The position numbers and the translations under genes are program-made. From an uncultured Pelagibacteraceae bacterium (GTDB taxonomy: Bacteria; Pseudomonadota; Alphaproteobacteria; Pelagibacterales; Pelagibacteraceae): a DNA stretch of 64,000 bases. Location of the stretch: positions 1-64,000 of the forward strand of contig CACIYQ010000004.1 in assembly GCA_902590915.1 (NCBI GenBank), written 5' to 3'. Shown here piece by piece: positions 1 to 64,000 of this stretch (the stretch's first letter is position 1; the number at the start of each line of letters is the position of its first letter). The notes under the pieces were generated by a model, which ran no database searches, had not been told where the DNA came from, and saw nothing but the letters and a program-made list of their open reading frames with translations.

Positions 1-105
1 AATAAAAAAAAAACTTGGAATACAATTAACTGGATAATAGTTTTTATAATGTCAATAATTACTTTATATGTTCTTGGGGAAATAATTAATTCTATTTATC
101 TTTAA
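1..105 (+). CDS. C-terminal end of a membrane protein (partial)
   Basis: An open frame enters from the left edge and stops at TAA 103-105. The 34 visible residues are a short lysine-rich stretch followed by one strongly hydrophobic segment (IIVFIMSIITLYVLG), the usual look of the last transmembrane helix of a permease or other membrane protein. Its tail overlaps the stop of the convergent rhodanese gene by 14 bases. The rest of the gene lies outside the window, so no family can be assigned, and a chance open frame cannot be excluded. Confidence 0.4.
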   Translation, partial: NKKKTWNTINWIIVFIMSIITLYVLGEIINSIYL

Positions 106-460
106 TTTTATTCCACTCAGCCATACCACCAGAAATATTTTTTACATTTTTTATTCCCATATCCTTCATAGTTTTAGTAGCAAGTGTACCTTGTCCACCT
201 ACACCACAAAAAACTACATATTCTTTATCTGGATTATCTTTAAAAATCTTATTTTCAAGAGGGCTTCCTTCAGCTAAATAAAATTCAAGCAGACCTCTGT
301 CCATGTGTACAGCATTGCCTATAGAACCTTTTGAAAAACTTTCTTTATCTCTAACATCAATAAATTGAACATTGGGGTCATTAATTTTTTTCTTTGCATC
401 CTCTGCAGTTATATTTTCAATCTCGTTACTGACACTCATTAGTTCTTCAAATTTTTTCAT
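92..460 (-). CDS. Single-domain rhodanese-like sulfurtransferase
   Basis: This is a 122-residue protein made of one rhodanese domain. It shows the N-terminal FIDVRD motif (about residues 34-39) and an active-site loop FCGVGGQGT whose Cys is the expected persulfide carrier. No signal peptide is seen, so it is probably cytoplasmic. Stand-alone rhodaneses of this length move sulfane sulfur or handle sulfite and cyanide; the true acceptor is unknown. The start is supported by a good Shine-Dalgarno sequence (AAAGGAG) just upstream. It sits at the edge of a sulfur-related block (MsrB, HpsN-like, Tau), so a role in sulfur handling is a reasonable inference. Confidence 0.88.
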   Translation of the reverse strand: MKKFEELMSVSNEIENITAEDAKKKINDPNVQFIDVRDKESFSKGSIGNAVHMDRGLLEFYLAEGSPLENKIFKDNPDKEYVVFCGVGGQGTLATKTMKDMGIKNVKNISGGMAEWNKIKDK

Positions 461-593
461 TACACTCCTTTAAATTTAATAAATTAATTTCAATAATACT
501 GAATATTTTGCAAAAGTGTATAATTTAGATGGTGCATTTATTGTGACATATGTATTTATTGAAATAGTAAATTAATTTTTGTAAGAATTTATC

Positions 594-1055
594 ATGAATT
601 CTAAAAGAAATTTTCTAAAAATTTTAAGTTTGACTTTGTTGTCGTTAATTATCACTCCTTATAAATTTGCTTTCACAGAAGTTAAAAAAATTATCAATAA
701 AAATTTAACTAAAAAACAAAAAGAAATCATGTTTAATGAGGGAACTGAAAGAGCTTTTACAAGTGAATTACTTACCGAAAAAAGAAAAGGATTTTATCAC
801 TGTGCAAATTGTGGTGCTAAATTATTTAGCTCTGAAGCGAAATTTGACAGTGGAACTGGTTGGCCATCATTTTCAGAGGCTTTACCAGGAGCTTTTAAAA
901 CTAAAATTGATTACTCCTTTGGAATGAAAAGAATAGAGTATCATTGTGCAAATTGTGGTGCTCATCATGGACATGTCTTTCTTGATGGCCCAACTGCAAC
1001 TGGTAAAAGATTTTGTAATAATGGTTTATGCTTGCTGTTCGTTCCAGAGACTTAA
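594..1055 (+). CDS. msrB: Peptide-methionine (R)-S-oxide reductase, exported form
   Basis: MsrB reduces methionine-R-sulfoxide in oxidised proteins. The 153-residue protein has a basic, hydrophobic N-terminus (about residues 1-27) that reads as a signal peptide or anchor, so it probably works in the periplasm. Two CxxC pairs (Cys70/73 and Cys118/121) would bind the structural zinc. GTGWPSF and HHGHVF are family motifs, and Cys141 in RFCNNG is the catalytic cysteine. The usual serine after the Asn is Gly here. It converges with the HpsN-like gene with only 2 bases between stops. Confidence 0.93.
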   Translation: MNSKRNFLKILSLTLLSLIITPYKFAFTEVKKIINKNLTKKQKEIMFNEGTERAFTSELLTEKRKGFYHCANCGAKLFSSEAKFDSGTGWPSFSEALPGAFKTKIDYSFGMKRIEYHCANCGAHHGHVFLDGPTATGKRFCNNGLCLLFVPET

Positions 1056-1057
1056 CA

Positions 1058-2344
1058 TTATTTTAAAAAACCATATTTTTTAAGTCTTACATCTCCAGTT
1101 CTTGCATGTGCTTCCATACCTTCATATCTAGAAATTCTTGCAGCAGCTGCACCAACTAACTCAGTAGAATTTTTTGTCATTCTTTGAAAACTTAAAGTTT
1201 TTATAAATTTTCCAACAAACAAACCACCTGTATATCTTCCTGCACCCTTAGTTGGCAATATGTGATTTGTTCCTGAACATTTATCTCCGTATGCAACTGT
1301 AGTTTCTTCTCCGATAAATAATGATCCATAATTTGTTAATCTCTCATGAAACCATTTTAAGTTTTCGGTTTGAACTTCTAAATGCTCTGGTGCGTACTCA
1401 TCACTAATTTTTACTATTTCTTCATCTGTATCACATAAAATTACTTCACCGTAATCTCTCCAAGCTGCATCTGCACTTTGCTTTGGTACTTCAGGAAGTT
1501 CAGAAATTAACTCAGGTACCCTTTTCATTACTTTTTCTGCTAATTCTTTACTGGTTGTATACAACCAACATGGTGAATTATATCCATGTTCAGCTTGACC
1601 AACTAGATCAACTGCAACAATTTCAGGATCTGCTTTTGCATCTGCTATAATTCCAATTTCAGTGGGCCCTGCAAATAAGTCAATGCCAACTTTTCCAAAT
1701 AAAATTCTTTTCGCCTCTGCAACAAATTGATTTCCAGGACCAACAATAATATCAGCTGGGGGGTTATTGAATAAACCATTGGTCATGGCTGCAATCGCTG
1801 GAACACCGCCTAAATTTAAAATTACATCTGCTCCACACAAATTAGCAGTATAAACTATTGTTGGATGAGCACCCACACCTTCTTTGGGAGGACTACATGC
1901 TATAATATTTTTGACTCCCGCAACTTTAGCTGTCGTAACACTCATTACTGCAGAAGCTATATGAGCATATCTTCCACCAGGGATGTAACAACCAGCAGTA
2001 TTTACTGGAACGAGTTTTTGTCCAGCAAATAAACCATCTGATAACTCAACCTCAAAATCTTGACCATAATTTTTCAACTGAGCTTCAGCAAATTTTCGAA
2101 CTCTGTCGAATGAAAATTGAATATCATCTTTAGTTTTTTGATCTAATGATTTTTTAATTTCCTCAATTCTTTTTTTTGAAACAACTATTTCACCATCATA
2201 TTTGTCAAATTTTTTAGTGAGATCAATACAGCCTTGATCTTTAGTATTTTCTAAATCTTTCAATAGATCCTGAACAATACCTCTAGTCTTTGTATCATCA
2301 GTTGATGAAGTTTTTGGTGATTTTTTTAAATACGTAATTGTCAT
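1058..2344 (-). CDS. hpsN: Histidinol-dehydrogenase-family enzyme, probably HpsN-like sulfopropanediol 3-dehydrogenase
   Basis: The 428-residue protein has the full HisD fold: GCYIPGGRY, the VGPGNQFVAEAK motif, FAGPTE, and the zinc-site region QAEHG through APEHLE. The opening MTITYLKKS, the GVGAHP loop and the EGMEAHARTGDVR ending resemble, as I recall it, the HpsN branch, which oxidises 2,3-dihydroxypropane-1-sulfonate to sulfolactate with NAD+. They do not resemble biosynthetic HisD, and no his genes are nearby. It follows a phosphotransacetylase by 23 bases in the same direction and lies 8 kb from tauABC, which supports sulfonate catabolism. Substrate specificity remains inferred; another alcohol is possible. 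Confidence 0.8.
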   Translation of the reverse strand: MTITYLKKSPKTSSTDDTKTRGIVQDLLKDLENTKDQGCIDLTKKFDKYDGEIVVSKKRIEEIKKSLDQKTKDDIQFSFDRVRKFAEAQLKNYGQDFEVELSDGLFAGQKLVPVNTAGCYIPGGRYAHIASAVMSVTTAKVAGVKNIIACSPPKEGVGAHPTIVYTANLCGADVILNLGGVPAIAAMTNGLFNNPPADIIVGPGNQFVAEAKRILFGKVGIDLFAGPTEIGIIADAKADPEIVAVDLVGQAEHGYNSPCWLYTTSKELAEKVMKRVPELISELPEVPKQSADAAWRDYGEVILCDTDEEIVKISDEYAPEHLEVQTENLKWFHERLTNYGSLFIGEETTVAYGDKCSGTNHILPTKGAGRYTGGLFVGKFIKTLSFQRMTKNSTELVGAAAARISRYEGMEAHARTGDVRLKKYGFLK

Positions 2345-2367
2345 TTTTTAAGTCTTTTATATTATCT

Positions 2368-3279
2368 TTAATCTAAAGCAACTACTGCAGCGGCAATTGA
2401 AGCTAATCGTGCTGGAGCTTCATCAGATCTACTCGTTATGACAACAGGAACTTTGCCACCTATTACTACACCTGCAGCGCAAGCACCCATAAAATAGATC
2501 ATCATTTTTACTAGAGCATTTCCTGCTTCAACACTAGGCACTAGTAATACATCCGCCTCACCAGCTACAGAATTTTTTATACCTTTAATGCTTGCTGATT
2601 TTTTTGAGATACTGTTATCAAAAGCAAGAGGACCAAACACATCAGCATTCAAACTTTCTTTTTCTGCTAATTTTGTGAGCTCTGCTGCCTCCAATGAGGT
2701 AGGCACACTCTCAATTACTTCTTCAGTTGCTGATAATATTGATACTTTTGGTCTAGAAATACCAATTCTGTGAGAAAAGTTAATGACATTCTTAAGTATA
2801 TGCATCTTAGTTTTAATATTGGGTAACACATTTAGTGCTCCATCAGTAATAATTAATGGTTTATCATCTTTGCCAATAGTCATATGCCAAATATGACTTA
2901 ATCGAGTTTTACCCATTAAGTGATATTCACGCTTTAATACTTCTTTCATTAAAATGTCAGTATGGATATGACCTTTAATGATAATCTTTACTTTGTCCTC
3001 GCTTGCTAATTTAGCTGCAATGGGTGCGGTATTATTCTCTACAGCTTCATGAATAATTTTATAATGAGAAATATCCCATTTTATTTCCTCAGCACAATTT
3101 AGAATTTCTTTTTTATCTCCTATAAAAATTGGTTCAATTAAATTTTCCTTTACCGCATCTTGAACTGAAATCATGGGTAAGGGTTTTCCAGCATTTACAA
3201 CTGCAGCTTTAACACCTTTTTTTTTGTGGGCTACATCAAGTAGATTATTTGGACAAACAATATCTTTATTAGAAAGCAT
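2368..3279 (-). CDS. pta: Phosphate acetyl/butyryltransferase
   Basis: This 303-residue protein is the catalytic PTA/PTB domain only, without the DRTGG or P-loop regions of long Pta. Typical features are the stretch around IIKGHIHTDILMK, the ITDGALNVLPN core and the late LLVPSVEAGNALVKMM motif that shapes the CoA site. It would convert acetyl phosphate and CoA to acetyl-CoA. In taurine and isethionate degraders, Xsc releases acetyl phosphate and a short Pta of this kind captures it; the neighbouring HpsN-like and tau genes fit, but xsc itself is not in the window. It is first gene of a two-gene operon with the HpsN-like enzyme. Confidence 0.85.
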   Translation of the reverse strand: MLSNKDIVCPNNLLDVAHKKKGVKAAVVNAGKPLPMISVQDAVKENLIEPIFIGDKKEILNCAEEIKWDISHYKIIHEAVENNTAPIAAKLASEDKVKIIIKGHIHTDILMKEVLKREYHLMGKTRLSHIWHMTIGKDDKPLIITDGALNVLPNIKTKMHILKNVINFSHRIGISRPKVSILSATEEVIESVPTSLEAAELTKLAEKESLNADVFGPLAFDNSISKKSASIKGIKNSVAGEADVLLVPSVEAGNALVKMMIYFMGACAAGVVIGGKVPVVITSRSDEAPARLASIAAAVVALD

Positions 3280-3419
3280 GCTTAATGTTTATTAGTATTA
3301 TTTAATAAAAGTATACAGTAATTATTTCTTTTTATATTGATTAAATTTAATTAACCTAATGCAAAATAAATATATTATAAGTTTTTTTTACTTAATGTTA
3401 TGTTTAAATAGAATACTTC

Positions 3420-4262
3420 ATGGAAATAGTAACAAAAATTGCACCATTAGTACTTGCATTTATTATGCTCGGATTAGGTCTAGGACTATCAATAAAAGAT
3501 TTTGCAAGAATACTCAAAACGCCAAGAGACTTTTTTATTGGTTTTTTTTCTCAACTTATTATCCTGCCGATCGTAGCATTAACTATTGCAATAAGTCTTG
3601 ACCTTCCTTCTCCTCTTGCAATTGGGCTAATGATTATTGCAGCTGCACCAGGTGGTGTTACCTCTAATGTATTAACTAAATTTGCTAATGGGGACGTGGC
3701 CTTGTCTATTTCTTTAACTGCAATAACTAGTTTAATCTGTATTATTAGTGTTCCGATAATAGTTATTAATTCTGCAACTATTTTAGGGGTAACGATTTTA
3801 AAAGAGATATCCATAATTGGGGTTGCATTGAAAATGGCAACAGTTGTTACATTACCTGTAATTATTGGAATGGTTATTAGAGCTTTGGCTGATAATTTTA
3901 TTTCATCTAAAATCAATATAATCAATAAATTAACTGGATGGTTATTTGTGATTGTATTTGTAGCAATTTGGATTGAGGAAAAAGATAATATTTTTACCTA
4001 TCTTGCTGAAGCTGGTTTAGCTGTTTTAATTTTAAATGTTTCAATGATGTTAATAGCTTATTTTATAGCAAAGAAATTTGTCTCTGGAATTGCTCAACAA
4101 AAATGTATTACTTTAGAATGTGGGTTACAAAATGGAACTTTAGCTGTATTTGTTGCAACTTTAATTTTTGATGACATCACCTACATGATTCCTACAGGCG
4201 CATATGCTTTATTAATGTATATCACTGGATTTTTATTTATTTATATTTTAAGAAAAAAATAA
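3420..4262 (+). CDS. BASS-family sodium-dependent organic anion transporter
   Basis: This 280-residue, very hydrophobic protein has about nine transmembrane segments. It shows the bile acid:sodium symporter hallmarks: AAAPGGVTSNVLTKFA (helix-crossover motif, about residues 74-89) and the late ECGLQNGTLAV motif that forms the second crossover. It would sit in the inner membrane and bring in an organic acid with Na+. It is divergent from pta/hpsN with 140 bases between, and its neighbours suggest a small sulfonate or carboxylate as cargo, but the sequence does not decide this. Confidence 0.87.
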   Translation: MEIVTKIAPLVLAFIMLGLGLGLSIKDFARILKTPRDFFIGFFSQLIILPIVALTIAISLDLPSPLAIGLMIIAAAPGGVTSNVLTKFANGDVALSISLTAITSLICIISVPIIVINSATILGVTILKEISIIGVALKMATVVTLPVIIGMVIRALADNFISSKINIINKLTGWLFVIVFVAIWIEEKDNIFTYLAEAGLAVLILNVSMMLIAYFIAKKFVSGIAQQKCITLECGLQNGTLAVFVATLIFDDITYMIPTGAYALLMYITGFLFIYILRKK

Positions 4263-4295
4263 CCAATTACCTTAAGTAATTAGGGATAAACTCAT

Positions 4296-5270
4296 CTACT
4301 TTACATTATTTGAGTTAATAATTTTAATTTGATTAAAAACCCTGTGAATAAAATTACTTAAGCTTTCAATATTTTTATCTTGTATATCAGAGCTTCTTTT
4401 TAAAGTTTTTCCTTGTATATTCACAGTCACAAGTTTTTTTTGATTAATACTAAGGAAATCATTATCTATTAAATACTTTAATTTTCTAACAACGGTTGGT
4501 CTAGGAATTCCTGTTATTTCAGATAAAGACATCGCATTCATACCTCGTTTATCTGATCCCATAATTTTTTTTTGATATGTTTTTAAATTAAAGTTTTTTT
4601 CTTTAAAGTTTTTACTTTGGGATGCATTAAGCATTACTAAAATTCCAATACAAAAAGTTTCTAAATCTTTTACCTGTTTTCTCCATCTATTGGTAAAAAT
4701 AAATAGAAATTTATAAAAATGATACCAACAAAAGGAAAAATTATTCTTTATTGAAGATGAAATTTCCTCAATTTTAAATGTTTGTTCTCCAAGCTTTTCA
4801 TTATTTAATAATTTATTAAATTCATGTAATAAATAACTTATCTCCTTTAAAGTATCTCTCGCTTGTGAAGTGTAGAGTCCTGATCTATTGACAAAAATTT
4901 TCTTACCAATTTTTTTAATTACACCTTTTTTTTCTAATTCTAAGATTTTTCTTCTTATACTTTCTTTTGGTATTTCCAGATCTTTTGAAATGTCGCTAAT
5001 ATTAATTTTATCTATTTCTATAGACCTATCTTTGTAAAAAGTGTCGTAATCTACAATTAGCCCGTTTTTCCTAAATACGATTAAATCCTTATTTATAAGA
5101 TAAATAGTAATAATGTATTTATCTATATCATTATAAACTTTATAAGCTCTTATTAGCCAACTACTCATTAAATTATAGTAAGACGGAGCTAATTTACTAA
5201 AATTCTTACTGATAATTTTGAAAATTGTTTTTTCATCAATTTGTGCAGTTATACTGGGAATAATTGTCAT
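4296..5270 (-). CDS. Transcriptional regulator with two winged-helix segments
   Basis: I do not recognise a named family for this 324-residue protein. Two helix-turn-helix-like segments are visible. One around residues 97-127 (EIPKESIRRKILELEKKGVI, then a wing) is like GntR or MarR winged helices. A second lies near residues 243-275 (SLSEITGIPRPTVVRKLKYLI). Between them is a lysine-rich, aromatic stretch that could be a ligand or dimer domain. It is divergent from a small membrane protein and lies between the BASS transporter and the tau operon, so it is the best local candidate for controlling sulfonate genes. That role is inference. Confidence 0.7.
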   Translation of the reverse strand: MTIIPSITAQIDEKTIFKIISKNFSKLAPSYYNLMSSWLIRAYKVYNDIDKYIITIYLINKDLIVFRKNGLIVDYDTFYKDRSIEIDKINISDISKDLEIPKESIRRKILELEKKGVIKKIGKKIFVNRSGLYTSQARDTLKEISYLLHEFNKLLNNEKLGEQTFKIEEISSSIKNNFSFCWYHFYKFLFIFTNRWRKQVKDLETFCIGILVMLNASQSKNFKEKNFNLKTYQKKIMGSDKRGMNAMSLSEITGIPRPTVVRKLKYLIDNDFLSINQKKLVTVNIQGKTLKRSSDIQDKNIESLSNFIHRVFNQIKIINSNNVK

Positions 5271-5371
5271 TATTATCTCTGACCCATTTTGAACTATTAA
5301 AAATTAAATATCAACCCAAATTGGACTCTGTGTATATATTAAATTTGATGTGAAAATGTTTTACTAGTTAA

Positions 5372-5596
5372 ATGAATTATTTAGACTTAAGCAAAATATC
5401 AAAGGTAATTGAAGACCCCAATATAAAAATAGAAACTTCAAAAAATCTTAACTCTAATGTTCTTAAGCAAAGAGTTAATGTTGATATCTTGAAGCAGAGA
5501 CTACTTAAACAAAAAAAAAAGGATAGATTTAAAAGAACAATAATTCTGTCTACTGTTGTCGTATCATTAAGTGCCTTGACAATGTTAACTTATTAA
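5372..5596 (+). CDS. Small basic single-TM protein (paralogue of the 15554-15754 gene)
   Basis: This 74-residue protein has a polar N-terminus, a very basic middle with the pattern VDI...R...KKK, and one C-terminal hydrophobic helix (IILSTVVVSLSALTML). It resembles the 66-residue protein at 15554-15754 in length, layout and the DI...R...KKK...S pattern, which argues that both are real genes. Likely topology is N-in with a C-terminal anchor; function unknown. Its last 12 bases overlap the end of the convergent Ldh2-family gene. Confidence 0.6.
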   Translation: MNYLDLSKISKVIEDPNIKIETSKNLNSNVLKQRVNVDILKQRLLKQKKKDRFKRTIILSTVVVSLSALTMLTY

Positions 5597-6604
5597 ATCT
5601 TTTAAATCTTTTTTAATTATACTTGGAATATAAATTTCTTTATTTAGATTTTTTTTATATCTCAAAAACTTATTTTGACCTGGATACATTATTTCTTTTA
5701 TTCCTTTAATTTTTGGAAGTTTTTTAATTGTTCTAATATTATCTTGTATTCTTTGTTTGTAATTTTTTTGAAATAAGTTTGATTTAAAAGTAATAAATAA
5801 ATGTCCAATGTTTTGTGGCCCTGAAAAATCATCGAATGGATCTTTAACTCGACCTGCATGATTGCCTCCTGTGATCACACCACTTAAAATATCAACCATC
5901 CAAGCAAGACCTGATCCCCTAAATCCTGCAATTGGGAGCTGAACTCCAGCTAATGCTTTTTTGGCGTCATTAGTTGGTTTACCAAACTTATCTAGTGCAA
6001 CACCTTCAGGAATTTTTTGATTATTTCTTGCAGCAACTCTAATTTTTCCCCTATTGATCATAGAAATTGAAGTATCTAAAATAAAAGGAATTTTTGATCC
6101 GGTTGGAGCTCCAAAACATATAGGATTAGTTCCAAATAAACTTTTCAAGGCACCGTGAGGTGCAACTGCGGGTGGGGCATTAGTATAGATCATAGTTATC
6201 AAATTTTTTTTAACTGCTTGCTCCGCGTAATAACCTGATAATCCGTAGTGTCCACTTCCTTTGATAGCAACCATACCAATACCCATTTTTTGTGCGTGGT
6301 TGATTGCAGTTTTTATTCCAACATCAGCAGCCACAAAACCTATACTGTTATTTGCATCAACATGAGATACAGACTGAGAAATTTTTTTTACTTTAATTTT
6401 TGGTTTAGGATTAATTACTTTTTTAGAAATTCTATCACAATACATTTTAAGTCTTGATAATCCATGTCCATAGGCTCCAACCAGTTCGGCATTGATTAAG
6501 GCATTTGCTGATATGGTTGCATGCTCTTTACTTAGTCCGAACTTTAGAAAAATTTTTATTACTTTTTTTTTTAAAATAAAGGTTTTCACATTAACCTTTT
6601 CCAC
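5585..6604 (-). CDS. Ldh2/malate-lactate dehydrogenase family oxidoreductase, possible sulfolactate dehydrogenase
   Basis: The 339-residue protein belongs to the NAD(P)-dependent Ldh2 family, which includes ComC (R)-sulfolactate dehydrogenase, malate, ureidoglycolate and imine-reducing members. Visible motifs are GAYGHGLSRLKMY near the N-terminus, GSGHYGLSGYYAEQA (about residues 120-135), APHGALKSLFGTNPI, and the DILSGVITGG region late in the protein. Its start overlaps the end of tauC by 14 bases, so it is co-transcribed as the last gene of tauABC. That placement suggests it acts on an imported compound or a product of it; sulfolactate/sulfopyruvate interconversion is the best guess. Confidence 0.8.
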   Translation of the reverse strand: MEKVNVKTFILKKKVIKIFLKFGLSKEHATISANALINAELVGAYGHGLSRLKMYCDRISKKVINPKPKIKVKKISQSVSHVDANNSIGFVAADVGIKTAINHAQKMGIGMVAIKGSGHYGLSGYYAEQAVKKNLITMIYTNAPPAVAPHGALKSLFGTNPICFGAPTGSKIPFILDTSISMINRGKIRVAARNNQKIPEGVALDKFGKPTNDAKKALAGVQLPIAGFRGSGLAWMVDILSGVITGGNHAGRVKDPFDDFSGPQNIGHLFITFKSNLFQKNYKQRIQDNIRTIKKLPKIKGIKEIMYPGQNKFLRYKKNLNKEIYIPSIIKKDLKDLIS

Positions 6605-8516
6605 GCCAAGGAATAGTTTTGTCTATAATTTTTCTTAAAGTAATATCAAATAACAAACCAAGAAGACCCATAATAATTATCGTTATCCAAATAACCTCCC
6701 ATTGAAAGTATTTTTTTGCAACATTCTCAACAAAACCAATACCAGTAGTCCCAGCTAAAAATTCTGCTGCAACTAATGTTCCCCAGCACATTCCAACTGC
6801 AACTCTAATTCCAGTTAAAATTTCTGGGAGTGAATTTGGAAAAATCACATGTCTTAAAATTTGTTTTTTTGAAGCCCCTAATGAGTGAGCAGCATGAATT
6901 TTTGAAAGTTGAGTTCCTGAAGCCCCAGCTCTAGCAGAAATGATCATAATAGATAAGGAAACCATAAATAATAAAAATACTTTTCCAGAGTTATCAATCC
7001 CAAGTACAGAAATAATCAAAGGTGCCCAAGCAAGTGGAGGAACAGGTCTATATAACTCTATTAATGGATCAAAGAAACCTCTTGCAAATCTATTTAGACC
7101 CATAAATAATCCTAATGGAACACCAATAATAATTCCAAACACTAAACCTAAAAATACCCTCATAAAAGAGTCCCAGATATGTCCGTACGGAACGGGAACT
7201 TTAAATAATTTAAAATCACCAGTTACAACTTTTAAGACATTACTTTTAAAATTCTCTTTAACAATTCCATCTTTAGTATGAACTGGATATTCCCCTGGTA
7301 AGATATCTGCTATCAAATCTGGTAAAATGAATCCAATCATTTTACTTACATCAACCATTTCAATCCATAAAAGAGGAACATTTTTATATCCAACACTTGG
7401 TTTAGACAGCAACACAAACTTATTAAAAGTATCAGATGGTTTCGGTAACCACCTTCCTGAACCTTGTTCAGAACAAGTTGCTCCACTAGCTACAATTGTT
7501 CCTGAAGGAAATAAAAGGATATCAATTAATCTCAATCCACCTTGTTCTTTTTTTTGTAAACCATCAAATTCTATGATAGCTGCTTGCATTTCATTTAATG
7601 CATTTGGAGGATAAATACTTGCAAATTCAATACGTCTTGCAATTTTAACAATATTTTTTGCATAGTCAGATGTTATCTCCTCACTATCATCTAAACCTTT
7701 CCTATAAGCTTTAATATCATCTTTTAATTTTTTTATTGCACTTTTGAATAATGGATTATGATTTCTTAATTTAAAAAACTTGTCATTTATTAAACTTAGT
7801 TCTTTTGCTGCTGTATGAAATTTTAAACCTTTTTTAGTTTGTGGTGCTGTTGGTATTTCAATAGTATTTTCAATAGATCCACTTCCAGAGTCTATTGTGA
7901 CAATTCCCCAACCACCTTGTTCATCAATAAGTTTTTGTCTTTCAATTTTTTGAGCATCTGTCTCAAAAGGATAATCCTTCTTTTGAAAATTATTACTAAG
8001 CTGCTCTATTTGTTCAGTCATTTCTTGAATTTTAATTTTGGTATCCATTTCTATTAATTCTTCGCTAGTTAAGAGTGGAATTAATTTAGAGGTTCTATCA
8101 ATGTAGCTTACAAGGATTGTTTTTTGTTGATCATTTAGATCTTGAGATCCTTTTATTTCATTTGAAATCTTTTTAAGATTTTTATTTTCAATTTTAATAA
8201 TGTATGTGCTTTTGAATTCTCTTTCTTCAATAGGGAACTGATATTTTAAGCCTAATAAAGATTCGTTTATTTTAGCAACTTGACATAATTCATTTGCGGA
8301 TTTTGGATAAAAACCTTTTGCAATGTCCCATGAATAATAAAGCCATAGCATTAGAATTGCACTACTTCCAACGATTACCCAGTGTGTTCCACCTTTAGCT
8401 CTTTCTGGATTCCCAAAAACAGCATCAACTTTTTCAGTTTTGATTAATCTTCTTCCATAAAGTATGCATCCAATAATAGATACTATAATTAGAATTGTTA
8501 CAAATTGGGTTAACAT
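6591..8516 (-). CDS. tauC: Taurine/sulfonate ABC transporter permease with a large N-terminal extension
   Basis: At 641 residues this is more than twice the usual TauC length (about 270). The last 200 residues are a normal permease: several TM helices and the EAA loop (AAHSLGASKKQILRHVIFP) that contacts the ATPase. In front are two TM segments (about residues 1-20 and 45-66) and some 375 mostly hydrophilic residues with helical, charged stretches (about 100-310), likely facing the periplasm. The frame is unbroken across the junction, so this looks like a true architecture and not a sequencing artefact. It starts one base beyond the tauB stop and overlaps the Ldh2-family gene. Confidence 0.9.
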   Translation of the reverse strand: MLTQFVTILIIVSIIGCILYGRRLIKTEKVDAVFGNPERAKGGTHWVIVGSSAILMLWLYYSWDIAKGFYPKSANELCQVAKINESLLGLKYQFPIEEREFKSTYIIKIENKNLKKISNEIKGSQDLNDQQKTILVSYIDRTSKLIPLLTSEELIEMDTKIKIQEMTEQIEQLSNNFQKKDYPFETDAQKIERQKLIDEQGGWGIVTIDSGSGSIENTIEIPTAPQTKKGLKFHTAAKELSLINDKFFKLRNHNPLFKSAIKKLKDDIKAYRKGLDDSEEITSDYAKNIVKIARRIEFASIYPPNALNEMQAAIIEFDGLQKKEQGGLRLIDILLFPSGTIVASGATCSEQGSGRWLPKPSDTFNKFVLLSKPSVGYKNVPLLWIEMVDVSKMIGFILPDLIADILPGEYPVHTKDGIVKENFKSNVLKVVTGDFKLFKVPVPYGHIWDSFMRVFLGLVFGIIIGVPLGLFMGLNRFARGFFDPLIELYRPVPPLAWAPLIISVLGIDNSGKVFLLFMVSLSIMIISARAGASGTQLSKIHAAHSLGASKKQILRHVIFPNSLPEILTGIRVAVGMCWGTLVAAEFLAGTTGIGFVENVAKKYFQWEVIWITIIIMGLLGLLFDITLRKIIDKTIPWRGKG

Positions 8517-9313
8517 TAATTTTCTTTTCCCATTATTTCTTCTTCCATGTTCCAGATCATGGATAAAATTTCTTCCCTAGTAGACGAAAACTCTTTATTT
8601 TTTTTTATTTCTCTCAAATCTTGTTTAAGACCCATTTCTGCAAAAGGAAGATTATATTCTTTATGTATTCTTCCTGGTCTAGGTGCCATTACATATAATC
8701 GTTCTCCAAGTAACAGAGCTTCCTCAACAGAGTGGGTAATTAGAATGATAGTTTTTCCGGTTTCTCTCCAAATTTTTAAAACTAAAGACTGCATTTTCTC
8801 TCTAGTTAACGCGTCTAACGCACCTAACGGCTCATCCATTAAAATTAGTTCAGGATCATTTATTAAACACCTTGCAAGCGCCACTCTCTGCTGCATACCT
8901 CCTGATAATTGGTAAGTAGGAGTGTTCCCAAATCCTTTTAAACCAACTATATCTAACCATTCCTCAACTTTTTTTGCTGTTAATCCTGGATCTTTTTTTT
9001 TCATCCTAAGACCGAAGTTCACATTTTCGGCAACTGTTAACCATTCGAATAACGCGCCTTGCTGAAATACCATTCCTCTTTCAACACCAGGTCCATCAAT
9101 TTCATTATTATTTAATGTAATTTTTCCTGAAGTAGGTCTTAAAAAACCTGCAGTGATATTAAGTAATGTTGTTTTTCCACATCCTGAAGGACCAAGAACT
9201 GTAAGCAGTTCTCCTTTTTTTAAAGTAAAACTCACATCCTTTAATGCATGAATCGTTTCTCCTTTTGGAGTTTTAAAAATCATGTTTAGATTTTGAGAAA
9301 CAAGATCACTCAT
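8516..9313 (-). CDS. tauB: Taurine/sulfonate ABC transporter ATP-binding protein
   Basis: This 265-residue ABC ATPase drives the tau importer. Walker A GPSGCGKTT (about residues 43-51), the Q-loop region GMVFQQGALFEW, signature LSGGMQQR, Walker B LILMDEP and the H-loop THSVEEA are all intact. The VARCL-style and PGRIHKEYNLPF region is typical of the nitrate/taurine/SSU subfamily. An AAGGA Shine-Dalgarno lies about 6 bases before the ATG, downstream of a terminator-like hairpin that separates it from tauA. Confidence 0.95.
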   Translation of the reverse strand: MSDLVSQNLNMIFKTPKGETIHALKDVSFTLKKGELLTVLGPSGCGKTTLLNITAGFLRPTSGKITLNNNEIDGPGVERGMVFQQGALFEWLTVAENVNFGLRMKKKDPGLTAKKVEEWLDIVGLKGFGNTPTYQLSGGMQQRVALARCLINDPELILMDEPLGALDALTREKMQSLVLKIWRETGKTIILITHSVEEALLLGERLYVMAPRPGRIHKEYNLPFAEMGLKQDLREIKKNKEFSSTREEILSMIWNMEEEIMGKEN

Positions 9314-9334
9314 AGCGTCCTTACATTAGAAGTC

Positions 9335-9377
9335 TTTTAAAAAAAATAGGCACTAATGTTTAAATCAGTGCCTATTT
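9335..9377 (-). terminator. Terminator-like hairpin between tauA and tauB
   Basis: On the minus strand, bases 9377-9367 pair perfectly with 9354-9344 (11 bp, loop 12) and are followed by a run of U from 9343 leftward. It lies between the tauA stop and the tauB start, so it should stop part of the transcripts and leave tauA mRNA in excess over the permease and ATPase genes. Confidence 0.8.
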
Positions 9378-9399
9378 AAAAAGTTTTAAATCTTTAAAA

Positions 9400-10341
9400 T
9401 TACAAAGGTAAGAAACTTGTATCTACGTTTCCCTTTGGAGTTCCCATTCCATCTAAGAAACCACTTAGATTACCATTAGTCATAGATTTTTCTGTCTCTT
9501 CTGGCGTTAAGAATTTAAATCCATCTAAAGTACCTTTCATTTTTCCTACGTCCATTGCAGATGCTTTAGACATAGAATTCATATCACTTTTACCAGAGTT
9601 GTATCTTGCATTAGCTTCATGAGTAACTTCAACAAAAGTTCTTACCATACCAGGATTTTCATTCATAAACTTATTAGTCACAGAAGTAATATCTATACCC
9701 ATAATACCTCCAGCTTTAGCTTCATCAACTGAAATTAATCTAGAACCAACTTCTGTAGCCGCTGCAATTGAATTACCACCAAATAAACATGCCATTGCAA
9801 CATCACCACTTACTAAAGCCGCAGCTCCATCTTCTGGAACCATATCAATAACAGTCATTTTACTTGGATCAGCACCAACAATTTCCATACTTGCAGTAAA
9901 AACATAATCAGCCATAGTACCTAAAGGCACTGCAACTTTTTTACCCTCTAATTCAGAAGCGTTTGCTTTTGTAATACCAGAAGCGTTTGATGTAACACAT
10001 GTAGTTCCACCCATTCCATATTCCATTGCTATATCAATTAGTTTTATAGGCGCATTGGATTTTACAGCATTGATAAATGGCACTAATCCTTGTGAGTAAG
10101 AAATATCAATATCTCCTGCTAACATGGCTTCTGTCATTTCTACGCCAGTATTGAAGCTTGTCCATTTTACTGGAACACCTAAAGCTTTTGAGTAATTTCT
10201 CTTCATCATGTCCTCTAAATTTGGACTTGGCCATTCTAGAAAATATGCAACTCTAACTTCTTTTGCTGCTGAATTTGCAACTGAAATAGAAAGGTTAAGC
10301 GCAAATATAGATCCTAGAATAAAAGTTAATAATTTTTTCAT
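9400..10341 (-). CDS. tauA: Taurine ABC transporter periplasmic binding protein
   Basis: The 313-residue protein has a clear Sec signal peptide (cleavage near SVANSA-AKE, about residue 25). It is followed by the EVRVAYFLEWPSPN start of a TauA/SsuA-type binding domain, the GDIDISYSQG ligand-loop motif and the EGKKVAVPLGTMADY segment. It would capture taurine or a related sulfonate in the periplasm. It is the first gene of tauA-tauB-tauC-Ldh2, has a strong Shine-Dalgarno (AGGGGA) 5-6 bases from ATG, and is followed by a terminator-like hairpin. The ligand is inferred from family and neighbours. Confidence 0.92.
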   Translation of the reverse strand: MKKLLTFILGSIFALNLSISVANSAAKEVRVAYFLEWPSPNLEDMMKRNYSKALGVPVKWTSFNTGVEMTEAMLAGDIDISYSQGLVPFINAVKSNAPIKLIDIAMEYGMGGTTCVTSNASGITKANASELEGKKVAVPLGTMADYVFTASMEIVGADPSKMTVIDMVPEDGAAALVSGDVAMACLFGGNSIAAATEVGSRLISVDEAKAGGIMGIDITSVTNKFMNENPGMVRTFVEVTHEANARYNSGKSDMNSMSKASAMDVGKMKGTLDGFKFLTPEETEKSMTNGNLSGFLDGMGTPKGNVDTSFLPL

Positions 10342-10487
10342 TTATTCCCCTATGTTTAATTAATTAAATTAGGGATATTTAAATTCAATTTGAGATAGAA
10401 GTAAAACACTTTATGATGAAGATCTGGTTTGCAAATAAATCAATTGTTCAATTAAAAGTTGTATATTAGAGTTGCATATGGTAGGTT

Positions 10488-10529
10488 AAAATATTTGTAG
10501 TAAACTAAACATTTTAGTCTACATATTTT
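10488..10529. promoter_or_regulatory. Imperfect palindrome in the divergent tauA / aminotransferase control region
   Basis: Within the 210-base gap between tauA and the aminotransferase gene, the segments AAAATAT, GTAG and ACTAAA on the left reappear as reverse complements on the right of a CAT centre, with 2-3 base insertions in the left arm. It lies 22 bases before the aminotransferase ATG. It may be an operator for both operons or a leader hairpin; the protein that would bind it is unknown. Confidence 0.4.
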
Positions 10530-10551
10530 ACTATAATTATATTAAAAAATA

Positions 10552-11898
10552 ATGAGCTCAGAGAATAGAACTTCAGTACCAAATTCTTTAAATGAACATT
10601 GGATGCCATTTACATCCAACAAAGATTTTAAGGCTAACCCAAGGTTAATAACTGAAGCAAAAGGAGTTTATTTAAAAACTCATCATGGAAAAACGCAAAT
10701 TGATGCGAGTTCTGGATTATTTTGTAATCCTTTAGGTCATGGCAGGAAAGAAATAACTGAAGCCGTAACCAAACAATTAGATACTTTAGATTATGCACAA
10801 CCTTTCCAACAAGGCTTTGGTGGATCTTTTGAGTTAGCTACGAAAATTTCAAAACATACTCCAGGAAACTTAAATAAAATGTTCTATACAATTTGTGGAT
10901 CAACAGCTGTTGAAACAGCGATTAAAATTGCAGTCGCTTATCACAGAGCAAGAGGTAATGCTCATAGGTTCAGATTTGTGGGTCGTGAGCGTGGATACCA
11001 TGGCATGAATATAGGGTGTGTTTCTGTTGGAGGAATGATTAACAACGTAAAAACTTTTGCAAGCATTTTAATGCCTGGCGTTCAACATATGAGACATACT
11101 CATTTACCTGAACATAAATTTGTTAGTGGTCAGCCAGAAACTGGTGCAGATTTAGCAGACGACTTAGAAAGAATAGCGACCAACTTTGGTCCTGAGAATA
11201 TTGCAGCATGTATTGTTGAACCAATCGCTGGATCAACTGGAACCTTAGTACCACCAAAAGGTTATTTGCAAAAATTAAGAGCGACTTGTGACAAGCATGG
11301 TATACTTCTGATTTTTGATGAGGTAATCACAGGTTGGGGCAGAACAGGTTCTTCATTTGCAAGTCACGAGTTTGGAGTTACTCCAGACATAATGACTATG
11401 GCTAAAGCAACCACTAATGGTGTGGTCCCTATGGGTGTGGTTGCTTGTAAAGATGAAATTTATGATGCCGTCATGGATGCTTCTCCTATGGGTTCAGTAG
11501 AATTATTTCATGGCTACACTTATTCAGGAATACCTGTTGCTGTAGCTGCAGCTCTAGCAGTTCAGGATATTTTTGAAAAAGAGGACATTTTTGAAAGAGC
11601 AAAAAATTTAGCTCCTTATTTTCAAAAAGGATTATTTTCACTTCAAGACTTGGAAGCAGTGGAAAATATCAGAGGATATGGAATGATGGGTGGAATTGAT
11701 ATTAAATTAAATTCAAAACCAGGTAAAGCAGGTTATGAAACTTTTAAAGCTTGTTACGAAGCAGGAGTAAATTTCAAAGCTACTGGTGACTGTTTGATTA
11801 TAGCTCCTCAGTTTATATGTGAGGAAAAACATATAGATGAAATTATCGACAAATTAAGAACAGGTATAACTAATTATCAAAAAAACCAAAAAAATTAG
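10552..11898 (+). CDS. tpa: Class III aminotransferase, probably taurine:pyruvate aminotransferase
   Basis: The 448-residue PLP enzyme shows the class III motifs: CGSTAVETAIKIA (phosphate-binding), LLIFDEVITGWGRTG with the PLP-ring Asp, and the Schiff-base Lys in MAKATTNG (about residue 286). With divergent tauABC and a downstream alanine dehydrogenase, the natural reading is taurine + pyruvate to sulfoacetaldehyde + alanine. Close relatives use beta-alanine, GABA or putrescine, so specificity is inferred from context. The ATG follows an AT-rich leader with no strong Shine-Dalgarno. Confidence 0.85.
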   Translation: MSSENRTSVPNSLNEHWMPFTSNKDFKANPRLITEAKGVYLKTHHGKTQIDASSGLFCNPLGHGRKEITEAVTKQLDTLDYAQPFQQGFGGSFELATKISKHTPGNLNKMFYTICGSTAVETAIKIAVAYHRARGNAHRFRFVGRERGYHGMNIGCVSVGGMINNVKTFASILMPGVQHMRHTHLPEHKFVSGQPETGADLADDLERIATNFGPENIAACIVEPIAGSTGTLVPPKGYLQKLRATCDKHGILLIFDEVITGWGRTGSSFASHEFGVTPDIMTMAKATTNGVVPMGVVACKDEIYDAVMDASPMGSVELFHGYTYSGIPVAVAAALAVQDIFEKEDIFERAKNLAPYFQKGLFSLQDLEAVENIRGYGMMGGIDIKLNSKPGKAGYETFKACYEAGVNFKATGDCLIIAPQFICEEKHIDEIIDKLRTGITNYQKNQKN

Positions 11899-11925
11899 TT
11901 TATTCTTATAATTAAATAAAAGCTT

Positions 11926-13044
11926 ATGAAGATAGGCGTACCAAAAGAAATTAAACCTCAAGAAACTCGAATAGGTTTAACACCCGAAAGTGTTAAAACT
12001 TTAGTTAAAGAAGGTCATGAAGTTTTGATTGAAAATAATGGTGGATTTGAAGCTGGATTTGAAAACGAACAATACATTAAAGCTGGTGCAAAAATTACTA
12101 ATTCAGCAGAAGATATATTTAATGATACAGAAATAATAGTTAAAGTTAAAGAACCTCAAAAGGTTGAAGTAAACATGATAAGAGAAAATCAAATTGTGTA
12201 TACCTATCTTCACTTGGCAGCTGCGAGAGATTTAACAGAGGGTTTGATTAAATCAAAAAGCATAAATATTGCCTATGAAACTGTGACAGATGATAATGGA
12301 AGATTACCATTGCTTGCACCAATGAGTGCTGTTGCGGGAAGAATGTCAGTTCAAGCTGGAGCTCATTGTTTAGAAAAAAATCAAAAAGGTAGAGGTGTAT
12401 TATTAGGGGGAGCGCCTGGTGGGGAACCAGCTAACGTATTAATTCTTGGAGGAGGTGTGGTTGGAGAGAACGCTGCGATAATAGCCACGGGTATGAAAGC
12501 AAAAGTTCATATTGTCGACAAATCTGAAGAACGGTTAAAACAATTAGTTGAAATTTTTGGTGATAAAATAATCCCTCAACAAACTGATAAAACTGATCTA
12601 AATAAATTGGTTGCTGAAATTGATTTATTAGTAGGTGGGGTGTTGATCCCTGGAGCAGAAGCACCAAAATTGATTACAAAAGAAATGATAAAAACAATGA
12701 AAAGAGGATCTGTTATTGTAGATGTTGCCATAGATCAAGGTGGATGTGTGGAAACAAGTAAACCAACTACGCATGGAGATCCAACCTATATTGTTGATGA
12801 CGTAGTCCATTATTGTGTAGCTAATATGCCAGGTGGAGTTCCAAGAACTTCTACTTTTGCGCTAAATCAAGCAACTCTTCCTTTTTTAGTAAAACTTGCA
12901 AACAAAGGTTACCAAAAAGCTCTTGGTGAAGATAAAAATTTTTTAGCTGGATTAAATGTACATAAAGGAATGGTTACATATAAAGCAGTCGCAAATGCGT
13001 TTGGACATAATTATGTAGATCCAGGAGAAGCTGTAAAACATTAG
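11926..13044 (+). CDS. ald: Alanine dehydrogenase
   Basis: At 372 residues this matches full-length Ald. The start MKIGVPKEIKPQETRIGLTP, the pyruvate-site region VYTYLHLAAA and the dinucleotide-binding loop LILGGGVVGENAA (about residues 171-183) are typical. It oxidises L-alanine to pyruvate, ammonia and NADH. Next to a taurine:pyruvate aminotransferase it regenerates the amino acceptor and releases ammonium, completing the deamination half of taurine use. The gap to the aminotransferase is 27 bases and to the next gene 2 bases, so the three form an operon. Confidence 0.95.
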   Translation: MKIGVPKEIKPQETRIGLTPESVKTLVKEGHEVLIENNGGFEAGFENEQYIKAGAKITNSAEDIFNDTEIIVKVKEPQKVEVNMIRENQIVYTYLHLAAARDLTEGLIKSKSINIAYETVTDDNGRLPLLAPMSAVAGRMSVQAGAHCLEKNQKGRGVLLGGAPGGEPANVLILGGGVVGENAAIIATGMKAKVHIVDKSEERLKQLVEIFGDKIIPQQTDKTDLNKLVAEIDLLVGGVLIPGAEAPKLITKEMIKTMKRGSVIVDVAIDQGGCVETSKPTTHGDPTYIVDDVVHYCVANMPGGVPRTSTFALNQATLPFLVKLANKGYQKALGEDKNFLAGLNVHKGMVTYKAVANAFGHNYVDPGEAVKH

Positions 13045-13046
13045 AA

Positions 13047-15491
13047 ATGGAAAAAAAATTTCCATCTAGCACTAAAGTAGTTGTTGTCGGTGGCGGAGTA
13101 ATTGGTTGCTCTGTTGCTTATCATTTAACTAAGTTTGGTTGGAAAGATGTTGTATTGTTAGAAAGAGATCAGCTAACATCAGGAACAACATGGCATGCAG
13201 CAGGATTAGTGAGTCAATTAGGTCCATCAGCCTCTGTAACTAAAATTAGAAAATATACTTTAGATTTATATAAAAATTTAGAAAAAGAAGTTGATCACTC
13301 AGCTGGATTAAGACTTAATGGTGCACTTTCCATTGCACAAACTGATAGTCGTTGGCAAGAACTTAAAAGACAAGCAACAACTGCTCAACTTTATGACGTA
13401 GATTTACAAATACTCAATAAGGAAGAGATAAAAAAGAATTATCCGATAATGAGTACTGAAGACTTAAAAGGTGGACTTTTGATGCCAGGCGATGGTTCAG
13501 CTGACCCTAGTGGAGTAACTCATATGCTTGCAAAAGGTGCAAGAAAAGGAGGGGCAAAAATATATGAACACTCCCCAGTAGAAACTGTATTGAAAAAAAA
13601 TGGAAAAGTATGTGGGGTTAAAGTTAACGACCAAATTATTGAGTGTGAGTATGTTGTTTTGGCTACCGGTATGTGGTCAAGGCAAATTGGTGAAAATATT
13701 GGAGTTAGTATTCCGCTTTATCCAGCAGAACATTTTTATGTAATTACTGAACCAATAGAAAATCTTTCACCAACCCTTCCGGTTATTAGAGATTTTGATA
13801 GCAGTGTTTATTTTAAAGAGGATGCTGGAAAGCTTTTAATTGGAATTTTTGAAGGCAAATCAATTCCAGCGTTTGAAAAATCCAATAAAGTACCAGAAGA
13901 TTTTTCATTTGGCGAGTTTCCTGAAAATTTTGAACACTTTGAGCCATATTTGGAAAAATCTATGAAAAGGTTTCCAGTTCTTCAAAAGGTTGGAATTAGA
14001 AAATTTTTTGCAGGACCAGAGTCTTTCACTCCTGACACTAACTCTTTATTAGGTGAAGTTCCTGAGGTAAAAAATTTATTTGTAAGTTGTGGTTTAAATA
14101 GCATTGGAATTGGAAGTGGAGGAGGAGTAGGCAAGGTGACTGCTGAATGGCTAATGACAGGTCATATAAATGAGGATATTTTTAATTACGATGTCAAAAG
14201 ATTTCAAAAATTTCATTCTAATTTAAGTTTTATAAAAAATAGAATTACTGAGTCTTTGGGTGATTTATACGGAATGCATTGGCCATATAAACAGCACAAA
14301 ACATCTAGAAATGTAAAAATTCTACCGCATCATGAATTATTAAGAGGATTTGGTGCATGTTTCGGTGTTTCTGCGGGATATGAGAGACCGATGTGGTTTG
14401 CTCTTGATGGTGAAAAAGCAGAGTACGAATATAGTTATAATTATCAAAACTGGTATCCTTCAGTTGAATACGAAACAAGTAATACCATTAATAATGTTGG
14501 TCTTTATGACTTAACACCATTTTCAAAATTTGAAATTAAATCTGAAAAAGCGTATGAGAATTTACAAAAAATTTGCACCACAGATATTAAAAATGAAGTT
14601 GGAAAATGCACTTATACTCAAATGTTAAATGAAGATGGTGGTATTGAAACAGATCTGACTGTAGTCTGCATTGAAAGTAATCATTTTAGAATTATTAGCT
14701 CTGCAGCAACAAGAGAAAGAGATAAATTTCATATTAAAAAACATTTATTAGATGGTGTTAATCTTGATGATGTTACAGATGATTATTGTGTATTCGGTAT
14801 TTTTGGCCCCAAAAGTAGATCTTTGATGAAAGAAATAAGTAAAGACGATTTTACAAATGAAAAATTTAAGTTTGGTCATGCTAAATATATTTCAATTGAA
14901 AAAATAAAAATATGGACTCAACGATTATCATACGTTGGAGAATTAGGTTACGAATTGTACATAAAAACAACTGAAGCTAAAAAAATTTACCAACTAATTA
15001 TTGAGAAAGGAAAAAAATTTAATCTCTCTAATTGTGGAATGCATGCATTAGATACCATGCGAATGGAGAGTGGTTTTTTGCACTGGGGTCATGATATTTC
15101 TCCAGAGGAAAACCAATATCAATCAGGTCTAAAATTTACTATTAACAATCAAAAAGAAATTGATTTTATTGGCAAGCAGGCTCTTCAACTTATTAAAAGT
15201 AAAAAAATTGATAAAAGATTTGTTATGCTTACTTTAAAAGACAATAAACCAGGTTCACCATTATTACTCTGTGATGAACCTATCTATTTCAAAGACAAAA
15301 TAATTGGAAGAACAACTTCTAGTAACTATTCATTCAACTTTAAGAAAAATTTAGCTTTTGGTTATATAAAAAATATCTATTCAAATGAGGAAATCTTAAG
15401 AAATGATATTTTCATAGAAGTAGAGAAACAAAAGTACAAGGCACAACTAATACTAAAGCCTCTCAAACAGAGCAATTTTAAAAACATTTAA
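13047..15491 (+). CDS. Dimethylglycine/sarcosine dehydrogenase-like flavoenzyme with GcvT domain
   Basis: The 814-residue protein has an N-terminal FAD domain (GGGVIG at 15-20). His50 in TWHAAGL is the residue that carries covalent FAD in DMGDH and SARDH. From about residue 430 it has a GcvT-like folate domain ending in the GCV_T C-terminal barrel. Such enzymes oxidatively demethylate N-methyl amines and pass the carbon to tetrahydrofolate. Dimethylglycine or sarcosine are the known substrates, but here the gene begins 2 bases after ald in a taurine operon, so an N-methylated taurine is a candidate. No dinucleotide or catalytic gap is evident. Confidence 0.88.
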   Translation: MEKKFPSSTKVVVVGGGVIGCSVAYHLTKFGWKDVVLLERDQLTSGTTWHAAGLVSQLGPSASVTKIRKYTLDLYKNLEKEVDHSAGLRLNGALSIAQTDSRWQELKRQATTAQLYDVDLQILNKEEIKKNYPIMSTEDLKGGLLMPGDGSADPSGVTHMLAKGARKGGAKIYEHSPVETVLKKNGKVCGVKVNDQIIECEYVVLATGMWSRQIGENIGVSIPLYPAEHFYVITEPIENLSPTLPVIRDFDSSVYFKEDAGKLLIGIFEGKSIPAFEKSNKVPEDFSFGEFPENFEHFEPYLEKSMKRFPVLQKVGIRKFFAGPESFTPDTNSLLGEVPEVKNLFVSCGLNSIGIGSGGGVGKVTAEWLMTGHINEDIFNYDVKRFQKFHSNLSFIKNRITESLGDLYGMHWPYKQHKTSRNVKILPHHELLRGFGACFGVSAGYERPMWFALDGEKAEYEYSYNYQNWYPSVEYETSNTINNVGLYDLTPFSKFEIKSEKAYENLQKICTTDIKNEVGKCTYTQMLNEDGGIETDLTVVCIESNHFRIISSAATRERDKFHIKKHLLDGVNLDDVTDDYCVFGIFGPKSRSLMKEISKDDFTNEKFKFGHAKYISIEKIKIWTQRLSYVGELGYELYIKTTEAKKIYQLIIEKGKKFNLSNCGMHALDTMRMESGFLHWGHDISPEENQYQSGLKFTINNQKEIDFIGKQALQLIKSKKIDKRFVMLTLKDNKPGSPLLLCDEPIYFKDKIIGRTTSSNYSFNFKKNLAFGYIKNIYSNEEILRNDIFIEVEKQKYKAQLILKPLKQSNFKNI

Positions 15492-15553
15492 TATAAATTT
15501 AATAAATATAAATTGTTTTATCTAAGCTTAAGTGATTTAATCAAAAAATTCAA

Positions 15554-15754
15554 ATGACCGACAATTTAACAAATTTAAAAAAATATAAATCTATATCCGA
15601 TACTAAATCGAATAATCAAATTAAAACTACCGATATTAATATTTTATTAAACCGAGTAAGATTAAATAAGAAAAAAACTTTAAAAAAAAAAATATTTGTT
15701 TCTCTTTTTTTAGCTTGCTTTGTCTGTTCATTAATTGTTTATCTAATTATTTAG
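15554..15754 (+). CDS. Small basic single-TM protein (paralogue of the 5372-5596 gene)
   Basis: This 66-residue protein has a polar N-terminus, the segment TDINILLNRVRLNKKK, then a lysine block and one C-terminal hydrophobic helix ending at the stop. It shares layout and spacing of the DI...R...KKK pattern with the 74-residue gene at 5372-5596. Function is unknown. It is the last gene before the tRNA-flanked islet, 62 bases after the DMGDH-like gene. Confidence 0.58.
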   Translation: MTDNLTNLKKYKSISDTKSNNQIKTTDINILLNRVRLNKKKTLKKKIFVSLFLACFVCSLIVYLII

Positions 15755-15821
15755 ACTATAATTGTTGCTTAAAAGTATATTGAAACAATAAAGATTTGTA
15801 TTATAAGATCTCAATAGTTAA

Positions 15822-15898
15822 GGCGGGGTAGCTCAGTTGGTTAGAGCTCAGGACTCATAAGCCTGAGGTCTTGAGTCATTATCCTTGTTCCTTATACG
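15822..15898 (+). pseudogene. Degenerate tRNA-Met copy
   Basis: Bases 15822-15870 match the first 49 bases of the intact tRNA-Met at 17668 with one difference (T for G at 15848), including the CAT anticodon. After that, identity drops to roughly half: the T-arm sequence TTCGATC is lost, the acceptor 3' strand no longer pairs and there is no CCA. It therefore cannot fold as a tRNA. The upstream TATTATAA resembles the promoter of the intact gene, so it may still be transcribed. Confidence 0.85.
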
Positions 15899-15919
15899 TT
15901 AATTCACATCTTATCTTTT

Positions 15920-15939
15920 CTTGTCACACTCTTGGCACA
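15920..15939. repeat. Short direct repeats just inside the left tRNA copy
   Basis: CTTGTCACA and CTTGGCACA lie 11 bases apart. The same arrangement (CCTGACACA twice, 11 bases apart) and further similarity (about 24 of 33 positions) occur at 17575-17607, inside the right tRNA. Paired repeats just inside tRNA ends look like arm-type integrase binding sites of an integrated element; no integrase gene is present. Confidence 0.5.
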
Positions 15940-15982
15940 ACTAGGAGGAATAAAAAGGTGACAAGGGGAAACAGAATATCTT

Positions 15983-16022
15983 TTTAACAAACCCAGAACC
16001 AAGATGCCTAAAAGTTTTTTTA
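15983..16022 (-). pseudogene. Relic of a third secretory leader
   Basis: Read on the minus strand from 16022, the frame gives IKKLLGILVLGLL, matching the MKKLLGIVVLGLL leader of the gene at 16686-17525 at 34 of 39 bases. ATA replaces the ATG start, and after the leader the frame runs without a recognisable domain to a stop near 15909. It looks like the start of a third gene of the same type whose body is gone. Confidence 0.65.
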
Positions 16023-16104
16023 TTTTAAAATTAACGTTTAGGGTACCTTAACAGATTTGAAATTAGGTACTTATAGTTAGACTATAATACTAACGTTTTG
16101 GTTG

Positions 16105-16686
16105 TTATAATCTTTTATCATTTAGCTTAGTCATAGCTCTTCCAGGGGAAAAAGTATAATCATTGTCATCCATTAATTTTCCACTGCCATCATAAAGTTT
16201 CCAATTAAATTTTACCTTGTCTTTCTGCTTTTTTCCTAATTTTAAAATTGTTAATTCTATTTTTCTTGGCTTGCCGCCAGAAGAACCTTCAAACGATCTA
16301 GTCTCACCTTCTTTCCAAACTCCTAGAGGAAATTTACATCCATTTTTTATTACTTTTCCTCCTCGTCTACTATCCCAAACTCTTCCTATACACTGCCCAT
16401 CATTAGTAACAGTAAATAACTGTGTTTTTAATCCACTTTGACCTTTTCTTGTTCTTTTATAAACTTTTATAGTTTCTCCAGTTTGTGGATTTTTCCAATC
16501 CTCAGGTCCTATAATTTTTTTTCTTCGCTTCTCACCAAAAATTTTATCTGCTAGTGTATATTTAATTTCTTTATCATTCCTTATTTCTCCACCAGTAAAT
16601 AATTCTAATGGAATAAATCTTTCATCAGCTGATACTGGAATAATCCACAACAAACCCAAAACCACGATCCCTAAAAATTTTTTCAT
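16105..16686 (-). CDS. Secreted protein of unknown function in tRNA islet
   Basis: I do not recognise a family. The 193-residue protein has a signal peptide MKKFLGIVVLGLLWIIPVSA (cleavage near residue 20) and a lysine- and glycine-rich mature part. This contains two cysteines (GQCIGRVW and NGCKFPLG, about residues 98 and 118) that could form a disulfide, and a DGSGKLMDDNDYTF segment near the end. Predicted location is periplasmic or extracellular. Its ATG overlaps the stop of the upstream hydrolase gene by one base, so the two are translationally coupled. The leader DNA is nearly identical to that of its neighbour although the mature proteins are unrelated. Confidence 0.7.
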   Translation of the reverse strand: MKKFLGIVVLGLLWIIPVSADERFIPLELFTGGEIRNDKEIKYTLADKIFGEKRRKKIIGPEDWKNPQTGETIKVYKRTRKGQSGLKTQLFTVTNDGQCIGRVWDSRRGGKVIKNGCKFPLGVWKEGETRSFEGSSGGKPRKIELTILKLGKKQKDKVKFNWKLYDGSGKLMDDNDYTFSPGRAMTKLNDKRL

Positions 16687-17525
16687 TAGTTTATATATTC
16701 TTTAATTATAGATCCAATTGTTGGCATAGACCTTAATCCGTGGCCTCCATCAATAATATGCAACTTAACTTGTAGTTTTTTCTTTTTAAGTAAATCATAA
16801 TAATATTTTGAAACTCCTGGAGCTGTATTTTTATCATCTTTTCCAACAATTAATATATTGAGAGATTTTAAATCTATATCTTTATAATTGAAACTTGGTG
16901 AGTTTTTTTTTAATTCTTTCAATTGAGATTTGGTTTCCCATTTTTTACCGTTGCTTAGTTTTTTTCTAATTTCCCAGTCACACGGGCAAGAGATCAAAAT
17001 ATTTATATCAACTAATCCTGGTACTTTTCCATGAATAGTACCTCCCTGATAAGCTCCTCCAGAATGACCAATTAAAATTAGTTTTTTTGGTTTATAATAT
17101 TTTTTAAGATTTTGTAATGCAGGTGCTAGTATTTGAAAATTTTTCCAATCATAATTTACTACTGTACTCTTTATAGCGTTACGAGGTCCTGATGAATATC
17201 TATCCTCTTCACTACTACCTCTTTCTCTAATAAAGTAACCAGGTCTTGCAAAAATAAGAACATTGTTATTATCGTTTATTAATTCTTTTGCAAATCTAAT
17301 TTGACTTTTTTTGGGTATTCCTGGTCTTGGAGAATTAGGACTACCATCACCATGAAGAAATACTATTAGGTTTTTTTTACCCTTTTCAATCTTTCCTAAA
17401 TTTAAAATTGCTATACATTTGTTTTTACCTGCTGATACATATTTTATGAAATCCTCTTTTTCACAAGCGTTAGAGTTTCCACTCAACAGCAAACCCAGAA
17501 CCACGATCCCTAAAAGTTTTTTCAT
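16686..17525 (-). CDS. Secreted alpha/beta hydrolase in tRNA islet
   Basis: The 279-residue protein has a signal peptide (MKKLLGIVVLGLLLSGNSNA, then CEK). Its alpha/beta-hydrolase core has an oxyanion-hole motif FLHGDG (about residues 56-61), nucleophile elbow GHSGGA (Ser at about 154), a probable acid Asp in VGKDD, and the catalytic His in DGGHG near the C-terminus. All three catalytic residues are present, so it should be active as an esterase or peptidase in the periplasm; the substrate is unknown. Cys21 directly after the leader could also be lipidated, though the lipobox is poor. It is first gene of the islet operon. Confidence 0.78.
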   Translation of the reverse strand: MKKLLGIVVLGLLLSGNSNACEKEDFIKYVSAGKNKCIAILNLGKIEKGKKNLIVFLHGDGSPNSPRPGIPKKSQIRFAKELINDNNNVLIFARPGYFIRERGSSEEDRYSSGPRNAIKSTVVNYDWKNFQILAPALQNLKKYYKPKKLILIGHSGGAYQGGTIHGKVPGLVDINILISCPCDWEIRKKLSNGKKWETKSQLKELKKNSPSFNYKDIDLKSLNILIVGKDDKNTAPGVSKYYYDLLKKKKLQVKLHIIDGGHGLRSMPTIGSIIKEYIN

Positions 17526-17548
17526 AATCTCTAAACTTTACTATAAAT

Positions 17549-17594
17549 CCTGACACACTAAAAATACATAAATACCTGACACACTCCTGACACA
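17549..17594. repeat. Three CCTGACACA direct repeats just inside the right tRNA
   Basis: CCTGACACA occurs at 17549-17557, 17575-17583 and 17586-17594. The last two have the same 11-base spacing as the pair at 15920-15939 at the other end of the islet. Position and spacing suggest arm-type recombinase sites. They also lie upstream of the hydrolase gene, so binding of a regulator is an alternative. Confidence 0.55.
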
Positions 17595-17619
17595 GTAAGA
17601 AGGAAAACAAGACAAATAC

Positions 17620-17648
17620 TTGATTGCACAAAAAAATAAAACTATTAT
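17620..17648 (+). promoter_or_regulatory. Promoter of tRNA-Met
   Basis: TTGATT (17620-17625) and TATTAT (17643-17648) are separated by 17 bases, with the tRNA 5' end 20 bases downstream. A related TATTATAA occurs at the same place in front of the degenerate copy at 15822. Confidence 0.5.
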
Positions 17649-17667
17649 AAATCAACGAGAATTACTT

Positions 17668-17744
17668 GGCGGGGTAGCTCAGTTGGTTAGAGCGCAGGAC
17701 TCATAAGCCTGAGGTCAGTGGTTCGATCCCACTTCCCGCTACCA
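17668..17744 (+). tRNA. tRNA-Met (anticodon CAT)
   Basis: The 77-base sequence folds into a full cloverleaf. Its 7-bp acceptor stem (GGCGGGG with TCCCGCT) uses G-U at the first and last pairs. The D-arm is GCTC/GAGC, the anticodon CAT lies at 17702-17704, the T-loop is TTCGATC closed by AGTGG/CCACT, and CCA is encoded. The last anticodon-stem pair is an A-G mismatch. The first acceptor pair is G-U and not the mismatch of initiator tRNAs, so it is probably elongator Met, or an Ile tRNA modified at C34. It ends one base before the stop codon of the convergent apt gene. Confidence 0.93.
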
Positions 17745-17745
17745 A

Positions 17746-18273
17746 CTAATGTCCTGGAAAATTGATTAAATTCTCAACTTTATAATTATTTTTAATTAAG
17801 CTATCAGATCCGCCGAGATCGAATAAATTGATAACAAATATAAATGCAGCTACTTTTCCTTTTGAAATTTCCACAAGTTTTGCTGCTGCTTCTGCAGTTC
17901 CTCCAGTTGCAATCAAATCATCTATAATTAAAACAGAGTCTTTACTTCCTATAGAATCTTTATGTACTTCAATAGTTGCTGTCCCATATTCAAGTTTAAA
18001 ATCTATTGAATGAACTTCTGCGGGTAATTTATTTTTTTTTCTAAGCATAATAAATGGTTTTTTTAGCAAATATGAAACTGCTGAAGCAAAAACAAATCCT
18101 CTCGACTCTATTGCTGCTATTTTGGTAAAATTAAATTTTTTGGAACGATCAAGAATTTGATTGATAGTTTCAGCAAAAGCATTTTCATCTTTAATCAAAG
18201 TTGTAATGTCTCTAAAAAGAATTCCTTTTTTTGGATAATCTGGTATTGATCTAATAAAATTTTTTAAGTTCAT
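17746..18273 (-). CDS. apt: Adenine phosphoribosyltransferase
   Basis: The 175-residue protein matches Apt length. The start NFIRSIPDYPKKGILFRDIT, the AIESRGFVFASA loop and the PRPP-binding motif LIIDDLIATGGTA are all present. It converts adenine + PRPP to AMP in the cytoplasm. It is divergent, with only 5 bases between start codons, from an MTA/SAH nucleosidase that releases adenine, so the pair salvages the adenine of MTA. Confidence 0.96.
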   Translation of the reverse strand: MNLKNFIRSIPDYPKKGILFRDITTLIKDENAFAETINQILDRSKKFNFTKIAAIESRGFVFASAVSYLLKKPFIMLRKKNKLPAEVHSIDFKLEYGTATIEVHKDSIGSKDSVLIIDDLIATGGTAEAAAKLVEISKGKVAAFIFVINLFDLGGSDSLIKNNYKVENLINFPGH

Positions 18274-18278
18274 ATGCC

Positions 18279-18809
18279 ATGAATAAATTATTTGTTGCAG
18301 CTTTAAAAGAAGAAACTCCAGGTCTAGATTATTTTCATTATATTGGAGTTGGAAAAATTAATGCTACGTATAATTTATTAAAATTAATCAATAAATTTAA
18401 ACCTAATCAAGTAATTAATTTTGGAAGTGCAGGTGCTATAAAACGACGAGTGTCTGGTATTGTTGAATGTACAAAATTTTATCAAAGAGATATGGATGTA
18501 AGAGGGTTGCTTGATTTTAAATTAGGTGAAACTCCTTTTGATAACATCAATGAAATAATTAATTCTGATGAAGGTTTTTCCTGTGGAAGTGGTGATAGTT
18601 TTGTTAATAATAAAATTGAAATGAATGTAGATCTTGTTGATATGGAGGCATACGCTTTAGCGAAGGTTTGTAAATTAGAAAATGTTAAATTTAGATGTTT
18701 TAAGTATGTATCAGATAATGCAGATGAAAATGCACCAAGTGACTGGATAGAAAATTGTAAAAAAGGGGCAAAACTCTTTCAAAATAAATTAAAAGAATTC
18801 GGATTATAA
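18279..18809 (+). CDS. mtnN: Compact MTA/SAH nucleosidase (PNP family)
   Basis: This protein hydrolyses 5'-methylthioadenosine or S-adenosylhomocysteine to free adenine. At 176 residues it is short against about 230 for E. coli MtnN, but the key parts remain: the N-terminal catalytic Glu in ALKEET, GVGKINA, NFGSAGA, the substrate-binding VDMEAYALAKVC and the catalytic Asp in YVSDNAD. The missing length is in the middle loops. It is followed 58 bases later by the polyamine enzyme that makes MTA as by-product, so MTA is the likely main substrate. Confidence 0.82.
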   Translation: MNKLFVAALKEETPGLDYFHYIGVGKINATYNLLKLINKFKPNQVINFGSAGAIKRRVSGIVECTKFYQRDMDVRGLLDFKLGETPFDNINEIINSDEGFSCGSGDSFVNNKIEMNVDLVDMEAYALAKVCKLENVKFRCFKYVSDNADENAPSDWIENCKKGAKLFQNKLKEFGL

Positions 18810-18867
18810 TTTTTTAATTGAAAATAAAAACAATATCTATATCAAAGACTTCAAATTCAGGAGATAA

Positions 18868-19908
18868 ATGACTAAAGTTGGCGAACATATAACTCTAGAT
18901 ATTATAGGAACTACCAAAGAGTATGATCCCTCTGTCTTTGAAAAAGTTATTTACGACATAGCTAAAGCTGCTAAAGTAACAATACTTAATATTTCTAAGT
19001 ATAAGTTTGAACCACAAGGTTTTACAATTTTAGCCTTGTTAGCAGAAAGCCACATTAGTTTTCATACTTTTCCAGAAAAAGGCATTATTAGTTTTGATTT
19101 TTTTACATGTGGGAAAATAAATCCTTCTGTGGCTGTAGAAATTATCAAAAAAGAATTTAAACATACCAGAATAGTTAAAAAAGAGTTTAATAGAGATACG
19201 AAGTCTCTTTATCCTGATATTTATAGCTCACCAGGACTGCAAAAATCATATGTCGTAAATAAAGTTTTAGAGGATTTTAAATCAAAAGTAGGTCAACATA
19301 TTGAAATTTTGGAGTTAGAACAATTTGGCAAATCTCTTTTTATTGATGGTGAAATCCAAGTGGCAACTACGGACGAACATTTATACAGTTCAACATTTGT
19401 TGGAGCAGGTTTAGATTTAAATCATAACAATGAGAGAGCTGCTATAATTGGTGGAGGAGATGGTGGTGTTGCTAGAGAGTGTATATCAAAAAATTTTAAT
19501 TTTATAGATTGGTATGAATTAGATCCCGAGGTTGTTGATGTATGTAATAAACATCTTGGCGATATAGGAAAAAAAGCAACTGAAAAAAATTCTGTTAAGT
19601 GTGTTTGGGGAGACGCCTTTGAAAGTATTAAATCTGTGAGTGATGACACTTACGATCATATTTATGTTGATTTAAACGACGATCAATTTTGTATTGATTT
19701 AGCATCTAAGAATATGGGCTCCTTAGTTCGAATTTTAAAACCAAAAGGGGTTATCACTACACAGGTTGGAAGCCAAGATAAAAAACCACAGCAGGTTGAA
19801 AATTGGCTGAATGTTTTTAATCAAAATTTTGGAAACACTAACTTATCAAGAGTTTATATACCAAGTTTTGATTGTTCTTGGAATTTCTCCTCATCAATAA
19901 ATCATTAA
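18868..19908 (+). CDS. speD-speE: Fused S-adenosylmethionine decarboxylase - aminopropyltransferase
   Basis: The 346-residue protein joins two polyamine enzymes. Residues 1-120 are a prokaryotic AdoMet decarboxylase: Ser61 in AESHISFHTFPE is the residue that would be converted to the pyruvoyl cofactor by self-cleavage after Glu60, and FTCG follows. Residues 130-346 are a spermidine-synthase-like domain with the AdoMet-binding IIGGGDGGVARE and YVDLND, where the catalytic Asp is expected. It would decarboxylate AdoMet and pass the aminopropyl group to a diamine, releasing MTA. Such fusions are known in a few bacteria. Self-cleavage would release the C-terminal part still joined to the alpha chain. 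Confidence 0.92.
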   Translation: MTKVGEHITLDIIGTTKEYDPSVFEKVIYDIAKAAKVTILNISKYKFEPQGFTILALLAESHISFHTFPEKGIISFDFFTCGKINPSVAVEIIKKEFKHTRIVKKEFNRDTKSLYPDIYSSPGLQKSYVVNKVLEDFKSKVGQHIEILELEQFGKSLFIDGEIQVATTDEHLYSSTFVGAGLDLNHNNERAAIIGGGDGGVARECISKNFNFIDWYELDPEVVDVCNKHLGDIGKKATEKNSVKCVWGDAFESIKSVSDDTYDHIYVDLNDDQFCIDLASKNMGSLVRILKPKGVITTQVGSQDKKPQQVENWLNVFNQNFGNTNLSRVYIPSFDCSWNFSSSINH

Positions 19909-19950
19909 TTTTCTTTATAATTATTAAATTTTTAGAAAAGAAATATTCGT

Positions 19951-20340
19951 TTAATAGTTAGTGTATTCTTTGATCTCTTTAATTTTTGATCCCGTATGAT
20001 CATTTATATTAAGCTTAATTTTTGCTCTTTCATCGTTTAAAAAGTGAACATCTCTTGAAAGTTTAATAAATTTCTCTGAGAAATTTTGATCTTTTTCACA
20101 TTGCCTTTTTTCATCTTCAATAACCCAAAGTTTTGCATTTATATCTTTTAATGAAGAAAAAAGTGTATTTAGTTTTTTATCAGATTTAACATTTTTACTT
20201 AATTGATTATTGAGAATTGAATGTTCCTCTTTGATAAATTTGAGTTTTTCAATATCTTTAATTTTATTTTGTTTGATTTCTAAAATTGAAATTTTATCTA
20301 ACAGCTCACCAACAGATACTTCAACCAGAATTTTATTCAT
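19951..20340 (-). CDS. DUF6165 family protein
   Basis: This 129-residue, highly charged and mostly helical protein begins KILVEVSVGELLDKISILEIK and contains LWVIEDEKR and LNDERAKIKLNIN. These match the small DUF6165 family as I recall it. The family has no known biochemical role and often sits near sugar-transfer genes. Here it is divergent from a GT9 glycosyltransferase with 32 bases between starts. No signal peptide or TM is seen. Confidence 0.75.
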   Translation of the reverse strand: MNKILVEVSVGELLDKISILEIKQNKIKDIEKLKFIKEEHSILNNQLSKNVKSDKKLNTLFSSLKDINAKLWVIEDEKRQCEKDQNFSEKFIKLSRDVHFLNDERAKIKLNINDHTGSKIKEIKEYTNY

Positions 20341-20372
20341 AAATAAATATACTATGTTAAGTTGTTTTAAAT

Positions 20373-21323
20373 ATGTCTAATATTTTAATTATTAAACATG
20401 GTTCTTTAGGAGATATAGCTCAAGCTTGTGGAGCAATTCAAGATATTTCTGAAAATCATCCAGATGATCAAATTTATTTGTTAACGACAAAACCTTATTA
20501 TGATCTTTTTAAAAAAAATCCACATGTTTCAAATATTATTTTAGATAAGCGATTATCAAGATTAAATTTGATTTATTTATATTCACTTATGAAAGAAATT
20601 AAAAAATATCGTTTTTCAAGAGTTTTTGATCTTCAAAATTCAAGCAGAACATCATTTTATAAAAGAATTTTATTTCCTAAAGTGAGTAAAGAAAAATGGT
20701 CTTCATCAGAGACCACTTTGCCTAAAGATAAATCTAAAGAAGATTTTGACCAATACAGTGTACTAGAAAGGTTTGATCATCAGCTAAAAGCATCAGGCTT
20801 AAAAACAAATAAAACTTTAACACCTGATTTTTCATGGAGCACTAAGGATATATCTGAAATAAAGAACTATTATGAACTTGAAAATTATATTGTTCTTTTT
20901 CCGTTTTGTTCACCGCATTTAACTTTAAAGAAATGGCCTTACTATGACGAATTAATTAAATTGATAAATGAAAAATATAAAGATGAATTTAAAATTATTA
21001 TAGCTCCTGGGCCAAATGAAATTAATGATGCCAGCAGTCTAAATGTATTATGTATTTTAGATAATGGTAAGGCTTTAAATATTTCTCAACTTTCTTCTCT
21101 AATCAAAAATAGTTCTTTTGTTATTGCCAATGACACAGGACCAGCTCACATAGCTGCTCATTTAGGTTGCCGTGGTTTAGCTTTGTTTGGCTCTCACACC
21201 TCTGCTTATAAAGTGAATATAGAAACTGAAAATTTTAAAGCTATTCAAGTTTCAGATCTATCAAAACTTTCTGCACAAAAAGTATTTGAAAAATTAAATA
21301 ATTCCCTAGAGCTTTATAAGTAA
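20373..21323 (+). CDS. Glycosyltransferase family 9 (heptosyltransferase-like)
   Basis: The 316-residue protein opens with ILIIKHGSLGDIAQACGAI, the ADP-heptose LPS heptosyltransferase start. It also has the nucleotide-sugar motif FPFCSPHLTLKKWP and the conserved late ANDTGPAHIAAHLGCRGLALFGSH (Asp-Gly-Pro-H) motif. It would add a sugar to LPS core or another envelope glycan at the inner face of the membrane. The exact donor and acceptor cannot be told. It converges with prpF with one base between stops. Confidence 0.85.
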   Translation: MSNILIIKHGSLGDIAQACGAIQDISENHPDDQIYLLTTKPYYDLFKKNPHVSNIILDKRLSRLNLIYLYSLMKEIKKYRFSRVFDLQNSSRTSFYKRILFPKVSKEKWSSSETTLPKDKSKEDFDQYSVLERFDHQLKASGLKTNKTLTPDFSWSTKDISEIKNYYELENYIVLFPFCSPHLTLKKWPYYDELIKLINEKYKDEFKIIIAPGPNEINDASSLNVLCILDNGKALNISQLSSLIKNSSFVIANDTGPAHIAAHLGCRGLALFGSHTSAYKVNIETENFKAIQVSDLSKLSAQKVFEKLNNSLELYK

Positions 21324-21324
21324 A

Positions 21325-22407
21325 TTATTTTAATTGACTTTTTTTTACAAAAACATTCCCTGACATTATTAGTCTTGCATTTCTTGTTGTGCTGACTTTT
21401 ATATCTTCAATCATTTCATTGTTATAAAAAACCTCATAATCGATTTTTAATAAACCGGAGGGGTGCTCAATTGTAAAAAGTCCCTTATCTGAAAAGTTAT
21501 TGTAGAATTCTGAACAAACAGTACCTTTTGATTTGCATGCAGCTAATAAAGCCATTGATCCTGTCACCGCATAGGCTGGGTGACAATTCCATGGCATAAA
21601 ATATCTTGAGCTTATATCAGCAGATTTAGAATTATTTACAATTGCAGTTTTAGGAATCACTGAATTTGCTACATCACCTAAACCAACTTCTTTTGCAATC
21701 TTAATTCGTACAGAATCCATTTTGTTAATAAGATTTTTATTATTATTTAACTTTTCAAAAGTCTCATTTTCACTTAATCCTAGGTCAGAGCTTTTAAAAA
21801 TCACCATAGGCACAGCACAATCAACAAGTGTAAAATTAATTCCATCTATTTGATCTTGTGAATTACCAGATGGAAATAACTTTTTAGTTTGTGAACCAAT
21901 TATATTTAAAAATTTTAATTTAATAGGTGAGCCGGCAGTTGGAACTCCATCAATTAAATAATCTCCGTCATATTCTACAATTTTATTGGGCGTTTTTACA
22001 ATCTGTTCTATTTTCATCCCAGTATTTTTATCTCTTACTACCACTGAGGTTTCACCATCTTTTGCTTTTACTAATCCTTTCTCAACAGCATAAGGTCCAA
22101 CACCTACTAAAATATTGCCACATGACGGTTTTGTATCTACTATCGGTTCATCAACTTTTACTTGCGCAAAATAATAATCAACATCAATTCCATCTTCTTT
22201 TGATTTATCAATAATTGCTACTTTACTTTTGACTGGTTCTGCACCACCTAATCCATCAATTTGTCTAATATCTGGTGAACCCATAACTGCTAGCAGAATT
22301 TTATCTCTTTGCGATACATCCTCAGGTAAATCTTTTTTTAAAAAATATGGACCTCTAGAAGTACCGCCTCTCATAAACATACAAGGTATTTTAATCTGAT
22401 CACTCAT
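21325..22407 (-). CDS. prpF: PrpF/4-oxalomesaconate tautomerase family isomerase
   Basis: The 360-residue protein starts IPCMFMRGGTSRGPYF and carries KPSCGNILVGVGPYAVEKG, both typical of PrpF-family proteins, which have a diaminopimelate-epimerase fold and move double bonds in unsaturated tricarboxylates. Characterised members isomerise 2-methyl-aconitate or 4-oxalomesaconate. The catalytic Cys of the CGN motif is present. It is divergent from two TTT uptake systems, so the substrate may be an imported tricarboxylate. No acnD is next to it; prpC and prpB are 28 kb away. Confidence 0.85.
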   Translation of the reverse strand: MSDQIKIPCMFMRGGTSRGPYFLKKDLPEDVSQRDKILLAVMGSPDIRQIDGLGGAEPVKSKVAIIDKSKEDGIDVDYYFAQVKVDEPIVDTKPSCGNILVGVGPYAVEKGLVKAKDGETSVVVRDKNTGMKIEQIVKTPNKIVEYDGDYLIDGVPTAGSPIKLKFLNIIGSQTKKLFPSGNSQDQIDGINFTLVDCAVPMVIFKSSDLGLSENETFEKLNNNKNLINKMDSVRIKIAKEVGLGDVANSVIPKTAIVNNSKSADISSRYFMPWNCHPAYAVTGSMALLAACKSKGTVCSEFYNNFSDKGLFTIEHPSGLLKIDYEVFYNNEMIEDIKVSTTRNARLIMSGNVFVKKSQLK

Positions 22408-22557
22408 GCAAAAATTTTTATTATATATATTGTTTAAAGTATATTAAATATGAGTGAATTTATATTGTTTTAGATTTGTTCTAAAATATAGTTATTGTAA
22501 CTCTTATCAAATAGATCTAAGTTTTCGATAAATTAAAATAATTAGAGGGGATAATAA

Positions 22558-23619
22558 ATGTTAAAAAAAATATTAGCAGTTTTTGCTGCTTCTTTATTTT
22601 CAGTCACTGCTGCGTTAGCTGTAGATTACTCTGGAAAAACTGTTACCATGTGGATACCTTTTAAAGCAGGTGGTGGATCAGATACTTGGGCTAGAGCAAT
22701 CGGACCAGCATTCAGTGCGAACTTACCAGGCAATCCAACAGTAGTTGTAAAAAACGTTACTGACGGAAAAGCAATTGGTGCATCAAATAAATATTTTGCT
22801 GAGCATGGAAAAGATAAAGATGGAATGGTTGTATTTGGTACTTCTGGTTCTGTACAAATGCCATTTATCTTTAAAGATGAAAGAGTTAGATATCAGTATA
22901 AAAATATGGTTCCAATTTTTGCAAGTGGAACAGGTGGAGTTGTTTATGTTAGAAAAGACATGGGTGTAACTGATATAATTAAGGACTTTGATAAACTTAA
23001 GGGACAAAAACTTGTTTATGGATCACAAGGAAAAACTTCGTTAGATGCTGTTCCAATTTTAGCATTTGATATGTTGGGTTTACCTGTGAATGTTGTTTAT
23101 GGTATGAAAGGTAGAAAAGCGGGAAGAGCTGCTATCTTGAGAGGTGAAACTACAATTGATTACCAAACTACTGCATCATATTTAAAACATGTTAAGCCTT
23201 TAGTTGAAAAAGGAGAAATGGTAGCTGTTATGACTTGGGGAGCTCCATCTGGCGGTGAAGTTTCTAGAGATCCAAACTTTCCAGACCTACCAGCATTTCC
23301 TGAAGTTTATGAAGCAGTAACAGGAAATAACTTTAAAGGTACAGAAGCTAAATCTTGGACTGCATTATTTTACGCTGGATTTGCAACACAAAAATACGTG
23401 ATGCTTCCAAAATCAGCTAAAAGAGATGTTGTTAAAGCTTGGCAGAACGCGGCAGCAGCAATCGTTAACGATCCTGCAGCTATGAAAGTTTTAAATAAAA
23501 AACTCGGTAAATATGATCAAGTTACTGGTTCTAAAGCTTTAAAATCTGCTTTAAAAAAAGCTACTTCTATAGATAGTAAGTCTGAAAAATTCTTACAATC
23601 TTGGAAAGATACCAAATAA
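22558..23619 (+). CDS. tctC: TTT-family periplasmic binding protein (first system)
   Basis: This 353-residue Bug/TctC protein has a signal peptide ending near AALA-VDYSGK. It shows VTMWIPFKAGGGSDTWARA (the carboxylate-binding first loop) and a YGSQG/LRGETTIDY segment. It captures a carboxylate for the fused TctA-TctB membrane protein that follows. A strong Shine-Dalgarno (AGAGGGG) precedes the ATG, and a GC-rich terminator-like hairpin separates it from the permease. It is divergent from prpF with 150 bases between. Confidence 0.88.
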   Translation: MLKKILAVFAASLFSVTAALAVDYSGKTVTMWIPFKAGGGSDTWARAIGPAFSANLPGNPTVVVKNVTDGKAIGASNKYFAEHGKDKDGMVVFGTSGSVQMPFIFKDERVRYQYKNMVPIFASGTGGVVYVRKDMGVTDIIKDFDKLKGQKLVYGSQGKTSLDAVPILAFDMLGLPVNVVYGMKGRKAGRAAILRGETTIDYQTTASYLKHVKPLVEKGEMVAVMTWGAPSGGEVSRDPNFPDLPAFPEVYEAVTGNNFKGTEAKSWTALFYAGFATQKYVMLPKSAKRDVVKAWQNAAAAIVNDPAAMKVLNKKLGKYDQVTGSKALKSALKKATSIDSKSEKFLQSWKDTK

Positions 23620-23637
23620 AAGTTTAATACAATATTT

Positions 23638-23669
23638 AAAAAAAAGGGGGCATGGCCCCCTTTTTTTTT
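23638..23669 (+). terminator. Terminator-like hairpin between tctC and the fused tctAB
   Basis: GGGGGC (23646-23651) pairs with GCCCCC (23655-23660) around an ATG loop. An A-run before it pairs further with the T-run after it (23661-23669). It is a textbook intrinsic terminator, but the permease starts only 17 bases later and has no strong Shine-Dalgarno, so partial read-through is expected. Confidence 0.88.
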
Positions 23670-23685
23670 ATATGTTATAAACATT

Positions 23686-25692
23686 ATGTTCGAAGCATTA
23701 TTTGCAGCATTAGCTACAATCATTTCAGGTCAGTCAATTTTTTTCTTAATTTTAGGAGTTTTAATTGGTTTAGTAGTTGGGGTTATTCCTGGTTTTGGTG
23801 GAACTGTAGGTTTATCATTATTGCTTCCATTTGTTTTTGGAATGGAGCCAGTTTCAGGAATTGCAATGATGATGGGATTATTATCAGTTGTAGCAACTTC
23901 TGATACTTTTCCTGCAGTTTTAATTGGTGTTCCTGGTTCAGTTTCTGCTCAAGCAACTGTTATGGATGGCTTTCCTTTAGCTAAAAAAGGACAAGCAGCA
24001 AGAGCATTATCTGCTGCATTTTTTTCGTCTTTATTTGGCGGACTCTTTGGAGCAGTTTTGCTCACGATGGTTATTCAAATTGCAAAACCTATAATCTTAG
24101 CTTTTGGAACTGGTGAAATGTTAATGTTAGCAATTTTTGGAATTTCGGTTGTTGGCACATTAACTGGATCAAGTATTTTTAAAGGTTTAGTTGCAGCATG
24201 TCTTGGAATGATAATTGGCTGTATAGGTATTTCACCAGCTAGTTCTGAGTATAGATTAGATTTTAGTACGATATTAGAGGTTCAAAACCCTATTGTTATG
24301 TATTTAGGAGGAGGAATTCATTTGATGGTGGTTGCAATTGCTATCTTTGCATTCCCTGAAATTGTTGAACTTTTAAGATCAAATAAAGCTGTATCTGAAA
24401 AAGCAGAGTTAGAAAAGTCCGGATGGTTCAAAGGTTTAAGAGATTTTTTAAGTAACAAGTTTTTGGTACTAAGATGTTCATTTATTGGAAGTCTTATTGG
24501 TTTAATACCAGGTATCGGAGGATCATGTATAGACTGGATTAGTTATAGTCATGCAAAAACAACAGTAAAAAATAATGAGAATTTTGGAAAAGGTGACATT
24601 CGAGGAGTTATCGGACCTGAATCTAGTTCTAATTCCAAAGAAGGTGGAGCATTAATACCAACTTTGTTATTTGGAATTCCTGGATCTGGCGGAACTGCAA
24701 TTTTAATGGGTGGATTAATTTTATTGGGTGTTGATCCAGGCATTACAATGGTAGATACACAACTTGATTTAATTTACACAATTATCTGGTCCCTAGCAGT
24801 TGCTAATATATTTGGGGCAATAATCTGCGTAGCAATGGCTAAACCTATTTCACAATTAACAACGATTAATTTTACTATTCTTGCTCCATTTTTAATTTCA
24901 TTAATATTGTTTGCGATTTTTAATTCTACTAGATCATGGGGTGATTTAATTTTTGCAACCTTTATTGGAGTAATTGCCGTTTATATGAAACGCTTTGACT
25001 ATTCTAGAGTTGCTTTAATGATAGGTTTTGTTTTGAGCGATAGTATTGAAACATATCTTTACCAAACTATGCAATTTTATACTTTTTCTGAGCTTTTCAT
25101 TAGACCAATTTTTTTAGTTTTAATTTTAGTTTCTGCGTTTTCAATTTATTCAGGAATTAAAATAATTAATAAAAAAGATAAAATAGCTAATACTAAATCA
25201 GATGTACTAAATGCTAAATCTAGACCACAATGGGTTTTTTTAATTTTATTATCAGTTATATCTGTTTATACAATATTTGTGACAGACCATTTACAATATT
25301 TAGGTAAAATATTTCCAATAAGTGTTGGCCTGTTTATGTTTTTATTTTGTATCATAATAGGCATTCAAATGTTTATAAGTAAATCTGGCTCAAAAGTATT
25401 CCACGATACAGAAAATCTGCTCTTAGGAAATACACAAATTAGAAGTCAGTGGCTAACTATTTTCTGGTTTATCTCTCCACTATTTTTGTCAATCTTTATA
25501 GGATTTTATATATCTATTGGTTTATTTGTTTTTATATTCTTGTCAAAAATTGCGAGGGTAAGTTTTAGATTTAGTTTAATAAGTGCAATTTGTGTATGGA
25601 TAGCTCTTGCAGCTATTTCTCATTTTATGATTATGGATTTTCCTCCTGGAATATTACAAAACTATTTTGAATTACCTTGGCCGATAAATTAA
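23686..25692 (+). CDS. tctAB: Fused TctA-TctB membrane protein of a TTT transporter
   Basis: This 668-residue, very hydrophobic protein combines TctA and TctB. Residues 1-500 are TctA: GVIPGFGGTVG, DGFPLAKKGQAARAL and the second-half LIPGIGGSC...FGIPGSGGTAILMG motifs. Residues from about 510 to 668 have four TM helices and match the small subunit TctB. Joining the two is less common than separate genes, and the second system in this window keeps them apart. It works with the upstream binding protein to import a di- or tricarboxylate with protons or sodium. Confidence 0.9.
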   Translation: MFEALFAALATIISGQSIFFLILGVLIGLVVGVIPGFGGTVGLSLLLPFVFGMEPVSGIAMMMGLLSVVATSDTFPAVLIGVPGSVSAQATVMDGFPLAKKGQAARALSAAFFSSLFGGLFGAVLLTMVIQIAKPIILAFGTGEMLMLAIFGISVVGTLTGSSIFKGLVAACLGMIIGCIGISPASSEYRLDFSTILEVQNPIVMYLGGGIHLMVVAIAIFAFPEIVELLRSNKAVSEKAELEKSGWFKGLRDFLSNKFLVLRCSFIGSLIGLIPGIGGSCIDWISYSHAKTTVKNNENFGKGDIRGVIGPESSSNSKEGGALIPTLLFGIPGSGGTAILMGGLILLGVDPGITMVDTQLDLIYTIIWSLAVANIFGAIICVAMAKPISQLTTINFTILAPFLISLILFAIFNSTRSWGDLIFATFIGVIAVYMKRFDYSRVALMIGFVLSDSIETYLYQTMQFYTFSELFIRPIFLVLILVSAFSIYSGIKIINKKDKIANTKSDVLNAKSRPQWVFLILLSVISVYTIFVTDHLQYLGKIFPISVGLFMFLFCIIIGIQMFISKSGSKVFHDTENLLLGNTQIRSQWLTIFWFISPLFLSIFIGFYISIGLFVFIFLSKIARVSFRFSLISAICVWIALAAISHFMIMDFPPGILQNYFELPWPIN

Positions 25693-25859
25693 TACACGAA
25701 AAAATTGAATTTTTAAATTACCAAGAATTAGATATTTAGTTACCCAATTACTTTTATTTAAAATTCTAAATTCAATTTTAAGTTGTATTTTATATTATTA
25801 GTTGAACAATTTATATTAATATAATTTAATTTTGTTTTTAATTAATAGAGGGATAAATA

Positions 25860-26840
25860 ATGAAAAATATAAAAAAAATTCTTTCAGTATTATCTTCAGT
25901 AATCCTATTATTTTCAGTAACAACCTCTAATTCCATTGCAATTGAAAAGTTGCATTTTGTAATTGGTGGAGGTGCTGGAGGTGGTTGGGATGGAACTGCT
26001 AGAGGTACTGGAGAAGCCTTAACTAAGGCCGGTATGCTAAAAAGTGCATCATTTGAAAATATGTCAGGTGGTGGCGGTGGTAAAGCTTTAGCTTACATGA
26101 TTAATACTAAACCTGCTAATACAGTTTTAGTTCAATCAACACCATTGGTATTAAGATCAATTACTAGACATAAAGGATATGTAAAAGGCAGTGGTACGTT
26201 GTCTTATAAAGATGTTGTGCCAATTGCAGGTGTGATAGGCGATTATGGTGCAATAGCAGTTGCTAAAAGTTCACCTTACAAAAACTTTAAAGATGTTGTT
26301 GATGCATATAAAAAGGATCCAAACTCAATTAAAATGGCAGGAGGATCTGTAAGAGGAAGTATGGATCACCTGATTGGTGCTTTGGCATTCCAAGCAGCGG
26401 GTGCAGATCCAAACTCAGTAGCATATATTCCTTATGATGCTGGTGGAAAGGCTTTAGCTGGACTTTTGTCTGGTGAAACTCAGATTATCTCAACAGGTTT
26501 AGGAGAACTAATGGGAGCAAGAGACCAGGTAAGAATTATTGGTATTACTGCTCCTTCAAGAGTGTCTGATGCTCCAAACGCACCAACTCTTAAAGAACAA
26601 GGCTACGACGTTCAGTTTGTTAACTGGAGAGGTTTTTTTGGACCTCCAGGTATGAGCAACGCAGACAAGTCTAAAATTGCTAAAATGCTTGGCGATGTGC
26701 AAAAAACTTCTGAATGGGAGGCTGTAAGAGCAAGAAATGCTTGGGTAAATATTTATAATCCTGAGGGAAAATTTGTCTCTTTCTTAGAAAAACAAACTGA
26801 GGAAATGACAGCTCTTATGAAAAAATTAGGAGTTATCTAG
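25860..26840 (+). CDS. tctC: TTT-family periplasmic binding protein (second system)
   Basis: This 326-residue TctC protein has a signal peptide (cleavage near NSIA-IEKLH) and a ligand-loop start VIGGGAGGGWDGTARG, with GGSVRGSMDHL and YIPYDAGGKALAGLLSG as family motifs. It differs clearly from the first TctC, so the two systems probably take different carboxylates. Strong Shine-Dalgarno (AGAGGG). A terminator-like hairpin begins 25 bases after its stop. Confidence 0.9.
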   Translation: MKNIKKILSVLSSVILLFSVTTSNSIAIEKLHFVIGGGAGGGWDGTARGTGEALTKAGMLKSASFENMSGGGGGKALAYMINTKPANTVLVQSTPLVLRSITRHKGYVKGSGTLSYKDVVPIAGVIGDYGAIAVAKSSPYKNFKDVVDAYKKDPNSIKMAGGSVRGSMDHLIGALAFQAAGADPNSVAYIPYDAGGKALAGLLSGETQIISTGLGELMGARDQVRIIGITAPSRVSDAPNAPTLKEQGYDVQFVNWRGFFGPPGMSNADKSKIAKMLGDVQKTSEWEAVRARNAWVNIYNPEGKFVSFLEKQTEEMTALMKKLGVI

Positions 26841-26864
26841 TCATTTAGATTAGAAAGTTAAATT

Positions 26865-26912
26865 AGAGCAGTGAATATAAATACTACAAAAATTATATCA
26901 CTGCTCTTTTTT
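26865..26912 (+). terminator. Terminator-like hairpin overlapping the tctB start
   Basis: Bases 26865-26880 (AGAGCAGTGAATATAA) pair with 26893-26907 over 15 bp with one bulged A, loop 12, followed by six T (26907-26912). The tctB GTG start (26871) lies inside the 5' arm, and the T-run encodes the first TM helix (LLFFIF). The hairpin would reduce both transcription past this point and access to the start codon. Confidence 0.8.
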
Positions 26913-27341
26913 ATTTTTTCCGCATTTTATTTATATACAGCTTATCAAATTCAAGTATTTGCATTTGATGAGAATGCCCCGTTTAATGCAAAAACGTTTC
27001 CAATTTACTTAGGTTATGCAGGGTTATTTTTTTCTGGACTGAAATTAATTCTACCAGATCCAGAAACAATCAGAATTGAGCACAAAAATTTAGAATATAA
27101 AAAGACAGTAATCTTAATAATTATTGCAATTATTTATGGAGCAACGATTTTGAAAGTTGGCTATTTTTTAACAACTTCATTTTTTTTATTTGGTTCTTAC
27201 TATTTTTTAGGTGAAAGGCGTTGGTTATTGATGTTTTTACTATCTTTCCCCTTTGTGGCTGCATTTATGTATTTGTTACATGGAGTTCTCGACATTTACT
27301 TAAGAGATCCTTTTTTGAAATTTATTGGAGTAATGGGATGA
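26871..27341 (+). CDS. tctB: TctB small membrane subunit of the second TTT transporter
   Basis: The 156-residue protein has four TM helices (starting at residue 8, then about 45, 78 and 115) and the FNAKTFPIYLGYAGLFFSGLKLI segment typical of TctB. The start is a GTG at 26871; no in-frame ATG lies early enough to give a complete first helix. It is buried in a terminator-like hairpin. Its TGA overlaps the ATG of tctA (ATGA), so the two are translationally coupled. Confidence 0.86.
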   Translation: MNINTTKIISLLFFIFSAFYLYTAYQIQVFAFDENAPFNAKTFPIYLGYAGLFFSGLKLILPDPETIRIEHKNLEYKKTVILIIIAIIYGATILKVGYFLTTSFFLFGSYYFLGERRWLLMFLLSFPFVAAFMYLLHGVLDIYLRDPFLKFIGVMG

Positions 27342-28837
27342 TTGAAGGAATATTAATTGGTCTATCAACTGCTCTTACACTTCAAAATATATTAATGGTT
27401 ATGATTGGCTGCTTTTTTGGAACAATCATAGGGATGCTTCCTGGTCTTGGTCCGATGACTGCAATTGCTTTGATGATACCTATCACTTATGGTTTTGATC
27501 CTGCAACAGGATTAATTTTAATGGCTGGGGTTTATTATGGAGCAGTATTTGGTGGATCTACGTCCTCAATACTTTTAAATGCACCAGGTGTTCCAGGAAC
27601 TGTAGCCACATCATTTGATGGCTATCCAATGGCACAACAAGGTAAAGCTGGTAAAGCTTTAGCTATTGCCGCATGGAGTTCGTTTGCAGGTGGAACATTT
27701 TCAGCAATTTATTTGTTATTTTTAGCTCCAAGTTTATCTAAGGTGAGTTTATCTTTTAGATCTCCAGACTATTTTGCTTTAATGATTTTAGGTTTAACCG
27801 CAATCGCAGCGTTCTCATCTAAAGGACAATTTTTAAAAGCAATGATGATGGTCGTACTTGGCTTAATGTTAGCCTCAGTTGGCCAAGATAGCTTATCTGA
27901 TATTACAAGATTTACGTTTGATAATATGAACTTAACAGATGGAATAAGTTTTGTTCTCGTAGTAATGGCAACGTTTGCAATGAGTGAGGCTTTAACAATT
28001 ATTTTAAAAAGAAATGACCCAACAGCTGCTGCCAAGCAAGTTTCTTTAACTGAATTAGGTTCAATAAAAATTAACAAAGAAGACAGAAAAAAAATGTATA
28101 AAACAATTCCTCGATCATCTGTAATTGGTTTTTTAATTGGTGTTTTGCCTGGAGCTGGGGCAACAATTGCATCTTTTCTGGCCTATGGAATGGAAAGAAA
28201 TTTGGTAAATGATGATGAAAAACAAAATTTTGGTAAAGGAAGTGTAAATGGATTGTCAGCACCTGAAACTGCCAATAATGCAGCATGCTCGGGTTCGTTT
28301 GTTCCAATGCTAACATTAGGTATTCCTGGGAGCGGTACGACCGCAGTAATGTTAGGTGCGCTTTTAGGATTTGGAGTTCAACCTGGTCCAAGACTCTATA
28401 TGACTAACCCTGAAATTTTCTGGTCAATTATTATGTCAATGTATATAGGGATGGTTATTTTATTAATTTTAAATTTACCTCTCATACCTTATATTGCTAG
28501 AATTCTTGCAGTACCAAAAAATTACTTGATCCCATTAATTTTATTTTTTTCTATTACAGGTATTTATGTAATGTCTTTTAATAATTTTGACATTTATTTA
28601 ATGATTGGTATCGCTGTAGTTGCAACTTTTTTAAGACTATATGATTTTCCAATGCCACCATTAATTTTAGCTTTTGTTCTAGGAGGATTGATGGAAGAAA
28701 ATTTAAGAAGGTCCTTATTATTAAGTAATGGTTCATGGGAATTTCTTTGGGATAGAACTTTAACACTCTGCATTTTACTCACAACAGTCTTTATTGTAAT
28801 TTGGCATATCTACAAAACTTTTAAAAAAAATAGTTAA
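27338..28837 (+). CDS. tctA: TctA large membrane subunit of the second TTT transporter
   Basis: The 499-residue permease has about 11-12 TM helices. Its paired motifs are GMLPGLGPMTAIAL with APGVPGTVATSFDGYPMAQQG, and GVLPGAGATIASFLAYGME with TLGIPGSGTTAVMLGALL. I place the start at ATG 27338, which overlaps the tctB stop by ATGA, instead of the longer frame opening at 27221, whose first 39 residues have no family match. It ends 4 bases into the convergent GT4 gene. Confidence 0.92.
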   Translation: MIEGILIGLSTALTLQNILMVMIGCFFGTIIGMLPGLGPMTAIALMIPITYGFDPATGLILMAGVYYGAVFGGSTSSILLNAPGVPGTVATSFDGYPMAQQGKAGKALAIAAWSSFAGGTFSAIYLLFLAPSLSKVSLSFRSPDYFALMILGLTAIAAFSSKGQFLKAMMMVVLGLMLASVGQDSLSDITRFTFDNMNLTDGISFVLVVMATFAMSEALTIILKRNDPTAAAKQVSLTELGSIKINKEDRKKMYKTIPRSSVIGFLIGVLPGAGATIASFLAYGMERNLVNDDEKQNFGKGSVNGLSAPETANNAACSGSFVPMLTLGIPGSGTTAVMLGALLGFGVQPGPRLYMTNPEIFWSIIMSMYIGMVILLILNLPLIPYIARILAVPKNYLIPLILFFSITGIYVMSFNNFDIYLMIGIAVVATFLRLYDFPMPPLILAFVLGGLMEENLRRSLLLSNGSWEFLWDRTLTLCILLTTVFIVIWHIYKTFKKNS

Positions 28838-29916
28838 TTTAAAATTTTTTTGTAATCTTCAATAATTTTAGACCATTGAAATTTTGTTACATATTTTTTT
28901 GCGTTGTTTCCAAATTCTAAATATTTTTTATGTTCTAAAATTTTATGTATGGATGAATAAATATCATCTAAACTATTTCCATCACATATAAGACCAGTTT
29001 TTTCATGTTCAATTGCATCTGATGCTCCACCATCTTTTCCACCAATAGATGGTATGCCATATTGTGCTGCTTCTACATAGGCAATGCCAAATCCTTCAAC
29101 AGAAGTTTTGTAAATTATTGATGGCATTACAAATACATTTGATTTTGCAATTAAAGCATTTTTTAGATCTTCAGTTATATCTTTAAAAAACATAACCTGA
29201 CCTTCCAAATCTAACTTTTTTACAAGATTTTTAATATTATCTTCTTCTTCACCATAACCAATACAAATATAAACAATATCAGGATAAATCTGCTTTAAAT
29301 TTCTCAAAGCCATAATGATTTTTTCATGATTTTTTCTTTTATCAAATCTTGAGACAGTAACTAATCGAGGTGATTTGATTTTAAGCAAACTTTCAACTTT
29401 TGTGATTGTTTTTTTATTTAATTCTCTAGCTGGATCAATCCCGGGGTTAATTACAATAATTTTATTTTCACTAACACCATGATTAATTGCTAAACTTTTG
29501 GTAAATTGTGAATTTGCAATTACTTTTTCAACATTTTCTAAAACGTTTAAAACTCTTTTATTCAAACTTGAACCCTTTGGATGGTTAATTTCCTTACTAT
29601 GAATAAGACAATATTTTTTTTTTGATGATCTAATTAATTCCAAACTCTTCCAATGATCAGCAATAATTCCCTCTACTTTATTTTCTTTAATAAATTCATT
29701 GATTAATTGTGCTTTTCTATATTTTCTCAGAAATTTTATACCTCCAACTCTTTCAATTGAAAAAGAAGCTTGGTCATCAAAGTTTTTATGATCATCAATA
29801 TAATCAGCAAAAACTTTAATCATAAAATTTTTTGATAACTCTCTTGAAAGTCCCCACATCAAACTTTGCATTCCACCAAGCTCTGGCGGAAAAGATCTAG
29901 TAACGATTAAATACAT
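28834..29916 (-). CDS. Glycosyltransferase family 4
   Basis: The 360-residue protein has the GT-B fold. It starts with SFPPELGGMQSLMWGLSREL (acceptor-side loop with PP.GGM), has the nucleotide-binding VTVSRFDKRKNHEKII and the late donor-binding ESxxxxExx-like region SVEGFGIAYVEAAQYGIPSIGG. It probably adds a sugar to lipid or surface polysaccharide from a nucleotide-sugar donor. Donor identity cannot be read. Its start shares one base with the stop of the upstream thioredoxin-like gene, so they form an operon. Confidence 0.85.
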   Translation of the reverse strand: MYLIVTRSFPPELGGMQSLMWGLSRELSKNFMIKVFADYIDDHKNFDDQASFSIERVGGIKFLRKYRKAQLINEFIKENKVEGIIADHWKSLELIRSSKKKYCLIHSKEINHPKGSSLNKRVLNVLENVEKVIANSQFTKSLAINHGVSENKIIVINPGIDPARELNKKTITKVESLLKIKSPRLVTVSRFDKRKNHEKIIMALRNLKQIYPDIVYICIGYGEEEDNIKNLVKKLDLEGQVMFFKDITEDLKNALIAKSNVFVMPSIIYKTSVEGFGIAYVEAAQYGIPSIGGKDGGASDAIEHEKTGLICDGNSLDDIYSSIHKILEHKKYLEFGNNAKKYVTKFQWSKIIEDYKKILN

Positions 29917-30470
29917 TAATCAAATTTCCACTTAATGCCACAACCAGCACTTGGAATTTGTTCTTTTGGACCTTTGCCTGTTTCTGCAATTTGTTTCATG
30001 GCTTGAAATAGATCACTTTCTCCATCTCTTATAGGAATAAGTTTTCTTAATTCTCTCATTCGCCCTCTATATTGAAGCTCTAAATTTTTATTGTAGCCAA
30101 AAAAATCAGGTGTGCACACTGCATCATAAGCTCTAGCTACTTCTTGTGTCTCATCAGTTAAATAAGGAAAGTTGAAATTATTTTCATCAGCAAATTTAAT
30201 CATATTTTTAAATGAATCTTCTGGATAGTTAAATGCATCGTTTGAGCAAATTGCAACAGAGTTTATTCCAAATTTTTTTAGGTTTTCGCAATCCTCAACA
30301 ATGTCTTTGGTAACCGCTTTTACATAAGGGCAATGATTACAAATAAACATGATTAAAGTTCCATTTTCTCCTTTAATATCATCAAGCTTAAGAATTGTCT
30401 CATCAGTTGATTTTAGTTCAAATGGAATGGCTTTTTTACCAAAATCACATATTGGAGTTTGAATTGGCAT
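29916..30470 (-). CDS. Thioredoxin-fold (AhpC/TSA-like) protein
   Basis: I place the start at ATG 30470 (184 residues, MPIQTPICDFGKKAIPF); the frame extends further upstream but that part would overlap the divergent carbonic anhydrase gene. The thioredoxin fold has FICNHCPYVKAV, with Cys-x-x-Pro style active-site residues (CNHCP, about residues 45-49), and a cis-Pro region VCTPDFFGYN. Members of this group are annotated as redoxins but their partner is unknown. No signal peptide, so cytoplasmic. Confidence 0.8.
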   Translation of the reverse strand: MPIQTPICDFGKKAIPFELKSTDETILKLDDIKGENGTLIMFICNHCPYVKAVTKDIVEDCENLKKFGINSVAICSNDAFNYPEDSFKNMIKFADENNFNFPYLTDETQEVARAYDAVCTPDFFGYNKNLELQYRGRMRELRKLIPIRDGESDLFQAMKQIAETGKGPKEQIPSAGCGIKWKFD

Positions 30471-30490
30471 AATGTAATAATATATAAATA

Positions 30491-31003
30491 ATGTTTTACG
30501 ATTTAAAAGATAAAAAACCAAAAAACTCTGGCGAAAATTGGGTAGCACCTAATGCGATTATCATAGGTGATGTTACATTACAGAAAAATACAAGTATCTG
30601 GTTTAATGCAGTTTTAAGGGGCGACGTTGAGAATATATTTATTGGAGAGGGATCAAATGTTCAAGATGGGAGTGTTTTGCATACCGATCCAGGCTATCCA
30701 TTAAAAGTTGGAAAAGATGTAACGATAGGCCATATGGTCATGTTACATGGATGTACTATTGGTGATAACAGTTTGATTGGTATTGGTGCCGTTATTCTTA
30801 ATAATGCAAAAATTGGAAAAAACTGTATCATCGGAGCTAAGGCTCTAATAACAGAAAATAAAGAAATACCTGATAATTCATTAGTCGTGGGTTCACCAGG
30901 AAAAGTTGTCAGAGAAGTTACAGATCAAGAAAAAAAAGCAATAATTGAAAACACTAAACACTACCAAGACAACTGGAAAAAATATTCAAAATCTATATTC
31001 TAA
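30491..31003 (+). CDS. Gamma-class carbonic anhydrase-like hexapeptide protein
   Basis: This 170-residue protein is a left-handed beta helix. Its hexapeptide repeats run from GENWVAPNAIIIGDV to about residue 150, and a C-terminal helix follows. The three metal His positions are visible in VLHTD and IGHMVMLHG. RGDVENIFIGEGSNVQDG is the family core. YrdA/PaaY-type members bind zinc or iron and may hydrate CO2 or hydrolyse thioesters; activity is often weak, so function is uncertain. Its ATG is only 20 bases from the divergent start of the redoxin gene. Confidence 0.88.
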   Translation: MFYDLKDKKPKNSGENWVAPNAIIIGDVTLQKNTSIWFNAVLRGDVENIFIGEGSNVQDGSVLHTDPGYPLKVGKDVTIGHMVMLHGCTIGDNSLIGIGAVILNNAKIGKNCIIGAKALITENKEIPDNSLVVGSPGKVVREVTDQEKKAIIENTKHYQDNWKKYSKSIF

Positions 31004-31007
31004 TTTT

Positions 31008-31448
31008 ATGCCAACTTATACCGTAACTAATTCAAATTTTAATTTAAGTTCAAAATTACAAAAAAATTTAGCAGAAGGAATTACTAAAGTTCATAATATT
31101 GTTACAGGTGCTAACACCTATTTCGCTCAAGTAATATTTAACAAAACCAAAAAAAATAATCATTTTATGGGAGGCAAAAAAGTTAGAGAGCCTTCAATTT
31201 TTTTACTTGGTCAAATTAGGGCTGGAAGGTCAAAAGAAATAAAAGATAAATTAATTTCTAAATTAAGAGACATAATAATTAAAAAATCTAAATTAGACGA
31301 AACTCAGGTTTGGGTTTACATAATTGACTTGCCCCCATCACAAATGATTGAATATGGTGCTGTGCTACCTGACTCAGGCAAAGAGAAAGAATGGTTTTCT
31401 GGATTATCTAAAAAATTGAAAAGAAGACTATCAAAACTTGAAAAATAA
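31008..31448 (+). CDS. Tautomerase superfamily protein (cis-CaaD/4-OT-like)
   Basis: I start this protein at ATG 31008, so that Pro follows the initiator Met (MPTYTV). The tautomerase family needs an N-terminal proline as catalytic base. At 146 residues it has the fused two-repeat length of cis-CaaD/MSAD-like members. ANTYFAQVIF, LGQIRAGRSKEIK and VWVYIIDLPPSQMIEYG (basic and acidic active-site residues) are visible. Likely acts on a keto or enol carboxylate; substrate unknown. It starts 4 bases after the carbonic anhydrase stop. Confidence 0.8.
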   Translation: MPTYTVTNSNFNLSSKLQKNLAEGITKVHNIVTGANTYFAQVIFNKTKKNNHFMGGKKVREPSIFLLGQIRAGRSKEIKDKLISKLRDIIIKKSKLDETQVWVYIIDLPPSQMIEYGAVLPDSGKEKEWFSGLSKKLKRRLSKLEK

Positions 31449-31472
31449 AATTGCTAATACAACTTATAAGCG

Positions 31473-31507
31473 AAACAATAATTGTCTCATTTACATGTCG
31501 TGTAAAA
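31473..31507. promoter_or_regulatory. Two adjacent palindromes upstream of the aldehyde dehydrogenase
   Basis: GAAACAAT-A-ATTGTCTC (31473-31489, one mismatched pair) is followed at once by TTTACA-TGTCG-TGTAAA (31491-31507, perfect arms). They lie 46-80 bases before the ATG, a good place for operators. No regulator gene is adjacent. Confidence 0.35.
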
Positions 31508-31552
31508 ACATCTTTAATGCAATATATAAAAAATAAAATAGGAGAGAACTAA

Positions 31553-33097
31553 ATGAGTGCAGAAGCATTAAAAGTGTCATCGGCTCTGGACACCTCTCAT
31601 TTAAAAGTAGAGTTTCCATTCAAAGCTAAATATGGAAATTATATAAATGGGAAATTTGTAGAGCCTTTATCAGGTAAATATTTTGATAATCCTAGCCCGA
31701 TATCAAATGAAGTAATCTGTTCCGTAGCTAGATCTAATGAAAAAGATGTTGAAGCAGCTTTAGATGCTGCACACGCAGCTTTTAAAGAGTGGGGTAAGAC
31801 AGACATCACTACTAGATCAAATATAATGATGAAGATAGCTGATGTATTAGAAAAAAATCTAAATTTACTTGCAACAGCTGAATGTTTAGATAACGGAAAG
31901 CCAATTAGAGAATGTATGGCTGCAGATCTTCCATTAGTAATAGACCATTGGAGATATTTTGCAGGTGTTATAAGAGCCGAAGAAGGTTCAGTGGCTGAGA
32001 TTAGTAATTCTCAATACTCTTACAACATACCTGAGCCATTAGGAGTAGTTGGTCAAATAGTTCCATGGAACTTTCCATTATTAATGGCAACTTGGAAATT
32101 AGCTCCAGCTTTAGCTGCAGGTAACTGCTCAGTTTTAAAACCAGCAGAACAAACTCCAGCATCTATTATGGTGATGATGGAGCTTATTGGTGATTTATTA
32201 CCTCCAGGAGTTGTAAACATTGTAAGTGGTTTTGGACTAGAAGCAGGGAAACCTTTAGCTTCATCAAAAAGAGTTGCAAAAGTTGCTTTCACTGGTGAAA
32301 CTTCAACTGGAAGATTGATTATGCAATATGCTGCTCAAAATATTATTCCAATCACACTAGAGCTAGGTGGTAAATCACCTAACATATTCTTTGCAGATAT
32401 CATGGATAAAGATGATGACTTCTTAGACAAGTGTGTTGAAGGTTTTGTAATGTTTAATTTAAATCAAGGTGAAGTATGTACTTGTCCAAGTAGAGCATTA
32501 GTTCAGGAATCTATCTATGATAAATTCATGGAAAAATGTATTGCTAGAACAAAAGCTGTTATCCAAGATAATCCTTTAAAAATGGAAACTATGATTGGAG
32601 CACAAGCTTCAGTTGAGCAAATGGAGAAGATAAAATCTTATCTGGATCTTGGGAAAAAAGAGGGTGCTAAAGTTCTCGCAGGTGGAGAAGTTGGTAAACT
32701 AAATAGTGGATTGGAAAAAGGTAATTATATCCAGCCTACAATTTTCGAGACCAACAATAAAACTCGTATAGCACAAGAAGAAATCTTTGGACCTGTTGTA
32801 TCTGTAATTAAATTTAAAGATGAAGCAGAGGCATTAGAAATTGCCAATGACACACTTTATGGTTTAGGAGCAGGTGTTTGGACTAGAAATGGAAATATTG
32901 CTTACAGAATGGGAAGAGCAATACAAGCGGGAATAGTATGGACTAATTGTTATCATGCTTATCCAGCTCACTCTCCATTTGGTGGCTACAAACAATCTGG
33001 TGTTGGTAGAGAAACTCATAAGATGATGCTTAGCCATTATAGACAAAATAAGAATCTTCATGTTTCTTATGCTGAGAAGAAATTAGGATTCTTTTAA
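31553..33097 (+). CDS. NAD-dependent aldehyde dehydrogenase
   Basis: The 514-residue enzyme has all ALDH motifs: [21 protein letters not shown] (NAD site), [11 protein letters not shown] with the general-base Glu, and the catalytic Cys in [11 protein letters not shown] (about residue 306, a second Cys two residues on). [10 protein letters not shown] and [14 protein letters not shown] follow. It resembles the short-chain (acetaldehyde, ExaC/AldB) branch, and the DUF779 gene that follows is a typical partner of that branch. A GGAGAG Shine-Dalgarno is present. It would oxidise a small aldehyde, possibly one made from alcohols or sulfonates. Confidence 0.93.
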
Positions 33098-33112
33098 TAA
33101 ATAATATATACT

Positions 33113-33137
33113 GGCCCATGATTCTAAATCATGGGCC
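33113..33137 (+). terminator. Perfect GC-rich hairpin after aldehyde dehydrogenase
   Basis: GGCCCATGATT pairs perfectly with AATCATGGGCC over 11 bp around a CTA loop. There is no T-run, so it is more likely a processing or stability hairpin, or a weak terminator, between the aldehyde dehydrogenase and the DUF779 gene. It contains the upstream ATG (33131) of the longer DUF779 frame. Confidence 0.6.
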
Positions 33138-33148
33138 GGACTTTAAAA

Positions 33149-33499
33149 ATGAAAGTATCTGCAACAAATTCTGCTTTAAATCTGTTATCTGAACTTCAAG
33201 ATAAATATGGTGAAAAATTAATGTTTCATCAATCAGGTGGTTGTTGCGACGGTAGTGCTCCGATGTGTTTTCAGGAGGGTGAATTTCCTTTAGGTGACAA
33301 TGATGTAAAACTTGGAGAAATTGGTGGGGTTCCTTTTTATATGAATGCAGATCAATATGAAAAGTGGAAACATACAGATTTAACAATAGATGCTGTTAAA
33401 GGTATTGGTGGCATGTTCTCATTAGATAATGGAACAGGTCGCAGATTTCTGACTAAATCAGAAATCTGCCTAGTAGTCGATAACGACAAAAAAAATTAA
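33149..33499 (+). CDS. DUF779 protein, aldehyde dehydrogenase partner
   Basis: This 116-residue protein belongs to DUF779: MFHQSGGCCDGSAPMCF contains a conserved Cys-Cys...Cys cluster, and FYMNADQYEKWKH and GRRFLTKSE are family segments. Genes of this family lie beside aldehyde dehydrogenases in many bacteria; the role is not known, but the cysteines suggest metal or redox function. I choose ATG 33149 over 33131 because the latter lies inside a strong hairpin and adds six residues without family match. Confidence 0.85.
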   Translation: MKVSATNSALNLLSELQDKYGEKLMFHQSGGCCDGSAPMCFQEGEFPLGDNDVKLGEIGGVPFYMNADQYEKWKHTDLTIDAVKGIGGMFSLDNGTGRRFLTKSEICLVVDNDKKN

Positions 33500-33505
33500 T
33501 CTTTA

Positions 33506-33832
33506 TTATTGTCCTGGAGCTTTATAAGCACTTGAGGCAACTTCACTTGCTTTAGTTGTAGCTTTATTAAAATCAATTGCTTCTAGCATAGTTAAATTTT
33601 TAACTGCACCTGATGCCTCCACTACAAGCTTCACTGCTGCAAAATCCTCAAAACTTGCTAATTCGTTTACAACCACAAAATCGTATGGTCCTCTAACGAT
33701 ATCCATACTATGCATTGTTCCACCCATAGCTTTTGTTAACTGTTCTACAACTGCTTTTCTGTCAGTTTTAGGATCTTTTAAAAAACCCTGAAATGCTTTT
33801 TCAGTGTAATTTCCCATTATGTATGCTTTCAT
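33506..33832 (-). CDS. GYD-domain protein
   Basis: This 108-residue protein begins MKAYIMGNYTEKAFQGF and holds the segment RGPYDFVVVNELASFEDFAAVKL, which is the GYD domain (named for Gly-Tyr-Asp, here Gly-Pro-Tyr-Asp). It has a ferredoxin-like fold, and function is unknown. Start at 33832 is supported by a strong GGAGG Shine-Dalgarno; an upstream in-frame start at 33871 would ignore this site. Confidence 0.85.
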   Translation of the reverse strand: MKAYIMGNYTEKAFQGFLKDPKTDRKAVVEQLTKAMGGTMHSMDIVRGPYDFVVVNELASFEDFAAVKLVVEASGAVKNLTMLEAIDFNKATTKASEVASSAYKAPGQ

Positions 33833-33877
33833 TGTTTCCTCCTTTATAAGAAATAATTTTAGCATGATCATGTTACA

Positions 33878-33894
33878 AATTTGTTTAACAAATT
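33878..33894. promoter_or_regulatory. Perfect palindrome upstream of GYD gene
   Basis: AATTTGTT-T-AACAAATT is a perfect 17-base inverted repeat, 46 bases upstream of the GYD start. The sequence AACAAATTGTCTC spanning its right arm resembles AACAATAATTGTCTC in front of the aldehyde dehydrogenase gene at 31475. It may be an operator; AT-rich chance palindromes are common here. Confidence 0.3.
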
Positions 33895-33940
33895 GTCTCG
33901 CTAAAATATCTGTAAAATGAACGTTTTTTTATAACTATTG

Positions 33941-34540
33941 TTAAGGTATTAACCAAATATTCTTAGAATTTTCTAAATCAAATTTAGCTCTACGATGGCC
34001 TTTTGCTGCAAGATAAAGCCATTCTATAGATTTAATTTTACATTGGATAACTGTGAAATTTTTATAGCCTTTTTCACTTTGCTTTTTCGTGTAATCAAAA
34101 TTATCTAATTCAGGCTTTAAACCAGAAGTTGGAATATCAGACTCTGTTCCAGGTCCATCATCTACCAAATAACACTTCCTGCTGATATGTTGAGTTTTTT
34201 CCCAAGATTTTTTAGTGATATCATTTTCATGATTTATAGTGCATTCAACTTTTAATCTGACCTGGATTTTTTCTTCTTTATCATAAAATAACATTGCAGC
34301 ACTAGAATTTTTTTTAAGCATATCAATTTTGTCTGATCTGATATCGCTATGAAATTGAACTAAATTATTTTCTTTATCCGCTTTTCTTAAAACAACAATT
34401 CTACCATTTATTTCTGAACCATAGCCACACATAAAAGTAGGTATTCTAAATTGAGAGTTACGGTTTGAAACCGCATCTTCTAGCATAAGCCAAATCTTTT
34501 TTTTTATTTCACTGAAATCTTCGTAGTATGCTGGTTGCAT
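33941..34540 (-). CDS. FMN-binding pyridoxamine-phosphate-oxidase-like protein
   Basis: The 199-residue split-barrel protein resembles the Alr4036/PdxH-like group. It has RIVVLRKADKENNLVQFHSDIRSDK (FMN phosphate-binding region), a MLFYDKEEKIQVRLKVEC strand pair and a C-terminal IEWLYLAAKGHRRAKFD matching the PdxH end. Substrate not defined; true PdxH identity is uncertain because the pyridoxal-binding residues cannot be checked by eye. It sits 5 bases after the HIBADH-like gene in the same operon. Confidence 0.78.
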   Translation of the reverse strand: MQPAYYEDFSEIKKKIWLMLEDAVSNRNSQFRIPTFMCGYGSEINGRIVVLRKADKENNLVQFHSDIRSDKIDMLKKNSSAAMLFYDKEEKIQVRLKVECTINHENDITKKSWEKTQHISRKCYLVDDGPGTESDIPTSGLKPELDNFDYTKKQSEKGYKNFTVIQCKIKSIEWLYLAAKGHRRAKFDLENSKNIWLIP

Positions 34541-34545
34541 ACTAT

Positions 34546-35415
34546 CTATTTTCTAAACCTTTTTATTAAACTTGAAGTATCCCATCTATTACCACCCATT
34601 TCCTGAATCTCTCCATAATATTTATCAACTAACTCAGTCACAGGTAACACAGACCCATTATTTTTAGCTTCATCAATGGCAATTTTAAGATCTTTTCTCA
34701 TCCAATCTACTGCAAAACCAAAATCAAATTTATCATCAATCATGGTTTTGTATCTATTTTCCATTTGCCAAGATTGAGCCGCACCTTTTGAAATTACTTC
34801 AATAACATCTTCCATGTTTAATCCAGCTTTCATTCCAAAATTGATTGCTTCAGACAAACCTTGGACTAAACCAGCAATACAAATTTGATTAACCATTTTA
34901 GCAAGTTGTCCATTACCAGGGCCACCAAGTAATTTCATTTTTTTGCTGTAGCAATCAATAATATCTTTTGCTTTGTCAAAATCAGATTGATCTCCACCTA
35001 TCATAACAGTAAGAGCACCATTTTCTGCTCCCGCTTGTCCACCTGATACAGGCGCATCTAAAGAACCAAAACCATTTTTTTTGGCATAATCATGTATTTC
35101 TCTTGCAATTGTGGCTGAGGCGGTAGTGTTGTCAATATAAACAGATCCCTTTTTAATCGTTTTAAATGCTCCGTTATCACCAAAGGTAACTTCTCTTAAA
35201 TCATTATCATTTCCAACACATGTAAAAATATATTCAGAATTTTTTGCAGCTTCAGCTGGTGTTTCGGCTATATTACCTTTGTATTCACTTATCCATTTTT
35301 CAGCTTTAGATTTAGTTCTGTTAAAAACAGTTACATTGTGCCCAGCTTTTGATATATAACCAGCCATCGGGTAACCCATAACTCCAAGACCTATGAAAGT
35401 AACACTACAAGTCAT
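34546..35415 (-). CDS. 3-hydroxyisobutyrate dehydrogenase family (beta-hydroxyacid dehydrogenase)
   Basis: The 289-residue enzyme has the NAD(P) fold GLGVMGYPMAGYI (about residues 8-20), the substrate motif DAPVSGGQAGAENG, the catalytic Lys in GNGQLAKMVNQ (about 171) and the C-terminal KDLKIAID helix. It would oxidise a 3-hydroxy acid (3-hydroxyisobutyrate, tartronate semialdehyde or a sulfonated analogue) with NAD. Only 11 bases separate its start from the divergent MFS gene. Confidence 0.88.
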   Translation of the reverse strand: MTCSVTFIGLGVMGYPMAGYISKAGHNVTVFNRTKSKAEKWISEYKGNIAETPAEAAKNSEYIFTCVGNDNDLREVTFGDNGAFKTIKKGSVYIDNTTASATIAREIHDYAKKNGFGSLDAPVSGGQAGAENGALTVMIGGDQSDFDKAKDIIDCYSKKMKLLGGPGNGQLAKMVNQICIAGLVQGLSEAINFGMKAGLNMEDVIEVISKGAAQSWQMENRYKTMIDDKFDFGFAVDWMRKDLKIAIDEAKNNGSVLPVTELVDKYYGEIQEMGGNRWDTSSLIKRFRK

Positions 35416-35426
35416 AATTTTTATCT

Positions 35427-36632
35427 ATGTTTAAAATTTTAAGTTTAAAAGTAATTCTATTTGGTTTTATTTTTACATTTTTTTCTAGTTTTGGACAGAG
35501 TTTTTTTCTTGGACTGTTTAATTCTAGTATTAGGGAGGCCTTATCAATTACCCATGGACAATTTGGCTCAATCTATGCGTCTGCTACTTTATTAAGTAGT
35601 ATTATCTTAGTTTGGATTGGTAAAAAAATTGACGATATAAATATATTAAAATTTTCATCATACGTAATTATATTTTTGTCAGTTTCATGTTTTATTTTTT
35701 CTAAAATTTCCTCGGTTATTTTTTTATTTATAGGAATTTTTTTAATGCGATTATCAGGTCAAGGCTTATCAAGTCATACTGCTACAACAACAATTTCTCG
35801 TTTTTTTGAAAGAAACAGAGGTAGAGCTTTAAGTACATGTTGGTTAGGATTATCTTTAGCAGAATTTATCTTGCCGGTTTTGATTGTTTTTTTATTAACA
35901 TTTATTGAGTGGAGAGATATCTGGGTTTCAATTTCTATTTTAGTAATTATAGTTTTACCAATTACATCGTATTTTTTAGTCAAAGAAATTAAACTTGATA
36001 CAAGAGAAGATAACAATAAAGAAGCTATTACTAAAGAAATTAAACAATGGAAAAGAATAGAAGTTTTGAAAGATTATAGATTTTATATTGTTTGTATGAC
36101 TATGTTAGCTATGCCCTGGATTGCAACAGGTGCATTTGTTTATCAATCTTTCATCACTAGCTCTAAAGACTGGGGTCCATATGTGATTGCACAATCCTTT
36201 ATGGTTTATTCAATTCTATCTGTAGTTACATTATTTGTCTCTGGTTTTTTAATTGATAAATTCTCAAGTAGGAAATTATTAATTTACATGAACATTCCAC
36301 TTTTTGCTGCAACTGGAGTACTGTTCTTTTTTGATAATGAATTTTCGTCATTTTTATTCTTTGGTTTGTTAGGTATGACTAACGGACTAGCTAATGTTCT
36401 TGGATCATCTACATGGGCTGAAATTTATGGAGTAAAGTATATTGGATCTATTAAAGCATTAACAACAGCTTTAATGGTATTTGCGACTGCTTTTGGAACA
36501 GCCTTATTTGGTATTCTTATAGATATTAATTTTTCAATTGAGCAAATAGCTATTGTTTCTGGATCATATATTTTAACCTCAATAATTCTACTTAATTCAA
36601 TTAAGAGAAAGCTAAATCCTCAATATATTTAA
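35427..36632 (+). CDS. Major facilitator superfamily transporter
   Basis: This 401-residue protein has 12 predicted TM helices and a loop near residues 190-215. GKKIDDINILKFSSY between helices 2 and 3 is a weak MFS A-motif. The overall layout is like OFA/monocarboxylate-type carriers. Cargo is unknown; the divergent HIBADH-like gene suggests a hydroxy acid, but this is a guess. Confidence 0.82.
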   Translation: MFKILSLKVILFGFIFTFFSSFGQSFFLGLFNSSIREALSITHGQFGSIYASATLLSSIILVWIGKKIDDINILKFSSYVIIFLSVSCFIFSKISSVIFLFIGIFLMRLSGQGLSSHTATTTISRFFERNRGRALSTCWLGLSLAEFILPVLIVFLLTFIEWRDIWVSISILVIIVLPITSYFLVKEIKLDTREDNNKEAITKEIKQWKRIEVLKDYRFYIVCMTMLAMPWIATGAFVYQSFITSSKDWGPYVIAQSFMVYSILSVVTLFVSGFLIDKFSSRKLLIYMNIPLFAATGVLFFFDNEFSSFLFFGLLGMTNGLANVLGSSTWAEIYGVKYIGSIKALTTALMVFATAFGTALFGILIDINFSIEQIAIVSGSYILTSIILLNSIKRKLNPQYI

Positions 36633-36675
36633 AATACTGCTTGATTTTATTGAGCTCACTGTATAGATACTGCGC

Positions 36676-37197
36676 ATGGCAAGAGTAACTGTAGAAGATT
36701 GCATCGATAAAGTAGATAGTCCTTATGAGTTGGTATTAGTAGCCAAAGAAAGAGCTACTCAGTTAAATGCAGGCATAGAACCAACAATTGAAAGGGATAA
36801 TGACAAAAATACAGTCATTTCATTAAGAGAAATTGCAGAAGAAAAAATCCAAGTTTCAGATTTAACCGAAAGTGCAGTTTATAAGCTCAGAAAACATGTT
36901 GAACAAGTTGACGATACTGCTGAAGATGATGAAGACATAGGTGATGATTTTGAAAATTTATACAAAGGTGAAATTTCTAAAAGTGGAACCCCAATTCTTC
37001 CATCAAAAAGAGCAAGAAAAACTCCAGAAAAAATTCAAATTACAAAAGAAGATTTAGCAGAATTATCTGAAACTGCAAAAGTTGATGTCGATAGTTCCGT
37101 CGGTGATGAAACTATGAATGAAGAGGGTGAGGTGTCATTAGATGAAGTTTCAAATAGTGAAGAGTCAACTCAAGAAGATACCAAAGAAGATCAATAA
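36676..37197 (+). CDS. rpoZ: RNA polymerase omega subunit with long acidic tail
   Basis: Residues 1-65 are a normal omega: [31 protein letters not shown], and [12 protein letters not shown]. It binds the beta-prime C-terminus and helps assemble polymerase. The protein is 173 residues long against about 91 in E. coli. The extra 90 residues are very acidic (stretches such as [15 protein letters not shown] and a Glu/Ser-rich end), probably disordered. The frame is continuous and coding-like, so the tail is real. Confidence 0.92.
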
Positions 37198-37200
37198 ATT

Positions 37201-38346
37201 TTAATCTACAAATTCTTTTATTATTTTTTCCCTGTGTTCATCCAAGTCAGGTATTTCTCCTCTTTTATTAGGGTCCTCATATGTTGACATTTTGATTGGA
37301 TTTCCTGCTAATTTAAAATCTCCTATAACTTTGTGATAAGCTTTTACAATCATATTTCTCGCTTCTACCTGAGGATTCTCTACTGCATCTTTAATATTAA
37401 ATATTGGACCACTAGGAATTTTATCTTTCTCCATTTGACTAACCCATTCATTTGTTGATTTTGCAGAAAGTTTATTTTCTAGAATTTTTTTAAGTTCATC
37501 CATATTTTTTGCCCTAGAAGAATTTGAGCTAAATTTTTCATTAGTAAACATTTCAGGAATTTCTAAAATATTACATAGCTTTTCAAATAATTTGTCGTTA
37601 CCTGCAGCAATGATTATGTAACTATCTTTAGTTTTAAACGCCTCAAAAGGAGCAATAGAAGGATGCCTCGAACCCATAGGTTTTGGTATTTCATTTTTAG
37701 ATAAATATCTTGCAATTGCATTTTCAAGAATTGCAATCTGACAATCAAGCATTGAAACATCTATGTACATGCCCTTACCTGTTTTTTGTCTATCGTACAA
37801 AGCTGCATTAATTCCAATTGTTGTAAATAAACCAGCTGTAATATCACCAATTGAAGTACCAACTCTAGTAGGTTCAGAATTAGGTTGGCCCGTTACACTC
37901 ATTAATCCTCCCATTCCTTGTACAACCATATCGTAAGCTGGTAATTCTTTTAATGGACCAGTTTGTCCAAAGCCAGATGCTGAAGCATAAATTAATTTAG
38001 GAAATTTTTTACTTACTTCTTCCCAACCATATCCCCATTTTTTCAAAGTTCCTGGCTTAAAATTTTCTACTAAAATATCTGCTTTAGATAAAATTTTATC
38101 AAATATTTTTTTATCATCTGAATTCTTTAAATTTAAAGCTATGCTTTCTTTTCCTCTATTAAGAGACATAAAATAAGCTGAGTAATTCTCAACAAAAGGG
38201 CCAAATTTTCTTGAGTCATCACCTATTTCAGGAGCCTCAATCTTAATTACTCTTGCACCTAAATCTGATAAAACCATAGTGCAGTAAGGTCCTACCAAAA
38301 CTCTTGTTAAATCAACTACCAATAAGTTTTTAAGCGGTCCATCCAT
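37201..38346 (-). CDS. CaiB/BaiF class III CoA-transferase
   Basis: At 381 residues this matches the family. VVDLTRVLVGPYCTMVLSDLGARVIKIE opens it, NLKNSDDKKIF and DILVENFKPGTLKKWGYG follow, and the catalytic Asp is expected in PAYDMVVQGMGG (about residue 140). It moves CoA between an acyl-CoA and a free acid. It is divergent (99 bases) from a TRAP transporter operon that ends with malonyl-CoA decarboxylase, so the acid may be the TRAP cargo. Specificity cannot be read from sequence. Confidence 0.88.
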   Translation of the reverse strand: MDGPLKNLLVVDLTRVLVGPYCTMVLSDLGARVIKIEAPEIGDDSRKFGPFVENYSAYFMSLNRGKESIALNLKNSDDKKIFDKILSKADILVENFKPGTLKKWGYGWEEVSKKFPKLIYASASGFGQTGPLKELPAYDMVVQGMGGLMSVTGQPNSEPTRVGTSIGDITAGLFTTIGINAALYDRQKTGKGMYIDVSMLDCQIAILENAIARYLSKNEIPKPMGSRHPSIAPFEAFKTKDSYIIIAAGNDKLFEKLCNILEIPEMFTNEKFSSNSSRAKNMDELKKILENKLSAKSTNEWVSQMEKDKIPSGPIFNIKDAVENPQVEARNMIVKAYHKVIGDFKLAGNPIKMSTYEDPNKRGEIPDLDEHREKIIKEFVD

Positions 38347-38445
38347 AAATAATATTAAATATTAGTGTATCTTTTGTTAACTTGACTCTTAGCGATATCT
38401 TCATTTTAATACAACTATCATAAATAACAATAGAGGGAGAATTAA

Positions 38446-39456
38446 ATGTTAAAAAAAATATCTTTATGTTTGACTTCATTTATTCTTGCGTTCACTTTAA
38501 TTGGTTCTGCTTATGCTGTAACTTTAAAAGCAAGTCACCAATGGCCAGGAACTCCAAGAGCTGACGGTTCATTTGATCCAAGACACGAAATGGTTCAAAT
38601 AATTGCAGATGAGGTTAAAAAAGCTAATGTTGGAATAGATATAAGAATCTACCCAGCAAAATCTTTATACAAACCAAAAGAACAGTGGAAACCAATGACA
38701 ACTGGTCAATTGGATATTTCTGCTTTTCCTTTAGCGTATGCTTCTAAGTTCCATCCAGAATTTGATGCAACTTTAATGCCAGGAACTGTAAAAAATCATG
38801 ATCATGCATTAAGATTTAATAAAGGTCCAATGATGACTGAAATTAAAAGAATTATAAATGATGCAGGTGTTGTTGTTTTATCAGATGCATGGTTAGGAGG
38901 TGGATTTGCTTCTAAGTCTCAATGTATCAAAAATCCAAGCGATGCAAAAGGACAGGTTATGAGAGCAGCAGGAAAAGCGTTTAACCAAATGTTAGAAGCA
39001 GCGGGTGCAGGTATTCAAAGTATGCCATCTTCTGAAATTTACACTGGATTACAAACAGGTGTATTAACAGGTGCAAATACTAGCTCAGGTAGTTTTGTAA
39101 GTTATAAAATTTACGAGCAAGTAACTTGTGCAACACCTCCAGGAAAATTTGGATTATGGTTTATGTATGAACCGATTCTAATGTCTAAAAAATCATATGA
39201 TGCTTTAAATTCAAAACAACAAAAAGCACTTATGGCTGCTGGTAAAGTTGCAGAGAAATATATGACAGCTCAAGTTGAGAATTTAGATAAAAAGTTTGAA
39301 GATGCATATAAAGCTGCAGGCGTAAAATTAGTCTACATGGATGAGAAAGATCATGCCGCATGGGTTGAGATTGCAAAGAAATCTTCTCACAAAGCTTTCG
39401 CTGAGAAAGTTCCAGGTGGTGATAAACTAATGGAAATGGCTTTGGCAGTTAAATAA
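38446..39456 (+). CDS. dctP: TRAP transporter periplasmic binding protein
   Basis: The 336-residue DctP-family protein has a signal peptide (cleavage near AYA-VTLKAS). It also has the first-strand TLKASHQWPGTPR, LYKPKEQWKPMTTGQLDISAF, the conserved Arg region GQVMRAAGKAFNQMLEA and GLQTGVLTGANTS. It captures an organic acid in the periplasm for DctQ-DctM. A strong Shine-Dalgarno (AGAGGGAG) precedes it and a terminator follows. Confidence 0.9.
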   Translation: MLKKISLCLTSFILAFTLIGSAYAVTLKASHQWPGTPRADGSFDPRHEMVQIIADEVKKANVGIDIRIYPAKSLYKPKEQWKPMTTGQLDISAFPLAYASKFHPEFDATLMPGTVKNHDHALRFNKGPMMTEIKRIINDAGVVVLSDAWLGGGFASKSQCIKNPSDAKGQVMRAAGKAFNQMLEAAGAGIQSMPSSEIYTGLQTGVLTGANTSSGSFVSYKIYEQVTCATPPGKFGLWFMYEPILMSKKSYDALNSKQQKALMAAGKVAEKYMTAQVENLDKKFEDAYKAAGVKLVYMDEKDHAAWVEIAKKSSHKAFAEKVPGGDKLMEMALAVK

Positions 39457-39470
39457 AGTAATATATAAAG

Positions 39471-39508
39471 AACCCCTATTTATTTATAATAAGTAGGGGT
39501 TTTTTTTT
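39471..39508 (+). terminator. Terminator abutting the dctQ start codon
   Basis: AACCCCTA (39471-39478) pairs with TAGGGGTT (39494-39501), followed by T to 39508; the dctQ ATG starts at 39509. The only purine-rich sequence usable as a Shine-Dalgarno (AGGGG) is in the 3' arm, so the hairpin should limit both transcription and translation of dctQM relative to dctP. Confidence 0.88.
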
Positions 39509-40003
39509 ATGAAAAATAAATATTTAAAATTCTGTGATTTTACAGCTAAAGCTTGTGGAGCTTTTGCAGTTCTAGCTTTGCTTTTGTCAATTCTTGTGAT
39601 TGTTGAATTAGTATTCGAGAGGTATTTTTTTCAAAGAGCAATAACATGGCAAACTGAGTTAGTAACCATGTTGTTAGTTGCATCTACTTTCATTGGTAGT
39701 GCATATGTTTTAAGTGAAAAAGCACATGTTAGTATGGAGTGGATATACGATTTTTTGTCCACAAAAAATGTTCTAAGATTAAAAATTTTTACTTCGTTAT
39801 TAAGTTTATTATTTTTTTTAATTCTATTTTATTTTGGATTCATAATGGTTGAGGAGGCATTTACTAAAAATTACTCAACTGGTACAGTTTGGGATCCTCC
39901 ACTATGGATACCTTATTCTTCAATGATGATTGGTGCTATATTAATGATACTTCAATATATTGCAGAAATTATCAAGTTAACCGACGAGGCTGACCAAAAT
40001 TAA
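39509..40003 (+). CDS. dctQ: TRAP transporter small membrane subunit
   Basis: The 164-residue protein has four TM helices (about residues 15-35, 48-68, 88-110, 130-152), the RAITWQTELVTMLLVASTFIG motif and WIPYSSMMIGAILM at the end, typical of DctQ. It pairs with DctM in the inner membrane. Its start follows directly after a terminator T-run, and its stop shares one base with the dctM ATG. Confidence 0.9.
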   Translation: MKNKYLKFCDFTAKACGAFAVLALLLSILVIVELVFERYFFQRAITWQTELVTMLLVASTFIGSAYVLSEKAHVSMEWIYDFLSTKNVLRLKIFTSLLSLLFFLILFYFGFIMVEEAFTKNYSTGTVWDPPLWIPYSSMMIGAILMILQYIAEIIKLTDEADQN

Positions 40004-41334
40004 TGGACCCATTGATAATAGCTATAATTGTTGCGGTTTTTACTTTAATAGTCTTATTTTCAGGAATTCCAATTGCGTTTGGTTTAAGTTTTGTATCAAT
40101 AGTTCTCTTAGTATCATTTGAAGGTTTTCAAATGCTAGAAGTTTTTGCTGAGACGTTTTACGCAGGACTAAATTCATTTGTCTTACTTTCCATACCAATG
40201 TTTATTTTAATGGGAATGGCAGTAGCTAATTCTCCTGCTGGAAAAGATTTATACACAGGTCTAGATAGGTGGCTTTGGAGGCTTCCAGGTGGTTTAGTTA
40301 TTTCTAATATTGGTGCTTGTTCAATTTTTGCAGCTTTAAGTGGATCTAGTCCTGCTACATGTGCAGCGATTGGTACAATGGGGATACCCGAGATGAGAAA
40401 AAGAGGTTATTCCGATCAAATAGCTACAGGCACTATAGCAGCAGGAGGAACATTAGGAGTTTTAATTCCCCCAAGTATAGTTTTAATAGTTTATGGAATC
40501 GCAACAGGTACTTCGATTGGTAGATTATTTTTATGCGGATTAGTACCTGGTTTTATGTTAGCAGGAATGTTTGCAATTTGGGCTCTTATTCACAGCTACT
40601 TTATTGATAAAGATGCAGCTAAGGCTTTAAGGAATAGAACACCTCCAACGTTAAGAGAAAAATTGGAAGTATTACCTAGAGTTCTTCCATTCTTAGCTAT
40701 TATAGCAGGTGTATTATATGTTTTATATGGTGGTGTAGCAACTCCATCAGAGGCATCTGGTGTTGGAGCATTCTTAGTTTTTGTATTAATCGCAATAGTT
40801 TACAAAATTTATCAACCAAAAAAAATATGGAATATTGTTAAAGTTTCAATGAAAGAAAGTGTGATGATAATGTTTATTATTGCTGCTTCTTATCTTTTTG
40901 CATTTACACTTTCACAACTTTATGTAACCCAATCTTTAGCTCAGAGCATGGTTGAACTAAGTTCAAACAAATGGGTTGTATTTCTTTTAATAAATATTTT
41001 TCTTCTAATAGCAGGTTTCTTTTTACCTCCAGTGGCAGTTATTGTTATGACTTCTGCTATATTATTACCTGTAATTACTACATTAGGTTTTGATCCTTAT
41101 TGGTTTGCTATTGTATTTACTATTAATATGGAGATAGGATTAATAACTCCACCAGTTGGATTAAATCTTTATATAATAAAAGGCATTACCCCAGATGTAA
41201 GTTTGTCAGAAATTTTAAAAGGCTCAATACCATTCATGATCATAATGGCATTAGCTATTTTAATTTTATGTATTTTTCCAGAAATAGTGACTTGGCTTCC
41301 TGATAAAATAATGGGTAAACCTCTTGGATATTAA
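40003..41334 (+). CDS. dctM: TRAP transporter large membrane subunit
   Basis: At 443 residues this is full-length DctM, with about 12 TM helices. FSGIPIAFGLSFV, SIPMFILMGMAVANS, CSIFAALSGSSPATCAAIGTMGIPEM and the late NMEIGLITPPVGLNLY motif, which includes the Na+ and cargo crossover, are present. Its last 11 bases overlap the TTG start of dusA, so the operon continues. Confidence 0.94.
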   Translation: MDPLIIAIIVAVFTLIVLFSGIPIAFGLSFVSIVLLVSFEGFQMLEVFAETFYAGLNSFVLLSIPMFILMGMAVANSPAGKDLYTGLDRWLWRLPGGLVISNIGACSIFAALSGSSPATCAAIGTMGIPEMRKRGYSDQIATGTIAAGGTLGVLIPPSIVLIVYGIATGTSIGRLFLCGLVPGFMLAGMFAIWALIHSYFIDKDAAKALRNRTPPTLREKLEVLPRVLPFLAIIAGVLYVLYGGVATPSEASGVGAFLVFVLIAIVYKIYQPKKIWNIVKVSMKESVMIMFIIAASYLFAFTLSQLYVTQSLAQSMVELSSNKWVVFLLINIFLLIAGFFLPPVAVIVMTSAILLPVITTLGFDPYWFAIVFTINMEIGLITPPVGLNLYIIKGITPDVSLSEILKGSIPFMIIMALAILILCIFPEIVTWLPDKIMGKPLGY

Positions 41335-42328
41335 GAATAAAATAAATAGAAAAATATCTGTTGCCCCAATGATGGATTGCACTGATAGGCATGATCGTTT
41401 TTTTTTAAGATTAATTAGCAAAAATGTAATGCTTTATACCGAAATGGTTGCAACAAAATCTGCAATATATGGAGATAGAAAAAAAATCTTATCTTATAGT
41501 CCTGAGGAAAAACCACTGGCATTGCAGGTCGGTGGATCAAATAAAGTTGAATTAGCTGAAGTTGCAAAGATTGCAGAAGATATGGGCTATGACGAAATTA
41601 ATATTAACTTAGGATGTCCTAGTAAAAAGGTTCAAAAAAATATGTTTGGTGCTTGTTTAATGAAAGAACCCGACCTTGTAGCTGAATGCATAAGTGAGAT
41701 GGTTAATTCATGTAAAATTCCAGTTACTGCAAAAACCAGAATTGGATTTGATGATGAGGAAAGGTTTGAATATTTAAATAATTTTATTCACAAAATGAGA
41801 GATGCTGGTACCAAAACATTTATTATACATGCTAGAAAAGCTATGTTAAGGGGACTTTCACCAAAGCAAAACCTAAATATTCCGAAACTTAATTACAACA
41901 TGGTTTATGAAATTAAAAAAGAAAATCCTGAATTAGAAATAATTATAAATGGAGGTATTTCCAAAATAGATGAAATTAATAAACATCTAAATTATTGTGA
42001 TGGAGTAATGATTGGAAGATCTATATATCAAAACCCATATTCATTAGTAGAAATCGAAAAGGAAATATTTAATACTAAAATTAATCCTACCAGAGAGCAG
42101 GTAGCTGAGCAACTTCTAGAATACGTTGAAAAAGAAGTTAAAGTAGGAACAAAAGTTAATCACATAATGAGACATACTGTTGGTTTATACTATGGTCAAA
42201 TAGGATCAAAGGAATGGAAAAGATATTTAAGTGATAATTTAATGGCTCGAGAGTCTGATTTTCAAAAAACAAAACATATTATGACAATTGTACAAAATAA
42301 CGAAAAAGCCAATCAGGCAAATACATAA
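41324..42328 (+). CDS. dusA: tRNA-dihydrouridine synthase A
   Basis: The 334-residue FMN enzyme makes dihydrouridine in tRNA D-loops. Motifs are VAPMMDCTDRHDRFFLR, the catalytic Cys in INLGCPSKKVQKNMFGACLM, and KTRIGFDD and NGGISKIDE (FMN phosphate). The family needs the VAPMMD start, and no ATG precedes it in frame, so TTG at 41324, inside the end of dctM, is the likely start. Placement of a tRNA enzyme in a transporter operon is probably incidental. Confidence 0.9.
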   Translation: MDIKNKINRKISVAPMMDCTDRHDRFFLRLISKNVMLYTEMVATKSAIYGDRKKILSYSPEEKPLALQVGGSNKVELAEVAKIAEDMGYDEININLGCPSKKVQKNMFGACLMKEPDLVAECISEMVNSCKIPVTAKTRIGFDDEERFEYLNNFIHKMRDAGTKTFIIHARKAMLRGLSPKQNLNIPKLNYNMVYEIKKENPELEIIINGGISKIDEINKHLNYCDGVMIGRSIYQNPYSLVEIEKEIFNTKINPTREQVAEQLLEYVEKEVKVGTKVNHIMRHTVGLYYGQIGSKEWKRYLSDNLMARESDFQKTKHIMTIVQNNEKANQANT

Positions 42329-43164
42329 TGGATATTTCAAACATTAATGAAATTATAAATTTATTAGTTGTTTTAGCTATTGCTGCAGCAGTAGCTGGTT
42401 TTATGGCAGGACTACTTGGTGTTGGAGGAGGAATAATAATGGTTCCAGCATTATATTATGCTTTCTCAGTTTTAGATTTTGATATTGTTACTAGAATGCA
42501 TCTCTCCGTTGGAACTTCATTAGCAATTATTGTTCCAACCTCAATAATCTCAACAAAGATACATATGCAACATGATGCTGTAGATTTTAAAATGGTCAAA
42601 TCCTTTGGAATATTTATTTTAATAGGAGTAATCTCAGGAACATTTTTAGCTGTTAATTTAAAAACTCCAGCATTAGTTTTGTTTTTTTCAATTTTTGCTT
42701 TTTTAGTTGGAGTATTTTTTATTTTTTTAAGAGAGCAGCTTGTTGAAAATCCAAAGAAAATTTCAGATTTAATTAAAAATATCTCTGGAATTGTAATTGG
42801 ATTTATATCTGTGCCACTTGGGATAGGTGGCGGATCATTGATGGTTCCTTTTATGAGAACTTTTGGTTACGACATTAGAAAATCTATTGGAACTGCAGCG
42901 GCAGTCGGTTTCTTGATAGCAGTTACTGGTACCACAACAATGGTAATTAGTGGTAAAATTATTAATAATGTTAATACACCTTTTAGTCTGGGATATATAA
43001 ATTTATTAGGTTTTATTGTATTTGTGCCTGTGACGATGTTAATGGCGCGCATAGGTGCTAAAGCAGTATATAAAATTGATAAGGGTCTATTGAGCAAAAT
43101 CTTTGGAACATTTTTAATAATTGTTTCTATTAGATCTTTTTATGAATATTTAAGTATAAACTAG
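42328..43164 (+). CDS. TauE/SafE family anion permease
   Basis: The 278-residue protein has about eight TM helices and the repeated family motif: AGLLGVGGGIIMVPALYY in the first half and SVPLGIGGGSLMVPFMRTFGYD in the second. The family includes exporters for sulfite and sulfoacetate and other small anions. It may release sulfite made from sulfonates in region 1, but it is 27 kb from tau and is located in a TRAP/malonyl-CoA operon, so another organic anion is equally possible. Its ATG shares one base with the dusA stop. Confidence 0.87.
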   Translation: MDISNINEIINLLVVLAIAAAVAGFMAGLLGVGGGIIMVPALYYAFSVLDFDIVTRMHLSVGTSLAIIVPTSIISTKIHMQHDAVDFKMVKSFGIFILIGVISGTFLAVNLKTPALVLFFSIFAFLVGVFFIFLREQLVENPKKISDLIKNISGIVIGFISVPLGIGGGSLMVPFMRTFGYDIRKSIGTAAAVGFLIAVTGTTTMVISGKIINNVNTPFSLGYINLLGFIVFVPVTMLMARIGAKAVYKIDKGLLSKIFGTFLIIVSIRSFYEYLSIN

Positions 43165-43166
43165 AT

Positions 43167-44480
43167 ATGAAAAACATGTTTAACTTAAAAGATATCATTT
43201 CATCCATCGCTGATGTAGGCCAAAAATTATTCAAAAAAAAACAGCTTAAAAAAAATGATTTAGAAACAATATTGTCATTATGTGATGACTTAATTTCTAA
43301 TAAAGGTGCAGCTTTTGGTATCACTGTTGCAAGGGATGTGACAGATCTTTATCAAACCCTCACACCTGAGAATAAACTAACATTTTTTAAGAAGATAAAT
43401 GAGAAGTTTAAGCCTAGTCATACTAATGTATCAGAAGCTATAGAAACTTATCAAAAAACCCAGAATGATAAAAATTTATTTAATTTATTTATAGTATCTG
43501 AGGGAAAGAGAAGAGAATTATTTAGAAGAATGAATATGGCTCCGAATGGAATTTCTACCATAGTTTCTTTGAGAGAAGATTTATTGAAAGAATTAAAAGA
43601 AAATTCAGAATTAAAACCTTTAGATGATGATTTAAGAGAATTATTTAAGTCATGGTTTAATCCAGGTTTTTTAAGATTAGCTAAAATTACTTGGGATACT
43701 AAAGCAGCTGTTTTAGAAAAAATTATGAAATATGAGAGAGTTCATAAAATTAAAGACATGGATGAACTTAAGAGGAGACTTGGAGAGGACAGAAGATTTT
43801 TTTCATATTTTCATCCAGCACTTGAGGATGAGCCAATAATATTTGTTCAAGTAGCCCTAACAAATGGTCTAGGTAAATCGATACAAGAAATTACTAAGCC
43901 ACATACAACAGGGAATAAAAATTATGATACTGCAACATTCTATTCAATCAGCAACTGCCAAGAAGGTTTATCAAGGGTTACTTTGGGAAATTTCTTAATT
44001 AAAAGAGTTGTTTATGAAATACAAGAAGAATTACCTGACATAAAACACTTTGGAACTTTATCACCTATACCAGGTTTCAGAGATTGGTTTTCATATTTGG
44101 AAGAAAATAAAATTAAAAATATTTTAGGAAATATTCCTTTAGAAAATATATCTTTCTTAAAATCCTCAGATTTAAAAATTGGTGACACAAGAATTGTATC
44201 TAACAAAGATGCAATTTTAAAATTAGTTGCTCACTATTTGATAAATGAAAAAAATCATAAACAATTACCTATTAATGATGTAACAAGATTTCATTTAGGA
44301 AACGGGGCTATAGTTGAGGATATAAATATAAATGCTAATGTTTCAGAAGTTGGTTTTAATAGATCTTATGGTGTTATGGTTAATTATTTATATGAACTTA
44401 AGAATATTGAGAAAAACCACGAGGATTATGTAAATAACAAAAAAGTAATAGTCTCAGATAAACTTAAAAAGTTTATTTAA
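43167..44480 (+). CDS. mcd: Malonyl-CoA decarboxylase
   Basis: The 437-residue protein matches the MCD family. The N-terminal helical domain includes RRELFRRMNMAPNG. The catalytic acetyltransferase-like domain shows FYSISNCQEGLSRVTLGNFLIK, FGTLSPIPGF and a late FHLGNGA...NRSYGVMVNYLY with the expected catalytic His and Tyr. It turns malonyl-CoA into acetyl-CoA and CO2. It closes the TRAP-dusA-TauE-like run, 2 bases after the previous stop, and suggests that a malonate-type acid is used. Confidence 0.93.
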   Translation: MKNMFNLKDIISSIADVGQKLFKKKQLKKNDLETILSLCDDLISNKGAAFGITVARDVTDLYQTLTPENKLTFFKKINEKFKPSHTNVSEAIETYQKTQNDKNLFNLFIVSEGKRRELFRRMNMAPNGISTIVSLREDLLKELKENSELKPLDDDLRELFKSWFNPGFLRLAKITWDTKAAVLEKIMKYERVHKIKDMDELKRRLGEDRRFFSYFHPALEDEPIIFVQVALTNGLGKSIQEITKPHTTGNKNYDTATFYSISNCQEGLSRVTLGNFLIKRVVYEIQEELPDIKHFGTLSPIPGFRDWFSYLEENKIKNILGNIPLENISFLKSSDLKIGDTRIVSNKDAILKLVAHYLINEKNHKQLPINDVTRFHLGNGAIVEDININANVSEVGFNRSYGVMVNYLYELKNIEKNHEDYVNNKKVIVSDKLKKFI

Positions 44481-44677
44481 TTGGTACCCCATTTAACTTT
44501 ATTCCAAATTCTCTCGTGAAAATAATAGAAAAAGAGCGGAATGATTGAGCCAACTCCTAGTATTCCAGCACCAACAAATGTACCAGTATAAATATAGCCA
44601 AATATTACCCAATAAATAAAAATAAAAAACCTCCAAGAAAAAGTTTTTGCAACTGATCTTATTTTTTTATCTGCCAT
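44477..44677 (-). CDS. DUF2061 small membrane protein
   Basis: The 66-residue protein shows KTFSWRFFIFIYWVIFGYIYTG, a central glycine-rich helix and FFYYFHERIWNKVKWG at the end, which are typical of DUF2061. It has two TM helices; function is unknown. Its end overlaps the convergent malonyl-CoA decarboxylase gene by 4 bases. Confidence 0.85.
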   Translation of the reverse strand: MADKKIRSVAKTFSWRFFIFIYWVIFGYIYTGTFVGAGILGVGSIIPLFFYYFHERIWNKVKWGTN

Positions 44678-44717
44678 TATATAAATTTATAAGTAAATTA
44701 GAGTTTATAAATTAATC

Positions 44718-44756
44718 AAAAAAAAAGAGGTGACTTCAGTCTCCCTCCATCACCTC
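44718..44756 (-). terminator. Intrinsic terminator after phosphomannomutase gene
   Basis: On the minus strand GAGGTGA (44756-44750) pairs with TCACCTC (44733-44727), loop 16, followed by U from 44726 leftward (6 to 9 residues). It lies downstream of the leftward pgm/manB gene. Confidence 0.8.
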
Positions 44757-44827
44757 GTGATTTAAATTTAAATGATTCTTTACAATTTTGTGATCACTTA
44801 TTAGTTGAAAATGATGTTTATCAACTT

Positions 44828-46282
44828 TTAAATTTTTTGGTCATAATCACCAATTTTTCCAGTCTTTTGGAGTAAATCATTAATAAAATCAAAGATTTTT
44901 TTCTTTCTACTGTCCGAGGTTGGACTCTCTGTAACAACTACCAATGAAGGTTTATTAGAGGACGCTCTGATTAAACCCCATGAACCGTCCTGAAAAGAAA
45001 ATCTAATTCCATTTACAGTTAAAATCTCTGATATCACTTGATCATCTATTTTAATTTTATCGATTTTAACTTTTTCTATCTGTTTTACTAATTCTTCAAC
45101 CACTTGATATTTTTCTTCATCTTTACAAAAAGGAGCCATAGTAGGTGATTGATAAGTTATAGGTAATTCATCAATAATTTCACTCATTTCTTTATTTTGA
45201 TTATTTAGTAAATGACAAACCTGAATTGCAGAATTAATACCATCATCGTATCCGTAACCTAGTGGTTGATTAAAAAAAAAATGTCCACTTTTTTCAAACC
45301 CAGCCAAAGCTTTTTCTGTATTAACTTTTCTTTTAATATGAGAATGACCCGTTTTCCAATAAATCGTATCACAGTTGTTTTTTGCTAATACTTTATCTTT
45401 TGCGTATAAACCTGTAGATTTAACATCTACTACAAACTTTGAATTTTGATGTTTTGCAGATAAATTTCTTGCAATTAATAAACCAATTTTATCTGAGAAT
45501 ATCTCATTACCTTTGTTGTCAATCACTCCAACTCTGTCACCATCTCCGTCAAAACCAAACCCTATATCAGCATTATTTTCTTTTACAGATTTTGCTATTT
45601 CATGAAGCATCTCTAAATCTTCAGGGTTAGGATTGTATTTTGGAAAAGTCCAGTCTAAATTACAATCTAGTTCTATTACATCACAACCAATTCCTCTTAA
45701 TATATCTGGAGCGAATATACCTGCTGTACCATTACCACATGCAACAACAGCTTTTATTTTTTTATTAATTTTATTACTTTTGATTAAATCTTCTTTGTAA
45801 ACTTGTTGGAAATTTTCAATTTGTTTATCACTTCCTTGACCTGATATAAATTTTTCATTTAACGTTATTTCTTTTAATTCCTTCATTTCTTCTGGTGCAT
45901 GAGTTAATCCTTTTTTGATACCCATCTTAACTCCAGTCCATCCATTTTCATTATGACTTGCAGTTACCATTGCAACAGCATCAGAGTTTAAGTTAAATTG
46001 AGCAAAATAAACCATTGGTGATAATGACAATCCAACATCTTCAACATTACAACCAGTTGACATTAAACCTTTTTTTAGAGCAGTTTTAATCTCTTCGCTA
46101 TAGGAACGATAGTCATGACCAACTATTACGGTAGGATTATTTTTTTTGGTGTGATTAATTACTTGTGTTCCTAAACCCTTTCCAAGATTCTCTATTCCAG
46201 CTTTGTTTATGTTTTCTTCATACAACCATCGCGCGTCATATTCTCTGAAACCATAGGGATCAATTTTAATATTCTCTGTCAT
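44828..46282 (-). CDS. manB: Phosphomannomutase/phosphoglucomutase
   Basis: The 484-residue alpha-D-phosphohexomutase has the active-site Ser in VTASHNENGWTGVK (about residue 111), the metal loop GFDGDGDRVGVID (about 249-261), the sugar loop GFEKSGHFFFN and a phosphate-binding C-terminal RASSNKPSLVVVTE. It interconverts 1- and 6-phosphates of glucose or mannose for surface sugars. The sequence is closer to the dual-specificity AlgC/ManB group than to GlmM. Confidence 0.9.
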   Translation of the reverse strand: MTENIKIDPYGFREYDARWLYEENINKAGIENLGKGLGTQVINHTKKNNPTVIVGHDYRSYSEEIKTALKKGLMSTGCNVEDVGLSLSPMVYFAQFNLNSDAVAMVTASHNENGWTGVKMGIKKGLTHAPEEMKELKEITLNEKFISGQGSDKQIENFQQVYKEDLIKSNKINKKIKAVVACGNGTAGIFAPDILRGIGCDVIELDCNLDWTFPKYNPNPEDLEMLHEIAKSVKENNADIGFGFDGDGDRVGVIDNKGNEIFSDKIGLLIARNLSAKHQNSKFVVDVKSTGLYAKDKVLAKNNCDTIYWKTGHSHIKRKVNTEKALAGFEKSGHFFFNQPLGYGYDDGINSAIQVCHLLNNQNKEMSEIIDELPITYQSPTMAPFCKDEEKYQVVEELVKQIEKVKIDKIKIDDQVISEILTVNGIRFSFQDGSWGLIRASSNKPSLVVVTESPTSDSRKKKIFDFINDLLQKTGKIGDYDQKI

Positions 46283-46356
46283 TTATCAATTTTTTACCCT
46301 TTTATGTTAATTAATTGTAATTTTTTAATTTTTTTTATTGATAAATAATTTGACAT

Positions 46357-46371
46357 GTTCTATAAATGTTC
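46357..46371. promoter_or_regulatory. LexA-type box in nrdA promoter
   Basis: GTTC-TATAAAT-GTTC fits the alphaproteobacterial LexA consensus GTTCN7GTTC exactly and overlaps a TTGACA-like -35 (46350-46355). One match per 64 kb could arise by chance at this base composition, so its position in the promoter is the main support. Confidence 0.5.
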
Positions 46372-46460
46372 TGTTGATTTACTGTTTATATAGTATATTA
46401 ACTCAAAACGCCTACAACATGTAGTTGTTTTCGTATAATAAACAAAATATAATAAAAGTT

Positions 46461-48398
46461 ATGAACAAAATTTTATCGCAGGCCCTAAAGAAAGCTGTCT
46501 CTGAATATAGCCCTTTGGTAAATGATGTTTCAAAAGATAAAAGACCTGATCTTTTTTCACTAAATAACGAAACAGAACTATTTCAAAATGAAAAGGGCAT
46601 TATCATTAAAATTGATCGTTCAAAAGACTCAAACTTAACTGACTTTGGTAAAGCAACCTTAAAAGATAGATATCTTGGTCACAACGAATCTTTCCAAGAC
46701 TTGTTTGCTAGAGTTGCAAGCTCTTATGCAGATGACAATCTTCACGCTCAACGAATTTATAATTACATTAGCAGCTTATGGTTTATGCCCGCAACGCCAG
46801 TTTTATCAAATGGTGGAACTAAAAGAGGATTACCAATTTCTTGTTTTTTAAATGAAGCATCAGATAGCTTAGGTGGTATTTTAGATTTATGGAGTGAAAA
46901 TGTTTGGCTTGCAGCTAAAGGTGGCGGTATCGGAAGTTATTGGGGCAATCTAAGATCTATTGGTGAAAAAATTGGTAAAGTTGGAAAGACATCAGGAATA
47001 ATTCCATTTATTAAAGTTATGGACTCGTTGACTATGGCAATTAGCCAAGGCTCATTAAGAAGAGGGTCTGCGGCTTGTTATCTTCCAATTGATCATCCTG
47101 AAATAGAAGAATTTATAGAGATGAGAAGACCAACAGGTGGTGATCCAAATAGAAAAGCGTTAAATTTACATCATGGTGTTTTAGTTTCAGATGCATTCAT
47201 GAGAGCTGTAGAAACTGACGAGCAATGGGCACTAAAAAGTCCTGCAGATGGAACAATACAACAAACTATTTCTGCAAGAAATTTATGGATTAGGTTGTTA
47301 ACCGCAAGAATTGAAACTGGTGAACCTTACATAATTTATATTGATACGGTTAATAGACAAATTCCTCAACATCATAAGTTAGCAAATTTAACAGTTAAAA
47401 CTTCTAATCTATGTAGTGAAATTACTCTTCCAACAGGAATAGACAAAGATGGTAGAGATAGAACAGCAGTTTGTTGCTTATCATCTTTAAACTTAGAAAA
47501 ATACGATGAGTGGAAAGATGATCCAAACATGATTAATGATGTAATGAGATTTTTGGATAATGTTTTATCTGATTTTATAAATAAAGCTCCAGATCAATTT
47601 AAAGATGCAAAGTATTCAGCTGAAAGAGAGCGAAGTGTTGGATTAGGTGTAATGGGCTTTCATTCTTTTCTTCAAAAAAATAGAATTCCTTTAGAATCTG
47701 TAATGGCTAAATCTTGGAACAAAAAAATATTTAAGGATATAGATGCAAAAGTAAATCAGGCTTCAAAAGATTTGGCGGAAGAAAGAGGTGCGTGTCCTGA
47801 TGCTGCAGAATACGGTTACCAAGAGAGATTTTCAAACAAAACTGCAATAGCACCAACAGCTTCGATTTCTATTATTTGTGGTGGGGCATCACCAGGAGTA
47901 GAACCAATTGCCGCTAATAGCTATACACATAAAACATTGTCAGGATCATTTAATGTAAAAAATAGATATTTAGAGGAAATATTAGAAAGTCATGGAAAGA
48001 ATGATGATGAAACTTGGTCGAGTATTACGACTAATCAAGGCTCAATATCACATTTAGATTTTCTAACTGACTTAGAGAAAGATGTTTTTAAAACAGCATT
48101 CGAATTAAATCAAAATTGGATTGTTGAGTTGAGTGGAGACAGAACTCCTTTTATATCTCAAGCCCAATCAGTAAATTTATTTTTACCTGCAGATGTTCAC
48201 AAAAAAGAACTCCATAAGATTCATTTTGATGCATGGAAAAAAGGTTTGAAAAGCCTTTATTACTGCAGATCAAAATCAATTCAAAGAGCTGAAAATATCA
48301 ATGATGCAAAATCAACAGATATTATGGCGAATGTCTACAAAAATAAATCAACCCAAACAGAACAAACTGAATACGAGGAGTGTCTATCATGTCAGTAG
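46461..48398 (+). CDS. nrdA: Class Ia ribonucleotide reductase large subunit
   Basis: I start at ATG 46461 (645 residues); the TTG opening at 46425 adds 12 residues without match. Visible are the redox pair Cys (GLPISCFLN and AVCCLSSLNL), the radical-site NLCSEITLPT, GLGVMGFHSFLQ, PTASISIICGGASPG and the C-terminal CLSC shuttle pair. Residues before RYLGHNES lack an ATP-cone, so overall activity control by dATP through a cone should be absent. It makes dNDPs with NrdB. Confidence 0.94.
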   Translation: MNKILSQALKKAVSEYSPLVNDVSKDKRPDLFSLNNETELFQNEKGIIIKIDRSKDSNLTDFGKATLKDRYLGHNESFQDLFARVASSYADDNLHAQRIYNYISSLWFMPATPVLSNGGTKRGLPISCFLNEASDSLGGILDLWSENVWLAAKGGGIGSYWGNLRSIGEKIGKVGKTSGIIPFIKVMDSLTMAISQGSLRRGSAACYLPIDHPEIEEFIEMRRPTGGDPNRKALNLHHGVLVSDAFMRAVETDEQWALKSPADGTIQQTISARNLWIRLLTARIETGEPYIIYIDTVNRQIPQHHKLANLTVKTSNLCSEITLPTGIDKDGRDRTAVCCLSSLNLEKYDEWKDDPNMINDVMRFLDNVLSDFINKAPDQFKDAKYSAERERSVGLGVMGFHSFLQKNRIPLESVMAKSWNKKIFKDIDAKVNQASKDLAEERGACPDAAEYGYQERFSNKTAIAPTASISIICGGASPGVEPIAANSYTHKTLSGSFNVKNRYLEEILESHGKNDDETWSSITTNQGSISHLDFLTDLEKDVFKTAFELNQNWIVELSGDRTPFISQAQSVNLFLPADVHKKELHKIHFDAWKKGLKSLYYCRSKSIQRAENINDAKSTDIMANVYKNKSTQTEQTEYEECLSCQ

Positions 48399-49396
48399 CA
48401 GAAAAAATAAATTCACAAATTATCCAACCAAAAAAAATGGGATTGTTAGTTGAGAACCCAGTTTACAAACCTTTTAGATATCCATGGTGCTATGATGCTT
48501 GGTTAACTCAACAAAGAATTCATTGGCTGCCTGAAGAAGTTCCTTTGGGGGATGATGTTAGAGACTGGCAAAAAAATTTATCACAATCAGAAAAAAATTT
48601 ATTAACACAAATTTTTAGATTTTTTACTCAAGCTGATGTTGAGGTGAATAATTGCTATTTAAGACATTACACAACAGTATTTAAACCGACTGAAGTATTG
48701 ATGATGATGACTGCTTTTGCTGCAATGGAAACAGTTCACGTTGCTGCTTACTCACATCTTTTGGATACAATCGGTATGCCAGAGTCTGAATATTCTGCTT
48801 TTATGAAGTACAAAGAGATGAAAGACAAATATGATTATATGCAAAATTTTAATGTAAATTCAAAAGAGGATATTGCTAAAACAGTTGCTGTCTTTAGTGC
48901 GTTTACTGAAGGGCTGCAGTTATTTGCAAGTTTTGCTATTTTGTTAAATTTTCCAAGATACAACAAGATGAAAGGTATGGGCCAGATCGTCACTTGGTCA
49001 GTTAGAGATGAAACTCTTCATTGCAACTCTATGATAAGAATTTTTAGAGAATTTATTAAAGAGAACCCAGAAATATGGACTCCAAAGTTGAAAAAAGAAC
49101 TTTATGAAGCATGTAGAATAATTATAGAGCATGAGGATGCTTTTATTGATTTAGCTTTTGAAATGGGACCTATGGAGGGATTAACAGCAAGAGAAGTGAA
49201 AGATTATATTCGATTTATAGCTAATAGAAGATTAGACCAATTAGGTTTAGAGGCTATTTATGATGTTGATAAAAATCCTCTTGGTTGGTTAGACACTATG
49301 CTTAATGCTGTCGAGCATATGAACTTTTTTGAGGGGCGTGCAACAGAATATTCTAAAGCATCCACGCAAGGAACTTGGGCAGAAGCATTTAGTTAA
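48389..49396 (+). CDS. nrdB: Class I ribonucleotide reductase small subunit
   Basis: I choose ATG 48389, which has a GAGGAG Shine-Dalgarno 8 bases upstream; it overlaps the nrdA stop by 10 bases. The 335-residue protein has the di-iron ligands and radical Tyr in METVHVAAYSHL (E-xx-H-xxx-Y), the second-site EGLQLFASFA and DETLHCNSM, and a C-terminal tail that binds NrdA. The Tyr is present, so this is a tyrosyl-radical class I enzyme. Confidence 0.94.
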   Translation: MSVAEKINSQIIQPKKMGLLVENPVYKPFRYPWCYDAWLTQQRIHWLPEEVPLGDDVRDWQKNLSQSEKNLLTQIFRFFTQADVEVNNCYLRHYTTVFKPTEVLMMMTAFAAMETVHVAAYSHLLDTIGMPESEYSAFMKYKEMKDKYDYMQNFNVNSKEDIAKTVAVFSAFTEGLQLFASFAILLNFPRYNKMKGMGQIVTWSVRDETLHCNSMIRIFREFIKENPEIWTPKLKKELYEACRIIIEHEDAFIDLAFEMGPMEGLTAREVKDYIRFIANRRLDQLGLEAIYDVDKNPLGWLDTMLNAVEHMNFFEGRATEYSKASTQGTWAEAFS

Positions 49397-49401
49397 TAAA
49401 T

Positions 49402-50025
49402 GTGAGAGATTTTGGTTTAGTTGTAATAGGAGCTCACACAGGTCAATATCTCACAGAAATAATAGCAGAATATACAAGTGAAAATATTCTCTTAGTAGAA
49501 CCTGTTCCTTATAATTATGAGGTTCTTGAAAAGGAATATTCAAACCAGAAAAATTTTTTTATATGTAAAAATGCAATACTCGATAATACCAGTAAACAAA
49601 ATTTTTTTTATGTCAAAAAAGAGTCAATAAAAAAGCTTGGTAAACATTGGGCGACAGGTATAGGTTCCTTTGACATAAATCATATATTAAGTCATAAAGG
49701 AAAAAGATTTGATATCACTGATGAAGATATTCAAGAAATAGAAATTGATTTTATAACATTTAAAGATTTAACTGAAAGGTATTCAATTAAATCTATAGAT
49801 AAACTACAATTAGATGTAGAAGGGGCTGAATATAAAATACTAAATTCGATAGATTTTAATAAGGTAAAAATCAATCAGATATTTTTTGAATCAAAACATT
49901 TCGATGGAACCTTTTTAGAGGGTAAAAAATTAGAGGAAACAAAAAAAATGTTAGAAACTAACGGCTATACATTAAAGAAGGTGGACAGCGAAAATATTCT
50001 TGCTAAAAAAATTATCTCTGATTGA
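49402..50025 (+). CDS. FkbM-family methyltransferase
   Basis: The 207-residue protein fits FkbM-type SAM-dependent methyltransferases. GLVVIGAHTGQYLTEIIAEY is the SAM-binding glycine loop with IGAHTG, and ILLVEPVPYNYEVLEKEY and KLQLDVEGAEYKILNSI (acidic motif II) follow. It starts with GTG 49402, 5 bases after nrdB, so it is likely co-transcribed, although a functional link to dNTP synthesis is not evident. Known FkbM members methylate sugars or secondary metabolites. Confidence 0.8.
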   Translation: MRDFGLVVIGAHTGQYLTEIIAEYTSENILLVEPVPYNYEVLEKEYSNQKNFFICKNAILDNTSKQNFFYVKKESIKKLGKHWATGIGSFDINHILSHKGKRFDITDEDIQEIEIDFITFKDLTERYSIKSIDKLQLDVEGAEYKILNSIDFNKVKINQIFFESKHFDGTFLEGKKLEETKKMLETNGYTLKKVDSENILAKKIISD

Positions 50026-51136
50026 GCTGTAAAACTTTTCTGTGTTTTTTACCTTTATAACTAGCTAATGGTCTAATAAGTTTATTTGCAGCATGTTGCT
50101 CCATAATATGAGCAGACCAACCGGTTATTCTTGATATAACAAATATAGGGGTAAAAAAGTCAGTATCGAAACCCATTAAGTGATAAGTCGGCCCTGTAGG
50201 ATAGTCGACGTTTGGGTATATATTTTTCTCTTTAATCATAACTTTTTCAACAATGTCATAAATTTTTTCAAATTTTTTATTTTTTTTTAGTTTAGCAACT
50301 TTTCCAAAGTATTTTCTCATTGTAGGTACTCTTGAATCCCCTGATTTATAAACTCTATGTCCAAAACCCATTACAACTTCTTTTTTTTTTAAAGCATTAT
50401 TTATCCAGTTTAATGCGTTCTCTGGTTTTTTTATTTCATCCATCATATGCATTACCTCTTCATTAGCACCACCATGCAATGGCCCTTTAAGACTTGCAAT
50501 AGCACCAGTAATTGCTCCATGAATATCAGACAAACTACTTGTAATTGTTCTTGCTGTAAAAGTTGAAACATTAAAACTATGTTCAGCATACAATATTAAA
50601 GAAACATCAAATGCTTTTACGATTTCTTTTTGAGGCACTTTACCAAAACACATGTAAAAGAAATTTTCAGCAAAATTTAGAGTTTTCTTTGGTTTGATTA
50701 TTTTTTTTCCTTTTCTAATTCTATAAAAAGCAGCCAATGCAGTGGGAGTTTTTGCAAAAATTCTCAAAGATTTCCTCATATTCGCCTCAGGACTTGAGTC
50801 TTGTGTTTCTTTATCTTCAAGTCCCATAACACTTACAGCTGTTCTTGCAACATCCATAGGATGTGATTTTTTGGGCATGTGCTTAATTATTTCATATAAA
50901 TTTTTTGATAATTCTCGATTATTTTTTTCTTCTTTTTCAAATTTTCTTAGCTGAATTGTGTTTGGCAAATCTTTATTTAAAATTAAATATGCCACTTCTT
51001 CAAATCTACAATATTCACAAAGATCTTGAGCAGCATAACCTCTGTAAGTAAGAGAATTTATTTCAGGCATAACTTTTGAAACCTCAGTTTCATCGACTAC
51101 TATCCCTAATAAACCTTTTTTAATTTCCTCACTCAT
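50012..51136 (-). CDS. prpC: 2-Methylcitrate synthase (citrate synthase family)
   Basis: The 374-residue enzyme begins KKGLLGIVVDETEVSKV and has YRGYAAQDLCEY, LHGGANEEVMHM (catalytic His), VMGFGHRVYKSGDSR and an end Asp in FFTPIFVISRITGW. Length and start resemble PrpC more than the longer GltA. With prpB directly downstream it condenses propionyl-CoA and oxaloacetate in the methylcitrate cycle. Activity with acetyl-CoA may also occur. It converges with the FkbM gene with a 14-base overlap. Confidence 0.9.
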   Translation of the reverse strand: MSEEIKKGLLGIVVDETEVSKVMPEINSLTYRGYAAQDLCEYCRFEEVAYLILNKDLPNTIQLRKFEKEEKNNRELSKNLYEIIKHMPKKSHPMDVARTAVSVMGLEDKETQDSSPEANMRKSLRIFAKTPTALAAFYRIRKGKKIIKPKKTLNFAENFFYMCFGKVPQKEIVKAFDVSLILYAEHSFNVSTFTARTITSSLSDIHGAITGAIASLKGPLHGGANEEVMHMMDEIKKPENALNWINNALKKKEVVMGFGHRVYKSGDSRVPTMRKYFGKVAKLKKNKKFEKIYDIVEKVMIKEKNIYPNVDYPTGPTYHLMGFDTDFFTPIFVISRITGWSAHIMEQHAANKLIRPLASYKGKKHRKVLQLNQR

Positions 51137-52032
51137 TATTCGTGTCCTTCAGTACTAAAATTATAAATTTTTTCATCTAGTGAATTATACTTTTCATACT
51201 CAACAAGGTCATAAAGTCTTCTTCTCGTCTGCATTTTATCTATTATATTGTTCTGATGTCCATTAACATAAATGTCTCTTAAGCCATCTTCTACATTTTT
51301 CATAGCTAACCTTTGCGTCGTGACAGGGTAAATAACAATATTAAACCCAATATTTTCTAATTCTTTGTAATTAAATAGTTTTGATTTTCCAAATTCAGTC
51401 ATATTTGCTAATAAATAGCAATTAAGTTCTTTTCTTACTTTTTCAAAATCTTTTTCATCATGAAGTGCTTCAGGAAAAATAATTTCTGCTCCTGCATCAA
51501 CATAAGCTTTACATCTATCAATCATTTTATCTATTCCCTCTACACTTTTTGCATCAGATCTAGCGATTATTTTAAAGTTTTGATCTTTTTTTGCATTAAC
51601 ACATTCTTTTATTTTTTTTATCATCGCCTCTGTTGAAATAAGCTCCTTGTTATCAAGGTGGCCACATCTTTTTCTCTCAATTTGATCTTCCAAATGAACT
51701 CCAGTTATTCCAAATTGCTCAAATGTTTCTATTGTTTCTTTGCAAGATTTAAAACCAGTATCGATGTCAACAATTGTAGGAAGATTAGTTACTCTAGATA
51801 TTAAATAAGACCTAGTACTTACATCTTGTAAAGTGGTAAGTCCTATATCTGGAAAACCAAGATCATTTGCCATAACGCCACCAGAAACATAAACAGCATC
51901 GTATCCTATTTCTTCAACTAATTTTGCAGTTAAAGGATTATATGCTCCTGGTGCTCTTAAAATTTTTTTTGTTTTTAGTTTATTATCAAAATCAATTCTT
52001 TTCTGAGCAGGTTCTTTTTCTATAAAGTGCAC
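51136..52032 (-). CDS. prpB: 2-Methylisocitrate lyase
   Basis: The 298-residue ICL/PEP-mutase family enzyme has APGAYNPLTAKLVEEIGYDAVYVSGG, DIDTGF (metal site), GVHLEDQIERKRCGHL with the catalytic Cys in KRCGH, and IIARSDA. It splits methylisocitrate to succinate and pyruvate. Its stop shares one base with the prpC start, so both are one unit with prpB first. Confidence 0.93.
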   Translation of the reverse strand: MHFIEKEPAQKRIDFDNKLKTKKILRAPGAYNPLTAKLVEEIGYDAVYVSGGVMANDLGFPDIGLTTLQDVSTRSYLISRVTNLPTIVDIDTGFKSCKETIETFEQFGITGVHLEDQIERKRCGHLDNKELISTEAMIKKIKECVNAKKDQNFKIIARSDAKSVEGIDKMIDRCKAYVDAGAEIIFPEALHDEKDFEKVRKELNCYLLANMTEFGKSKLFNYKELENIGFNIVIYPVTTQRLAMKNVEDGLRDIYVNGHQNNIIDKMQTRRRLYDLVEYEKYNSLDEKIYNFSTEGHE

Positions 52033-52093
52033 TTTATTGACCTATATTGTAATAATATTTTTGTTTTAGTTTTTAAATAAAATTAATCAATAT

Positions 52094-52759
52094 TTAAAGA
52101 TAATTTGATATTATTTTTTCAATTCCTACAAAGTCTTTTATCAAGTGATTATGATAGATCTCATCTGATCTTTTTTCTGTGTATCCATATTTTAATAAAA
52201 TTATTGGTATATCAGCAGCTTTTGCAGCATTAGCATCTGTCTCACTATCTCCAATCATCAATGATTTATTTTTGTCACCATCTAATATTTCTATAACGTT
52301 TGTTAAATGTCTAGGATCTGGTTTGCAATATTCAAAAGTATTGTATCCTGCAACGTACTCAAAATATTCATAAATTCCAATTTTTTTTAAAAGATCAACA
52401 GCCAAATATTCAGTTTTATTGGTACATACTGCCATAGAAATATTTTCATTTTTACACCAATTTAAAAATTCCTTTACACCATTAATTAATTTACTTTCAT
52501 GTAAAATATTTTTTCCATAATAAGATAAAAATTCATCAGTCATTTTGTTTTGAATTTTTTCATCAAACCACTTCCACTGACCATTAGCTTTTGCCATCAT
52601 AGCCTTTGCTCCTTTGCCAACAGCATTTTTTAATTCTCCTAAAGTTTTCTTAGGATAGCCAAATTTGTCCATTACGTGATTATGCGCGCGTATTAAATCT
52701 GGCGCTGTATCTACCAAGGTACCATCTAGATCAAATAAAACTGTAAATTTTTGTTTCAT
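52094..52759 (-). CDS. gph: HAD phosphatase, probably phosphoglycolate phosphatase
   Basis: The 221-residue HAD enzyme shows motif I FDLDGTLVDTAPDLI (nucleophile Asp), motif II VCTNKTEYLA, motif III Lys in YCKPDPRHL and motif IV MIGDSETDANAA. Cap domain between residues 15 and 85 is helical as in Gph. It removes phosphate from 2-phosphoglycolate or a similar small ester. It lies between prpB and the divergent glmU-like gene. Confidence 0.88.
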   Translation of the reverse strand: MKQKFTVLFDLDGTLVDTAPDLIRAHNHVMDKFGYPKKTLGELKNAVGKGAKAMMAKANGQWKWFDEKIQNKMTDEFLSYYGKNILHESKLINGVKEFLNWCKNENISMAVCTNKTEYLAVDLLKKIGIYEYFEYVAGYNTFEYCKPDPRHLTNVIEILDGDKNKSLMIGDSETDANAAKAADIPIILLKYGYTEKRSDEIYHNHLIKDFVGIEKIISNYL

Positions 52760-52828
52760 TTTTAAAGTATTTTAAAGAAATAAATTGTGAATTAATCAAC
52801 ATATATACATAATGTAAATCAGACTTAA

Positions 52829-53437
52829 ATGAAAGTTTTAAATCAAAAAAAACTTAGAGAAAAATTTATCAAGTCAGGAGTAAAGATGATAAGTCCTGAA
52901 ACAATTTTTTTTTCAAAAGATACAAAAATTGGAAATAATGTAACTATAGAACCCTATGTTGTTATTAGTTCTAAAGTTAAGATTGGCAACAATGTTATTA
53001 TAAAATCCTTTTCTCACCTAGAGGGATGCAAAATTGAAAATAAAGTTGAAGTTGGCCCATATGCCAGAATTAGACCTGATACATTATTAAAAGAGGGATC
53101 TAAAATAGGGAATTTTGTTGAAGTTAAAAAAAGTAATGTAGGGAAAAAATCTAAAATAAATCATTTATCTTATATTGGTGATACAGACATTGGTAAATCA
53201 GTAAATGTTGGAGCAGGAACGATTACTTGTAATTATGATGGTATTAAAAAACATAAAACAAAAATTAAAGACAAAGTATTTATAGGCTCTAATTCTTCGT
53301 TAGTAGCGCCAGTTATAATTGATAACGAAAGTGTTGTTGGAGCAGGTTCTGTTATTACTAAAAATGTTTCCAAAAAATCTCTAGCACTTACCAGAACTTT
53401 ACAAACAGAAATTAAAAATTATAAAAAAAAAAAATAA
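52829..53437 (+). CDS. glmU: GlmU acetyltransferase half only (glucosamine-1-phosphate N-acetyltransferase)
   Basis: At 202 residues this protein covers only the C-terminal half of GlmU (about 450). It is a left-handed beta helix with GPYARIRPDTLLKEGSKIGNFVEVK, catalytic His in INHLSYIGDTDIG and NVGAGTITCNYDGIKKHKT. The N-terminal uridylyltransferase domain is absent, and no trace precedes it on this strand because gph occupies the other strand. It should acetylate glucosamine-1-phosphate, with a separate enzyme forming UDP-GlcNAc. It starts the glmU-glmS pair, 3 bases apart. Confidence 0.88.
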   Translation: MKVLNQKKLREKFIKSGVKMISPETIFFSKDTKIGNNVTIEPYVVISSKVKIGNNVIIKSFSHLEGCKIENKVEVGPYARIRPDTLLKEGSKIGNFVEVKKSNVGKKSKINHLSYIGDTDIGKSVNVGAGTITCNYDGIKKHKTKIKDKVFIGSNSSLVAPVIIDNESVVGAGSVITKNVSKKSLALTRTLQTEIKNYKKKK

Positions 53438-53440
53438 ATT

Positions 53441-55261
53441 ATGTGTGGTATAATTGGTATCTCAAGTAATAAGTCTGTATCGGCGAGTATTATCAACTCA
53501 TTAAAAAAGCTCGAGTATAGGGGTTACGACTCTGCTGGAATAGCAACTATTTTTGAAGGTAAAATAATTGAAGTAAAGTCTGAAGGTAGAGTAGATGTTT
53601 TAGAGGAAAATTTTGATTTGAAAAATTTAAAAGGGAATGTTGGAATTGGCCATGTTAGATGGGCCACACATGGAGCACCAAACAGTGTTAATGCTCACCC
53701 CCATTCTTCTGATAATGTTTCTGTTGTACATAATGGAATTATTGAAAATTCAACTATATTAAAAAAATACCTGACTAACAAAGGTCATATATTTAAATCT
53801 CAAACTGACACTGAAGTTATAGTACATCTAATCACAGAGAATTTAAAAACTGATGAATTAGAGGTAGCAGTTACAAAAACATTAAAACAACTTCATGGAA
53901 GTTTTGCCCTAGGAATTATTTTTAAGGATAATCCAAGCTTAATTGTTGGTGCTAGAAGAGGTTCACCCTTAGCTGTTGGTTATGGACCAAACGAAAATTA
54001 TTTAGGATCAGATTCATATGCATTAAAGGCAATGACAAATAAAATTACATACCTTGATGATGGCGAATTTTGCTTTATTAGAAATGATCAAGTGCTTTTC
54101 TTTAATGAAGATGGAAAAAAGATAAATAAAAAAATAATGGAACTTTCTTCTGATGAAGCTAGCTATGAAAAAGGTGACTTTAAACATTTTATGGCAAAGG
54201 AAATTGAAGAGCAACCAACAACAATTAAAACTGGAGTTAGTGAATATATAGATAAAACAAATTCAGAGATAAATATTTATAATTTTCCGTGGAAAATAGA
54301 TGAAATTAATTCAATCACTTTAATTGGTTGTGGTACTGCTTACCATTCATGTCTGATGGCTAAATATTGGTTTGAAGAATTGACTCAACTTGACGTAAAT
54401 ATTGATATTGCCTCAGAATTTAGATATCGAAAAAACAGATTTAAAAGAGACTCTTTATATATATTTGTCTCACAATCTGGAGAAACAGCAGATACTTACG
54501 CAGCACTAGATCTATGTAATAAAAATAAAATGAAAACTTGTGCTGTAGTGAACGTAATTGAGAGCTCGATTGCAAGAGATTCTAATTTTGTATTACCAAT
54601 CCATTGTGGACCTGAAATTGGTGTTGCATCAACAAAAGCTTTTTTAGGCCAAATATTAATTTTATATATTTTAGCTTTAAAATTTGGAGACTTAAGAAAA
54701 GAAACTAACAAAGAAAATTATAAAAAAAAGATTAAAGACTTACTCAATTTACCAAGTTTGATTGAAAAGTCTTTATTAATAGATAATGATATTCAGGCAA
54801 TATCTTCTACTTTCAATGAAGCAAAAGGTTCAATGTTTTTAGGCAGAGGATATTCATATCCTATTGCACTTGAAGGTGCTTTAAAATTAAAAGAATTATC
54901 TTATGTTCATGCAGAGGGTTATCCAGCGGGAGAAATGAAGCACGGACCATTGGCATTGATAGAGGATGGAATGCCAGTTGTAGTATTAGCTCCAAGAGAT
55001 AGTTATTATAAAAAAACTATTTCAAATATGCAGGAGGTAATAGCAAGAGGAGCAAAAGTTTTATTAATAACCAATAAGAGTAAAGATGAAATTGTTTCTG
55101 AAAATATTTGGGAAACTATTGAGGTTGAAAATACGAATGATGATTTATTACCTTTTCTATTGACAATACCTCTTCAAAAACTGGCATATTACTCAGCACT
55201 TAAAAAAGGATATGACATAGATAAGCCAAGAAATTTGGCTAAATCTGTCACTGTTGAATAA
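53441..55261 (+). CDS. glmS: Glucosamine-6-phosphate synthase
   Basis: This is full length at 606 residues. The N-terminal Cys (MCGIIGI) is the glutaminase nucleophile; RGYDSAGIA and WATHG, then two SIS domains with LIGCGTAYHSCLMAKYW and VSQSGETADTYAAL, and the conserved KPRNLAKSVTVE-type end (DKPRNLAKSVTVE) are present. It makes glucosamine-6-phosphate from fructose-6-phosphate and glutamine for cell wall and LPS. No glmS ribozyme is seen upstream; only 3 bases separate it from glmU. Confidence 0.97.
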   Translation: MCGIIGISSNKSVSASIINSLKKLEYRGYDSAGIATIFEGKIIEVKSEGRVDVLEENFDLKNLKGNVGIGHVRWATHGAPNSVNAHPHSSDNVSVVHNGIIENSTILKKYLTNKGHIFKSQTDTEVIVHLITENLKTDELEVAVTKTLKQLHGSFALGIIFKDNPSLIVGARRGSPLAVGYGPNENYLGSDSYALKAMTNKITYLDDGEFCFIRNDQVLFFNEDGKKINKKIMELSSDEASYEKGDFKHFMAKEIEEQPTTIKTGVSEYIDKTNSEINIYNFPWKIDEINSITLIGCGTAYHSCLMAKYWFEELTQLDVNIDIASEFRYRKNRFKRDSLYIFVSQSGETADTYAALDLCNKNKMKTCAVVNVIESSIARDSNFVLPIHCGPEIGVASTKAFLGQILILYILALKFGDLRKETNKENYKKKIKDLLNLPSLIEKSLLIDNDIQAISSTFNEAKGSMFLGRGYSYPIALEGALKLKELSYVHAEGYPAGEMKHGPLALIEDGMPVVVLAPRDSYYKKTISNMQEVIARGAKVLLITNKSKDEIVSENIWETIEVENTNDDLLPFLLTIPLQKLAYYSALKKGYDIDKPRNLAKSVTVE

Positions 55262-55296
55262 AGTCCAAAGTCTGTTAAAACACTTTTAGGTTGCAT

Positions 55297-56676
55297 ATGA
55301 AAAATTGGAAAAAAAATAGTTGGAGAAAATATCCGGTTAAACACATACCAGAATATCCAAATAAAAAAGAACTAGATAACGTTTTAGATAAAATTGGAAC
55401 ATTTCCTCCGCTAGTTTTTGCAGGAGAGACAAGACATTTAAAAGATCAACTTGCAGATGTTGTGGATGGAAAAGCTTTCCTTCTTCAAGGAGGAGATTGT
55501 GCAGAAAGCTTTGCAGAATTTAATCCAGACAATATAAGAGATACTTTTAAACTAATGTTACAGATGTCATTAGTTTTAACTTACTCTGCATCTTTACCAG
55601 TCGTAAAACTTGGAAGAATAGCTGGTCAGTTTTCAAAACCAAGAAGTTCGCCAACAGAATTAAAAGATGGGGTGGAGCTTCCAAGCTACTTAGGAGACAA
55701 CATTAATGGCATGGAATTTAATGAAAAGGCTAGAATTCCAGATCCTAAAAGATTATTTAAAGCTTATTCTCAGTCTGCTGCAACTATAAACCTTATCAGA
55801 GCGTTTTCAAAAGGAGGTTTTGCAGATTTAAACAAAGTACATTTATGGAATTTAGATTATATTAAAAAAAGTCCCCAATCAAAAAAATTTAAAGAACTTG
55901 AGGACAAAATTGCTGATGCCATTGCTTTTATGCGTGCGTGTGGAATTACATCAGATTTTAACAACAGACTGTATACAGTAAATTTTTGGACCTCACATGA
56001 GGCTTTATTGTTACCTTTTGAAGAGTCTATGACCAGAACAGACTCAACTACTGGTGAAAACCATGCTACTTCTGCTCATTTTGTTTGGATTGGTGACAGA
56101 ACAAGACAATTAGATGGTGGACATGTTGAATTTTGTAGAGGAATTGAAAATCCAATTGGTATTAAATGTGGCCCAACACTTAAAGCAGATGACCTAATTA
56201 ATCTTTGTAATAAAATTAATCCAAATAATGAAAAAGGTAAAATTACCTTGATCTCTAGGTTTGGCGCTGACAATGTTTCAAAACATTTACCTAAACTAGT
56301 TAGAGCAATTAAAAAGGAAGGACTCAATGTAATTTGGTCTTGTGATCCATGCCACGGGAATACAATAAAAGCTGTTACTGGCTTTAAAACAAGACCTTTC
56401 AATAGTGTTTTGAAAGAAGTAAGAGATGTTTTTGCATGTCATCAAAGTGAGGGAAGTTATGCTGGAGGTTTACATATTGAACTTACTGGTCAAGACGTAA
56501 CAGAATGTATAGGGGGAGCTCAAAAAATATCTGAAAAAGACTTATCCTCTAGATATCACACCCATTGTGACCCAAGACTTAATTCTAATCAGGCACTAGA
56601 GTTAGCATTTTTAATATCAGATGAGATTAAAAAGAATAGCTCATATTCAAAAAGTGTAAATAGAGCGGCATCTTAA
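55297..56676 (+). CDS. aroF: Class II DAHP synthase
   Basis: I start at ATG 55297 (459 residues). The plant-type class II motifs are FPPLVFAGETRHLKDQL, FLLQGGDCAESF, RIAGQFSKPRS, FWTSHEALLLPFE and WSCDPCHGNTI with metal-binding Cys, His and Glu residues. It condenses PEP and erythrose-4-phosphate to start the shikimate pathway. Regulation by aromatic amino acids cannot be judged. Confidence 0.95.
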   Translation: MKNWKKNSWRKYPVKHIPEYPNKKELDNVLDKIGTFPPLVFAGETRHLKDQLADVVDGKAFLLQGGDCAESFAEFNPDNIRDTFKLMLQMSLVLTYSASLPVVKLGRIAGQFSKPRSSPTELKDGVELPSYLGDNINGMEFNEKARIPDPKRLFKAYSQSAATINLIRAFSKGGFADLNKVHLWNLDYIKKSPQSKKFKELEDKIADAIAFMRACGITSDFNNRLYTVNFWTSHEALLLPFEESMTRTDSTTGENHATSAHFVWIGDRTRQLDGGHVEFCRGIENPIGIKCGPTLKADDLINLCNKINPNNEKGKITLISRFGADNVSKHLPKLVRAIKKEGLNVIWSCDPCHGNTIKAVTGFKTRPFNSVLKEVRDVFACHQSEGSYAGGLHIELTGQDVTECIGGAQKISEKDLSSRYHTHCDPRLNSNQALELAFLISDEIKKNSSYSKSVNRAAS

Positions 56677-56714
56677 TACATTGAAAAATTACTAAAAATT
56701 AGTAATCACTAGTT

Positions 56715-57452
56715 ATGAATACTTCAGAAAAAGTAAAATTTATATCTAATTGGATAAAAGATTATGCGAACGACATGCCAACTAAAGCGCAGTCTTTAGT
56801 TATAGGTATCTCTGGGGGAATAGACTCATCTGTTTCAAGTACTTTAAGTGCGATGACAGGCATGAGGACAATTGTATTATCGATGCCAATCAAGCAAAAA
56901 TCTCATCAGCATGATTTAAGTTTGAAACATCAAGAGTGGTTAGTTAAGAATTTTAAAAATGTAGAGGCACATACGGTTAATTTAGATGAGTTATTTTTAG
57001 CTTTTAGTGCCAGTTTGTCTAAATTTGATAATGAACATGGAATGGCAAATTCAAGAGCAAGATTAAGAATGACCACTCTGTATCAAGTGGCTGCAGCCAA
57101 TAAAGGTATTGTTGTAGGAACTGGAAATAAAGTTGAAGATTTTGGGGTGGGGTTTTATACAAAATATGGCGACGGTGGAGTTGATATATCACCGATAGCT
57201 GATTGTAATAAAACTCAAATTTGGGAACTAGGCAAAGAACTTGGAATTCTAAAGGAAATAATCGAAGCTGCACCTACAGATGGATTGTGGGACGATGGTA
57301 GAACAGATGAAGGTCAACTAGGTTTAAAGTATGAAGAATTAGAGGAGGCTATGGTTAATCCAAATTCTCCGAATCGAGCTAAATACGAAGAGATAAGAAA
57401 ACAAAATTTGCATAAAATGGAGCCAATTCCAGTATGCATTATTCCAAATTAA
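56715..57452 (+). CDS. nadE: NH3-dependent NAD+ synthetase
   Basis: The 245-residue protein is the short, ammonia-using form without a glutaminase domain. It shows VIGISGGIDSSVS (ATP P-loop), NSRARLRMTTLYQVA, GTGNKVEDFGVGFYTKYGDGGVDISPIADCNKTQI and DGLWDDGRTDEGQLG. It amidates nicotinate adenine dinucleotide. A terminator-like hairpin lies after it. Confidence 0.95.
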   Translation: MNTSEKVKFISNWIKDYANDMPTKAQSLVIGISGGIDSSVSSTLSAMTGMRTIVLSMPIKQKSHQHDLSLKHQEWLVKNFKNVEAHTVNLDELFLAFSASLSKFDNEHGMANSRARLRMTTLYQVAAANKGIVVGTGNKVEDFGVGFYTKYGDGGVDISPIADCNKTQIWELGKELGILKEIIEAAPTDGLWDDGRTDEGQLGLKYEELEEAMVNPNSPNRAKYEEIRKQNLHKMEPIPVCIIPN

Positions 57453-57454
57453 TC

Positions 57455-57479
57455 AAATAGATTCACAAATCTATTTTTT
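57455..57479 (+). terminator. Terminator after nadE
   Basis: AAATAGATT (57455-57463) pairs with AATCTATTT (57468-57476) around CACA and runs into a T tract to 57479. AT-only strength is modest, but it is 18 bases before the cysS start and fits an intrinsic terminator. Confidence 0.65.
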
Positions 57480-57497
57480 AAGTATATTCCTAAAATC

Positions 57498-58850
57498 ATG
57501 AGTAATGATATTTTTTTAACTAACAATCTTACCAACAAAAAAGAAAAATTTGATCCTATAGATAAAAAAAATATTAGAATGTACGTTTGCGGTCCAACCG
57601 TTTATGATGATCCTCATATTGGAAATGCAAGACCTCTTGTTGTTTTTGATATTCTTTTTAAAATTTTAAAAAAAAAATATTCTAAAGTTACCTATGTAAG
57701 AAATATAACCGATGTTGACGATAAAATTATAAATTCATCAAAAGATAAAAATATTCCAATTTCTGTGTTGACTGAAAATGTAAATAAAAGTTTTCAGAAA
57801 GATTGTAATTATCTGAATTGTGATATTCCTACACATCAGCCAAAAGCAACAGAACATATTGATTTAATGATAGAAATGATTTCCGATTTAATAAATAAGG
57901 GATTTGCTTACGAAGAAAATAAACATGTCTACTTTGAAGTAAATAAATTTAAAGATTATGGAAAACTTTCAAATAAAAATCTTGATGAATTAATTACTGG
58001 TTCTAGAGTTGAAGTGAGCGAGAATAAAAAAAACTCACAGGATTTTGTTCTTTGGAAACCTTCTAAAGATCATGAACCTTCTTGGGATTCTCCCTGGGGG
58101 AAAGGCAGACCCGGGTGGCACTTAGAATGTTCTGCTATGTCGAAAAAGTTTCTTGGAAATGAGTTTGATATTCATGGAGGCGGTATAGATTTATTGTTTC
58201 CACACCATGAAAACGAAATTGCACAATCAAGATGTGCAAACGATACAAAAGTTTTTGCAAATTACTGGTTGCATAATGCATTTATAACAATGTCGAATGA
58301 AAAAATGGCTAAATCGCAAGGAAATATTTTAAAAATAAAGGATTTTAGAAATAAGGTAAATGGTCAAGTATTGAGATTGGCTTTAATGAGTGCGCATTAC
58401 AAACAACCATTAGATTGGAATGATAAACTTTTAAGTGATTGTCAAAATACAATTAGTAAATGGTATAATGTGTACTCATCTGATCATCATGAAAAAGTTG
58501 ATGACGAAATTCTAAAACCACTTTACGATGACTTAAATACACCAGGGTATATTGCTAACCTTCATAAATTGTATGAGAAAGCACAAAAAGGAAATTCATC
58601 TGATAAAGCATTATTTACTTCTGCATGCAATTTTATAGGATTAATGAATGAAACAGAAATTGAGTGGTTAGAGTTTAAGAAAAATAAACTTTCAATAAAT
58701 GAAGCTGAAATTTTAGATAAAATTAAGCAAAGAAATAAAGCTCGAGAAGATGAAAATTATAAACAAGCTGATAAAATAAGAAATGAACTTTTAGACAATG
58801 GTGTTTTAATAGAAGATAAAGATGGTAAAACCACTTGGAAATATAAATGA
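57498..58850 (+). CDS. cysS: Cysteinyl-tRNA synthetase
   Basis: The 450-residue class I synthetase shows MYVCGPTVYDDPHIGNARP with the HIGH-type motif and first zinc Cys, GRPGWHLECSAMS and HHENEIAQSRCAN (other zinc ligands), and KMAKSQGN as KMSKS motif. The C-terminal anticodon-binding part ends NKAREDENYKQADKIRNEL. It overlaps cimA by ATGA. Confidence 0.97.
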   Translation: MSNDIFLTNNLTNKKEKFDPIDKKNIRMYVCGPTVYDDPHIGNARPLVVFDILFKILKKKYSKVTYVRNITDVDDKIINSSKDKNIPISVLTENVNKSFQKDCNYLNCDIPTHQPKATEHIDLMIEMISDLINKGFAYEENKHVYFEVNKFKDYGKLSNKNLDELITGSRVEVSENKKNSQDFVLWKPSKDHEPSWDSPWGKGRPGWHLECSAMSKKFLGNEFDIHGGGIDLLFPHHENEIAQSRCANDTKVFANYWLHNAFITMSNEKMAKSQGNILKIKDFRNKVNGQVLRLALMSAHYKQPLDWNDKLLSDCQNTISKWYNVYSSDHHEKVDDEILKPLYDDLNTPGYIANLHKLYEKAQKGNSSDKALFTSACNFIGLMNETEIEWLEFKKNKLSINEAEILDKIKQRNKAREDENYKQADKIRNELLDNGVLIEDKDGKTTWKYK

Positions 58851-60448
58851 GTAAAGAGCAACTATATATATTTGACACTACTCTTCGAGACGGAGCACAA
58901 ACACAAGGAGTGGATTTTTCAATTGATGATAAGGTGAAAATATCATCTTCTCTTGATGACCTTGGTGTTGATTATATCGAGGGTGGTTGGCCTGGTGCAA
59001 ATCCAACAGATACAGAATTTTTTAACAAAGATCACAATTTTAGATCAGCTAACTTAACTGCTTTTGGAATGACCAAGAAATCAGAACATAGCGCTGAAAA
59101 TGACCCAATGTTATCCTCATTAATTAATGCAAAAAGCAAATCGGTTTGTTTGTTTGGAAAATCTTGGGATTTTCAAGTTGACGTAGCCCTGGGCATCTCA
59201 AAAGATGAAAACTTAAATAATATTGCTGAAAGTGCAAAACATATTGTCAAATCAGGTAAAGAATTTATGTTTGATGCCGAACATTTTTTTGATGGATATA
59301 AGGCAAATGCTGAATATGCGCTTGCTTGTCTAAAATCTGCTTATGATAATGGAGCACGATGGATAGTCTTGTGTGATACAAATGGAGGTACACTTCCTCA
59401 TGAAGTTAAAAAAATTGTCTTAGAAGTTGCAAAACATGTACCAGGAAAAAATTTAGGAATTCATGCTCATAATGATACAGAAAATGCCGTTGCAAATAGT
59501 TTAACTGCAGTTCAAGCAGGAGTTAGACAAGTCCAAGGTACTATTAATGGATTAGGGGAAAGATGTGGTAATGCAAATTTAACATCACTTATCCCAACCT
59601 TTTTTTTGAAAAAAGATTTTTATGAAAATTATCAACTTAATATCAAACGTGAAAAATTAAAAACTTTAACACAATGCTCAAGGTTATTAGATGAATTACT
59701 AAATCTGAAACCAAATAAACATTTACCTTATGTTGGTGCATCTGCTTTTTCTCACAAAGGAGGAATGCATGTTTCTGCTGTTCAGAAAGATCCAAAAACT
59801 TATGAACATATTAATCCTGAGGAAGTCGGTAACTCCAGAAATATAGTTGTTTCAGATCAATCAGGGCAGTCTAATATTATGTCTAGATTAAACTCTATTG
59901 GCATAAATGTGGAGAAAAATGATCCAAAAATAAAAAAACTACTTGAGGAAGTAAAAGATAGAGAATTTATAGGTTATAGCTATGATGGTGCAGACGCTTC
60001 TTTTGAATTATTAGCAAGAAGATTGATGGGTGAAATACCAAGATATATTTCGATTAATGAATATGATGTTTCAGTTAAAAAAGACAAATCTGGAGAGATT
60101 ATTTCTTTTGCAAAGGCTCAATTAGAAGTGGATGGACAAAAGATACCATGTCAAGGGGAAGGGAATGGGCCAGTTAATGCATTAGACAATGCAATCAGAA
60201 AAAACGTAGATAAACTTGATAAGTATTCTAAATATTTGAAGGATCTAAGACTAGTTGACTATAAAGTAAGAATTTTAAATACTGGAACAGAAGCTGTAAC
60301 AAGAGTTAGTATTGAAAGTACAGACTCTAAAGGAATAAATTGGTTTACTATAGGAGTGTCACCAAATATTATCGATGCATCATTTAAAGCTCTAATCGAC
60401 AGTTTGGATTATAAACTATACAAAGATAATGCTCCTGCAAGTCTTTAA
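58847..60448 (+). CDS. cimA: (R)-citramalate synthase
   Basis: At 533 residues this is the long CimA form. DTTLRDGAQTQGVDFS (metal Asp and Arg-Asp pair), EGGWPGANPTD, IHAHNDTENAVANSL and GERCGNANL, KGGMHVSAV, and a C-terminal LeuA-dimer regulatory domain are present. It makes citramalate from pyruvate and acetyl-CoA for isoleucine synthesis without threonine. Product control by isoleucine is expected from the family. Confidence 0.94.
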   Translation: MSKEQLYIFDTTLRDGAQTQGVDFSIDDKVKISSSLDDLGVDYIEGGWPGANPTDTEFFNKDHNFRSANLTAFGMTKKSEHSAENDPMLSSLINAKSKSVCLFGKSWDFQVDVALGISKDENLNNIAESAKHIVKSGKEFMFDAEHFFDGYKANAEYALACLKSAYDNGARWIVLCDTNGGTLPHEVKKIVLEVAKHVPGKNLGIHAHNDTENAVANSLTAVQAGVRQVQGTINGLGERCGNANLTSLIPTFFLKKDFYENYQLNIKREKLKTLTQCSRLLDELLNLKPNKHLPYVGASAFSHKGGMHVSAVQKDPKTYEHINPEEVGNSRNIVVSDQSGQSNIMSRLNSIGINVEKNDPKIKKLLEEVKDREFIGYSYDGADASFELLARRLMGEIPRYISINEYDVSVKKDKSGEIISFAKAQLEVDGQKIPCQGEGNGPVNALDNAIRKNVDKLDKYSKYLKDLRLVDYKVRILNTGTEAVTRVSIESTDSKGINWFTIGVSPNIIDASFKALIDSLDYKLYKDNAPASL

Positions 60449-60450
60449 GC

Positions 60451-61314
60451 ATGAAGATTAAAAAATTTTCAAACAAACCTTCAGATATAAATGAAAGAAT
60501 TGGTGCAAAGCCTGTTGTTTGTTATCCAAATAATAATATTGATGAAAATAATTTAAATATTTTGCATATAACGAGAAAAAATTTGATTAAGAAAAATGAA
60601 ATTATTATTCCTCCTAGAGATGCTAAAACTTTTAAAGTTCAAAAAGGTGAGTTTTTTAGGATTGAAAGCATTGACGGACCTCAAGTTGGAGATTTAAATC
60701 TCTTTAATTTTAGTAATTTGAATGAAAAATTTTATTCAGGAAAAACAAGAGCTCTTTATGGGACACATCTTTCTGTTGGTGATAAAATGTTTAGTAGTTT
60801 TCCTTATTTAAGATCTTTGGCAACTATTACATGGGATACCTTGGATTGGTATGACTATGATGGAGATGGGGGATCAGTGCATGATGTAATTGGCACTAGG
60901 TGTGATCCCTATACCTCAAAGCTCCTTTCAGGTAATGATTACCATTATTGCTGTCATTCGAATTTAACTAGAGCTTTAGTTAAAGAAAAAAAACTAATAA
61001 TTGATGAAGCTGAAAAGATAGTACATGATGTTTTGAATGTATTCATGCTAACAGGATTTACCAATGACACAAAACAATATTTTATGAAAGCAAGCCCTGT
61101 AAGACCAGGTGATTATCTAGAATTTTTTGCAGAAATAGATTTATTAGGAGCGTTGTCGGCTTGTCCAGGAGGAGATTGTGGATCCGAGCATTCTTCTGAT
61201 ATTGCTAAATGTTATCCATTGAAAGTAAGTATATGGCAAGCAGAGGAAAAGTATTTAAAAGATTTAATTCAATCAGAAATTTCAAATTATGACAGAAGTC
61301 ATGGCATAGACTAA
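60451..61314 (+). CDS. DUF1989 (urea-carboxylase-associated) family protein
   Basis: The 287-residue protein has the DUF1989 core: IIPPRDAKTFKVQKGEFFRI, GPQVGDLNLFN, RSLATITWDT, TRCDPYTSKLL, HSNLTRAL and the Cys pair ALSACPGGDCGSEHSSDIAK. Relatives accompany urea carboxylase or act in purine/guanidine-related N metabolism; their mechanism is not settled. It starts 2 bases after cimA, but no urea genes are near, so role is unknown. Confidence 0.82.
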   Translation: MKIKKFSNKPSDINERIGAKPVVCYPNNNIDENNLNILHITRKNLIKKNEIIIPPRDAKTFKVQKGEFFRIESIDGPQVGDLNLFNFSNLNEKFYSGKTRALYGTHLSVGDKMFSSFPYLRSLATITWDTLDWYDYDGDGGSVHDVIGTRCDPYTSKLLSGNDYHYCCHSNLTRALVKEKKLIIDEAEKIVHDVLNVFMLTGFTNDTKQYFMKASPVRPGDYLEFFAEIDLLGALSACPGGDCGSEHSSDIAKCYPLKVSIWQAEEKYLKDLIQSEISNYDRSHGID

Positions 61315-61316
61315 CT

Positions 61317-62030
61317 ATGTCAAACAAAAATATTTCATTTATTATTCATAAACCTCAATTATCTGAAAATATAGGGGCGTGTGCACGAGCCATAAAAAAT
61401 TTTAATTTTCAAAAATTGATTGTTGTGGATCCTAAACCAATTTATCCTAATGATAAAATTTTAGCTACGGCAGTTGGTGCCAAAAACATAATCGCTAAAA
61501 GTAAAAATTATGAAAATTTAGAGCCAGCACTCAAAAATATTGATATTGTAATTGCTACATCTGCTAGATTCAGAAACAAAAATATTAAACACATTCAGCT
61601 AGAAGATCTTAAAAAGATAGATTTTACAAAAAGAGTTGCTTTTTTATTTGGTTCTGAGGCCTCAGGACTGTCAAATAATGAAATTAGTTATGCAAATTAC
61701 ACCCTTCAAATTCCTACTAACCCAGACTTTAAATCTCTAAATTTATCTCACAGTCTTATTATAATTGCCCAATTTGTTTACAGCATGTTAAAATCAAAGA
61801 ATTCTAATTTTAAAAAATCAAAAAAAGTAAAAGCAGCCTCAAAAAAAGATATATTATCAATGAAAAATCTATGCATAAAAAATTTAGAAGAGATAGGTTT
61901 TTTTAAACTTAAAGAGAAGAAGCCCATAATGCTTGAGAACTTGAGAAATATTTTTTATAAAATGGAATTATCTTCTAAGGAAACGCGTATTTTATCAAGC
62001 GTGTTTGCCAGTTTAGGAAAAAAAAAGTAA
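61317..62030 (+). CDS. trmJ: TrmJ-like SPOUT RNA methyltransferase
   Basis: The 237-residue SPOUT enzyme has FIIHKPQLSENIGACARAIKNF (motif 1 Asn/Arg), ATAVGAKNI, FLFGSEASGLSNNEI and LQIPTNPDFKSLNLSHSLIIIAQF (knot). It resembles TrmJ, which makes 2'-O-methyl at tRNA position 32, although other TrmH-type targets are possible. A short C-terminal extension of about 65 lysine-rich residues follows. Confidence 0.85.
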   Translation: MSNKNISFIIHKPQLSENIGACARAIKNFNFQKLIVVDPKPIYPNDKILATAVGAKNIIAKSKNYENLEPALKNIDIVIATSARFRNKNIKHIQLEDLKKIDFTKRVAFLFGSEASGLSNNEISYANYTLQIPTNPDFKSLNLSHSLIIIAQFVYSMLKSKNSNFKKSKKVKAASKKDILSMKNLCIKNLEEIGFFKLKEKKPIMLENLRNIFYKMELSSKETRILSSVFASLGKKK

Positions 62031-62052
62031 AATTAAAATTGATTATTATTGA

Positions 62053-62451
62053 TTGAATTTACAAAATATTTTACTGTGTATAATTTTTAAGAAAATTTCA
62101 TTTTCATTTGCTTTTCTCTTACTTACTTCCTGCGCGACTATAGTAAATGATGCTGAGGTTCCAGTAACTTTATCATTTAGTGATGGTAGTTCTGGAAGTT
62201 GTAATCTTTCAAATAAAAGAGCACAATATCAAGTTGATGTTCCTGGCACACACAGAGTTAGGCGTTCTGACGATGCCTTAAAATATGATTGCAAAACCGT
62301 AGAAGGTAAAACAGCATTTGGTAGCATTCCAAGCGAAATGGAAGGAGCTAAGCTTGCTGGAAGTGTTGTTTTTTTTGATTTAGGTATAACAGATTCAATT
62401 AATGACAAACATAGAACTTACACTCCTAATTTTACAATACCAATTAAGTAA
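62053..62451 (+). CDS. Putative lipoprotein
   Basis: The 132-residue protein has a lipoprotein signal with lipobox LLTSCA (lipidated Cys at about 27) and a beta-rich mature part with VPVTLSFSDGSSGSCNL, a second Cys in KYDCKTVEG and a glycine-rich hydrophobic segment (EMEGAKLAGSVVFFDLG) near the end. The layout recalls Ecm/OsmB-like small lipoproteins but I do not recognise a family. It starts with TTG 62053; a TGA immediately precedes it and no ATG is near. Confidence 0.65.
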   Translation: MNLQNILLCIIFKKISFSFAFLLLTSCATIVNDAEVPVTLSFSDGSSGSCNLSNKRAQYQVDVPGTHRVRRSDDALKYDCKTVEGKTAFGSIPSEMEGAKLAGSVVFFDLGITDSINDKHRTYTPNFTIPIK

Positions 62452-62492
62452 ATATAAAGGATCATAGATCAAGGAATGAGTTAAATCCTTGA

Positions 62493-62520
62493 TTGACAAA
62501 ACAATGAGTAGGTTTATAAC
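62493..62520 (+). promoter_or_regulatory. Sigma70-type promoter of rpsD
   Basis: TTGACA (62493-62498) and TATAAC (62515-62520) are 16 bases apart. Transcription should begin about 62526-62527, only some 5 bases before the rpsD ATG. A short inverted repeat (ATCAAGGA...TCCTTGAT) overlaps the region just upstream. Confidence 0.6.
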
Positions 62521-62531
62521 CCCCATATCAA

Positions 62532-63149
62532 ATGACAAAAAGATTAAACTCTAAACACAAAGTTGATAGAAGATTAAAGGTTAACCTTTGGGGAAGGCCA
62601 AAGAGTCCGTTTAACACTAGAGCTTATGGACCAGGACAACATGGTCAAACAAGAACGGCTAAGCCATCGGATTATGGAATTCAGTTACAGGCAAAACAAA
62701 AACTAAAAGCTTATTATGGCAATATAAATGAAAGACAATTTAGAAATATCTATAAAAAAGCTGTTATGCTTAAAGGTGACACAGGTGAAAATTTAATAGG
62801 TTTACTTGAAAGAAGACTGGATGCCGTCATTTATAGAGCAAAATTTGCAACAACAATTTTTTCAGCTAGACAGTTAATAAATCATGGACATGTGAAAGTT
62901 AATGGTAAAAAAGTTAATATTGGAAGTTATTTAGTCAAAGAAGAAGATTCAATAGAGATTAGAGATAAATCAAAACAATTAGCAATTATTGATATTGCCC
63001 TTGCTAATAAAGAAAGAGAAACACCCGAATATCTTCAAATGGATGAAAAAAATAAAAAATTGAAATTTGTTAGAGTTCCCAAATTTGAAGAAGTCCCGTA
63101 CCCAATTGTAATGGAACCGAACTTAGTGATTGAATATTATTCAAGATAA
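62532..63149 (+). CDS. rpsD: 30S ribosomal protein S4
   Basis: At 205 residues this matches S4. The start [20 protein letters not shown], the basic [12 protein letters not shown] segment and the S4 RNA-binding domain [14 protein letters not shown]...[22 protein letters not shown] (about 95-145) are clear. It nucleates 30S assembly on 16S rRNA. The ATG has no Shine-Dalgarno and a promoter lies close, so the mRNA may be nearly leaderless. A stand-alone rpsD outside the alpha operon is usual in alphaproteobacteria. Confidence 0.97.
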
Positions 63150-64000
63150 TTGAGCCAAAAAATTTACAAAACTAGTTTTATTTTACTATTTATTTATTTA
63201 ATTACAGGTATCTACTTAAGTTTAAATGTGGGTATATCTCACGATGAATATCATGAGCAATTAAATTGGGAAGTTAATTTTAAAGCGATAAAAAACTTTT
63301 TTGAAACTGGAACTTATCAAGAATTACTTCAGTATAAAGATAGATATCATGGTGTTGGTTTTAATCTATTGAGCCAACCTTTTCAGTACTTAATTAAGGA
63401 TTTTTTATTAAAATATTTAGATATAAATGAATATGGGTCCATTTTAATATCTAAGCATACAATAGTTTTTATTTTATTTTTTATATCAGGATTATTTTTT
63501 TACAGAATATGTTTATTATTTTATAATGATAAAAGATTTGCATTAATCTCTTTATTTTTATTTTTATTATATCCTTATTTTTTTGGACATTCTTTGATCA
63601 ATCCTAAAGATATTCCATTTCTATCATTTTGGATTATAAGCACTTATATTTTATGTAAGATAATTCAAAAACTTCATAAAGACCAAGAAGTTCCCATTAA
63701 ATATATAGTTTATTTTGCTATTTCTACTTCATTTCTTATTTCAATAAGAATTGTTGGAATTTTAATTTTATTACAATTTTTAATTTTCATCATTACTTTT
63801 ATTGAAATTAAAAAAGCAAGTTTTTTAAATGTATTTAAAAATAATGTTAAAAATCTTTTAATATTAATATTTACCATTATTTTTTTTACGTACCTGTTAA
63901 ATCCTATATTCTGGCACGATCCGAAAGAAATAATCAATTCCTTTAAATGGATGAGCAAATATCAACAAGATGTAAGCACTTTGACACTTGGTGAATATAT
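63150..64000 (+). CDS. Membrane glycosyltransferase, GT39/PMT-like (partial)
   Basis: From TTG 63150, directly after the rpsD stop, an open frame of 283 codons runs off the right edge. It begins with a basic end and a TM helix. SHDEYHEQLNW, an acidic first periplasmic loop (His-Asp-Glu) typical of GT39/ArnT-type transferases that use lipid-linked sugars, follows. It has about seven TM segments in the visible part and the loop FFGHSLINPKDIPF. It would add a sugar to protein or lipid at the periplasmic side. The TTG start is inferred because no ATG lies early in frame. Confidence 0.75.
   Translation, partial: MSQKIYKTSFILLFIYLITGIYLSLNVGISHDEYHEQLNWEVNFKAIKNFFETGTYQELLQYKDRYHGVGFNLLSQPFQYLIKDFLLKYLDINEYGSILISKHTIVFILFFISGLFFYRICLLFYNDKRFALISLFLFLLYPYFFGHSLINPKDIPFLSFWIISTYILCKIIQKLHKDQEVPIKYIVYFAISTSFLISIRIVGILILLQFLIFIITFIEIKKASFLNVFKNNVKNLLILIFTIIFFTYLLNPIFWHDPKEIINSFKWMSKYQQDVSTLTLGEY

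Follow-up and report, generated by a model that had tools for sequence, protein, structure and literature searches.

The gene at 13047–15491 (+ strand) of the window, the 64,000-nucleotide stretch of Pelagibacteraceae DNA analysed here, encodes an FAD- and folate-dependent N-demethylase of the DMGDH/SARDH family that stands in a taurine operon. This placement suggests that methylated taurines are used as food, with the methyl group being stripped, and the best reading is that the gene product probably demethylates N-methyltaurine to taurine and 5,10-methylene-THF. The kind of enzyme is known; what would be new is its role in a taurine operon, which on balance we expect to be correct. SAR11 are the commonest bacteria of the ocean and N-methyltaurines are known algal solutes. 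If SAR11 demethylate these compounds, a flux of carbon, nitrogen, sulfur and one-carbon units has so far been overlooked, and many marine genomes would carry a gene that has to be renamed, since it is now called sarcosine or dimethylglycine dehydrogenase. Below, DMG denotes the demethylase gene and AT the neighbouring transaminase gene, at all loci.

Domains, residues and relatives of the demethylase

DMG is an intact open reading frame that starts with ATG and encodes 814 amino acids. Four domains passed the Pfam cut-offs, in the order typical of the family: the FAD-dependent oxidoreductase domain DAO (residues 10–368, 13074–14150, PF01266, E = 3e-69), FAO_M (residues 372–424), the folate-binding aminomethyltransferase domain GCV_T (residues 429–697, 14331–15137, PF01571, E = 2e-69) and the C-terminal barrel GCV_T_C (residues 723–806, 15213–15464, PF08669), all on the + strand. 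His50 (codon 13194–13196, +, in SGTTWHAAGL) corresponds in the alignment to the His that binds FAD covalently in DMGDH and DMGO, a column that holds His in every family member aligned, and is the predicted site of flavin attachment. Both residues of the His/Tyr catalytic dyad of the family (PMC5082570) were present, as His229 (13731–13733, +; DMGO His225), invariant across 83 aligned sequences, and Tyr255 (13809–13811, +; DMGO Tyr259), also invariant in the alignment. The acidic residues of the folate domain were kept as well, with Asp536 and Glu636 aligning with DMGO Asp552 and Glu658. The first-pass annotation had called the protein a covalent-FAD demethylase with a folate domain, and as far as sequence can tell, its family and conserved residues bear this out.

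The best solved full-length relatives were rat and human DMGDH (E about 1e-137 to 1e-135) and Arthrobacter DMGO (1e-114). Mammalian DMGDH (4pab, 4p9s, 5l46) aligned over the full length and shares the domain order, covalent-FAD His, dyad and folate domain, but the human protein is only 31% identical and the window protein differs further by its taurine gene context. DMGO (1pj5) is likewise similar in domains and catalytic residues, but has 30% identity and is an oxidase of another lineage. DMGDH has HQY after the dyad His, and GPITYSPD..IGFGYG, whereas the window protein has HFY and GPESFTPD..CGLNSIG; HFY and GPESFTPD..NSIGI are shared by the clade of the window protein and its outgroup. Because these motifs differ from those of DMGDH-type paralogues and presumably resemble that of human SARDH, they may narrow the substrate to a monomethyl form, here N-methyltaurine. 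In the residues compared, no pattern clearly separated taurine-linked from betaine-linked members, or N-methyltaurine from sarcosine as substrate, and a search for convergent residues between taurine-linked lineages gave five weak columns, perhaps by mere chance.

A SAR11 genome can contain as many as three further DMGDH types, with 32–33% identity to the window type. Type a lies upstream of EtfB-EtfA-EtfQO; in one genome its position coincides with that published for PB7211_767 (PMC5069720), which identifies this genome as HTCC7211. Type c comes directly after BHMT, with genes for a Rieske oxygenase and glycine-betaine transport alongside, and the context of type b is not telling. Types a and c resemble the window protein in family and overall length, but form separate clades in an ETF or glycine-betaine context. 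The DMG clade was separate from both, and from human DMGDH. The first-pass annotation would have been contradicted by a grouping with the betaine-pathway DMGDH of the same genome, and no such grouping was seen for the clade. The window's own assembly (81% complete) yielded no second DMGDH copy for a comparison within one genome; the one candidate, its sixth GCV_T match, was a cut-off YgfZ-like frame. In some strains (L238:5276–10555, L240, L241) the Rieske oxygenase, BHMT, type c DMGDH and a small SAM methyltransferase form an operon.

Linkage to taurine genes and its distribution

The gene order in the window is tauCBA | AT-ald-DMG. AT (10552–11898, +) encodes a class III omega-aminotransferase of the AptA/Tpa type, a proposed taurine:pyruvate aminotransferase (NF052567, 579 bits against a curated NCBIfam cut-off of 500). 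It is followed by ald (11926–13044, +; TIGR00518, 475 bits, cut-off 392), whose product, alanine dehydrogenase, regenerates pyruvate, and by DMG after a gap of 2 bp. Open reading frame coordinates and profile matches thus confirmed the order first reported, and the three genes are presumably co-transcribed. Divergent from them are transport genes of the tauABC type (6591–10341, −): tauA (9400–10341) for a taurine/sulfonate-type ABC substrate-binding protein (TIGR01728/01729), tauB (8516–9313) for a taurine-type ATPase (best model NF008421) and tauC (6591–8516) for a taurine-type permease with a long N-terminal extension (NF007545, over residues 444–640), all with scores below cut-off. TauC has 641 residues, of which only the last 200 match the permease family, a length common to other SAR11 copies. 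Adjoining tauC is an Ldh_2-family gene (5585–6604), found at this locus in many SAR11 genomes, for which the best NCBIfam model was L-sulfolactate dehydrogenase with a score far under its cut-off.

The taurine reading of these neighbours is supported by Xsc, which the same 81% complete assembly encodes (964 bits, cut-off 676), making a route from taurine through sulfoacetaldehyde to acetyl phosphate plausible. A study of Antarctic waters reported Tpa and Xsc peptides associated with SAR11 (PMC10356861). The window locus shares its partners (tauABC, tpa, ald, xsc) with bacterial taurine dissimilation, but the pathway descriptions compared here lack a demethylase.

Among 80 named SAR11 records, 72 had enough DNA upstream of DMG to be informative. 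In 69 of these, ald lay upstream, usually with AT and tauABC, and at 41 loci the gap between ald and DMG was 4 bp or less. With this recurrence the AT-ald-DMG arrangement is not due to chance. SAR11 gene order is conserved anyway, however, so linkage inside one genus is weak evidence by itself. Comparisons with genus g495, which belongs with genus g1 to SAR11 family f1, and with another SAR11 family, f88, are stronger evidence. All five copies in g495 have the abutting order tauCBA | AT-ald-DMG, although DMG is only 50–51% identical. In family f88 the operon is another one, AT-DMG-Xsc, in which the genes are 6–19 bp apart and ald comes further on (L351–L354; locus L334 is cut by a contig end), and its Xsc scores 962 bits against the cut-off of 676. 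In one f88 locus a small methyltransferase-domain gene (L351:12014–12634) lies between Xsc and ald. Linkage of DMG with genes for taurine transport, transaminase, ald or xsc is therefore conserved across diverged genomes, and in several distinct arrangements; one of them places DMG between transaminase and Xsc.

The linkage varies in tightness and is not universal. In HTCC7211 DMG, at 717215, is still in the tau region, with AT at 705568, and in many SAR11 strains surface-polysaccharide genes (nucleotide-sugar epimerases, glycosyltransferases and similar) are inserted between ald and DMG, so that the two are not always on one transcript. The ald/DMG junction looks like a hot spot for variable cargo (L090, L100, L102, L108, L122, L336). 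In one strain this interval holds a short protein that is SET-domain-like by eye (L129:7564–8004), and a similar-looking protein lies beside the type c betaine operon of another (L240:5542–6021). In HTCC1062 the tau locus is intact without DMG; its orthologue, which is 65% identical and in the same clade, lies elsewhere, while in a near relative, G848, DMG starts 8 bp after ald. In PMC3160333, SAR11_1173, SAR11_1221 and SAR11_1253 of HTCC1062 are named bhmT, sardh and dmgdh, the names being predictions. In genome G836, BHMT, the orthologue and type a lie at 1126, 1167 and 1194 kb, respectively. This spacing fits these three genes, and we therefore matched the orthologue by position to SAR11_1221. 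At L067 an off-locus copy comes after an Fe(III)-type ABC transporter, and its end is overlapped by a TauD/TfdA-family dioxygenase gene (L067:6326–7117) that scores below the cut-off of the taurine dioxygenase model.

In the tree, the f1 copies (g1 and g495) formed one clade with a support of 100, and f1 and f88 as a single clade was not rejected (p = 0.31). The basal genus g495 is entirely taurine-linked and the off-locus copies are nested at several places in the f1 clade, which suggests ancestral linkage to taurine genes and a relocation of DMG in HTCC1062. The first-pass annotation had named a distinct clade always beside tpa-ald as support for its proposal. The demethylase family, the distinct clade and the recurrent taurine linkage stood; "always" did not, as DMG is off the locus in HTCC1062 and in several other genomes whose copies are nested in the tree. 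The outgroup proved mostly betaine-linked.

Outside SAR11, both sampled genomes (G333, G358) of the Rhodobacteraceae genus g35 have xsc-pta-AT-DMG beside a divergent MocR-family regulator, which is TauR-like by position only and carries the NCBIfam name PdxR. The g35 protein fell within a group of betaine-linked proteins of Rhodobacteraceae, and a tree uniting SAR11 and g35 copies in one clade was rejected (AU p = 7e-6). The association with taurine genes therefore arose at least twice. When coordinates of demethylase and Xsc matches were compared, seven further Rhodobacteraceae genera had a two-demethylase module 3–10 kb from xsc on the same strand, in the order regulator, xsc, variable genes, HTH gene, DMG32-type demethylase, sometimes MttB, and DMG-type demethylase. 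These modules may derive from one ancestral arrangement. Two examples, L361:5163–17750 and L366:5647–14631, could represent a taurine-betaine pathway.

The DMG clade was found in 174, AT in 210 and BHMT in 80 of 247 genomes of the order Pelagibacterales. Outside the genus there are 27 carriers, and AT is present in each of them. Within the genus, DMG and AT co-occurred (Fisher p = 3e-7, a value confounded by physical linkage in incomplete assemblies), and DMG and BHMT showed no co-occurrence (p = 0.22). Many genomes have AT and lack DMG. Use of taurine thus does not need DMG, which is what one would expect if demethylation is an accessory step that feeds the pathway.

Proposed pathway and alternative substrates

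We propose that the DMG product is an N-demethylase of the cytosol devoted to sulfonated amines. Uptake of N-methyltaurine, perhaps along with N,N-dimethyltaurine, would be by the TauABC-type transporter, if its range extends to them. The covalent FAD and the His229/Tyr255 dyad would oxidise the N-methyl group to an iminium, electrons presumably passing to an acceptor, and the iminium would be handed to the C-terminal folate domain to give taurine and 5,10-methylene-THF. The adjacent transaminase would then convert taurine to sulfoacetaldehyde, forming alanine, from which Ald would regenerate pyruvate, and Xsc, encoded elsewhere in the genome, would cleave the sulfoacetaldehyde. A class III transaminase requires a primary amine, and an adjacent demethylase is therefore a sensible feeder step.

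The main alternative, which we regard as possible though rather unlikely, is a sarcosine (or dimethylglycine) dehydrogenase of glycine-betaine catabolism, its taurine neighbours reflecting conserved gene order or shared osmolyte regulation. In other alphaproteobacteria the sister and outgroup sequences, those nearest to the clade included, are mostly encoded among genes for MttB/Rieske demethylases, glycine-betaine transport or ETF. A methylated glycine was therefore probably the ancestral substrate. The window protein also carries the motif GPESFTPD..CG.NSIG, which presumably resembles that of human SARDH. The annotation of the HTCC1062 orthologue as sardh in PMC3160333 points the same way. 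However, in SAR11 two other types already accompany BHMT or ETF, and BHMT went undetected in 95 of the 147 carriers within the genus, including the single-contig genomes G828 and G830; the window's own assembly (81% complete) gave no BHMT match either. Nor does synteny explain AT-DMG-Xsc in f88 or DMG-AT-pta-xsc in Rhodobacteraceae.

The recurrent partners Xsc and tauABC, which act on sulfonates, also argue against demethylation of another N-methylated omega-amino acid, such as N-methyl-beta-alanine or N-methyl-GABA, in an operon serving several omega-amino acids. AT in SAR11, f88 and g35 was indeed best matched by the general omega-aminotransferase AptA, and in R. ruizarguesonis the order ETF-DMG-DMG-AT (47%) occurs with no taurine genes in the vicinity, but we consider this explanation improbable. 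Oxidation on the other side of the nitrogen, giving sulfoacetaldehyde and methylamine and bypassing the transaminase, has a precedent in bacterial N-methyltaurine dehydrogenases that release methylamine, and neighbouring Xsc would accept the sulfoacetaldehyde directly. A literature search of a limited collection returned nothing relevant on bacterial degradation of N-methyltaurine or dimethyltaurine. We regard this route as very improbable: all copies retain the folate domain and its Asp536 and Glu636, as expected for methyl transfer, and a transaminase gene is found close by again and again.

Demethylation of N-methyltaurine by the DMG product might also be part of a pathway for methylated taurines that is widespread but not yet described, run stepwise in some Rhodobacteraceae and only as its last step, in the taurine operon, in SAR11; we put this forward as a speculative and rather doubtful extension. 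The rhodobacteraceal set, an MttB-type methyltransferase plus two demethylases near a MocR-type regulator and xsc (L361), would convert taurine betaine to dimethyltaurine, N-methyltaurine and finally taurine.
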